Positions 1 through 38,666 of a stretch of DNA of 38,666 bases are shown here, piece after piece. A program made the translations under genes and the position numbers. This DNA is from Flavobacteriaceae bacterium (GTDB taxonomy: Bacteria; Bacteroidota; Bacteroidia; Flavobacteriales; Flavobacteriaceae): assembly GCA_013215095.1 (NCBI GenBank), contig JABSPM010000029.1:1-38666 (forward strand), written 5' to 3'. Below the pieces are notes generated by a model that did no database searches, was not told the origin of the DNA, and saw only the letters and a list, made by a program, of their open reading frames with translations. The number at the start of each line of letters is the position of its first letter. Within the stretch, counting starts at the first letter, position 1.

Positions 1-76
1 ATTATGTATATATAATATGTGAATAACTGTTTTTTTCAATTTAACAGTATAGTAATACGATTAAATATTAAAGTTG

Positions 77-84
77 TAGCTTTG
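77..84 (+). promoter_or_regulatory. Predicted -7 element of the rnr promoter
   Basis: TAGCTTTG matches the Bacteroidota -7 consensus TAnnTTTG, about 90 nt before the rnr start codon. I see no convincing -33 TTG at the expected distance, so the assignment rests on the -7 word alone. The rest of positions 1-174 is AT-rich and shows nothing else recognisable. Confidence 0.45.
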
Positions 85-174
85 TAAAAACTTAATACCT
101 TCTCTTCGCTTTTGAATTAAGTTAATAAAAAAGGAATTTCCTATACCTTTAGGAATTATGAATATGAATTATAC

Positions 175-2430
175 ATGAGTAAAAAACAAAAAAAAAGGAA
201 ATCGAATCCTAAGATTTCTAACTTAACAAATACGATTCTTAGTATTTTAAAAAAAGATAGAAACAAGACCTTTAATTACAAACAGATTGCCGCTAAAATA
301 GGTGTCAATGATGCCAGTAGTAGAAATCAGATTATTAAAACCTTACATCGATTAAGTGCCAAAAAAGAAATTGAAGAAATAGACCGTGGAAAGTATAGCG
401 CTATAACACATTCAGAATATTATAGAGGCATCGTAGATGTGGCTGCCCGTGGTTCTGGATATATTATTTCCGATGATTTTGAAGAAGATATTTTTATTGC
501 TTCTAACAATATGAATAAGGCGCTGCATGGTGATGAAGTAGAGTTATATGTTTATAAAAGACGTAAGCGTAGCAAATTAGAAGGTGAAATTACCCAAATA
601 CTAAAACGTGCCAAAACTGAGTATGTTGGTGTTATTCAGATACATAAAAATTATGCATTTGTAGTTGCCGATAGTTCTAAGATGTATACAGATATTTTTG
701 TGCCGTTGAATAAAATATTAAAAGCAAATGATGGCGATAAAGTAGTAGTAGGACTAGAAGAATGGCCAGACAAAGCAGATTCGCCTTTTGGATATGTAAA
801 AAAAGTACTTGGAAAACCAGGAGATCATAATACAGAAATCCATGCAATATTATCAGAATACGGATTACCTTATGAGTTTCCTGAAGAGGTGGAAGCCTAT
901 GCAAATGTATTAGATACGTCAATTACCGAGGCTGAACTTAAAAAGCGCCGAGATATGCGAGATGTGCTAACCTTTACTATTGATCCAAAAGATGCTAAAG
1001 ATTTTGACGATGCATTGTCTTTTAAAACCCTTGAAAATGGCAATTATGAAATAGGAATCCATATTGCAGATGTGTCACATTACTTGCAGGAAGGAACCGT
1101 TTTAGATGATGAAGCTTATGAACGCGCTACTAGTGTATATCTCGTAGATAGAGTAGTCCCAATGCTCCCAGAAATATTATCTAATAAAGCTTGTTCATTA
1201 CGACCACATGAAGAAAAATATACCTTTTCGGCAGTTTTTGAGATAAATGCTAAAGCAGAAATTAAGAACCAATGGTTTGGACGCACTGTAACTTATTCAG
1301 ATGCACGTTTTGCTTATGAAGAAGCGCAGGCTATTATTGAAAATAATCATAATATTAACTTAGATATAATCCTAAATAGTCCTTTAAATCTAGATATTCC
1401 TGAAGAGGTTTCTCTTACGGGAACAAGGTATCAAACGTCACCAGAAATTGCTCAAGCGGTATTAATATTAGACCGTTTAGCAAAAATTATGAGAACAGAC
1501 CGTATGCATTCTGGAGCTATCTCCTTTGATAAGGTTGAGGTAAAATTTAATCTAGATGAAACTAACAATCCTATAGGTGTCTTCTTTAAAACTTCAAAAG
1601 ATGCTAATAAACTGATTGAAGAATTTATGTTGCTAGCCAATAGAAAGGTGTCAGAATTTATAGGAAAGCAACATCCAAAGAAGACCTTTGTATATCGTGT
1701 ACATGATGAACCAGATGACCAAAAATTAGCGAGTTTACAGCATATTATAAGTCGTTTTGGATATAAGCTTAATTTTAAAGATAGAAAGTCTACTACAGCT
1801 TCTTTAAATCATCTTTTGCACGAAGTTAAAGGTAAGAAAGAACAGAACTTAGTAGATACTTTGGCAATACGAAGCATGAGTAAAGCAGAATATACAACAC
1901 ATAATATAGGACATTATGGTTTGGCATTTAAGTACTATAGTCACTTCACATCTCCAATTCGTCGTTATCCAGACGTTATGGCGCATCGTTTGTTACAGTA
2001 TTATTTAGATGGAGGAAAATCTTTAGATGAAGGGTTGTTTGAAGAGAAATGCATGCATGCATCAAAAATGGAAAATCTTGCGACTAAAGCGGAAAGAGAT
2101 TCAATCAAATATATGCAAATCAAATTTATGCAAGATCATAAAGATCAAGAGTTTTTAGGTGTAATTTCTGGAGTGACAGATTGGGGTATTTATGTAGAGA
2201 TTATTCAAAATAAATGCGAAGGGATGGTGCGCATTAGAGATATAAAAGATGATTATTACCATTTTGATCAGGATGAATATGCCTTGGTAGGAGAAACAAC
2301 TAAAAATATGTATCAACTCGGTGATCAGGTTATTGTTATGGTGAAACAAGCAGATTTAGTAAAGAAACATCTGGATTTTATATTAATAGGTAAACATGAA
2401 CCTAATGCCATCGATGATACAAACAACTAA
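175..2430 (+). CDS. rnr: Ribonuclease R
   Basis: A 3'-to-5' exoribonuclease that degrades structured RNA, acting in the cytoplasm in mRNA and rRNA turnover. The 751-residue length and domain order are those of RNase R: a lysine-rich N-terminus, a winged-helix region at about 15-75, two cold-shock domains at about 83-225, the RNB catalytic domain and an S1 domain at about 657-740. The RNB signature DPKDAKDFDDA is at residues 270-280 and carries the metal-binding aspartates. The start ATG gives the basic MSKKQKK N-terminus. It stands alone behind its own predicted promoter. RNase II is the alternative, but the N-terminal helix domain, the length and the basic start favour RNase R. Confidence 0.96.
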   Translation: MSKKQKKRKSNPKISNLTNTILSILKKDRNKTFNYKQIAAKIGVNDASSRNQIIKTLHRLSAKKEIEEIDRGKYSAITHSEYYRGIVDVAARGSGYIISDDFEEDIFIASNNMNKALHGDEVELYVYKRRKRSKLEGEITQILKRAKTEYVGVIQIHKNYAFVVADSSKMYTDIFVPLNKILKANDGDKVVVGLEEWPDKADSPFGYVKKVLGKPGDHNTEIHAILSEYGLPYEFPEEVEAYANVLDTSITEAELKKRRDMRDVLTFTIDPKDAKDFDDALSFKTLENGNYEIGIHIADVSHYLQEGTVLDDEAYERATSVYLVDRVVPMLPEILSNKACSLRPHEEKYTFSAVFEINAKAEIKNQWFGRTVTYSDARFAYEEAQAIIENNHNINLDIILNSPLNLDIPEEVSLTGTRYQTSPEIAQAVLILDRLAKIMRTDRMHSGAISFDKVEVKFNLDETNNPIGVFFKTSKDANKLIEEFMLLANRKVSEFIGKQHPKKTFVYRVHDEPDDQKLASLQHIISRFGYKLNFKDRKSTTASLNHLLHEVKGKKEQNLVDTLAIRSMSKAEYTTHNIGHYGLAFKYYSHFTSPIRRYPDVMAHRLLQYYLDGGKSLDEGLFEEKCMHASKMENLATKAERDSIKYMQIKFMQDHKDQEFLGVISGVTDWGIYVEIIQNKCEGMVRIRDIKDDYYHFDQDEYALVGETTKNMYQLGDQVIVMVKQADLVKKHLDFILIGKHEPNAIDDTNN

Positions 2431-2491
2431 TAGATATACCTTAGTGTAACATTTTTTAGTTTTAAAAATTTTTAAATAAACACTTTAAAGT

Positions 2492-2794
2492 ATGATTATA
2501 ACAACAACCTCAGCAATAGAAAGTTACCCAATTGTCAATTATTTAGGAGTAGTAACGGGTATTAGTATGAGTCATAAAAAGGGAGGCTTCACTTTAAATA
2601 TGGATAAATATTATACAGCATTAGAAGCGCAATTAGAAACCTTAAAAGAAGAAGCGTTTCAAAAATTAAAAGACAATGCTGTTAAATTAGGTGCAAATGC
2701 TATCATTGGGGTTAATTCCGATATTGAAATAGATGGCACCAATGGTGGAATTACAGTATCTGTCATTGGAACTGCCGTTGTTTGTAAATTTTAA
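2492..2794 (+). CDS. YbjQ/UPF0145 family protein
   Basis: A 100-residue protein covering a whole YbjQ (UPF0145) domain, a small family thought to form oligomeric rings and labelled 'heavy-metal-binding' in databases, although its function is not established. The typical features are visible: an N-terminal beta segment (TTTSAIESYPIVNYLGVVTG), a central helix rich in Glu and Lys, the family motif KLGANAIIGV at about residues 66-75, and a final glycine-rich strand. There are no membrane segments and no signal peptide. It lies 61 nt after rnr on the same strand and could be read through from it. The family call is firm; the role is unknown. Confidence 0.85.
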   Translation: MIITTTSAIESYPIVNYLGVVTGISMSHKKGGFTLNMDKYYTALEAQLETLKEEAFQKLKDNAVKLGANAIIGVNSDIEIDGTNGGITVSVIGTAVVCKF

Positions 2795-2961
2795 TATAAT
2801 ACTATTTTTTATATTAAAGTACTGTAAAATAAAAGATGATGTTTTATTTATATAAGATAGAAAAGTCATTTTATTCGAGTCATTTCAATTGGAAAAAAGC
2901 TATTTAAGAATTAAAGTGGTATAGTTATTGACTTCATACCCTCAAAACAAAATTTTACAAC

Positions 2962-3636
2962 ATGAAACAGATACTGCTAATCTTCACATTATTTATAACC
3001 TGTATTGCTAGCGCTCAAAAACCAATAACTAAAGCTATTGGTGATTTTTCGATCCTAAAAGTATATGATTTAATCCATTTAGAACTTATTAAATCAGATG
3101 TTAATAAAGTTGAAATTACTGGAAAAAATAGTCAAAATGTTATGGTAGTTAATAAAAATGGGAAGTTAAAAATAAAAATGAATATTGAGAAAATATATGA
3201 TGGGAGTGATACAGAAGTAAAATTATATTTTACTCATATAGATACAATTGATGCCAATGAAGGCGCTTTTATTGCCTCACGAAATATTTTTGAGCAATAT
3301 CATCTCGAATTACGAGCTCAAGAAGGTGGTCAAATTAAATTAAACGTGAAGACTGATGCATTGCAAATTAAAGCAGTTTCTGGTGGTCTAATAGAATTAA
3401 GTGGAACTACAAAGCATCAAGATATACATGTAAATACAGGTGGTATTCTAAAATCAAAAGCCTTAAAATCAAAAGTAGCTAAACTAGATGTAAAAGCAGG
3501 TGGAGAAGTAGATGTAAACGCTACAGAATTTGTAGATGTTAAAATTAGGGCAGGAGGGGATGTTTGTATTTATGGGAATCCAAGACAGGTACAAGAAGAT
3601 AAAGTACTAGGTGGACGAATTAGACGCATGGATTAA
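2962..3636 (+). CDS. Exported head GIN (DUF2807) domain protein
   Basis: A 224-residue protein with a signal peptide (MKQILLIFTLFITCIASAQ, cleavage near residue 19) followed by a DUF2807 'head GIN' domain. The domain shows as a repeating beta pattern with short turns rich in Gly and Asn or Lys, such as AQEGGQIKL, VSGGLIEL and KAGGEVDV, which suggests a right-handed beta-helix or beta-solenoid. Proteins of this type are common in Bacteroidota and are exported to the periplasm or outer surface; the function is not known. No catalytic residues are evident. The gene is flanked by 167 nt upstream and 57 nt downstream and is probably transcribed alone. Confidence 0.85.
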   Translation: MKQILLIFTLFITCIASAQKPITKAIGDFSILKVYDLIHLELIKSDVNKVEITGKNSQNVMVVNKNGKLKIKMNIEKIYDGSDTEVKLYFTHIDTIDANEGAFIASRNIFEQYHLELRAQEGGQIKLNVKTDALQIKAVSGGLIELSGTTKHQDIHVNTGGILKSKALKSKVAKLDVKAGGEVDVNATEFVDVKIRAGGDVCIYGNPRQVQEDKVLGGRIRRMD

Positions 3637-3658
3637 GTTTCTTCTATATTCTTTTTTA

Positions 3659-3666
3659 TATTTTTG
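3659..3666 (+). promoter_or_regulatory. Predicted -7 element upstream of the LysE-type gene
   Basis: TATTTTTG matches TAnnTTTG and ends 27 nt before the ATG at 3694. The stretch is T-rich, so a chance match is possible. Confidence 0.4.
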
Positions 3667-3693
3667 TAAGAATTAATCATTTATCTTATTTTA

Positions 3694-4383
3694 ATGCTCG
3701 ATACTATATTAAAAGCCATTCCTTTTGGTATTATATTAGCCTTTACTATTGGTCCTGTATTTTTTGTATTATTGGAAACAAGTGCTACCAAAGGTTTTAA
3801 GAGTGCCCTTATTTTTGATTTAGGTGTTATTCTTGCAGATGTTATCTTTATTTTAGTTGCATTTTATAGTACAAACAAGTTATTAGATAAAATAAAAGAT
3901 GATCCTAATTTTTTCATTTTTGGTGGTGTTTTATTGGTGGCATATGGTATTATTTCATTTGTAAAAACCTCAAAATCCTTTCGAGATATTGTAAGAGAAT
4001 ACCATCGGGTAGAACTAAAAAAGAATTATGGAAAACTTTTTTTAAAAGGATTTTTATTAAACTTTATCAATATTGGTGTGTTATTGGGTTGGGTTGGATT
4101 TATCATTTTAGCCAATTCTTTTACACGTACAACGCATGATGTTATGGTTTTTTTAGGAACTATTTTAATGGTATATTTTTTAATCGATTTATTAAAAATC
4201 ATAGCAGCCAAAACACTTAAAAATAAACTAACTCCGCGTATTATTTTTCAAACCAAAAAAATTGTAGCATTAACTATACTTGGTTTTGGATTGCTATTAT
4301 TGGTGCAAGGTTTTTTTCCAGAATCCTATAAGAAGAATAAAGCCCGTATTGAAAATATAAGTCCATTAAAGACTAAAAATTAA
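3694..4383 (+). CDS. LysE family translocator (amino-acid exporter-like)
   Basis: A 229-residue polytopic inner-membrane protein with about six hydrophobic segments, the size and topology of the LysE/RhtB exporter family. The N-terminal signature is present: PFGIILAFTIGPVFFVLLE, with the conserved Gly-Pro in the first membrane segment, followed by a G-ALIFDLGVILADVIFI second segment. Members export amino acids or related small molecules; the substrate cannot be inferred here. The C-terminal tail is basic and cytoplasmic in character. The gene ends against a strong bidirectional hairpin and converges on the tRNA-Cys/folB unit. Confidence 0.88.
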   Translation: MLDTILKAIPFGIILAFTIGPVFFVLLETSATKGFKSALIFDLGVILADVIFILVAFYSTNKLLDKIKDDPNFFIFGGVLLVAYGIISFVKTSKSFRDIVREYHRVELKKNYGKLFLKGFLLNFINIGVLLGWVGFIILANSFTRTTHDVMVFLGTILMVYFLIDLLKIIAAKTLKNKLTPRIIFQTKKIVALTILGFGLLLLVQGFFPESYKKNKARIENISPLKTKN

Positions 4384-4390
4384 GAATTGT

Positions 4391-4430
4391 ATAAAAAAAA
4401 AGCTGATTAAAAATGAATCAGCTTTTTTTT
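4391..4430. terminator. Bidirectional intrinsic terminator
   Basis: Stem AAGCTGATT (4400-4408) pairs with AATCAGCTT (4416-4424) around a 7-nt loop. A T-run follows on the plus strand and an A-run precedes it, so the hairpin can end both the LysE gene (plus) and the folB/tRNA-Cys unit (minus). Confidence 0.9.
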
Positions 4431-4431
4431 G

Positions 4432-4502
4432 AGGCGTCTAGCGGATTCGAACCGCTGTACGAGGTTTTGCAGACCTATGCCTAGCCACTCGGCCAAGACG
4501 CC
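4432..4502 (-). tRNA. tRNA-Cys (GCA)
   Basis: Read on the minus strand this 71-nt sequence folds as a cloverleaf. The acceptor arm pairs GGCGTCT with AGACGCC and the discriminator base is U, the identity base of tRNA-Cys. The T arm is AGCGG-TTCGAAT-CCGCT. The anticodon loop is CTGCAAA, with GCA at 4468-4470. No CCA is encoded. The outermost anticodon-stem pair looks like a T/C mismatch; the rest of the stem pairs. It starts 35 nt after the folB stop codon and is followed by the terminator, so it may be processed from a folB-tRNA transcript. Confidence 0.95.
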
Positions 4503-4537
4503 TTTTTAAGGAAGGCAAATATAAAAAAATATAAGTT

Positions 4538-4915
4538 CTATACCACTTCTATTTGATTTTTTCTTTTATCCATCATTTTTATGGTAACCATTTCTACATC
4601 GCCACCAATAGGAGGATTAACTTTTGAAATAGCAATCCTTGCTGTTGTAACCAATGCACTTTCTTTAAATACACGATTTAAAATACGTTGTGCAACTGTT
4701 TCTAAGAGTTTAGAAGCTATAGCCATTTCTTCTTTGACAATACGGTTGAGTAAAACATAATCAACCGTATCCATTAAATTGTCTGATATAGCAGAGGTTT
4801 TTAAATTGGCTTCAACCTCCAAATCTACACGATAATCACTGCCTATTTTTGTTTCTTCAGCCATGCAACCATGATTGGTAAATACACGAATGTTTTCAAG
4901 TTTTATAATTCCCAT
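4538..4915 (-). CDS. folB: Dihydroneopterin aldolase
   Basis: A folate-pathway enzyme that converts 7,8-dihydroneopterin to 6-hydroxymethyl-dihydropterin and glycolaldehyde in the cytoplasm. The 125-residue length is standard. Family landmarks are visible: the N-terminal strand IKLENIRVFTNHGCMAEE with the substrate-contacting Glu, the YRVDLEVE strand with the conserved Tyr, the VDYVLL segment, and the C-terminal ISKVNPPIGG motif carrying the catalytic Lys next to Pro-Pro. A -7 promoter word lies 19 nt upstream. The tRNA-Cys gene follows closely on the same strand. Confidence 0.93.
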   Translation of the reverse strand: MGIIKLENIRVFTNHGCMAEETKIGSDYRVDLEVEANLKTSAISDNLMDTVDYVLLNRIVKEEMAIASKLLETVAQRILNRVFKESALVTTARIAISKVNPPIGGDVEMVTIKMMDKRKNQIEVV

Positions 4916-4934
4916 TTCTAATAAATTCAGAACA

Positions 4935-4942
4935 CAAAGTTA
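4935..4942 (-). promoter_or_regulatory. Predicted -7 element of the folB promoter
   Basis: On the minus strand this reads TAACTTTG, matching TAnnTTTG, 19 nt before the folB start codon. It is probably the promoter for folB and perhaps tRNA-Cys. Confidence 0.55.
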
Positions 4943-5064
4943 TTTAAAAAGTTCTAAGTTGAAACACGATAAACGCAGCTAATTCTATTTTAAAGTAATA
5001 CCAAGTAGTCATTACGCTATTGCATTTACAGTTTAACCTGATATATTTAAGCTTCCTTTTTTAC

Positions 5065-6306
5065 TTATAGTTTTAATAGTTTTGTAGTATGTGAACTGTT
5101 ACCTGAAGAAATTTTAAGAATATAAGTACCAGATGCAATGTTGTTTATTGAAAGCGGATAAGCACTTATAGTTTCAAAATGTTTAACTTTTTGTCCAAAA
5201 ATGGTATATAAGCTAGCACTTGCATTTTCATTAGTTTTTCCTTGAATAATGATATAATCTCTTGCAGGATTTGGGTAAATTTTAATAGCAGATAAGGTAT
5301 TATTATTAATACTTAAATTAGAAATACTTACCGTTTTTGTGATTTCATGAGTACGACCACAAGCTGTTATACTTAACGTCACTTCAAAATCACCAATAGT
5401 ATTGTATACATGTACTGGATTATTTTCAGAAGAGGTATAACCATCATTAAAGTCCCATAAGACTGTATCAGCAGCATATGTATTGCTAAATGTAACTTCA
5501 TTATTAGTTATAGTAAAGTTAAAATTTGCAGTAAAATCCCAAGCGTTGACTTCATCAAAAACTATGGTTTTAGCAGCTAGTCTAATGGTGTTTGCAATAT
5601 TGTTATCAAGTGAAGCATTCCAAGTAATTAAACTTGGGTCCTTTTTATAAATCATTGTATAAAAGGCACAAGCTGCAGCATAAGAACCCGCTACAGATGG
5701 ATGTGAACCATCTGTTGTATATAAATCAACTTCAGGATGGTGTGTTCTTAGATAACGCCAAACAGCACCAACAGGAGCAACTTCAGTTGTATTCTCTTGA
5801 GCCATAAAAGTATATGTATTTCTTATCGCATCATCCATACCTTCATATGTACAGACCCATGGCGCAAATTCACAATTTTGAGCATCACCATTTTCACGAC
5901 CCCAAGTCATGTAAAATAAAGGTTGAGAACAAGTGTTATTTTGACGTATGACATTGACCAATTCTGTTGCAAATGGATAGACTTCTATTTGCATTTGTGC
6001 TTCACTCCATGAGGTTTCTTGACTTTGTGCTTGAAGCGTTACAAAGTCCCAATTATCAGCATTAATTTTATTTAATGTTGTAGTATTACTAGCGTGATTC
6101 ATTAAACGGAATCCCCCAGGGGTGTTAGAATCGTATATGAGTGTATCACCTGTATTTGTTGCCATTTGACTAACAAGATTAGGTAAATTATTATAAGCGG
6201 TATAACTATTGCCGAGAAATAGAACACGTTTAGTGTTTTGAGCAAAACTGATATGAAGATGAAGTATGAGAACAAATAAGAATGTAATTTTTTTCATTTT
6301 TTTCAT
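5065..6306 (-). CDS. T9SS-exported SGNH-hydrolase-like protein with PKD domain
   Basis: A 413-residue exported protein with three parts. A signal peptide (residues 1-22, ending SFA-Q) is followed by an SGNH/GDSL-hydrolase-like domain at about 26-245: block I is LFLGNSYT with candidate nucleophile Ser34, and block V is TDGSHPS with Asp199 and His202 placed as the catalytic pair. A PKD-type beta domain at about 250-335 (DTVLWDFNDGYTSSENNP) and a type A T9SS sorting domain from about 342 (IKIYPNPARDYIIIQG, ending in TKLLKL) complete it. It should reach the cell surface or medium through type IX secretion. Substrate unknown; an esterase or carbohydrate deacetylase is possible. A second in-frame ATG at 6297 is an alternative start. 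Confidence 0.85.
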   Translation of the reverse strand: MKKMKKITFLFVLILHLHISFAQNTKRVLFLGNSYTAYNNLPNLVSQMATNTGDTLIYDSNTPGGFRLMNHASNTTTLNKINADNWDFVTLQAQSQETSWSEAQMQIEVYPFATELVNVIRQNNTCSQPLFYMTWGRENGDAQNCEFAPWVCTYEGMDDAIRNTYTFMAQENTTEVAPVGAVWRYLRTHHPEVDLYTTDGSHPSVAGSYAAACAFYTMIYKKDPSLITWNASLDNNIANTIRLAAKTIVFDEVNAWDFTANFNFTITNNEVTFSNTYAADTVLWDFNDGYTSSENNPVHVYNTIGDFEVTLSITACGRTHEITKTVSISNLSINNNTLSAIKIYPNPARDYIIIQGKTNENASASLYTIFGQKVKHFETISAYPLSINNIASGTYILKISSGNSSHTTKLLKL

Positions 6307-6615
6307 TTTTGCTAAAATACAATCAAAATTTAATTTTAAGTATATAATTATACGATAAGAAATGTGTAGTTCGGACAGAAGTACGTTCTCTGTATAGCTA
6401 AATGCCTATATCATAAATATACGTTAAAGATTATAGCATTTAATTATAACAATCATGCACCAGTAACTCATAATTTATTGATATTAGTTTTAAGGTTTTG
6501 AGATTTAACAGATGGCATTCTATGTTAGATACTATCTTCTGATGGTTATCATGGTTGTCTTGTTACAATTTTGTTTAATTTTGGGGCGTAACTACGTAAT
6601 AAATAGAATTTATTT
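6307..6615. other. Divergent intergenic region
   Basis: 309 nt between the start codons of the T9SS-exported protein (minus) and glnS (plus). It holds a clear glnS promoter candidate near its right end and a weak hairpin around 6373-6395 (ACAGAA and TTCTCTGT arms, with a bulge). No small ORF or RNA gene was recognised. Confidence 0.5.
6555..6583 (+). promoter_or_regulatory. Predicted glnS promoter
   Basis: A TTG at 6555-6557 and TAATTTTG at 6576-6583 are separated by 18 nt, agreeing with the Bacteroidota -33/-7 arrangement. The -7 word ends 32 nt before the glnS ATG. Confidence 0.6.
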
Positions 6616-8622
6616 ATGTCTGAAGAAAAGAAATCACTCAATTTTATTGAGCAAATCATAGAAGAGGATTTAAAAAATGGTTTATCAAAAGATAAGCTAC
6701 GTTTTCGTTTTCCGCCAGAACCTAATGGATATTTACATATTGGTCACACCAAAGCGATTGGAATTAGTTTTGGTTTGGGAGAACATTATAATGCGCCAGT
6801 AAATTTGCGTTTTGATGATACCAACCCTGCAAAGGAAGAGCAAGAATATGTAGATGCTATAAAGCGCGATATTTCGTGGCTAGGTTATCAATGGGAAAAT
6901 GAATTATATTCTTCAGATTATTTCCAACAGTTGTACGATTGGGCTATCCAAATGATTAAAGATGGAAAGGCTTATGTAGATAGTCAAACTTCTGAGCAAA
7001 TTGCAGAACAAAAAGGAACGCCAACTCAAGTAGGTACCAATAGTCCATATAGAGATAGAAGTGTAGAAGAAAATTTAGATGTATTCACTAGAATGAAAAA
7101 TGGTGAATTTAAAGAAGGAGAACACATTCTTCGTGCAAAGATTGACATGGAAGATCCAAATATGTTAATGCGTGATCCTATTATGTATCGCATCATGCAT
7201 GCACATCACCATAGAACAGGAGACCATTGGTGTATTTACCCAATGTATGATTGGACACATGGAGAAAGTGATTATATAGAACAGATTTCACATTCATTAT
7301 GTTCTTTAGAATTTAAACCGCATAGAAAGTTATATAATTGGTTTAGCGCTATTGTACATGATTATAGCAAAGCAGAATATCCAATGCTACCTAAGCAGCG
7401 CGAATTTGCACGTCTAAACTTAAGCTATACCATTATGAGTAAGCGTAAGTTATTGCAATTAGTTAATGATGGTGTTGTAACAGGTTGGGATGATCCGCGT
7501 ATGCCAACCATTTCTGGATTACGTCGTAGAGGTTATACACCAGCCGCTATTAGAAAGTTTGTAGAAACCGTTGGTGTAGCTAAGCGCGAAAATGTCATTG
7601 ACGTTTCCTTATTAGAATTCTGTATTCGTGAAGATCTTAATAAAACAGCAAATCGTGTCATGGCTGTCTTAGATCCATTAAAGGTTGTGATGACTAACTA
7701 TCCTGAAGATAAAGAAGAATGGTTAGAAGCAGAAAACAATCCTGAAGATGCAAATGCTGGATGCAGAAAAGTACCATTCTCTAGAGAAATTTATATCGAA
7801 AAATCAGATTTTAAAGAAGAAGCTGGTAACAAATTCTTTAGACTGAAACTAGGAGGAGAGGTTCGGTTAAAGAACGCTTATATCATCAAAGCTGAGAATG
7901 TGATTAAAGATGCTGATGGTAATATTATAGAGATTCACTGTACGTATTCTGAAGATACGTCTAAAAAGGTTAAAGGGACTTTGCATTGGGTATCTGTAAA
8001 ACACGCTGTAACAGCAGAGGTAAGAGAATATGATCGCTTATTTACAAATGAAGCACCAGATAGTCATCAAGGGAAAACCTTTATGGATTTCTTAAATTCA
8101 AATTCTCTAAAAATCAGCAATGCCTTCGTAGAACCAAGTTTAGTAGATGCTCAAGTAGGTGCTAGATTCCAATTCCAACGCTTAGGGTATTTTAATGTGG
8201 ATAATGAAAGTACATCTAAACAACTGATTTTTAATAAAACGGTGGGATTACGTGATACTTGGGCTAAGCAAAAGTCACAACAAAATAATACAAATACATC
8301 AAAGCCACAGCAACAACAATCACAACGTAAACCAATTGATGTGATTAAGCAATTGGGTAAAAAATATACCAATTTGCCAGAAGCAAAGCAACAAAAAGTT
8401 AAAGCTGAAATTTTAGTGCTCGCCGAGCAAGTAGCTTATGATGATTTAAAGCCTTTATTTGCAACTGCGTTAAAAAAATCTGGTACACGTATCGCTGCCA
8501 TGTTAACGTTGAATGTAATGCTTAAAAATGGATTTGAACGCAATGAAACCATCAATAATTTTATTGCAAAGGCACTAGAAGATAAGAATGAATTATTAGT
8601 GGCTGAAGCAAAAGAGATATAA
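6616..8622 (+). CDS. glnS: Glutaminyl-tRNA synthetase with C-terminal extension
   Basis: Charges tRNA-Gln with glutamine in the cytoplasm. The class I catalytic core is clear: PPEPNGYLHIGHTKA with HIGH at about residues 41-44, FDDTNPAKEE shortly after, and the KMSKS-loop equivalent IMSKRK at about 273-278. The anticodon-binding beta barrels end near residue 550, about the full length of E. coli GlnRS (554). This protein is 668 residues: a Gln/Asn-rich linker at about 552-573 is followed by a roughly 95-residue helical domain that is not part of the canonical enzyme. The extension resembles no domain I can name with certainty; a YqeY-like tRNA-binding appendage is the known precedent. It ends at a strong bidirectional terminator. 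Confidence 0.96.
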   Translation: MSEEKKSLNFIEQIIEEDLKNGLSKDKLRFRFPPEPNGYLHIGHTKAIGISFGLGEHYNAPVNLRFDDTNPAKEEQEYVDAIKRDISWLGYQWENELYSSDYFQQLYDWAIQMIKDGKAYVDSQTSEQIAEQKGTPTQVGTNSPYRDRSVEENLDVFTRMKNGEFKEGEHILRAKIDMEDPNMLMRDPIMYRIMHAHHHRTGDHWCIYPMYDWTHGESDYIEQISHSLCSLEFKPHRKLYNWFSAIVHDYSKAEYPMLPKQREFARLNLSYTIMSKRKLLQLVNDGVVTGWDDPRMPTISGLRRRGYTPAAIRKFVETVGVAKRENVIDVSLLEFCIREDLNKTANRVMAVLDPLKVVMTNYPEDKEEWLEAENNPEDANAGCRKVPFSREIYIEKSDFKEEAGNKFFRLKLGGEVRLKNAYIIKAENVIKDADGNIIEIHCTYSEDTSKKVKGTLHWVSVKHAVTAEVREYDRLFTNEAPDSHQGKTFMDFLNSNSLKISNAFVEPSLVDAQVGARFQFQRLGYFNVDNESTSKQLIFNKTVGLRDTWAKQKSQQNNTNTSKPQQQQSQRKPIDVIKQLGKKYTNLPEAKQQKVKAEILVLAEQVAYDDLKPLFATALKKSGTRIAAMLTLNVMLKNGFERNETINNFIAKALEDKNELLVAEAKEI

Positions 8623-8648
8623 TCTAATAGTATAGTTTTCGAGTATTT

Positions 8649-8695
8649 ATACAAAGCATCTTTTTTTAGTAATTTAAAAAAAAGATGCTTTGTAT
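8649..8695. terminator. Bidirectional terminator between glnS and the SPFH gene
   Basis: Arms 8649-8667 and about 8677-8695 (ATACAAAGCATC then a T-run, and its complement) form a 19-bp stem around a short loop. The T-tract and A-tract inside the stem let it work for the two converging genes. Confidence 0.85.
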
Positions 8696-8733
8696 CTTAT
8701 GCGCCTTTTAAATGATTTGTATGAAAAGAGGAT

Positions 8734-9657
8734 TTAGTCCTCTTTCTTTTTATTTGTATTTTTCATAGCCTCACCTATTTGATTACTTGCTGCAAAACTT
8801 GCTACCATATCGTTAAGCATATTACTTCCTGCTTGTGGAGAATTTGGTAATAAAATTAAGTTACTATTGGTTTCCTCTCCAATAGATTGAAGCGTATCAT
8901 AATGTTGTGTTACAACAATTAATGCAGAGGCTTCTTGAGAGTTGATGCCAACGCGGTTTAATACTTCTACGGATTCTTCCAATCCACGTGCAATTTCACG
9001 ACGCTGATCCGCAATACCCTGTCCTTGTAAACGCTTACTTTCTGCTTCTGCTTTTGCTTTTTCAACGATTAAAATACGCTGTGCATCTCCTTCGTATTGC
9101 GCTGCTACTTTTTCACGTTCAGAAGCATTAATTCTGTTCATAGCAGCTTTTACTTGTGCATCTGGATCTATATCGGTAACTAAGGTTTTAATGATGTCGT
9201 ATCCATAATTTAGCATGGCTTCATTTAATTCTGTTTTTACAGCAATAGCAATATCATCTTTTTTTACAAAAACATCGTCTAATTTCATTTTTGGTACTTC
9301 TGCACGTACCACATCAAAGACATAAGATGTAATTTGGTCATGTGGATAATCTAATTTATAAAAGGCATCATATACCTTATCTTTAATCACTTTGTATTGC
9401 ACAGAAACCTTTAAGCGCACAAATACATCATCTAATGTTTTGGTCTCTACAATAACATCTAATTGTTGAATTTTTAAACTTAAGCGACCAGCAATGCGAT
9501 CTACCAAAGGAATTTTTAATTGCAAACCAGACTGTCGGATACTTTGAAATTTTCCAAAACGCTCCACTATAACAGCTGTTTGTTGTTTGACGATAAAAAA
9601 TGCAGAAATAAAAATTAATAGTCCAAAAACTAAAATTGGTATTAAGAAAATAGGCAT
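8734..9657 (-). CDS. SPFH/Band 7 (stomatin/QmcA-like) membrane protein
   Basis: A 307-residue membrane-anchored protein of the stomatin/prohibitin/flotillin superfamily. One N-terminal hydrophobic segment (residues 2-24) precedes the Band 7 domain (about 25-185), starting with the typical QQTAVIVERFGKFQSIRQSGLQLKIP pattern, here KIPLVDR near residue 50. A charged helical coiled-coil region with EREKVAAQYEGDAQ and EKAKAEAES follows. The C-terminus is Asn- and Lys-rich. Members form large oligomers that organise membrane microdomains and modulate proteases such as FtsH; the exact role here is not determined. There is no adjacent nfeD-type gene, so it matches a QmcA-like stand-alone stomatin better than an NfeD-linked one. 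Confidence 0.9.
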   Translation of the reverse strand: MPIFLIPILVFGLLIFISAFFIVKQQTAVIVERFGKFQSIRQSGLQLKIPLVDRIAGRLSLKIQQLDVIVETKTLDDVFVRLKVSVQYKVIKDKVYDAFYKLDYPHDQITSYVFDVVRAEVPKMKLDDVFVKKDDIAIAVKTELNEAMLNYGYDIIKTLVTDIDPDAQVKAAMNRINASEREKVAAQYEGDAQRILIVEKAKAEAESKRLQGQGIADQRREIARGLEESVEVLNRVGINSQEASALIVVTQHYDTLQSIGEETNSNLILLPNSPQAGSNMLNDMVASFAASNQIGEAMKNTNKKKED

Positions 9658-10002
9658 AATATATGTTTTAAGGGTTATAAAATATTTCGTACTAATTTAA
9701 ATGATATTTATTTGTAAAATAGCAATAAATCTTACAAAAATAACTAATTGTTAGTAGCTATCTTTATGAGGATTGTTACAGATTATTGAAAATATAATTT
9801 ATAAACTATAGAAGAGCGCATTAAATACTTGTTTTTGAAATATGTCATAGTGTGTATTGAGAATATATTGAAGACTCTGTACAATAAGGTTTTTATAAAA
9901 AACAAGGCATGAGCATTAAACACCTTCTGAATGCTATAGGATATTTTTATGCATGTGTTGCGTTTGTTATTCAGAAGGCGTAAATAGTTTATATTAAATG
10001 TA
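9658..10002. other. Intergenic region between gltX and the SPFH gene
   Basis: 345 AT-rich nucleotides downstream of gltX and upstream of the SPFH gene. On the minus strand 9735-9742 reads TATTTTTG, a possible -7 element for the SPFH gene with a long leader. Near gltX there is a long-range inverted repeat (9923-9932 with 9969-9978). No coding potential was seen. Confidence 0.4.
9923..9978. repeat. Inverted repeat downstream of gltX
   Basis: CCTTCTGAAT at 9923-9932 is the exact reverse complement of ATTCAGAAGG at 9969-9978, 36 nt apart, with further outer pairing after one mismatch. No T-run follows on the minus strand, so it is not a standard intrinsic terminator. It could still shape the gltX 3' end or be a small repeat relic. 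Confidence 0.5.
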
Positions 10003-11529
10003 TTACATCGTTTCTATAGCGTTTTCTATGCGTTTGATAGATTCGTTTTTACCAATCATAAACATAATATCAAACACATCAGGACCTTGCAATGCACCAA
10101 CCAAAGCTAGTCGTAATGGCATCATCACTTTTCCAAAGCCTATTTCGTTTGATGTTATCCAAGCTTTGATTGTATTTTGAAGATTTTCAGCAGTAACATT
10201 TTCAATACTTTCAACCAATTCTTTTAATGTTTCTAAGATCTCTTTAGTTCCGTCTTTAAATGCTTTTTTAGAAGCTTTTTCATCGTACTGCCTTGGTGCT
10301 ACAAAGAAATAGTTAGCCAAGTTCCAAAAGTCATTTACAAAGGTTGCACGTTCTTTTACTAAGTCTATAACCATTGCAATATAGCCTTCATCGATATTAG
10401 CTAATTCTGGTTGCATGTTTTTAAATGCTTTAGCTAAATCTGTATGAGATTGCTCTTGCATATAATGATGGTTAAACCATTTCGTTTTATCTGGATCAAA
10501 ACGTGCTCCAGACTTATTTACGTTATTTAAATCAAAAGCATTTACCAAATCGTCTAGGGCAAATATTTCTTGTTCAGTTCCTGGGTTCCATCCCAAAAAG
10601 GCTAAGAAGTTAACTACGGTTTCTGGAAAATACCCATCTTCTTTATAGCCTCGTGAAATAGCTTTAGTTTTTGGATCTGTCCATGCTAATGGAAATACAG
10701 GGAATCCCAATTTATCACCATCCCGTTTGTTTAATTTTCCTTTTCCTGTTGGTTTTAAAATTAAGGGTAAATGTGCAAATTCTGGTGCTTCCCAACCAAA
10801 AGCTGCATATAATTGGAAGTGCAGTGCTAAAGAAGGTAACCATTCTTCACCACGAATTACATGGGATATTTCCATTAAATAATCATCTACAATATTTGCC
10901 AAATGATACGTTGGCATGCCATCAGCTTTAAATAAGACTTTATCATCTAATGTATTGGTGTCAATTTTAATATCTCCACGAATAATATCTTTTAAGTGTA
11001 GCGTTTCATCTTTAGGCGATAAAAAACGAACCACATAATCATCTCCAGAAACAATTTTATGTTGTGTTTCTTCAGGAGTTAAGGTTAAAGAATTTACCAA
11101 ATGTCCTTTGTCTCTGTTGTGCCAATTGTATATAAAAGTTTTACCTTCTGCTTCGTATTGTTTTCTGTGTGCATCTAATTGTTCCGCAGTATCAAAGGCA
11201 TAATAGGCTTTGCCTTCATTAATTAATTGTTCTACATACTGTTTATATAAATGTTTGCGCTCGCTTTGTCGGTAAGGTCCAAATTGTTCATTTTTTCCTG
11301 GACCTTCATCAAAAGGAAAGCCACACCATTCTAAAGCGTTAACAATATAATCTTCAGCACCTTCAACATAGCGTTTTTGGTCTGTATCTTCAATGCGAAG
11401 TACAAAGGTTCCTTTATGTTTTTTAGCAAATAAATAATTAAAAAGGGCTGTTCTTACGCCTCCAATATGTAAAGGTCCTGTGGGGCTTGGTGCAAATCGC
11501 ACACGAATGTTCTTACTCATGTTTGTCAT
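10003..11529 (-). CDS. gltX: Glutamyl-tRNA synthetase
   Basis: Charges tRNA-Glu in the cytoplasm. The catalytic signature RFAPSPTGPLHIGGVRTALF lies at the N-terminus, with HIGG as the HIGH motif, followed by FVLRIEDTDQKRYV. The KMSKS loop is the variant KLNKRDGDKLGFP. At 508 residues it is a full-length bacterial GluRS with the C-terminal anticodon-binding helical domain. Two candidate ATGs exist: 11529 (MTNMSKN) and 11520 (MSKNIRVRF). The -7 word ends only 11 nt before the first, so the second is at least as likely. With GlnRS also encoded in this window, direct glutaminylation is available and GluRS can be the discriminating type. Confidence 0.96.
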   Translation of the reverse strand: MTNMSKNIRVRFAPSPTGPLHIGGVRTALFNYLFAKKHKGTFVLRIEDTDQKRYVEGAEDYIVNALEWCGFPFDEGPGKNEQFGPYRQSERKHLYKQYVEQLINEGKAYYAFDTAEQLDAHRKQYEAEGKTFIYNWHNRDKGHLVNSLTLTPEETQHKIVSGDDYVVRFLSPKDETLHLKDIIRGDIKIDTNTLDDKVLFKADGMPTYHLANIVDDYLMEISHVIRGEEWLPSLALHFQLYAAFGWEAPEFAHLPLILKPTGKGKLNKRDGDKLGFPVFPLAWTDPKTKAISRGYKEDGYFPETVVNFLAFLGWNPGTEQEIFALDDLVNAFDLNNVNKSGARFDPDKTKWFNHHYMQEQSHTDLAKAFKNMQPELANIDEGYIAMVIDLVKERATFVNDFWNLANYFFVAPRQYDEKASKKAFKDGTKEILETLKELVESIENVTAENLQNTIKAWITSNEIGFGKVMMPLRLALVGALQGPDVFDIMFMIGKNESIKRIENAIETM

Positions 11530-11540
11530 TTAATAGGGTA

Positions 11541-11548
11541 CAAAGATA
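11541..11548 (-). promoter_or_regulatory. Predicted -7 element of the gltX promoter
   Basis: The minus strand reads TATCTTTG, matching TAnnTTTG, 11 nt from ATG 11529 and 20 nt from ATG 11520. A very short leader results. Confidence 0.55.
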
Positions 11549-11580
11549 ATTTGATAAGTTAAGCAAGCAAAGAAAATAAT

Positions 11581-11612
11581 AAAAGCACCGAAAATCTTAG
11601 GTGCTTTTTTAT
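11581..11612. terminator. Hairpin terminator upstream of gltX
   Basis: AAAAGCACC (11581-11589) pairs with GGTGCTTTT (11600-11608) around a 10-nt loop, with a T-run on the plus strand and TTTTATT on the minus strand. Because gltX reads leftward from 11529, on the minus strand this would end transcription arriving from the adhesin relic, insulating gltX. Confidence 0.75.
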
Positions 11613-11642
11613 ATTCAATTATAATATATTAACAATCGGGGT

Positions 11643-12139
11643 CTATAATTTAAATTGCAGTTCAGTATTGTAACATCCTGTTTCTAGTTTTGCTTTTGCG
11701 TATTTAAATAGTTTGAACACTTAGAGCAATATTATTATATCTTGATGGAATAGTATTTACATTAGTATCACCTTGGTTTTCATGATAAATCATTCTATAT
11801 CCTGAAATACCTTGAAGTACTTGAGCATCTAATTGAGTTAGGTCAAATGTTGAACAACCATCGCAGTTGCCATCACAATCTGTTAATGATAAACCTGTTG
11901 GAATCAAAACGTATGGATGTACAATTAAATGTAAAGTTGAGATTTGTTATAAAATACTTGTTTCTAGATTTTTTTTTGTAAGGACTAGTAAAAGCATGGA
12001 GTAAAACATTAGTATATTCTTTAGTTTCATGATAGGTAATGAAAAGATAAATAGGACCATTTAAAAAATGACTATCCATGCTAGTTAAATCAAAATCAGA
12101 AAGATCATTACTATTATAATCATATCTTTTAAAATTCAA
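11643..12139 (-). pseudogene. Decayed T9SS adhesin repeat protein (remnant)
   Basis: Two overlapping minus-strand reading frames (about 12139-11873 and 11907-11704) each carry one copy of a repeat typical of very large Flavobacteriaceae surface adhesins. Copy 1 has SDFDLTSMDSHFLNG then ITYHETKEYTNV. Copy 2 has STFDLTQLDAQVLQG then MIYHENQGDTNV. Upstream of copy 2, the frame also reads STLHLIVHPYVLIPTGLSL, the usual linker, but it follows a TAA stop. A third frame segment down to 11643 reads ETGCYNTELQFKL, the expected end of the repeat. At least two frame shifts, no ATG, no signal peptide and no sorting domain mark it as a relic. Expression is unlikely. Positions 12140-12284 hold nothing recognisable except a possible promoter for the next gene. 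Confidence 0.7.
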
Positions 12140-12284
12140 ATATTAGCAAGTAAAAACCTATAAGTGTTTTAAATCTTTCATTGGAACAGAAATTAAGATT
12201 AAGACGATATCAAAATGTTATCTTAAAAGCACGTTAAGTTAATAATAATATTGTAATTTTATTAGTTCATAAAATTTAAGTGGT

Positions 12285-15200
12285 TTGAGTAGTTTTGAGA
12301 TTATACAGAACAAGTTAGAGGAGTTCATAACAAAGTACTATATCAATGCCTTGATAAAAGGAATAATCTTGTTTATTGCCATAGGGTTATTGTATTTCTT
12401 ATTTACATTATTTATTGAGCATATGCTATGGTTAGAACCATGGGGAAGAACCTTACTATTTTGGATGTTTGTAAGTGTTGAATTAGGTTTATTCGTACGA
12501 TTTATAATTTTCCCTTTGGCCAGATTGTTTAAATTGAAAAAGGGACTTAACTATCAAGAGGCGTCAGAGATTATTGGTGACCATTTTCCAGAAGTTAGTG
12601 ACAAGCTATTAAATGTATTACAGTTAAATTCACATGCAAAACCTTCAGAATTACTGTTGGCAAGTATAGAACAGAAGTCTACAAATTTAAAACCTGTACC
12701 CTTTAAACTTGCTATTCGCTTGAGTCACAATACGAAATATTTAAAGTATCTAGCGATACCAATTTTAATTATTTTAATGTCTTATGCTACAGGCAAGATG
12801 AATTGGTTTAACGATAGTTATCAACGTATGGTCAATTATCAAATGGCATATGAACCGCCAGCACCTTTTCAATTCTTTATAAATAATAATATACTACAGG
12901 CGATAGAGAATACGGCGTTTACTTTAATGATTAGAACTGAAGGAGATGTCATTCCAGAGGACGTTCAAATTGTATTTAATGAAGAAACATATTACTTAGA
13001 AAATCTTAGTCCAGGTTTGTTTAAATATACTTTCACAGAACCTAAACATGATATTGATTTCAGGTTGTTGTCTAATAATGTAAGTTCAAAACTGTATACT
13101 TTAGAAGTTGTACAAACACCTTCCGTCATGTCTATGAAGATGATTTTAGATTATCCTTCATACACATATAAAAAGGACGAAATCCTTGAAAATACGGGAA
13201 ATGCCATTATACCTCAAGGAACTAATGTCACTTGGGTTTTAGACACGAAATCCACAGAATTGGTTACTTTTGGACAAGAGGACTCTACGTATCATTTCAC
13301 TGGAACGCATAATACCTTTAAGTTTTCTAAACAGTTCTATGCATCTACCGAATATATGATTAAGACAAGTAACCTTAAATTAAAGGAATATGAAGCATTA
13401 GGATACAAATTAGATGTAATTCGTGATGCGCACCCTGAGATTACTGTAAAAATGAAGCGTGATTCAATAGATATAGAAACCATGTATTTCTATGGTCAAA
13501 TGAATGACGATTATGGGTTAACGAAATTACAAATGGTTTATGTTCCCACAGATAATGTTAAGGATATACAAAAGATTGAAATACCTATTGAAAAAGGAAA
13601 TTTTGATGAGTTTATTGAGGTGTTTCCAAATCAATTACAGCTTCAGGAGGGTATCAGTTATGAAGTGTACTTTGAAGTCTTTGATAATGATGCGATACAT
13701 AATTTCAAAAAGACGAAAAGCGACGTCTTTATCTATAGAAAGTTGTCGGCTGAAGAAAAAACGTCTAATCAACTTAAAGACCAAAAAGAAGCGATTGATG
13801 GTATGAATAAGTCCCTAGAGGAACTAAAAATTCAAAATAAGGAACTAAAACAATTTTCAAAAACACAAAAGGAACAAAGGATATTAAATTTTAGTGATAA
13901 AAAGAAATTAGACGAGGTTTTGAAGCGTCAAAAGGAACAAGACAAAATGATGCAAAATTTCAATAAAAAATTGAAGCAAAATTTAGAGAAATTAGAAAAA
14001 ACGAATGAAAAGGACAAGTTTAAGGAGCAATTAGAAAAGCGCTTAGAACAGCAACACGAGCAATTAAAAAAGGATGAGGAGCTTCTTAAAGAACTTGAAA
14101 AGTTAGCTAAAAAAATGCCTAAAGAAGAATTGGCAAAAAAATTAGAAAATCTGTCGAAGCAAAACAAGAATAAGAAGCGAAGTTTAGAGCAACTCCTAGA
14201 ATTGACCAAACGTTATTTTGTGTCAAAAAAAATGGAACAAGTAAAAGACCAACTTGATGCGATGGCAAAAGAACAAGAGGAGCTTTCAGATGCCAAAGAA
14301 GAGGAGAATACTAAATCGAAGCAAGAAGAATTAAATAAAGATTTTAAAGAGCTGCAAAAGGAGTTAGACGATATAAGAAAAGAAAATGAAAGTTTAAATG
14401 AACCTATAGAACTGCCAAAGACAAAAGACTTAGAAAAAGAAGTCATATATGAGCAAGAAAAGGCAACTGAAAAGTTAGGTGAAAAGGAAAAAACTGATAC
14501 ACCTGAAGATGCTAAGACTCAAACGAAAAAGGCAAAAAAAAACCAGAAAAAAGCAGCTCAAAAAATGAAAGAGATGGGCCAAGGAATGATGAAAATGATG
14601 AAGATGGGAGGAAGAAATCAAATGACCGAGGATATCGATATGTTACGACAAATATTGGATAATCTATTGGTGTTTTCTTTTGAGCAAGAGGAACTAATGT
14701 TGCGATTCAAGCAAATAGAGGTAAATCACAATTTATATGCTAAAAGTTTAAGAAAGCAACAAAGTTTACGTACCCATTTTGAACATGTTGATGACAGTTT
14801 GTTTGCCTTGTCTTTGCGACAACCTAGGATTTCAGAACATATTAATAAAGAGATTAATGATGTTTATTTTTATGTGGACAAAGCAATGGTGGAGTTTTCC
14901 GAAAATAAAATAAACCAAGGTGTAGCAGCTCAGCAATATATTACTACTTCGACTAATAATTTGGCTAATTTTTTAAGTAATACATTGGAAAATATGGAAA
15001 GAGAAATGGAACCATCACAGGGTCAAGGTGAGGGTAAAGGTAAAGGAGAATCACAATTACCCGATATTATTATGGGTCAGAAAGCTTTGAATGAAAAAAT
15101 GCAACAAGGCATGGATAAGAAAGAAGGTAAATCAAAAGGGGAAGAAGAGGGCGGTCAAGAAGGCGAAAAAAATAAAGGCGATAAGGATGGTACTAAGAGT

Positions 15201-15662
15201 GGAGAGGGTAATGGACAAAATAAAGGAGAGGGAGAAAACCAATCCGAGGAACATCATGGTGAATTATTCGAAATCTACCAACGTCAACAGCAACTTAGAG
15301 AACAATTACAAAACAGATTGGCCAAGGAAGGATTAAAAGGTAATGCTAGTGTATTAGTTAAGAAAATGGAGGATGTGGAACAGGACTTATTAAATTCTGG
15401 TTTTACCAATCAAACCTTGCAAAAAATGATGGAATTGCAGCATCAGTTACTCAAACTTGAAAACGCTACATTTCAACAAGGAGAAGAACAAAAGCGAAAA
15501 TCTATAACTAATACTGCTAAATATCGAAACTCCAATGTTTCAAAAATCAAACAAGGAAAAGAATATTTTAACACAACAGAAATATTAAATCGACAAGCAC
15601 TACCTTTGCATCAAAACTATAAAAAGAAGGTACAAGCCTATTTTAAAGATAAAGATGATTGA
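12285..15662 (+). CDS. DUF4175 family membrane-anchored coiled-coil protein
   Basis: A 1125-residue protein of the large DUF4175 family found in Bacteroidota. Hydrophobic segments lie at about residues 23-45, 56-78 and 147-163, so the N-terminus is membrane-anchored. A mainly beta region (about 180-490) follows, then a very long Lys/Glu/Gln-rich coiled coil (about 490-770) with a Met/Lys-rich break (MKEMGQGMMKMMKMGG), a helical region, and a low-complexity Gly/Glu/Lys stretch at about 905-985. The function is not established; an envelope or gliding-related scaffold is speculative. No ATG precedes the conserved start, so TTG at 12285 (MSSFEII) is used; a stop lies five codons upstream in frame. 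It overlaps ybeY by 8 nt. Confidence 0.85.
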   Translation: MSSFEIIQNKLEEFITKYYINALIKGIILFIAIGLLYFLFTLFIEHMLWLEPWGRTLLFWMFVSVELGLFVRFIIFPLARLFKLKKGLNYQEASEIIGDHFPEVSDKLLNVLQLNSHAKPSELLLASIEQKSTNLKPVPFKLAIRLSHNTKYLKYLAIPILIILMSYATGKMNWFNDSYQRMVNYQMAYEPPAPFQFFINNNILQAIENTAFTLMIRTEGDVIPEDVQIVFNEETYYLENLSPGLFKYTFTEPKHDIDFRLLSNNVSSKLYTLEVVQTPSVMSMKMILDYPSYTYKKDEILENTGNAIIPQGTNVTWVLDTKSTELVTFGQEDSTYHFTGTHNTFKFSKQFYASTEYMIKTSNLKLKEYEALGYKLDVIRDAHPEITVKMKRDSIDIETMYFYGQMNDDYGLTKLQMVYVPTDNVKDIQKIEIPIEKGNFDEFIEVFPNQLQLQEGISYEVYFEVFDNDAIHNFKKTKSDVFIYRKLSAEEKTSNQLKDQKEAIDGMNKSLEELKIQNKELKQFSKTQKEQRILNFSDKKKLDEVLKRQKEQDKMMQNFNKKLKQNLEKLEKTNEKDKFKEQLEKRLEQQHEQLKKDEELLKELEKLAKKMPKEELAKKLENLSKQNKNKKRSLEQLLELTKRYFVSKKMEQVKDQLDAMAKEQEELSDAKEEENTKSKQEELNKDFKELQKELDDIRKENESLNEPIELPKTKDLEKEVIYEQEKATEKLGEKEKTDTPEDAKTQTKKAKKNQKKAAQKMKEMGQGMMKMMKMGGRNQMTEDIDMLRQILDNLLVFSFEQEELMLRFKQIEVNHNLYAKSLRKQQSLRTHFEHVDDSLFALSLRQPRISEHINKEINDVYFYVDKAMVEFSENKINQGVAAQQYITTSTNNLANFLSNTLENMEREMEPSQGQGEGKGKGESQLPDIIMGQKALNEKMQQGMDKKEGKSKGEEEGGQEGEKNKGDKDGTKSGEGNGQNKGEGENQSEEHHGELFEIYQRQQQLREQLQNRLAKEGLKGNASVLVKKMEDVEQDLLNSGFTNQTLQKMMELQHQLLKLENATFQQGEEQKRKSITNTAKYRNSNVSKIKQGKEYFNTTEILNRQALPLHQNYKKKVQAYFKDKDD

Positions 15663-16062
15663 TTTTAATTACGAAGTAGAATTTAAATTGAATAATGAAA
15701 TCCGTTATAAGGAGTGGATTACGGATAGTATTAGTTCAGAGGGTTTTGTTTTAGGGGATATTAATTATGTTTTTTGTGACGATGATTATTTGCATAAGAT
15801 CAATGTAGAATATCTCAATCATGATACATTAACCGATATTATTAGTTTTGACTATTCGGTAGGAAAAGAGTTACACGGTGATATTTTTATTTCGGTAGAA
15901 AGAGTAGAAGAGAATTCCCGTGATTTTGGTGTCACTTTTGAAAACGAACTGCAGCGTGTAATTATTCATGGTGTACTGCATTATTGTGGCTACAAGGATA
16001 AATCAGAAAATGATTCTAAGGAGATGCGTGTGAAGGAAGAGTATTATATGGGTGTGTTTTAA
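15655..16062 (+). CDS. ybeY: Endoribonuclease YbeY (rRNA maturation)
   Basis: A metal-dependent endoribonuclease involved in 16S rRNA 3'-end maturation and ribosome quality control. The 135-residue size is normal. The N-terminal part has INVEYLNHDTLTDIISFDY, matching the family segment NxxYRxxDxPTDVLSF, and GDIFIS. The active-site motif is HGVLHYCGYKD: His105 and His109 are present, while the third ligand position, usually His in proteobacteria, is Asp115. I believe a GYKDK ending is usual in Bacteroidota YbeY, so the enzyme is probably active. Its start lies inside the end of the DUF4175 gene, suggesting translational coupling. Confidence 0.92.
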   Translation: MIDFNYEVEFKLNNEIRYKEWITDSISSEGFVLGDINYVFCDDDYLHKINVEYLNHDTLTDIISFDYSVGKELHGDIFISVERVEENSRDFGVTFENELQRVIIHGVLHYCGYKDKSENDSKEMRVKEEYYMGVF

Positions 16063-16103
16063 TATGCATACTGTAGTTAAAATTTACAATATAAAATTAA
16101 GAA

Positions 16104-16119
16104 TGTTTCACGTGGAACA
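16104..16119. promoter_or_regulatory. parS: parS-type ParB binding site 1
   Basis: TGTTTCACGTGGAACA fits every position of the broadly conserved chromosomal parS consensus TGTTNCACGTGNAACA. It ends 3 nt before the mnmG start codon, so bound ParB would sit over the mnmG translation start region of the DNA. A second site lies just after mnmG. Confidence 0.8.
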
Positions 16120-16122
16120 ATT

Positions 16123-18000
16123 ATGAGTTTATTTCAAGACACATATGATGTGGTTGTCGTTGGTGGCGGTCACGCAGGTAGTGAAGCGGCAGCTGCTGCC
16201 GCTAATATGGGAAGTAAAACACTTCTTATTACAATGAATCTTCAAAACATTGCACAAATGTCATGTAACCCTGCAATGGGAGGAATAGCAAAAGGGCAAA
16301 TTGTGCGAGAGATAGATGCATTGGGAGGGTATAGTGGAATTGTTAGTGATAGATCTGCTATTCAATTTAAAATGTTGAATAAATCTAAAGGACCAGCCAT
16401 GTGGAGTCCTCGTGTGCAAAGTGACCGCATGCGTTTTGCAGAAGATTGGAGGTTGATGCTAGAACAAACTAAGAATCTTGATTTTTACCAAGATATGGTT
16501 TCTGGGCTGTTAGTGCATAATGATTGTATTTATGGCGTTAAAACAAGTCTTGGTATAGAGGTCAAAGCGAAGTCTGTTATTTTAACCAATGGCACCTTTC
16601 TAAATGGATTGATTCATATAGGAGAAAAGCAGTTTGGAGGAGGTCGGGCAGGAGAGAGATCTGCTACGGGAATTACTGAACAACTGCTTGACTTGGGCTT
16701 TGCTTCGGGTAGAATGAAAACAGGAACACCTCCTAGGGTGGATGGACGCTCATTAGATTTTAAGAAAATGATAGAACATCCTGGTGACGAAAATCCAGAT
16801 AAATTTTCATATTTGAAATTAACAAAACCCTTAACTAAACAGCGTTCTTGTCATATGACGTATACAAGTCCTGAAGTTCACGATTTATTACGTGAAGGTT
16901 TTGATCGCTCGCCAATGTTTAATGGTAGAATACAAAGCTTGGGACCGCGTTATTGTCCGTCTATCGAAGATAAGATTAATCGCTTTGCAGATAAAGATAG
17001 GCATCAGATTTTTGTTGAACCCGAAGGTTGGAATACAGTAGAATATTATATTAATGGTTTTTCAACTTCTTTACCAGAGGAGGTTCAATTTAAGGCATTA
17101 AAGTCTGTAGTCGGATTTGAAAATGTAAAATTCTTTAGGCCAGGGTATGCTATAGAGTATGATTATTTTCCCCCTACACAGTTAAAACATACCTTAGAGA
17201 CTAAACTTATAGAGGGTTTATATTTCGCTGGTCAGATTAATGGTACCACAGGTTATGAAGAGGCAGCTTCGCAAGGCTTAATGGCTGGTATAAACGCTGC
17301 GCTTCGAGTTCAAGACCGACCAGATTTTATTTTAAAACGAAATGAGGCTTATATTGGTGTTTTGATTGATGACTTAATCACGAAAGGAACTGAAGAACCG
17401 TATCGCATGTTTACCTCAAGAGCGGAATATAGAACGCTATTAAGACAAGATAATGCAGATCTACGACTGACGCCGAAAGGATTTGACTTGGGTATAGCAA
17501 GTGAAAGTCGTATGCGTAGAATGGAGGAGAAACATCAAAAGGCATCGGATTTTGTTGAGTTTTTTAGAACGACAAGTGTTAAGCCTGTAGAAGCAAACCC
17601 TGTATTGCAAGCTTGCAATTCCACTCCGATGAAACAGTCTGATAAGATGTTTAAAATTTTTTCTCGACCAAATGTAACCATTAATCACGTGCGTCAATTC
17701 GACGCTGTTGAGGCATATATTAGCAGAGAAAATTTGGATCCAGAGGTTATTGAGCAAACCGAAATACAAATAAAATATGCGGGTTATATTGCCAAAGAAA
17801 AAAATAATGCTGATAAATTAAACCGTTTAGAAGATTTGAAAATCCCAGCGAACTTTGATTATTCAAGACTTAAGTCTATGAGTTTTGAAGCTCGAGAAAA
17901 ATTAAAGATGATTCAACCAACATCTATTTCACAAGCTTCTAGAATTAGCGGTGTTTCACCTAATGATATTTCTGTGTTGTTAGTTTATATGGGTCGATAG
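16123..18000 (+). CDS. mnmG: tRNA uridine-5-carboxymethylaminomethyl modification enzyme MnmG (GidA)
   Basis: An FAD-dependent enzyme that, with the GTPase MnmE, modifies U34 of certain tRNAs. The 625-residue length is standard. The N-terminal FAD motif VVVGGGHAGSEAAAAAANMG lies at residues 11-30. Family blocks follow: CNPAMGGIAKGQ, GGRAGERSATGI, KTGTPPRVDGR and CPSIEDKINRF, plus GTEEPYRMFTSRAEYR in the C-terminal half. The C-terminal helical domain for MnmE and tRNA binding is complete. mnmE is not in this window. The gene is bracketed by two parS-type sites; in many bacteria mnmG lies close to the replication origin and parABS. The gap to ybeY is 60 nt with no clear -7 word, so it is probably read through from the DUF4175-ybeY unit. 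Confidence 0.97.
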   Translation: MSLFQDTYDVVVVGGGHAGSEAAAAAANMGSKTLLITMNLQNIAQMSCNPAMGGIAKGQIVREIDALGGYSGIVSDRSAIQFKMLNKSKGPAMWSPRVQSDRMRFAEDWRLMLEQTKNLDFYQDMVSGLLVHNDCIYGVKTSLGIEVKAKSVILTNGTFLNGLIHIGEKQFGGGRAGERSATGITEQLLDLGFASGRMKTGTPPRVDGRSLDFKKMIEHPGDENPDKFSYLKLTKPLTKQRSCHMTYTSPEVHDLLREGFDRSPMFNGRIQSLGPRYCPSIEDKINRFADKDRHQIFVEPEGWNTVEYYINGFSTSLPEEVQFKALKSVVGFENVKFFRPGYAIEYDYFPPTQLKHTLETKLIEGLYFAGQINGTTGYEEAASQGLMAGINAALRVQDRPDFILKRNEAYIGVLIDDLITKGTEEPYRMFTSRAEYRTLLRQDNADLRLTPKGFDLGIASESRMRRMEEKHQKASDFVEFFRTTSVKPVEANPVLQACNSTPMKQSDKMFKIFSRPNVTINHVRQFDAVEAYISRENLDPEVIEQTEIQIKYAGYIAKEKNNADKLNRLEDLKIPANFDYSRLKSMSFEAREKLKMIQPTSISQASRISGVSPNDISVLLVYMGR

Positions 18001-18046
18001 AAGTACTGACAATGGATATATATGCAGGGAAGTGTTTTGAATTTTT

Positions 18047-18076
18047 AAACGTTCCACGTGGAACGTTTCTTTTTTT
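18047..18076 (+). terminator. Perfect palindrome with T-run after mnmG (probable terminator)
   Basis: Positions 18047-18068 are a perfect 22-bp palindrome: 9-bp arms AAACGTTCC and GGAACGTTT around ACGT. After a C at 18069, seven Ts follow (18070-18076). Forty-six nt after the mnmG stop, this has the form of an intrinsic terminator. The centre of the same palindrome is the second parS-type site. Confidence 0.65.
18050..18065. promoter_or_regulatory. parS: parS-type ParB binding site 2
   Basis: CGTTCCACGTGGAACG contains the complete 14-bp parS core GTTCCACGTGGAAC and differs from consensus only at the two outermost bases. It is about 1.9 kb from site 1, on the other side of mnmG. Confidence 0.7.
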
Positions 18077-18262
18077 AGATGAGTTGACCCGCTCAAAAAA
18101 ATGATATGATGCGTTTTCTCTGTGTAGTGTTGTATGGTATGAGATGTTTTTTTTGTAGTGTATAAATGAACTTAGTTTTATGATTGGTTTTAAACTTTTA
18201 GAAAACGGTATTAAGAAGAACCGATGTGATGATGTTTAATGTTGTAATTGAATTTATAGATA

Positions 18263-19117
18263 ATGGTAAATAGAAATACTAAATATTTAGAAGTAAAAGA
18301 TTTTTCAGTGTCTAAAGAAATATTCGAATTAAATATTAATGAGGAGTTTGGTTTTTTAGAAACCAGACCTCAGCCATCTAAAAAGGAGTTAGCAAGGTAT
18401 TATGATAGCGAAGATTATATTTCACATACCGATACTAAGCGCAATCTATTCGAAAAAGTGTATCATTTGGTTCGTACAATAGCTTTAAAAAGAAAATTAA
18501 AGCTTATTAATACATGCACTTCCGATACTAAAAGGCTTTTAGATGTGGGTTGCGGAACAGGCGATTTTTTGTTGCTTGCAAAACAAAATGGTTGGGACAT
18601 CACTGGTATCGAACCCAATTCAAAAGCTAGAGAAATTGCAAATAAAAAAAATAATAATGTCGTAAGTGATGACAAGGGGCTTTCCGTTTTAGAAAAAGAA
18701 TCCTTTGATGTGATTACTTTATGGCACGTCTTGGAACACCTACCAGACTTAGAAGAACATGTACAATTATTTCAATACTTATTAAAACCAAAAGGACGCT
18801 TGGTAATTGCTCTACCAAACTTTAAGAGTTATGATGCGAAGTATTATAAGTCGTTTTGGGCTGCTTTTGATGTTCCAAGACATTTATGGCATTTTTCTAA
18901 AAATTCGGTGGCTAAATTGTTTTTAAAATACGGCATGGCTATTGAAGTTATACTTCCAATGAAATTTGATGCGTTTTATGTGAGTTTATTGTCAGAAAAA
19001 CATAAAACAGGTAAGTTAAACCCAATACGAAGTTTTTGGGTGGCTTCGCGCTCAAATTTTAAAGCGCACCGCTCAAAAGAGTATTCTTCGCTTATTTATG
19101 TAATAAAAAACAACTAA
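18263..19117 (+). CDS. Class I SAM-dependent methyltransferase
   Basis: A 284-residue soluble protein with a central Rossmann methyltransferase domain (about residues 88-195). Motif I is LLDVGCGTGDFLLL, with the acidic strand end GIEPN about 20 residues later, and LWHVLEHLPDLEEHV for the post-III region, as in the Methyltransf_11/23 families. A region of about 85 residues precedes it (PQPSKKELARYYDSEDYISH), also typical of this Bacteroidota family and perhaps for substrate recognition. The substrate is unknown. It follows mnmG by 262 nt and precedes the OmpH-like gene. The ATG at 18263 follows an AT-rich leader without a clear promoter word. Confidence 0.85.
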   Translation: MVNRNTKYLEVKDFSVSKEIFELNINEEFGFLETRPQPSKKELARYYDSEDYISHTDTKRNLFEKVYHLVRTIALKRKLKLINTCTSDTKRLLDVGCGTGDFLLLAKQNGWDITGIEPNSKAREIANKKNNNVVSDDKGLSVLEKESFDVITLWHVLEHLPDLEEHVQLFQYLLKPKGRLVIALPNFKSYDAKYYKSFWAAFDVPRHLWHFSKNSVAKLFLKYGMAIEVILPMKFDAFYVSLLSEKHKTGKLNPIRSFWVASRSNFKAHRSKEYSSLIYVIKNN

Positions 19118-19317
19118 TTCTTGTTTTAATACTTAAATTTTAGTCGATAATCCTCTTAAAGGTGTTTCTGTATTAGTTTTTTGTAAAAGTCTTTTAAAAT
19201 GCCTTAAATTAATTGGTTTTTTATAGTTTTTTATTATTAAAACTTAATTGTTGATAGTTTTTAACTATACACATAAAACAGGATGTTAAACTCAATGCAC
19301 AATTACATTCACTTTTA

Positions 19318-19325
19318 TATTTTTG
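19318..19325 (+). promoter_or_regulatory. Predicted -7 element of the OmpH-like gene
   Basis: TATTTTTG matches TAnnTTTG and ends 20 nt before ATG 19346. It lies downstream of the alternative ATG at 19283, so it decides the start in favour of 19346. Confidence 0.55.
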
Positions 19326-19345
19326 CGACGTTAAAAATTACATCG

Positions 19346-19861
19346 ATGAAAAAATTAGTTTTATTAGGAACCGCTGTTTTAGCGTTTGCCTCTTGTCAAC
19401 AATCTGCGAAAATCGCTTATGTTGATAATTCAAAATTGATAAATGAATATCAAGAGAAAAAAGATATTGAGGCAAGTCTTAAAGTTAAAATAGATGCGTT
19501 TCAAAAAAGAACGGATAGCTTACAAAAAGCTTTTCAATTTGAAGTGAACGAAGCAGAGATTAAAGCAAGAAGATTGTCTGGTAAAGCATTACAGGAATTA
19601 TCTAATGATATTCAGGATAAAAATGCTGCACTACAACAACGTTTTCAATTTGAACAAGGTCAAATAGCACAAGAAAGTCAGTCTAAAAATGATAGTTTAG
19701 TCAAAAAAGTAAAGACCTTTATAAAAGACTATGGAACAAAACATGGTTATGAATTTATCTTAGGTAGCAACGAAGGTGGAAGTGTGATGTTTGGTAAAAC
19801 GGAACATGACTTAACAGAAACATTATTAGAGCTCTTAAATACCGAATATAAAAAGCAATAA
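19346..19861 (+). CDS. OmpH/Skp family lipoprotein chaperone-like protein
   Basis: A 171-residue exported protein. The start MKKLVLLGTAVLAFASC is a lipoprotein signal, with the lipid-modified Cys at residue 17; the mature part begins QQSAKIAYVDNSKLINEYQEKKDIE, the characteristic OmpH/Skp opening. A long Lys/Glu/Gln-rich helical region then forms the coiled-coil 'tentacles', and the end carries the typical GYEFILGSNEGGSVMFGKTEHDLT segment. Skp-type proteins hold unfolded outer-membrane proteins in the periplasm; the lipoprotein anchor is a difference from E. coli Skp. The frame is open from ATG 19283, but those extra 21 residues would spoil the signal peptide and precede the promoter, so 19346 is chosen. 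Confidence 0.88.
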   Translation: MKKLVLLGTAVLAFASCQQSAKIAYVDNSKLINEYQEKKDIEASLKVKIDAFQKRTDSLQKAFQFEVNEAEIKARRLSGKALQELSNDIQDKNAALQQRFQFEQGQIAQESQSKNDSLVKKVKTFIKDYGTKHGYEFILGSNEGGSVMFGKTEHDLTETLLELLNTEYKKQ

Positions 19862-20340
19862 AATTTAAGAGGTTTTAGAAGAACTAAACACCTGTTTAAA
19901 TCATTAGTATCATTGCCGTTATTTGATGTAATATCTGCTAAGGTTAAGGCTTTAATCCTATAATCAATTTATGAACATCAATTCAGCGCATAAAAATATG
20001 GTGATAATGATTTAAACAGGCTCTTTATATAGTATAGTTAATTATATGATCTTAAATTTGTCAGACAATTAGAACTGTTTCAAATTGAATATTGCTGCAA
20101 TTTTGAAATTATTTTGAGCAACCATAAGATCGAAAAATTACAATATATCGGGTTTTTATAGCTATTATCTCAAATCCAATAGGGTATAGTTTTAATTGAA
20201 AACTACTTTATTCATTTTATTTGTGCGTTAAAATTTGTTTTATTTGTAAAACAAACACTATAATAAATTAGAGTTAAGCGCTATGGGTTTTTGTTTTAAT
20301 ATTCTTTTTTGGCTAAGCCATAGTCGATGTTATTGAGTAG
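19862..20340. other. Convergent intergenic region with inverted repeat
   Basis: 479 AT-rich nt between the 3' ends of the OmpH-like gene and holB. It contains a 16-bp inverted repeat spanning 19891-20020. Near holB, CTATGG (20281-20286) and CCATAG (20318-20323) form weak outer arms. No strong intrinsic terminator and no plausible ORF were found. Confidence 0.5.
19891..20020. repeat. Long-range 16-bp inverted repeat
   Basis: CCTGTTTAAATCATTA at 19891-19906 is repeated exactly as its reverse complement at 20005-20020, enclosing 98 nt. The arrangement resembles a MITE-like element or a long hairpin. No transposase or target-site duplication was identified. Confidence 0.6.
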
Positions 20341-21495
20341 TTACGAAGGTCTTTTGTGCAGTAACCGTGTTAACTTGATAGATAGGTCGGTAAGAATAAT
20401 TTTAGAGTTGCCGTTTCGCTCAATGTGATAAATAGCATCTTGTAATTCGTTACTTATATCTAGAATATTGTTTTCGTGTACAAATGGCGCAAATTTGTTG
20501 AGTTTAAAGTTATTAGTTTGAGGTGAGAGATATACTAGGGCTTCCGCATTGTAATTCTGCAGTAGCGCTTGTCTAAAAAATTCTAAACAATAGTTCAGAA
20601 ATTCCTTTTGGGTTTCGCGTCCTGTTTTGGCTATTTCTTCGCTCCATGCAATTAAATCATGAATAGCAGCTTTATTCCCTTTTGCTTTAAATGCGCTACG
20701 CACCCAAAGTACAAACCATTCTTCAAATTGAAGGTCTTCACTATCTTGATAGACCAAATCACAGGCTTTATTATAATTGCCATTGCTTTGCCGAGCTAAC
20801 CTTTGCGCATCGGCCTCTTCAATTTCATAGTTTTGAATTAAAGCAGTTTTTATTACTTCTTGAGGTAATACGGGAAAATTAAGGATTTGACAACGCGATT
20901 TTATCGTGGTAATTATTTGCTCGATATCTTCACAAATTAGAATAAAGATAGTCTTATTAGGCGGTTCTTCAATAAGCTTTAGTAGTTTGTTCGCACAGGC
21001 AGCATTCATCTTTTCAGCCATCCATATAATCATGACCTTATGGCCGCCCTCATAAGCTTTTAAAGATAATGATTTTACTATATCATGTGCTTCATCAACA
21101 CCAATTTGACCTTGCTTATTATCAATGCCGAGTTGCTTATACCAATCAAAGAGATTACAATACGGTTGCTCCTCTAGCAAGACGCGCCATTCTGTCATAA
21201 ACAAGCGAGATACAGGATGACTTTTTACCTTGTCATTCGTGGCTACAGGAAATACAAAATGAAGATCAGGATGAGATAAATTTTTAAATTTTAAATTACA
21301 TGCGGTCTTACCGTTCGTGTTTTCACCATTAGAATTATGGCATAATATGTACTGCGCATAGGCAATTGCCATAGCTAATGTGCCAGAGCCTTCAGGTCCA
21401 GTAAATAATTGTGCATGAGGAATTCTACCATTATCAACACTTTGTGTTAAGTGTCGTTTGAGGTGCTCTTGTCCATGAATTTCTGAGAATAACAT
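20341..21495 (-). CDS. holB: DNA polymerase III subunit delta prime
   Basis: A clamp-loader subunit of the replicative polymerase. The 384-residue protein starts MLFSEIHGQEHLKRHL, the usual AAA+ opening of delta prime/DnaX-like proteins. The P-loop position reads GPEGSGTLAMA, without the Lys needed for ATP binding, as expected for delta prime, which does not hydrolyse ATP. Later landmarks are GVDEAHDIVKSLSLKAYEGGHKVMIIW, broken here into GVDEAHDIVKSL and KVMIIWMAEKMN, then ANKLLKLIEEPP and the sensor region IKSRCQIL. The C-terminal third is the helical collar domain. Only some of the usual zinc-ligand cysteines (CNLKF region) are visible. It diverges from the exported protein at 21575. Confidence 0.9.
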   Translation of the reverse strand: MLFSEIHGQEHLKRHLTQSVDNGRIPHAQLFTGPEGSGTLAMAIAYAQYILCHNSNGENTNGKTACNLKFKNLSHPDLHFVFPVATNDKVKSHPVSRLFMTEWRVLLEEQPYCNLFDWYKQLGIDNKQGQIGVDEAHDIVKSLSLKAYEGGHKVMIIWMAEKMNAACANKLLKLIEEPPNKTIFILICEDIEQIITTIKSRCQILNFPVLPQEVIKTALIQNYEIEEADAQRLARQSNGNYNKACDLVYQDSEDLQFEEWFVLWVRSAFKAKGNKAAIHDLIAWSEEIAKTGRETQKEFLNYCLEFFRQALLQNYNAEALVYLSPQTNNFKLNKFAPFVHENNILDISNELQDAIYHIERNGNSKIILTDLSIKLTRLLHKRPS

Positions 21496-21499
21496 AGCA

Positions 21500-21507
21500 C
21501 AAAGATA
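21500..21507 (-). promoter_or_regulatory. Predicted -7 element of the holB promoter
   Basis: The minus strand reads TATCTTTG, matching TAnnTTTG, only 4 nt from the holB ATG. If correct, the mRNA would be essentially leaderless. Confidence 0.5.
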
Positions 21508-21540
21508 GAATTATGATTATTATTGATTAAATAAAAAGTG

Positions 21541-21548
21541 TATATTTG
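21541..21548 (+). promoter_or_regulatory. Predicted -7 element of the exported SPOR-like protein gene
   Basis: TATATTTG matches TAnnTTTG and ends 26 nt before ATG 21575. A TTG lies at 21523-21525, a slightly short spacing. It shares the 79-nt divergent region with the holB promoter. Confidence 0.55.
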
Positions 21549-21574
21549 TTTTAACCCCTTTGAAAAATAGCCCC

Positions 21575-23029
21575 ATGCTTAGAGTAAAACTACTGCTAAT
21601 ATGTATAAGTATGCATATAAGTCTCAACGCCCAACAAGAGATAAAATTTACAAAAAAAACAAATTTTTATATAAAAGGTAATGCCCTAGTAATAGGAAAT
21701 AATAGCATTAGTAAACTTCATAAGAAATCGTATAATGATTTTTCAAAAATTAATGACCTCATTGAAATGCGGTATATTGACGTGGATAGAAAACCAAGTA
21801 CGTTTAGCTCGAGCGCAGCAACACTAGAAATTGAGCATCCCGATTTTAGAATAAAAAAAGCTGTATTGTATTGGAGCGGAGTGTATCCGTATAGTAAAGG
21901 AGTAAGAAAAATTGAAGACGGTACAAGATACTATTATCATAATATTCAAGACCGAAAAGGTGATTTTACTCAAGTAAAATTAAATACACCAAACACTGAT
22001 GAGTATATAGACATCCAAGGTCATGTTATTTTTGATGGCTTTGAAAAGAAAAATTATAAAGCTTGTGCTCCCTATGTCTGTTCAGCAGATGTTACAGATT
22101 TGTTAACGAACAGCAATAACGCTAATGGAGAGTATACAGTTGCAAATGTGAGAGCCACAGAAGGCTTTGTTTCCGGTGGATCTATGGCAGGTTGGTGTTT
22201 GTTTGTTGTTTATGAATCTGAATATGAAAACTCGAAATATATTACATCTTATGATGGTTTTGCAACCCTAAGTAAAAATGTAGTTGATATTCAATTTGAA
22301 GATTTTGTAACCAAAGCCAATGGCCAAGTCAATGCAAATATTATGTTGTCAGCGATGGAAGGCGATAGTAAATTAAGTAAAGACCAGTGTTTTATTTTAA
22401 ATAAATCAACGCAAAAATTCCATCCTTTGCGTAATAAAGTGCGCTCTGCAAAGAACTTTTTTAATGGAAAAATTACAAATGGAAACACATATATGAATCA
22501 TAGAAAACCAAATGGCGCTAATGCTTTGGGATTTGATTTGTTAACGATTCCCATACCAAAAGAGATTATTGCCAATAACCAAAAGGATTTGACCTTGAGA
22601 TTGAGCAGTATGGCAGACCGTTTCTATTTCTATTTTACGGCGTTTAAAACCGAAATTAAAGAAACTTACCATTATGAGAAAATTGAAAAAAACTTGTTAT
22701 CTCAAGGGAGTCGATCAATTAATGAGTTAAAAGAAGAACAAGTCGTCGAAATTTTGGGTAACAGAGAGCTTACTATTCCAAATGCAAAAGCAGGGTATTA
22801 TATTATTACTAATGTGTTTTCTGAAAAAGAAAATGCTATAAACTGGATAGCATTTATGCAAGACAAAGGCCATGAAGACCCTTATATGTTCAGAAATCCA
22901 GAAAATAATTGGTATTATGTTTCTGTTTACCAAAGTGAAGATGTTTATCAGGTATATAAAAATCATCAAAACTTAGAGAAATTGGATTATTTTGAAGAAA
23001 TTTGGGTTTTCAAAATAAACTTAAATTAA
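21575..23029 (+). CDS. Exported protein with adhesin-like domain and SPOR-like C-terminus
   Basis: A 484-residue exported protein. The signal peptide is MLRVKLLLICISMHISLNA (cleavage before QQE). The central part has FSSSAATLEI, VLYWSGVYPY and ADVTDLL, then GGSMAGWCLFVVYE and DGFATL; this pattern resembles the N-terminal domain of large Bacteroidota surface proteins. The last 80 or so residues read GYYIITNVFSEKENAINWIA and NWYYVSVYQSEDVYQVYK, ending EEIWVFKIN, which fits a SPOR-like domain of the kind at the end of gliding and T9SS-associated OmpA-type proteins. The SPOR link suggests peptidoglycan or envelope association. A TTG at 21560 extends the frame by five residues, but ATG 21575 gives a proper signal peptide. 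Exact function unknown. Confidence 0.75.
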   Translation: MLRVKLLLICISMHISLNAQQEIKFTKKTNFYIKGNALVIGNNSISKLHKKSYNDFSKINDLIEMRYIDVDRKPSTFSSSAATLEIEHPDFRIKKAVLYWSGVYPYSKGVRKIEDGTRYYYHNIQDRKGDFTQVKLNTPNTDEYIDIQGHVIFDGFEKKNYKACAPYVCSADVTDLLTNSNNANGEYTVANVRATEGFVSGGSMAGWCLFVVYESEYENSKYITSYDGFATLSKNVVDIQFEDFVTKANGQVNANIMLSAMEGDSKLSKDQCFILNKSTQKFHPLRNKVRSAKNFFNGKITNGNTYMNHRKPNGANALGFDLLTIPIPKEIIANNQKDLTLRLSSMADRFYFYFTAFKTEIKETYHYEKIEKNLLSQGSRSINELKEEQVVEILGNRELTIPNAKAGYYIITNVFSEKENAINWIAFMQDKGHEDPYMFRNPENNWYYVSVYQSEDVYQVYKNHQNLEKLDYFEEIWVFKINLN

Positions 23030-23047
23030 ATTTTAAAATAGTCATCT

Positions 23048-24235
23048 ATGAAAACGCTAAACGATTTCAATTTCGAAAACAAAAAAGCACTAATTAGAGT
23101 AGATTTTAATGTACCTTTAAATGAGAATTTTGAAGTTACAGATGCAACGAGAATTTTGTCTGCAAAACCTACGTTAATAAAGGTTTTGGAAGATGGAGGA
23201 AGTTGTATTTTAATGTCACATTTAGGACGACCAAAAGGCGTTGATGAGGCTTTTTCATTAAAGCATATTGTAAGTAAGCTTGAAGAAATCATTGGTGTAG
23301 AAGTAAATTTTGTGTCTAATTGTATTGGAGAGGAAGCAGAACAAGCTGCTGCTCTTTTGCAAAGAGGACAAATCTTATTGTTAGAAAACTTACGTTTTCA
23401 TGACGAAGAGAAAAAAGGCGATAAAACTTTTGCTCAGGCTCTAGCGAAACTTGGAGACATTTACGTTAATGATGCCTTTGGTACTGCACATAGAGCTCAT
23501 GCATCTACAACGGTAGTTGCTCAATATTTTGAATCTAATAAGTGTTTTGGAAACTTGTTGTCTAAGGAAATAGAGAGTATTAATAAGGTAATGGATACAG
23601 GTGAAAAACCTGTTCTAGCAATTTTGGGTGGTGCTAAAGTGTCCTCGAAAATTACGATAATTGAGAATATCTTAGATAAAATTGACCATCTTATTATTGG
23701 TGGAGGTATGACTTTCACTTTTATTAAAGCTCAAGGCGGACATATTGGCGATTCTATATGTGAAGATGATAAAATGCCTTTAGCCTTAGAAATTTTAAAG
23801 AAAGCAGCATCCAAAAATGTAAAAGTTCATTTACCTATAGATGTTTTAGCCGCTAATGCATTTAGTAATGATGCTGAAACCCAAATTGTCGATGTTAATG
23901 CAATTCCTGATGGTTGGCAAGGATTAGATTGTGGGCCAAAATCGATTGCTAATTTTGATAAGATCGTTAATACATGTAAAACAATACTTTGGAATGGGCC
24001 ATTAGGAGTTTTTGAATTAGAAAGCTTTGCAAACGCCACAATTCAATTGGGAAATTCTATTAGCAGTGCTACCAAAAACGGCGCATTTTCACTTGTTGGA
24101 GGTGGTGACTCGGTGGCTGCTGTGAAGCAGTTTGGTTTTCAAAGCAAAGTCAGCTATGTAAGTACAGGAGGTGGCGCTATGCTAGAAAGCTTAGAGGGTA
24201 AAACACTGCCAGGTATTGCTGCCATATTAGAATAA
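23048..24235 (+). CDS. pgk: Phosphoglycerate kinase
   Basis: A glycolytic and gluconeogenic enzyme that transfers phosphate between 1,3-bisphosphoglycerate and ADP in the cytoplasm. At 395 residues it is full length. Signatures visible: RVDFNVPLN near residues 17-25, MSHLGRPKG for substrate binding, [39 protein letters not shown], and the C-terminal nucleotide site [22 protein letters not shown] and [18 protein letters not shown]. It starts 18 nt after the exported protein gene without its own visible promoter, so the two are probably co-transcribed. Confidence 0.97.
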
Positions 24236-24313
24236 TACACTTAGCAATTGTAAAGAACACAATTAAAGTAGTAAACGCGATACAAACACCCTCTAATAAT
24301 AATCACTTTTGAG

Positions 24314-24342
24314 CACTGTAAGTCGCTGTAAAAACGCTGTAA
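24314..24342. repeat. Three helically phased CnCTGTAA direct repeats
   Basis: CACTGTAA (24314-24321), CGCTGTAA (24324-24331) and CGCTGTAA (24335-24342) start 10 and 11 nt apart, one DNA turn each. This is the form of a multimeric protein-binding site; a binding protein cannot be named. Confidence 0.45.
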
Positions 24343-24596
24343 ATTAGAAAACAGGATAATAGCCAATAAAAAACCTAATCTCATGAGGTTATGTCGGATA
24401 AATTTGTCTGTTTAGTTTAATTGTTTCTACATCAGGGATACATCATGGATCACTATATCTTTATAGGTAACAGCTCGTTTTCTTGCAAGGCAGCGCCAAT
24501 AGATTTAATATAAGACCAATAAAACAACAATTAAGGAAACTTAAAATAAAATTGTAATAGGTGAATTACTTTTTTTAATTCTAAAAAAATACGATT

Positions 24597-24608
24597 TTAG
24601 CGCGCTAA
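24597..24608. promoter_or_regulatory. 12-bp palindrome at the mltD-like gene start
   Basis: TTAGCGCGCTAA is a perfect palindrome, embedded in an imperfect longer one (CGATT...AATCG), ending 15 nt before ATG 24624. It could be an operator overlapping the transcription start. Confidence 0.4.
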
Positions 24609-24623
24609 TCGTTGTTGTTTATT

Positions 24624-26168
24624 ATGAGGCTTTTTATATCTATTCACCTTTTTTTATATTCACTAACACTAGTGGCTCAAGATGTTATTTCAAAAACAGA
24701 ACAAAAGCAAATTATAAAAGATTCTTTAATGGACTCAAAATCAAAGTTTCAAAAAAGAGTTTCTCCAGTATCAGACACCACATTTACCCATTTTGAAGAT
24801 TTAAAAGAAGCCGCAGAAATTGATGAAAAATGGATAGAAGAATTATATAACACCTCATTGTACGACACAATTTATACATCAGTGTCTCAACTAAAATACG
24901 ACAAAGTATATTACCCAGAATTACCAACAGACACCTTAAAAAAGCGTTTAGCAGCGTTGGATGCAAAAACACCATTTAATATTTCCTATAATCCAGCTTT
25001 GGAGAACGTTATCAAGAGTTACCTAAAAAATAGACGTAGGTCTATGGAGCGTCTAATGGCATTGTGTCATTATTATTTTCCGATGTTTGAGCAAGAATTA
25101 GACAACCATGATATTCCCTTAGAAATTAAATATTTAGCTATAGTAGAATCGGCATTAAAACCTAGGGCAAAATCTAGAGTAGGTGCTACAGGTTTATGGC
25201 AATTTATGTTTGCAACTGGTAAACAGTTTGGTTTAGATGTAAGTAGTTATGTAGATGAGCGTTGCGATCCTATTCTGGCAACGGAAGCAGCAGCTAAATA
25301 TTTGGCGAGTTTATATAAAATATTTGGTGACTGGGATTTGGTATTAGCAGCTTATAACTCAGGACCAGGTAATGTGTCTAAAGCGATTAGACGTTCTGGA
25401 GGGTATCAAAATTATTGGAATATAAGACCATATCTTCCTCGCGAAACTGCAGGATATTTGCCAGCCTTTTTAGCAACGATGTATATTTTTGAATATGCCG
25501 ATACACATGGTTTTCAGCCGAAAAAACCATCATTTAGATATTTTCAAACTGATACCGTCAAAATCAAGCAAATGATTTCTTTAGAACAGGTCTCAGAACT
25601 TTTGGATGTAAATATGGAAGCGCTTCAATTTTTAAACCCGTCCTATAAATTGGACATTATTCCACATATCAAAGACGAAAATTATACCTTAAGATTACCG
25701 CAAAAGTATATTGGCTCTTTTGTAACTCATGAAGATAGCATCTATGCTTATGCTAAAGCAGAATTTGATAAGCGCGAAAAACCACTGCCGAAATTTTTCG
25801 AATCTGATACACGTATCCGTTATCGCGTCCGATCTGGGGATTATTTAGGTAAAATTGCTCGAAAATATAGCGTGAGAGTAAGTCAAATAAAACGCTGGAA
25901 TGGGTTGCGAAGCAATAATTTAAGAATAGGACAACGGCTTACAATCTACCCTAGAAAACCAGTAGCTAATTCTCCTGTAGCAAAAGCTACCAAATCAAAA
26001 GTTAAAGTCAATTCTAAAGGAAAAAACACCTATAAAATTAAATCTGGCGACTCGCTTTGGAGTATTTCTCAAAAATTTCCTGGAGTTTCTGTTCAAAATT
26101 TAAAAGATTGGAACGATATTAGTGGTAATAAATTAAAACCAGGAATGACTTTGATTGTTTCTAAGTAA
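24624..26168 (+). CDS. Membrane-bound lytic murein transglycosylase D-like, with two LysM domains
   Basis: A murein-cleaving enzyme of the MltD type that acts on glycan strands in the periplasm. The signal peptide is MRLFISIHLFLYSLTLVAQ. The SLT (lysozyme-like) domain runs at about residues 150-300 with LAIVESALKPRAKSRVGATG, where Glu175 is the expected catalytic residue, then GLWQFM and AAYNSGPGNVSKAI. Two LysM peptidoglycan-binding domains end the protein: RYRVRSGDYLGKIARKY and TYKIKSGDSLWSISQKF. It has 514 residues from ATG 24624; the TTG at 24612 would add four residues and is less likely. The signal region lacks a clear lipobox Cys, unlike E. coli MltD. The DUF4837 lipoprotein follows after 36 nt, probably in the same operon. 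Confidence 0.92.
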   Translation: MRLFISIHLFLYSLTLVAQDVISKTEQKQIIKDSLMDSKSKFQKRVSPVSDTTFTHFEDLKEAAEIDEKWIEELYNTSLYDTIYTSVSQLKYDKVYYPELPTDTLKKRLAALDAKTPFNISYNPALENVIKSYLKNRRRSMERLMALCHYYFPMFEQELDNHDIPLEIKYLAIVESALKPRAKSRVGATGLWQFMFATGKQFGLDVSSYVDERCDPILATEAAAKYLASLYKIFGDWDLVLAAYNSGPGNVSKAIRRSGGYQNYWNIRPYLPRETAGYLPAFLATMYIFEYADTHGFQPKKPSFRYFQTDTVKIKQMISLEQVSELLDVNMEALQFLNPSYKLDIIPHIKDENYTLRLPQKYIGSFVTHEDSIYAYAKAEFDKREKPLPKFFESDTRIRYRVRSGDYLGKIARKYSVRVSQIKRWNGLRSNNLRIGQRLTIYPRKPVANSPVAKATKSKVKVNSKGKNTYKIKSGDSLWSISQKFPGVSVQNLKDWNDISGNKLKPGMTLIVSK

Positions 26169-26204
26169 AGTGTCAAATCATTTTTATTTAAATATACAAC
26201 ATAA

Positions 26205-27185
26205 ATGAGAAAACTAGCCATTGTAATGCTTAGTTTATTGTGTTTTACAGCATGTGAAAACAATAAAGCAAAGAGCAAAAAGAGAGCCTTATCCGCCTCC
26301 TCAGGAAATATGAATACTTTATCTATAGTTATGGATAATGACCTTTGGGAAGGGGTTGTAGGAGAACATACCAGGGCAATTCTTGGAGAACCAGTTTATG
26401 GATTACCGCAAGAAGAACCTACTTTTTCTTTGCGCCATATGCCGTCAAGCGTATTCACAGGTTTTGCTAGAAAAAACAGGATTATTTTTAAAGTAGAACT
26501 AGGTAAAGCTGCCGATACAAAATTCTATAAAGATCCATTTGCAACGCCTCAAAAAATGGTATTAGTCACAGGGCAAACAAAAACAGAAATTATAGATCAA
26601 TTAAAAGACAACTCCGATAAAATCATTACTTCTTTTAAGGCGACAGAAATTAAAGAAAAACAGAAACGTATAAAAAAATCACTTGGTAATACAACTAAAA
26701 TTCAAAAGGCTTTAGATGTAAATATCAATTATCCATCCGCATATAGAATTGCAACTGAAGACGAAAAATTCTTTTGGATTAGACGAGATATTGATTCGGG
26801 ATCTATTAATTTAATGCTCTATGAAATGCCTATGGATGCTATTTCTAATGGAGAAGAAGCTATAAATGATGTTATAAAAATTCGTGATTCTATTGGAAAA
26901 AAATACATTCCAGGACCAACGGAAGGTACTTTTATGAGAACCGAAGAAGCTTATACACCTTTTATGCAGGCTACAATTGTGGATAATAAACCTGCTTTAG
27001 AAACTAAAAGTACATGGCATGTGAAAGGTGCGTTTATGGCAGGACCGTTTATTAACTATGTTATTCAAGATAAAGATAATCAGCGTTTGATTATTGTAGA
27101 AGGCTTTGTATATGCACCAGCAGTTGGCAAACGAGATTATGTCTTTGAGCTGGAATCTATTATAAAATCTATAACGATTAACTAA
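26205..27185 (+). CDS. DUF4837 family lipoprotein
   Basis: A 326-residue lipoprotein. The signal MRKLAIVMLSLLCFTAC places the lipid-modified Cys at residue 17. The mature protein matches DUF4837, a Bacteroidota family of unknown function, with landmarks NTLSIVMDNDLWEG near residue 37, GLPQEEPTFSLRHMP, NINYPSAYRIA, FFWIRRDI and the C-terminal KGAFMAGPFINYV followed by VEGFVYAPAVGKRDYV. The two halves look internally similar (a strand-rich segment followed by a basic helix), which may mean a duplicated fold, but this is only impression. It follows the mltD-like gene by 36 nt and ends at a bidirectional terminator before tatA. Confidence 0.87.
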   Translation: MRKLAIVMLSLLCFTACENNKAKSKKRALSASSGNMNTLSIVMDNDLWEGVVGEHTRAILGEPVYGLPQEEPTFSLRHMPSSVFTGFARKNRIIFKVELGKAADTKFYKDPFATPQKMVLVTGQTKTEIIDQLKDNSDKIITSFKATEIKEKQKRIKKSLGNTTKIQKALDVNINYPSAYRIATEDEKFFWIRRDIDSGSINLMLYEMPMDAISNGEEAINDVIKIRDSIGKKYIPGPTEGTFMRTEEAYTPFMQATIVDNKPALETKSTWHVKGAFMAGPFINYVIQDKDNQRLIIVEGFVYAPAVGKRDYVFELESIIKSITIN

Positions 27186-27186
27186 T

Positions 27187-27218
27187 AAAAAAGCCAACTT
27201 GTAAAAGTTGGCTTTTTT
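27187..27218. terminator. Bidirectional intrinsic terminator
   Basis: A perfect 14-bp stem, AAAAAAGCCAACTT (27187-27200) with its complement (27205-27218) around a GTAA loop. The A-run and T-run serve both the DUF4837 gene (plus) and tatA (minus). Confidence 0.92.
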
Positions 27219-27236
27219 ATATTAATAGAAACTATA

Positions 27237-27425
27237 TTATTTTTTGTTTAAGTCTTCATTATTGTCAGAATCGTCTTTGCTAGCATCTTTAAACTCTTTA
27301 ATTCCGCTGCCTAAGCCACGCATTAATTCAGGAATTTTTCTTCCACCAAATAATAATAAAACAACAACTACAATTAATATAATTTGAGGCGCTCCAATTG
27401 CTAATGGTAACATATATAAACTCAT
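27237..27425 (-). CDS. tatA: Twin-arginine translocase subunit TatA/TatE
   Basis: The pore-forming subunit of the Tat pathway for exporting folded proteins across the inner membrane. At 62 residues it has the family plan: a short periplasmic N-terminus, one hydrophobic segment (about residues 13-27, [16 protein letters not shown]), the hinge motif [14 protein letters not shown] followed by an amphipathic helix [10 protein letters not shown], and an acidic tail. An in-frame ATG at 27413 (MLPLAIG) is an alternative start. No tatC is seen nearby. It diverges from the M23 gene. Confidence 0.93.
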
Positions 27426-27444
27426 CTCTTATAATTTTAGACCA

Positions 27445-27452
27445 CAAAGTTA
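27445..27452 (-). promoter_or_regulatory. Predicted -7 element of the tatA promoter
   Basis: The minus strand reads TAACTTTG, matching TAnnTTTG, 19 nt from ATG 27425. Confidence 0.55.
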
Positions 27453-27528
27453 ATAATTATCCTTTAAAAAAAACGTTAATTATAAAACTTTAGACCTATT
27501 CAAAACAATGCATCAATATAATTTTCTT

Positions 27529-27536
27529 TAATTTTG
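27529..27536 (+). promoter_or_regulatory. Predicted -7 element of the M23 gene promoter
   Basis: TAATTTTG matches TAnnTTTG and ends 7 nt before ATG 27544, which predicts a leaderless or nearly leaderless transcript. Confidence 0.5.
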
Positions 27537-27543
27537 TGCTATA

Positions 27544-28002
27544 ATGTCAGATAAAAAGAAATCAAAAAAAAAAATTACCAAAAAGTTACTGCACAAGTAC
27601 CGTTTGGTTATTCTCAATGAAGAGACTTTTGAAGAGCGTTTTGCTATTAAACTTACACGACTCAATGTGTTTGTTATAGTCTCTATTTTAGCTATATTTT
27701 TAATTATTGCGACAACGCTTTTCATCGCATTTACCCCGATAAGAGAATACATTCCAGGGTACTCATCAACAGCTTTGAAAAAAAAAGCTACAGAACTCAA
27801 TTATAAAAGTGATTCTTTAGAACGTGTGATTGTAATGAATGAACAGTATTTTGAAAGTATAAAACGCGTTCTAAAAGGCGATGTTAGTAAAGTAGAATTT
27901 AACAAAGATTCTATCATTAAAGCTGCCGAGCAAGATCTTGCAGACTTTGACCTTAATCCTTCAAAAGAAGACTCGCTTTTAAGAGGAAAAGTAGATAAAT
28001 AA
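27544..28002 (+). CDS. N-terminal part of interrupted M23 peptidase (membrane anchor and coiled coil)
   Basis: A 152-residue product of the first half: a very basic cytoplasmic N-terminus (KKKSKKKITKKLLHKY), a single membrane segment at about residues 37-60 (NVFVIVSILAIFLIIATTLF), a short IREYIPGYSS periplasmic hinge and a helical coiled-coil region. This is the anchor half of the Bacteroidota M23 family; it has no catalytic residues on its own. It stops at the TAA at 28000-28002. If translated alone it would be a membrane-tethered protein without enzyme activity. Confidence 0.65.
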   Translation: MSDKKKSKKKITKKLLHKYRLVILNEETFEERFAIKLTRLNVFVIVSILAIFLIIATTLFIAFTPIREYIPGYSSTALKKKATELNYKSDSLERVIVMNEQYFESIKRVLKGDVSKVEFNKDSIIKAAEQDLADFDLNPSKEDSLLRGKVDK

Positions 28003-28038
28003 GATAAATATAGCATTTTTGAGTCTGCAACATCAAAA

Positions 28039-28413
28039 GTGAGTTTTGTACTGTTCTCTCCCGTAACAGGAAAAATTAGCGAAGGTTATAATGCCGAAGA
28101 AAAACATTATGCCGTAGATATTGTTGTAGCAAAGGATACACCTGTAAAATCTGTCGCAGACGGAACAGTTATTCTATCAGAGTGGACTACAGAAACGGGA
28201 TATGTGATAATGATAGACCACGGAAATGGGCTAATTTCTATTTACAAGCACAATGCAGCGCTAACCAAATCTCAGGGCGACTTAGTAAAATCTGGAGAAG
28301 TCATTGCAATTTCGGGTAATTCTGGCGAGTTAACGACAGGGCCACACTTACATTTCGAATTATGGAGTGATGGCTATCCAATTAATCCAGTAAAATTTAT
28401 TGATTTTGAATAA
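28039..28413 (+). CDS. C-terminal part of interrupted M23 peptidase (catalytic domain)
   Basis: The LytM/M23 domain, a zinc endopeptidase that cuts peptidoglycan cross-links. All ligands are present: His23 and Asp27 in HYAVDIV and His103 and His105 in HLHFE, with residue numbers counted from a possible GTG start at 28039. It lacks a signal peptide or anchor, so as a separate product it would stay in the cytoplasm, away from its substrate. The frame is open back to the TAA at 28000, and residues before the GTG (DKYSIFESATSK) look like ordinary protein. Restarted translation or stop readthrough is possible. Its stop codon abuts the GH3 start codon. Confidence 0.6.
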   Translation: MSFVLFSPVTGKISEGYNAEEKHYAVDIVVAKDTPVKSVADGTVILSEWTTETGYVIMIDHGNGLISIYKHNAALTKSQGDLVKSGEVIAISGNSGELTTGPHLHFELWSDGYPINPVKFIDFE

Positions 28414-29931
28414 ATGAAGTTAGGTTCTGTAATATCTTTAAAAGCGTTGTTAGCAAAACCTTTTGCGAAGCACATTAGAAAAAAAGTAAATAAGTGGGCG
28501 AAAAACCCAATTGAGACACAAGAAAAAGTGTTTCAGAGGTTAATAGCTGATGCTGTACAAACGCAATTTGGTAAAGACCATGATTTTGAGAGCATTAAAA
28601 CGTATGAGGATTTTGTAAAACGTGTTCCAGTAAGAGATTATGAGGCCTTGAGGCCTTATGTAGACCGTGTAGTCGCTGGTGAAGAGAATATTCTTTGGAA
28701 AGGTAAACCTATCTATTTTGCAAAGACCTCAGGAACAACCTCTGGGGCAAAATATATTCCGATTACAGCCGAAAGTATGCCATCTCATGTTGAAGCAGCC
28801 CGAAATGCCATTCTATTATATATTGCAGAAACGGGAAAAACGAATTTTGTAAATGGGAAAATGATTTTTCTTCAAGGCAGTCCCATTTTAGAAGAAAAAC
28901 ATGGTGTTCAATTAGGAAGATTGTCTGGAATTGTAGCGCATTATGTTCCAAAATATCTACAAAAAAATAGAATGCCATCATGGAAAACCAATTGTATTGA
29001 AGACTGGGAAACTAAGGTCGAAGCTATAGTTAAAGAAACACTGCCCGAAAACATGACCATTATTAGTGGTATTCCGTCTTGGGTTCAAATGTATTTTGAA
29101 AAGCTTCAAAAACAAACTGGGCAAAACGTTGGAGATATCTTTAAAAACTTTAATCTTTTTATTTTTGGAGGCGTAAATTATGAACCATATAGAGCAAAGT
29201 TTGAAAAACTTATAGGTAGAAAAGTAGATAGTATAGAATTGTATCCCGCTAGTGAAGGGTTTTTTGCATATCAAGACTCTCAAAAGGAAAAAGGCATGTT
29301 GCTACAGCTAAATTCTGGTATTTTTTATGAGTTTATAAAAGCTGAAGATTTCTTTAACAAAAATCCAAAGCGAATCATCCTTAAAGATGTTAAGGTTGGC
29401 GTAAATTATGTGATGTTGATTTCTACAAATGCAGGACTTTGGGCATATAATATTGGAGATACTGTAGTTTTTACGTCTACAACGCCTTATAGGGTTATTG
29501 TATCTGGTAGAATAAAACATTTTATTTCTGCATTTGGAGAGCATGTTATCGGAAAGGAAGTAGAGCAAGCCTTGCAAGAGGCAATTGCTGAAACGGCAAT
29601 AACGATTTCAGAATTTACAGTAGCACCAATGATTAATACCGAAAAAGAATTGCCTTATCATGAATGGTTTATTGAGTTTGAAACTGCGCCAGAAAATGTT
29701 CAAGAATTAGCTCAAAAGATAGACCAATCCTTGCAAAGTCAAAACAGCTATTATTTAGACTTGATAGAAGGCAAAGTTTTACAACCACTAAAAATAACAC
29801 CTGTTAAAAAAGACGGTTTTAAAGCTTATATGAAGTCGGTTGGAAAGCTGGGAGGTCAAAATAAAGTGCCTAGATTAGCCAATGATAGAGCAATAGCAAA
29901 AATGCTATATGAAACAAATTTAGTGAATTAG
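28414..29931 (+). CDS. GH3 family acyl-adenylate-forming protein
   Basis: A 505-residue member of the GH3 (auxin-responsive) family of the adenylating enzyme superfamily. The nucleotide loop is AKTSGTTSGAKYIPIT at about residues 103-118; an adenine-binding region LYPASEGFFAYQ and a later AYNIGDTVVFTS with the C-terminal G-I-HFISAFGEHV follow. In plants GH3 proteins join amino acids to jasmonate, auxin or related acids; the bacterial substrates are unknown, so no reaction is assigned. It starts directly after the M23 stop codon (TAA then ATG) and must be co-transcribed with it. The M23/GH3/DUF6909 order is, as I recall, common in Flavobacteriaceae. Confidence 0.88.
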   Translation: MKLGSVISLKALLAKPFAKHIRKKVNKWAKNPIETQEKVFQRLIADAVQTQFGKDHDFESIKTYEDFVKRVPVRDYEALRPYVDRVVAGEENILWKGKPIYFAKTSGTTSGAKYIPITAESMPSHVEAARNAILLYIAETGKTNFVNGKMIFLQGSPILEEKHGVQLGRLSGIVAHYVPKYLQKNRMPSWKTNCIEDWETKVEAIVKETLPENMTIISGIPSWVQMYFEKLQKQTGQNVGDIFKNFNLFIFGGVNYEPYRAKFEKLIGRKVDSIELYPASEGFFAYQDSQKEKGMLLQLNSGIFYEFIKAEDFFNKNPKRIILKDVKVGVNYVMLISTNAGLWAYNIGDTVVFTSTTPYRVIVSGRIKHFISAFGEHVIGKEVEQALQEAIAETAITISEFTVAPMINTEKELPYHEWFIEFETAPENVQELAQKIDQSLQSQNSYYLDLIEGKVLQPLKITPVKKDGFKAYMKSVGKLGGQNKVPRLANDRAIAKMLYETNLVN

Positions 29932-29933
29932 TG

Positions 29934-29941
29934 TATATTTG
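29934..29941 (+). promoter_or_regulatory. Predicted -7 element upstream of the DUF6909-type gene
   Basis: TATATTTG matches TAnnTTTG and ends 17 nt before ATG 29959, in the gap after the GH3 gene. The gene may therefore have its own promoter as well as readthrough. Confidence 0.45.
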
Positions 29942-29958
29942 TAGGTTAAATAAGAAGA

Positions 29959-31656
29959 ATGAATAAGAAGAATAGAGGAAGAACAAGAGCACAAGAAAGT
30001 ACAAATGCCATTGAACGTATGTATATTACAATGCGTCATTTATTTAATAGAGGATTTTATAAGCCTATGGGAGTTTCAGGAGAAACTCTAAGAGAGGGCT
30101 TATTATTACTACGACCAGAAATTTATGGCTCTGTTGCAGAAGAAAAGGTAGAGCTTAATGGACTTTTATACGTTGTTGATCGCTTACCAAGAGGTATTGA
30201 AGAGTGTAGATTTATCAATTTGACTAGCGATGAAGGTTACGGAAATTCGCATTTTGAAGTTATTATCCCTCCAAAACGTCGTCGCAACTGTTATCGTATT
30301 GATGAGGAACAAATGAATATTGAGATTACACGAGGACGTTCTGAAATCTATGATATTTTAACCCATTTAACATTTTTATTTGTAGAATCTCATAAGATTT
30401 GTAAACGCATTTTAATCAATGAAAAAGGCGCAACTACTAGAGATTGGATAAAACTAGAAAAAGCAGTTTTAACAAATAAAAAATTAACACAGAAGGAGCG
30501 CGAAATAGCCATTACACATACAGGTAATATCCTTGGAAGAACCTTTGAGGAGTTAGTAGAAGTGTATTCAAAATTTGCAACCAAGGAGCAACCAGAACGT
30601 TTATTAAGTATTATTTATTGGTTGGGTAAATTGGCCATTTCAGAACAAATAAAAAACACCAAAAGAACGGTAACGTTTAGTCCTGTTTTACGAGAACGTC
30701 TAGGACATCACATTCATGGAGAAGAATGGGCAAACACCATTAAAGAAACCCTGAAAAAACAGAAAATTTTAGGCCGACCAATACATATTATCAGTGCGAA
30801 CTTGCATAGTGTCATGAATACATTACATGCAGAAAAAGCTTTAAAAACTTTGGTGTCTAAAAAAGATATTTTTGACGTGTATGAGGCGCTAAGTCAATCC
30901 GAAAATACCGCACTAAGAAGTAAAGTGTCGCAGTTGGCTTTAAAAGACGGAATGATTTTTCTTAAAGATCAATCAGGAACCAATATTGACGTGCAAATAT
31001 TTGACACTTCAAAAATCGATTTAACACATACAAGTTTAAATTTGACAAAAAATGATAAGGATTTAGAAAATCCTATTATATTCGTCATGGATTATGCCTT
31101 TGGAGAGCAAGCTTATGAAACGATAGACGAACTTTTAAAGCCTTATGATGACAAAGGCTCGAAAACACACTTAGATGTTCGTTCTATATCCATTATGGGA
31201 AAAGCAGGAATTTTAGAGGGAGGAAAAGGGGATATTATGATACCATCAGCACATATTTTTGAGGGTACAGCAGATAATTACCCATTTATAAACGAACTCA
31301 AGAAAGAAGATTTAGAAGGACAAGGTGTAGATGTTTATGAAGGAGCTATGGTTACAGTTTTGGGAACTTCGCTTCAAAACAAAGAAATTCTTAAGTTTTT
31401 TCATACATCGACATGGGATGTTATAGGTTTAGAGATGGAAGGTGCACATTATCAAAAAGCCATTCAATCTGCATCAAAGGTTAGAAAAAGTATTCATCCA
31501 GATGTAAAAGTAAGGTATGCTTATTATGCAAGCGATAATCCTCTAGAAACAGGAAGCACATTGGCTTCAGGAGGGCTAGGAACTAGCGGGGTAAGACCAA
31601 CCTATTTGATAACAAGAACAATTTTAGAACAAATATTTAATTCACATAAATTATGA
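29959..31656 (+). CDS. DUF6909 family protein with nucleoside phosphorylase-like C-terminus
   Basis: A 565-residue soluble protein that I take to be DUF6909. The N-terminal half (to about residue 280) is helical and basic at the start (KKNRGRTRAQES). The C-terminal part from about 365 looks like the nucleoside phosphorylase/nucleosidase superfamily: SISIMGKAGILEGGKGDIMIP, here GKAGILEGGKGDIMIP, then IFEGTADNY, GLEMEGAHY at about 490-498 (matching the EMEGA ribose-binding motif, Glu492 and Glu494) and YYASDNPLETG, with Asp526 in the position of the catalytic Asp of the SD motif. Substrate and reaction are unknown. AMP nucleosidase-like or sensor-like roles are only inference. Its stop codon overlaps the Wzz-like start by 4 nt. 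Confidence 0.7.
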   Translation: MNKKNRGRTRAQESTNAIERMYITMRHLFNRGFYKPMGVSGETLREGLLLLRPEIYGSVAEEKVELNGLLYVVDRLPRGIEECRFINLTSDEGYGNSHFEVIIPPKRRRNCYRIDEEQMNIEITRGRSEIYDILTHLTFLFVESHKICKRILINEKGATTRDWIKLEKAVLTNKKLTQKEREIAITHTGNILGRTFEELVEVYSKFATKEQPERLLSIIYWLGKLAISEQIKNTKRTVTFSPVLRERLGHHIHGEEWANTIKETLKKQKILGRPIHIISANLHSVMNTLHAEKALKTLVSKKDIFDVYEALSQSENTALRSKVSQLALKDGMIFLKDQSGTNIDVQIFDTSKIDLTHTSLNLTKNDKDLENPIIFVMDYAFGEQAYETIDELLKPYDDKGSKTHLDVRSISIMGKAGILEGGKGDIMIPSAHIFEGTADNYPFINELKKEDLEGQGVDVYEGAMVTVLGTSLQNKEILKFFHTSTWDVIGLEMEGAHYQKAIQSASKVRKSIHPDVKVRYAYYASDNPLETGSTLASGGLGTSGVRPTYLITRTILEQIFNSHKL

Positions 31657-32705
31657 GTCATAACTCTAATAATTCTACAAATGACCAAGAAGTTGATTTA
31701 GGGCAACTTTTTAATGCTATAGGGAAGGCATTTGATCGTTTTATAAATTTTATATCCTCTATTTTTAAGTCTATTTTTTCTGTAATCATTTACGCGATTA
31801 GGGATTTTATTCTTAATTTTAAAATCATAGTTGGTTTACTATTGCTTGTAGGAATCATTGGTTATGGTATAGAAAAGTATAGAGAGCCAACGTATGAATC
31901 TGAGATGATAGTGAAAACGTATTTTGACTCTAAATATCAGTTGTTCTCTAAGATTAATTATTTTAATACGTTATTAAATAATAAAAATTATGATGTCTTA
32001 TCAGGTGTTTTTAAAATAGATGAAGAAACCGCTTCTAAAATTATAAGTTTTGAAATTGATGCAGGACCGGAAACAGAAAGTGAACGTATTTTGAAATATG
32101 AGGAATTCTTACAGGGAATTGACAGTACAAGGGTTTCAAATTATACTTATGAGTATTTTATCGAAAATAGGGAAATTACTTCTGGAGATTTGTTTGCTAT
32201 CAAAGTAGAGTCTTATAAAAAAGATATTTTTAGTACTTTAGGAGATGGACTGAATCTGTCTTTTGAGAATGAGTATTCCTCTAAAAAAATGAAAAAAAGG
32301 GACTCTATGTTGTTAATTCAGAAAGAAAACTTACAAGCCTCCATTCAAGAGGTTAAACAATTACAAAAGATATATATTGATGTTTTAGAGGAAGAAGCAC
32401 AGTCCACGAAGGCATCAATAGCATTAGGCGATGGTTTCCCTCTACAACAAGAAAAAACAGAAACAAAGGAATATCAACTGTTAAATCAAGAGATACAATT
32501 AAGGGAGGAATTAAGAAAATTAGAAGAAGAGAAAATTGAAGAAAATGTGTTTTATGAGGTAATTTCTGGTTTTCAGGAAATAGGGAATGAAACCAAAAAT
32601 ATCTTGAAAAGATATTCGCTTCTTTTTCCTATGTTCGTGTTTGCTTTAATCATCATAGTTTATTTCTCGAGAAAGTGTATAAAATTTGTGCTTAATTATG
32701 AATAG
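31653..32705 (+). CDS. Wzz-like chain-length determinant/membrane protein
   Basis: A 350-residue protein with the topology of polysaccharide co-polymerases: an amphipathic N-terminal region, a membrane segment at about residues 57-72 (KIIVGLLLLVGIIGYG), a long periplasmic coiled-coil-rich region (about 75-320) and a C-terminal membrane segment at about 322-341 (LLFPMFVFALIIIVYFS). There is no tyrosine kinase domain. Primary sequence similarity to classical Wzz is weak; the call rests on topology and on its position at the head of the nucleotide-sugar genes. It overlaps the previous gene by 4 nt and the rmlB gene by 8 nt, so translation is probably coupled. Confidence 0.6.
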   Translation: MSHNSNNSTNDQEVDLGQLFNAIGKAFDRFINFISSIFKSIFSVIIYAIRDFILNFKIIVGLLLLVGIIGYGIEKYREPTYESEMIVKTYFDSKYQLFSKINYFNTLLNNKNYDVLSGVFKIDEETASKIISFEIDAGPETESERILKYEEFLQGIDSTRVSNYTYEYFIENREITSGDLFAIKVESYKKDIFSTLGDGLNLSFENEYSSKKMKKRDSMLLIQKENLQASIQEVKQLQKIYIDVLEEEAQSTKASIALGDGFPLQQEKTETKEYQLLNQEIQLREELRKLEEEKIEENVFYEVISGFQEIGNETKNILKRYSLLFPMFVFALIIIVYFSRKCIKFVLNYE

Positions 32706-33708
32706 AACAGTACTCATTACTGGTGGGGCTGGATTTATAGGTTCTAATTTTATTCCGTATCTGTTAGACACAAATGATTATAGTATTGTAAATTTAGACA
32801 AGCTTACTTATGCAGGTAAGCTTTCTAATTTAAAAACGGTGGAACACCATCCAAATTACACCTTTGTTAAAGGAGATGTTTGCGATAAAACACTACTTAT
32901 TACCCTTTTTGAAAAGTATAATTTCTCAGGTGTGATTCACTTTGCGGCAGAATCTCATGTCGATAATTCTATACAACATCCTGATGCTTTTATTCAAACC
33001 AATATAATAGGAACATTTAATTTGCTTGAAATCGCAAAGAGATATTGGATGGATGAACCTTTTAAATATAAAAAAGGCAAAGAGAACTGTAAGTTTCATC
33101 ATATTTCTACAGATGAGGTTTACGGGAGCTTAGGCGAAGAGGGTATGTTTTTAGAAACGACCCCTTATGCGCCAAACAGCCCTTATAGCGCCTCTAAAGC
33201 ATCTTCAGATTTTTTAGTTAGGAGTTATTTTCATACTTATGGATTAAATGTGCTAACTACAAATTGTTCTAACAATTATGGCCCAAAACAACATAATGAA
33301 AAACTGATACCAACTATTATAAGAAGGGCTTTAAATAATGCGCCAATTCCTATATATGGTGATGGAAAACATATTAGAGATTGGTTGTACGTTTTAGATC
33401 ATTGTAAAGGCATAAGGTTGGTTTATGAAAATGGCAATTATGGAGAAACCTATAATATAGGAGGGCGAAATGAAAAAGATAATATTTATATCGCAACATT
33501 AATTTGCGAAATATTAGATAAACTAAGGCCTACAGATAAAAGTTATAAAGATTTGATTAGTTTTGTAAAGGATAGACCAGGGCATGATTTTAGATATGCG
33601 ATAGATGCCTCTAAAATAGAAAATGAACTCGGTTGGAAGGCTGATGAGACGTTTGAATCTGGAATATTGAAAACCATTACATGGTACATTAAAACATATA
33701 AAGATTAA
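32698..33708 (+). CDS. rmlB: dTDP-glucose 4,6-dehydratase
   Basis: The second step of dTDP-L-rhamnose synthesis, converting dTDP-glucose to dTDP-4-keto-6-deoxyglucose. A short-chain dehydrogenase-type protein of 336 residues: NAD motif [10 protein letters not shown] at the N-terminus, [11 protein letters not shown], the catalytic TDEVYG (Thr-Asp-Glu), the Tyr-x3-Lys motif YSASKAS, and [21 protein letters not shown] at 32686 would add four residues (MCLI), but ATG 32698 is the natural start, inside the last codons of the Wzz-like gene. It is followed 1 nt later by rmlA. Confidence 0.95.
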
Positions 33709-33709
33709 C

Positions 33710-34570
33710 ATGAAAGGTATAATTCTAGCAGGGGGCTCAGGAACACGCTTATATCCTTTAACAAGATCTGTAAGTAAGCAGTTAATTCCTGTTTACGATA
33801 AACCAATGATATATTATCCGCTTACTACCTTGATGTCAGCTGGTGTAAGAGAGATATTGATTATTACAACTAAAGAAGATCAAGAGCGTTTTAAGCAGTT
33901 GCTTGGAGATGGTAGACGTTACGGTTGTCGCTTTGAATATACTATCCAAGAAGCACCAAATGGTCTTGCTGAGGCTTTTATTCTTGGAGAAAATTTTATA
34001 GGAAAGGATCCTGTAGTGTTAATTCTCGGTGATAACATTTTTTATGGTTCAGGTTTAAATCAAACGCTTCAGAATAATTTAGACCCTAAAGGAGGACTTA
34101 TTTTTGCATATCATGTTCAGGACCCAGAGCGTTATGGCGTTGTAGAATTTGATAAAAATAATACCGTAATTTCAATTGAAGAGAAACCAACACATCCAAA
34201 ATCTAATTTTGCAGTACCAGGGATTTACTTTTATGATAATAATGTTATCGAAATAGCAAAAAATATAAAACCAAGTCATAGAGGTGAATTGGAAATTACA
34301 GATATTAATAAAATGTATCTCGACCAAGGAAACTTAAAGGTTCGAATATTAGATAGAGGTACGGCTTGGCTAGATACAGGAACCTTTGCGTCTTTGATAC
34401 AAGCATCCCAATTTGTTCAAGTTATAGAAGACCGTCAAGGCCTTAAAATTGGATCCATAGAAGAAACAGCTTATACTATGGGCTACATTACTAAAACGCA
34501 ATTATTGGAACTAGCCGATCCTTTGCTAAAGAGTGGTTATGGCAAATACCTTCAACAAATAGTAAAGTAA
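33710..34570 (+). CDS. rmlA: Glucose-1-phosphate thymidylyltransferase
   Basis: The first step of dTDP-L-rhamnose synthesis, making dTDP-glucose from dTTP and glucose-1-phosphate. At 286 residues it is the usual short RmlA form. Signatures: [19 protein letters not shown], the nucleotide-binding N-terminus with the catalytic Arg and Lys; [25 protein letters not shown] with the metal-binding Asp; ERYGVVEFD; and [13 protein letters not shown]. It ends 1 nt before the rmlC gene start. Confidence 0.96.
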
Positions 34571-34571
34571 G

Positions 34572-35117
34572 ATGAAAGTTCAGGAAACACATTTGGAGGG
34601 GTGTTATGTGATAACACCAGCGGTATTTAAGGATAGTAGAGGGTGTTTTTTTGAGAGTTTTAATCACAAAAAATTTAAAGACTTAACGGGTATAAATTTT
34701 GACGTAGTGCAAACCAATCAGTCAATTTCAAATAAAGGTGTGTTGAGAGGCTTACACTACCAAGAAGAACCTTATGCGCAAGCAAAATTGGTTAGAGTAA
34801 TAAAAGGAAAGGTGCTTGATATATGTGTAGATTTGAGAAAAACGTCAAAAACCTTTGGACAGCACTTTGCTCTAGAGCTTTCTTCAGACAACAACACTCA
34901 ACTGTTTATTCCAAGAGGGTTTGCTCATGGATTTATTACCCTAGAAGATCATACGATATTTAGCTACCATTGTGATAACTATTATAATAAGGCATCGGAA
35001 AATGGAATTATATACAATGATCCGCAATTAAACTTGAAATGGCCTTTAGAGGCAAACGCTTTTATAATTTCTGAAAGAGATTTAGAACTACCTAAGCTAC
35101 AAACTATTTTTAAATAA
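34572..35117 (+). CDS. rmlC: dTDP-4-dehydrorhamnose 3,5-epimerase
   Basis: The third step of dTDP-L-rhamnose synthesis. At 181 residues it is the normal cupin-fold size. Landmarks: DSRGCFFESFN near residues 21-31, GVLRGLHYQ with the catalytic His, KLVRVIKGKVLDICVDLR, then FIPRGFAHGF and a Tyr-containing FSYHCDNYYN. The gaps to its neighbours are one and two bases, which shows the tight packing of the rml genes. Confidence 0.95.
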   Translation: MKVQETHLEGCYVITPAVFKDSRGCFFESFNHKKFKDLTGINFDVVQTNQSISNKGVLRGLHYQEEPYAQAKLVRVIKGKVLDICVDLRKTSKTFGQHFALELSSDNNTQLFIPRGFAHGFITLEDHTIFSYHCDNYYNKASENGIIYNDPQLNLKWPLEANAFIISERDLELPKLQTIFK

Positions 35118-35119
35118 TT

Positions 35120-35986
35120 ATGATAAATGTGTTAGTTACTGGTGCTCATGGCCAATTGGCAAGAACAATTGCCCTATCGCAAGAAGAGGCAGTTAATGTA
35201 AATGTGACGTTTAAATCGAAAAAAGAACTTGATACAACAAATAAAGACGCTATAACAGCCATTTTTCATAATTTAAATATTGATTTTTGTATAAATTGTG
35301 CAGCCTATACCAATGTAGATCAAGCAGAAAAATCCCCAGACTTAGCTTACCAAGTTAACGCAGATGCAGTTAAAAATTTAGCAGAAGTTTGTGAAAAATA
35401 TAATGTAAAGCTCATCCATATTTCAACAGATTATGTATTTGATGGAAACCAAAGTCAACCCTATTTAGAAGAAGGCTTTACAAACCCTCTAAATACTTAC
35501 GGCAAATCAAAGCTTAAAGGAGAACATCATATTCAGAAAATATTAGAGTCTTATTATATCATAAGAACCTCATGGTTGTATTCAGCGTTTGAAAATAATT
35601 TTTTCAATACAATTTGTAAATGCTTAGAAGACAACAAAGATTTAAACATTACAATTGAACAAATAGGTACGCCAACAAGCTGTTTAAGTTTAGCGCGATA
35701 TTTACTTTGGATTGTGACTAGTAATTTGGAATATGGTATCTATCATTTCTCTGATGACGGTGAAGCTACATGGTTTGACTTTGCATTAGAAATTGCTAAA
35801 CAATATAAAGACCAAGATAAAAAGGCTTTAATCAAAGCTTCAGAAAGTTATCCAACAATAGCTAAGAGGCCTGTTTATAGTGTTTTAGACAATACGAAAA
35901 GAAAACGATCGTATGCAATGCATATCGATTGGAGGGGGTCTATAAATGAGATTTATCAACTTAGAAGAGAATTAGCACAGTATTAA
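35120..35986 (+). CDS. rmlD: dTDP-4-dehydrorhamnose reductase
   Basis: The last step of dTDP-L-rhamnose synthesis: NAD(P)H-dependent reduction of the keto sugar. A 288-residue extended short-chain dehydrogenase. Landmarks: VTGAHGQLARTI for the cofactor loop, NCAAYTNVDQAE, STDYVFDG, the YGKSKLKGE catalytic Tyr-x3-Lys motif, and RTSWLYSAFENNF. The gene completes the rmlBACD set. A 54-nt gap then separates it from the fucose genes. Confidence 0.94.
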   Translation: MINVLVTGAHGQLARTIALSQEEAVNVNVTFKSKKELDTTNKDAITAIFHNLNIDFCINCAAYTNVDQAEKSPDLAYQVNADAVKNLAEVCEKYNVKLIHISTDYVFDGNQSQPYLEEGFTNPLNTYGKSKLKGEHHIQKILESYYIIRTSWLYSAFENNFFNTICKCLEDNKDLNITIEQIGTPTSCLSLARYLLWIVTSNLEYGIYHFSDDGEATWFDFALEIAKQYKDQDKKALIKASESYPTIAKRPVYSVLDNTKRKRSYAMHIDWRGSINEIYQLRRELAQY

Positions 35987-35999
35987 ATACTAAAAACGC

Positions 36000-36007
36000 T
36001 ACATTTG
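36000..36007 (+). promoter_or_regulatory. Possible internal -7 element upstream of gmd
   Basis: TACATTTG matches TAnnTTTG and ends 33 nt before the gmd ATG, in the largest gap of the sugar operon. It could give the fucose genes separate expression. Confidence 0.4.
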
Positions 36008-36040
36008 TTTTGCTAGGAAAATAATTAACATCAAATAAAT

Positions 36041-37159
36041 ATGCAAAAGAAGACGGCTTTGATTACTGGAGCAACTGGACAAGACGGCGCTTACTTAAGC
36101 GAGTTTTTGTTAAAAAAAGATTACGAAGTACATGGTATAAAACGTAGAGCATCACAATTTAATACAGATAGAATTGATCATTTATATCAAGATCCCCATG
36201 AACAGAATGTTAATTTTATTTTGCATTATGGTGATTTAACGGACAGTACTAACCTTATTAGAATTATACAAGAAGTTCGCCCAGATGAAATCTATAATTT
36301 GGCGGCGATGAGTCATGTTCATGTGTCATTTGAGATGCCCGAATATACAGCTAATGTAGATGCTTTAGGCACTTTAAGAATCTTAGAAGCAGTCAGAATT
36401 CTTGGTTTAGAAAAGACAACCAGAATATACCAGGCTTCTACATCAGAGCTTTACGGAAAAGTCCAAGAGGTACCACAAACCGAAACGCCCCCGTTTTACC
36501 CGAGAAGCCCATACGCTGTTGCAAAAATGTATGCCTATTGGATTACCGTAAATTATAGGGAAGCCTATGGGATGTATGCGTGTAATGGTATTTTATTTAA
36601 TCATGAATCTCCAATTAGAGGAGAAACTTTTGTGACAAGAAAAATTACCAGAGCAACTTCAAGAATTGCTTTAAATTTGCAGGACAAAGTATATCTAGGA
36701 AACCTTGATGCCAAAAGAGATTGGGGCCATGCTAAGGATTATGTGCGCATGATGTGGATGATTTTACAAGCAGATACACCCGAAGATTGGGTAATTGCAA
36801 CCAATAAGACAACCTCGGTTAGAGATTTTGTACGAATGTGTTTTATGCATATTGGGGTAGAATTGAATTTTGAAGGTGAAGGCTCTAGTGAAAGGGGTTT
36901 TGTAAAATCATGCAATAATCCTCTCTATCAACTAGAAATAGGAAGAGAAGTCGTAGCGGTAGATGAGAAATATTATAGACCAACAGAAGTAGATTTGTTA
37001 ATAGGAGATGCAACTAAAGCTAAAGAAAAACTAGGTTGGGTGCCAGAGTATGATTTAGAAGCCCTAGTAGAAGATATGATGCAGAGTGATTTAAAACTTA
37101 TGAAAAAGCAATATTATCTTCAAGAAGGAGGGTATAGAATCAAAAACTATTTTGAATAG
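36041..37159 (+). CDS. gmd: GDP-mannose 4,6-dehydratase
   Basis: Converts GDP-mannose to GDP-4-keto-6-deoxymannose, the first step to GDP-L-fucose. A 372-residue short-chain dehydrogenase-type enzyme with the full family signature: [46 protein letters not shown], the catalytic STSELYGKV and [10 protein letters not shown], and [17 protein letters not shown]. It lies 3 nt before the GDP-fucose synthase gene, confirming the pathway assignment. Confidence 0.97.
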
Positions 37160-37162
37160 TCT

Positions 37163-38209
37163 ATGAATACAAATTCTAAAATATATATAGCAGGTCATCG
37201 CGGACTTGTAGGTAGTGCCATATTAGAAAATTTGCAAGATAGAGGCTATACCAATTTGGTTTTTAGAACACATAAAGAACTCGATTTAACTCATCAAGTT
37301 GAGGTTGCTAATTTTTTTAAAGATGAACAGCCAGAGTACGTTATTTTGGCGGCAGCTAAAGTAGGAGGTATAGTTGCAAACAATGTATATCGCGCAGATT
37401 TTATTTATTCCAATATGATGATTCAGAATAATGTGATTCATCAAAGCTATGTTCACGGGGTCAAGAAATTATTGTTTTTAGGGAGTACATGTGTTTACCC
37501 AAAACATGCACCTCAACCTATAAAAGAGGAGTCTTTGTTAACCGACATTCTTGAGTATACCAATGAACCTTATGCTATTGCTAAAATAGCTGGTATAAAA
37601 ATGTGTGAGAGTTATAACTTGCAATATAAAACCAACTTTATTTCGGTAATGCCAACAAACCTATATGGTCCCAATGATAATTTCGATTTAGAAAAGTCAC
37701 ATGTTCTTCCAGCATTAATTAGAAAAATTCATTTAGCGAAGCTACTTAATGAGGGTGATTTCGACGCTGTAAAAAAAGATTTGAATATAGATGATATAAC
37801 AGAAGCAAAGGACTACCTAGCGGGTTTCGGCGTAAATGAATCATCTGTTGAAGTCTGGGGAAGCGGAAAACCAATGCGCGAGTTTTTATGGTCTAAAGAT
37901 ATGGCAGATGCTTGCATTTTTATTATGCAACATAGAGATTTTAATGACACATACACGGCAAATCAAAACGAAATAAGAAATACACATATTAATATTGGAA
38001 CTGGGAAAGAAATCTCTATTAAGGCTTTAGCTGAAATTATAAAAGCTGAGGTTGGTTTTAAAGGCCAATTAGTTTTTAATTCCGATAAACCAGATGGTAC
38101 TATGCGAAAACTTACGGATGTTTCAAAGCTTAATGCTTTGGGCTGGAAACATAAGATAGAATTGAAAGAAGGGATTAGTAAAATATATCAATGGTATTTA
38201 AATCAGTAG
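37163..38209 (+). CDS. fcl: GDP-L-fucose synthase
   Basis: A combined epimerase and reductase that makes GDP-L-fucose from the Gmd product. A 348-residue short-chain dehydrogenase-type protein: AGHRGLVGSAI cofactor loop, AAAKVGGIVANN, GSTCVYPKHAPQPIKEE, catalytic YAIAKIAGIKMCESY, PTNLYGPNDNF, and RKLTDVSKLNALGW near the end. It is about 25 residues longer than E. coli Fcl because of an insertion near residues 194-222 (NEGDFDAVKKDLNIDD), which I believe is usual in Bacteroidota. It is the last complete gene; non-coding and IS-derived sequence follows. Confidence 0.96.
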   Translation: MNTNSKIYIAGHRGLVGSAILENLQDRGYTNLVFRTHKELDLTHQVEVANFFKDEQPEYVILAAAKVGGIVANNVYRADFIYSNMMIQNNVIHQSYVHGVKKLLFLGSTCVYPKHAPQPIKEESLLTDILEYTNEPYAIAKIAGIKMCESYNLQYKTNFISVMPTNLYGPNDNFDLEKSHVLPALIRKIHLAKLLNEGDFDAVKKDLNIDDITEAKDYLAGFGVNESSVEVWGSGKPMREFLWSKDMADACIFIMQHRDFNDTYTANQNEIRNTHINIGTGKEISIKALAEIIKAEVGFKGQLVFNSDKPDGTMRKLTDVSKLNALGWKHKIELKEGISKIYQWYLNQ

Positions 38210-38305
38210 TTTAAAAATTATTTTTTCTTAAAATTTAGAAGGAGCAAATGGTTGCTTATAATTTGGAATACAGATAAATAAGTAAATTACAAGGCAAAAT
38301 TACTA

Positions 38306-38449
38306 TATTTCAATTTCTTTCTAAGTGTCTGCGTCACAAATCACTCCAAGCACTGAGATAATGAGGATGTCATTTAGTTTATGAAGTTTCGGTAAATCAA
38401 GACTAGTGTCTTTTACTTCTTTGAAAATAATTGTTAATTTTTGTGATGT
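38306..38449 (-). pseudogene. ISAs1-family transposase N-terminal fragment (relic)
   Basis: The minus strand encodes LTIIFKEVKDTSLDLPKLHK and LNDILIISVLGVICDADT, fitting the N-terminus of ISAs1-family transposases (F-ev-D-R...K-H-L-dIL-i-i-avIcGadtW). The frame stops at TAG (38321-38323) exactly where the family has Trp, as if TGG had become TAG; it then reads KEIEI before another TAG. The sequence upstream of about 38449 (a Lys/Ile/Tyr-rich stretch) is unlike the family. Only about 45 codons remain, so it is a truncated dead copy. Confidence 0.55.
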
Positions 38450-38549
38450 TATTTTACTTGTAATCAAAATAATATATAAAAACTTAATTGAATATACGTA
38501 TTTACTCACAATTTTAGATATTTATCTGAAAATAAACAAATTAGGGTGT

Positions 38550-38666
38550 AAATCTTTTAGTGCGCATTTTAAAGAGGAACAAGCTAAATCTAAGCGAGGT
38601 CGTGGAGCCGCTGGAAAGAAGAATGTTGTAGTAATGGCAGAAAGCACTCCTGTTGAAAACTTAGAA
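38550..38666 (+). pseudogene. Partial IS1595-like transposase fragment
   Basis: The plus-strand frame open from 38385 to the window end becomes protein-like from about 38550: FSAHFKEEQAKSKRGRGAAG then KKNVVVMAESTPVENLE. The KRGRGAAGKK-VVVMAE segment resembles the core of IS1595-family (DDE/ISXO2-like) transposases. The N-terminal zinc-ribbon region and first catalytic Asp that should precede it are absent, because the ISAs1 relic lies there, and there is no start codon. It continues beyond the window, so its 3' end and intactness cannot be judged. Confidence 0.5.

Follow-up and report, generated by a model that had tools for sequence, protein, structure and literature searches.

The window analysed here, a stretch of 38,666 nucleotides from a Flavobacteriaceae genome, includes on its forward strand a gene for a membrane-anchored M23 peptidase (27544–28413) which is interrupted by an in-frame TAA, the two halves lying in the same phase on either side of it (Table 1). 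The anchor half is composed of a basic cytoplasmic tail, one membrane helix (approximately residues 43–61, with a best 19-residue Kyte-Doolittle mean of 2.98) and predicted periplasmic helices. An AlphaFold2 model of this half (77 rows; mean pLDDT 80.2, pTM 0.34) places helices at residues 2–63, 76–111, 121–134 and 141–151; the model of the full-length protein is weak (mean pLDDT 64.6). The continuation behind the stop matches the Peptidase_M23 model PF01551 with 101.9 bits (cut-off 28.7), so that the open frame there is not a chance one. Indeed, the full-length protein of a relative, L003, can be aligned through the stop from residue 1 to 289 with 79% identity (E 1e-153) and a single TAA inside, in agreement with the original prediction of two in-phase halves separated by this codon. 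The same prediction held that all catalytic residues survive, and the alignment bears this out: H188, D192, H236, H268 and H270 (L003 numbering), which we take to be the catalytic/zinc positions of the M23 motif HxxxD, H, HxH, are all present in the M23 half of the window. The second-best M23 match in the window genome is 36% identical.

The ATG of the GH3-family gene abuts the stop codon of the M23 half, and GH3 is found at 78 of 80 related loci (coverage above 90%; the best 80 of 578). The GH3 protein also resembles the lyso-ornithine lipid synthetase OlsH (NF052613), with a score of 397 bits, below the model cut-off of 620. Further downstream in the window (32686–38209) there is a run of sugar-nucleotide genes of the GDP_Man_Dehyd/Epimerase, NTP_transferase, dTDP_sugar_isom and RmlD_sub_bind families. 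The 9-base sequence AGATAAATA occurs as a perfect tandem pair, at 27993–28001 and 28002–28010, that is completed by the stop, and template slippage may conceivably have been the origin of the stop.

Table 1. Features of the interrupted gene, its neighbours and the related loci discussed in the text
Feature	Position or loci	Strand	Details
tatA-like gene, divergent neighbour	27237..27425	-	PF02416
Anchor half	27544..28002	+	152 aa, frame 27544-27999; C-terminal LRGKVDK; from translation, hydropathy and AlphaFold2
TAA stop, in frame, residue 153	28000..28002	+	Codon in relatives: GAA 62, GAG 17, GCA 1 (best 80 of 578)
M23 peptidase half	28003..28413	+	136 aa, coding 28003-28410; own stop TAA 28411-28413; PF01551
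GTG, sole possible restart codon upstream of the M23 domain	28039..28041	+	As a start, not conserved
GH3-family gene, conserved downstream neighbour	28414..29931	+	PF03321 and related models
Anchor-only loci	L180, L181, L202-L215 (g127); L216-L222 (g24)		No M23 domain
Loci with lost catalytic/zinc positions	L190-L194, L199-L201, L235		Full length

The site of the stop was compared in 80 related loci from named genomes, the best 80 of 578 confirmed matches. The codon is open in all 80 and specifies Glu in 79 (Table 1), the GAA expected in the original prediction being by far the most frequent. No relative in this set shares the stop together with a conserved downstream start, the case that had been named as speaking against the prediction. 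Since these loci were fetched with the M23 half, anchor-only relatives cannot occur among them. A survey of the family used the full-length L003 protein as query against 397 sampled Flavobacteriaceae genomes (E 1e-30 or better) and found matches in 386, made up of 149 genomes (150 rows) and 237 that were re-searched; three non-matching genomes were re-searched too. A membrane-anchored M23 peptidase is thus nearly universal in the Flavobacteriaceae. Among the 386 matching genomes, only that of the window has a stop inside the match.

The remaining irregularities in the survey are of several kinds. The match is restricted to the anchor half in three of the 386 genomes (G126, G316 and G023), begins only at residue 36–105 in three (G179, G215, G375) and is broken by contig ends in two (G112, G263). 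In G081, a genome of 66% completeness, the anchor part and the M23 part are out of frame with each other (L183, 2635–3500). Five orthologs (G002, G236, G388, and G227 and G382 at L184 and L185) give a two-piece match inside one longer frame of 345–557 aa and look as if a stretch had been inserted. In the 11 of 397 genomes without a match at 1e-30, profile searches found M23-like stretches only, or nothing, with the exception of G123, where a 39-residue anchor piece lies at a contig end.

Anchor-only orthologs are frequent in two genera. Judged by match extent and open frame, the 61 genomes of genus g127 include 42 with an anchor-only gene, 16 with a full-length gene (one of them, G454, split over contig ends) and three without the anchor half, which were re-searched by profile. 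Genus g24 (20 genomes) has seven anchor-only and 13 full-length genes. The DNA was read in 16 g127 genomes (15 of the 42, and G316) and in all seven of g24. These correspond to 24 loci, L182 and L216 being one and the same gene, and in the DNA read around them a search at E 1e-4 returned nothing of the M23 half. A natural split of the gene in two was considered and is seen in none of these loci. Both flanks were checked in two g127 anchor-only loci and are retained; in G126 and G316 the order is tatA, anchor (162 and 168 aa) and GH3, and 11 bases separate the start of GH3 from the stop of the anchor gene. In g24, GH3 adjoins 10 of the 13 full-length genes and none of the seven anchor-only genes, so that the latter sit in another neighbourhood. 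Among the papers listed in literature searches, none deals with anchor-only forms in Flavobacteriaceae.

The anchor-only proteins read are 159–192 aa long, and their homology to the full-length form stops soon past an LRxEV motif and a few acidic residues. At 152 aa, the window product falls 7 residues short of the smallest of them; like them it ends soon after an LRxEV-like site and has no M23 domain. The M23 half is still intact in the window (28003–28410), which in this respect departs from the loss of M23 DNA seen in the class. In five of the 42 g127 anchor-only genomes (G440, G421 and G414, with loci L203, L204 and L214, and G420 and G425) the match overruns the gene's own stop by some residues and therefore also carries a stop inside; the overrun may be either a remnant of the M23 half or a chance extension.

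The origin of these forms was examined with two trees. One, of the anchor half and GH3, was made by a quick method from 70 rows, 59 of them having GH3. In this tree the anchor-only state needs two changes, and the starred branches force two. A second tree, made with more care from g127 and outgroups (38 rows, leaving out L196 as a long branch and L198 as a short row), groups the g127 anchor-only genes in one clade (support 95/79), and 94% of 200 bootstrap trees need only a single change. The anchor-only form therefore arose at least twice, nested among full-length forms.

The dN/dS ratio is 0.057–0.137 in all 10 near pairs of anchor-only genes chosen, the values being rough in the five with dS above 1, which indicates purifying selection on the anchor-only genes tested. 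In an alignment of the window with 76 of the 80 relatives (77 rows; relatives being the best 80 of 578), 27 positions are invariant. All 23 anchor-only rows share 13 of these (R20, T28, E30, E31, L37, T57, G72, Y73, L85, S91, L110, G112 and R147), and 21 or more of the rows share 17; the invariant Y19, L40 and D143 are mostly replaced. Because of this constraint, the anchor would be functional alone, and the data suggest that it has a job of its own.

Full-length forms may also have poor active sites. In g127, the M23 half is complete in 15 full-length loci (L198 was dropped since it lies at a contig end), and 8 of them lack one or more of the five catalytic/zinc positions, compared with one of 13 full-length loci in g24. 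Three of these residues are missing in each of L191, L192 and L194. The M23 domain is still constrained there, with dN/dS of its M23 part at 0.065 for L191/L194 and 0.033 for L192/L194.

How old is the stop in the window? At columns conserved in at least 93% of the other rows, the window deviates once in 51 before the stop and once in 55 after it, equal to the medians over 81 rows (one before, one after). The mean distance to 44 outgroups is 0.276 for the M23 half of the window, where three close relatives have 0.238, 0.260 and 0.231, and 0.333 for its anchor half, where they have 0.299, 0.322 and 0.335. Mean private changes (window/relative) are 11.6/6.6, 9.9/7.8 and 13.5/7.5 in the M23 half and 12.0/6.8, 11.2/9.6 and 13.6/13.9 in the anchor half. 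By these figures the window gene has a slight excess of changes, in all three comparisons for the M23 half and in two of three for the anchor half. With so little decay in the M23 half, the stop is either recent or an error. The members of the window's own clade, L002, L003 and L004, keep the enzyme, so that its dispensability is shown only in other lineages. As to its position, 129 changes in the window gene could give a nonsense codon, 11 of them in residues 148–166. The chance of a stop hitting the linker is therefore about one in 12, a figure which is suggestive only, since the location of the stop at a domain border was part of the reason for choosing the case.

Other interrupted genes were sought in the same genome with a coding-frame scan and a shadow filter, covering 318,510 bases outside the window in 20 stretches and requiring that no ATG lie within 60 bases of the stop. 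Four same-frame interruptions were found: L140 (TAG), which is transposase-like by eye; L144 (16754–17908, TAG), with an M56 part ahead of the stop and a TonB part behind; L146 (133–1626, TGA); and L148 (12004–12975), with a TAG and a further frame break. The downstream part of L144 was followed in 40 genomes, where it lies in frames of 169 to 1011 aa with no stop inside the matches listed. In 266,433 bases of the genome G199 the scan gave one weak interruption, L161. A systematic TAA artefact was considered and rejected, the four other interruptions being TAG or TGA. This variety of stop codons fits ordinary mutation, and errors are compatible with it too; real gene decay probably exists in the window genome.

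The reading that we favour, with some confidence, is that a recent nonsense mutation has produced here the anchor-only form already fixed in other lineages. Its main rival is an error in the consensus or assembly, the organism's gene being intact and full length. The evidence for the stop is one base in one genome assembly, within a conserved gene that shows no other damage, and such a change looks like a consensus error too. Also weighing against the favoured reading are the retention of the enzyme in the window's own clade, the shortness of the window product relative to the anchor-only proteins, and the slight excess of changes noted above. The assembly is moreover a draft (3,074,011 bases in 118 contigs), and an internal stop was seen in none of the other matching family genomes. 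Against an error stand the quality of the assembly (completeness 99.77, contamination 0.08) and the nature of the change, which relative to the other genes is a substitution and not an indel. Indels are the typical error of several error-prone sequencing platforms. The same-frame TAG and TGA interruptions elsewhere in the sampled 318.5 kb, one of them in a gene that is also frame-broken, likewise speak for mutation. On balance we consider an error unlikely, yet clearly the most serious of the alternatives, and we infer that the stop is present in the organism, beyond the assembly.

The other alternatives are all far less probable. Readthrough or suppression of the stop would make some full-length enzyme and could draw on the intact same-phase continuation. 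TAA is a normal stop here, terminating 22 of 30 tallied ORFs in the window, that of the M23 half included, which also led us to reject genome-wide recoding of TAA; and the interruption occurs in no relative searched, so that its conservation as a readthrough site cannot be claimed. We regard readthrough as very improbable. Slightly less probable still is a restart at the GTG at 28039, which would yield an independently functioning M23 protein of 124 aa and which the original prediction had put forward as the source of a second product. This GTG is the sole ATG, GTG or TTG in the first 60 codons past the stop and is suitably placed, 12 codons beyond it and 21 residues ahead of the start of the Pfam match. 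In the relatives (the best 80 of 578) the equivalent codon is a start in only three of 80 (two ATG, one GTG), which rules out a conserved downstream start, and 21 of the 80 have no ATG, GTG or TTG in the first 34 codons past the site. A hydrophobic segment is lacking in the restart product (its highest Kyte-Doolittle mean over 19 residues is 0.97, versus 2.98 for the anchor), so that the enzyme would stay in the cytoplasm and not be freed into the periplasm. Nor does an M23 half stand beside the anchor in the anchor-only lineages read. Finally, the gene could be a plain pseudogene on its way to being lost, neither half mattering. Whole loss does occur, 11 of 397 genomes having no match at 1e-30 and 3 of 61 g127 genomes having no anchor half; the near universality of the gene (386 of 397) and the constraint on the anchor after M23 loss in the 10 pairs tested make this explanation about as implausible as restart. 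Programmed restart or readthrough is thus without support. The original interpretation stands as regards a lone nonsense codon where relatives have an open gene and falls as regards a conserved restart at GTG 28039.

According to the favoured reading, a recent nonsense mutation would have cut a membrane-anchored M23 peptidase at the linker ahead of its catalytic domain. The product would be a 152-aa anchor protein retaining the cytoplasmic tail, membrane helix and periplasmic helices, with no exported peptidase, and the M23 frame behind the stop would be intact and silent, or nearly so. Two other lineages have fixed such anchor-only proteins. The cell would tolerate the truncation because the anchor half has a function apart from the enzyme, probably that of a scaffold tying a cytoplasmic partner, for which bactofilin is a candidate, to the envelope.

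More tentatively, the anchor may be an independent envelope scaffold in a family which would repeatedly have turned enzyme into scaffold, either by erosion of the active site or by shedding of the M23 domain at one linker. The window would then be a third and very recent case, in which the discarded enzyme is still readable. The usual view of M23 peptidases with this architecture is that the cytoskeleton recruits them to cut the cell wall; the constrained anchor-only and active-site-poor versions would mean that the recruiting portion is important even without a working cutter.

The closest likeness in build is to the LmdC-type M23 peptidases, described in PMC10945521 and PMC8416486 as bactofilin-linked proteins with a short cytoplasmic tail, one membrane helix, a coiled coil and an M23 domain. 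The window gene similarly encodes a tail, one membrane helix (residues 43–61), a helical periplasmic region and an M23 domain bearing its active site. Unlike in LmdC, a TAA parts the periplasmic helices from the M23 domain in the window, while relatives hold both in one frame. The LmdC tail is a beta-hairpin which binds bactofilin; the tail encoded in the window is modelled, at low pTM, as part of a single helix. The window gene also departs from the common, though not universal, LmdC layout in having tatA and GH3 as neighbours and no bactofilin gene; the one bactofilin match in the window genome lies on another contig (C19, the window being contig C41). The likeness to LmdC thus lies in the build, and membership of the LmdC type is only a proposal. 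In Rhodospirillum rubrum the LmdC tail binds bactofilin, and binding is also required for bactofilin placement (PMC10945521). The importance of LmdC varies among species according to PMC8416486: it is essential in H. neptunium, deletion of the C. crescentus ortholog is given as without phenotype, and no obvious role in growth or division is attributed to that of A. tumefaciens.

A second parallel is with the degenerate LytM factors EnvC and NlpD, which, according to PMC8416486, keep the M23 fold without catalytic activity and regulate amidases. The g127 proteins of L191, L192 and L194 resemble these in being short of catalytic positions and yet constrained. Unlike EnvC and NlpD, which keep their M23 domain, the anchor-only forms have none. 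The window shares the same anchor with the g127 and g24 anchor-only orthologs, the end points being about 7 to 40 residues apart; the loci read have lost the M23 DNA, which the window still carries in full beyond its stop.
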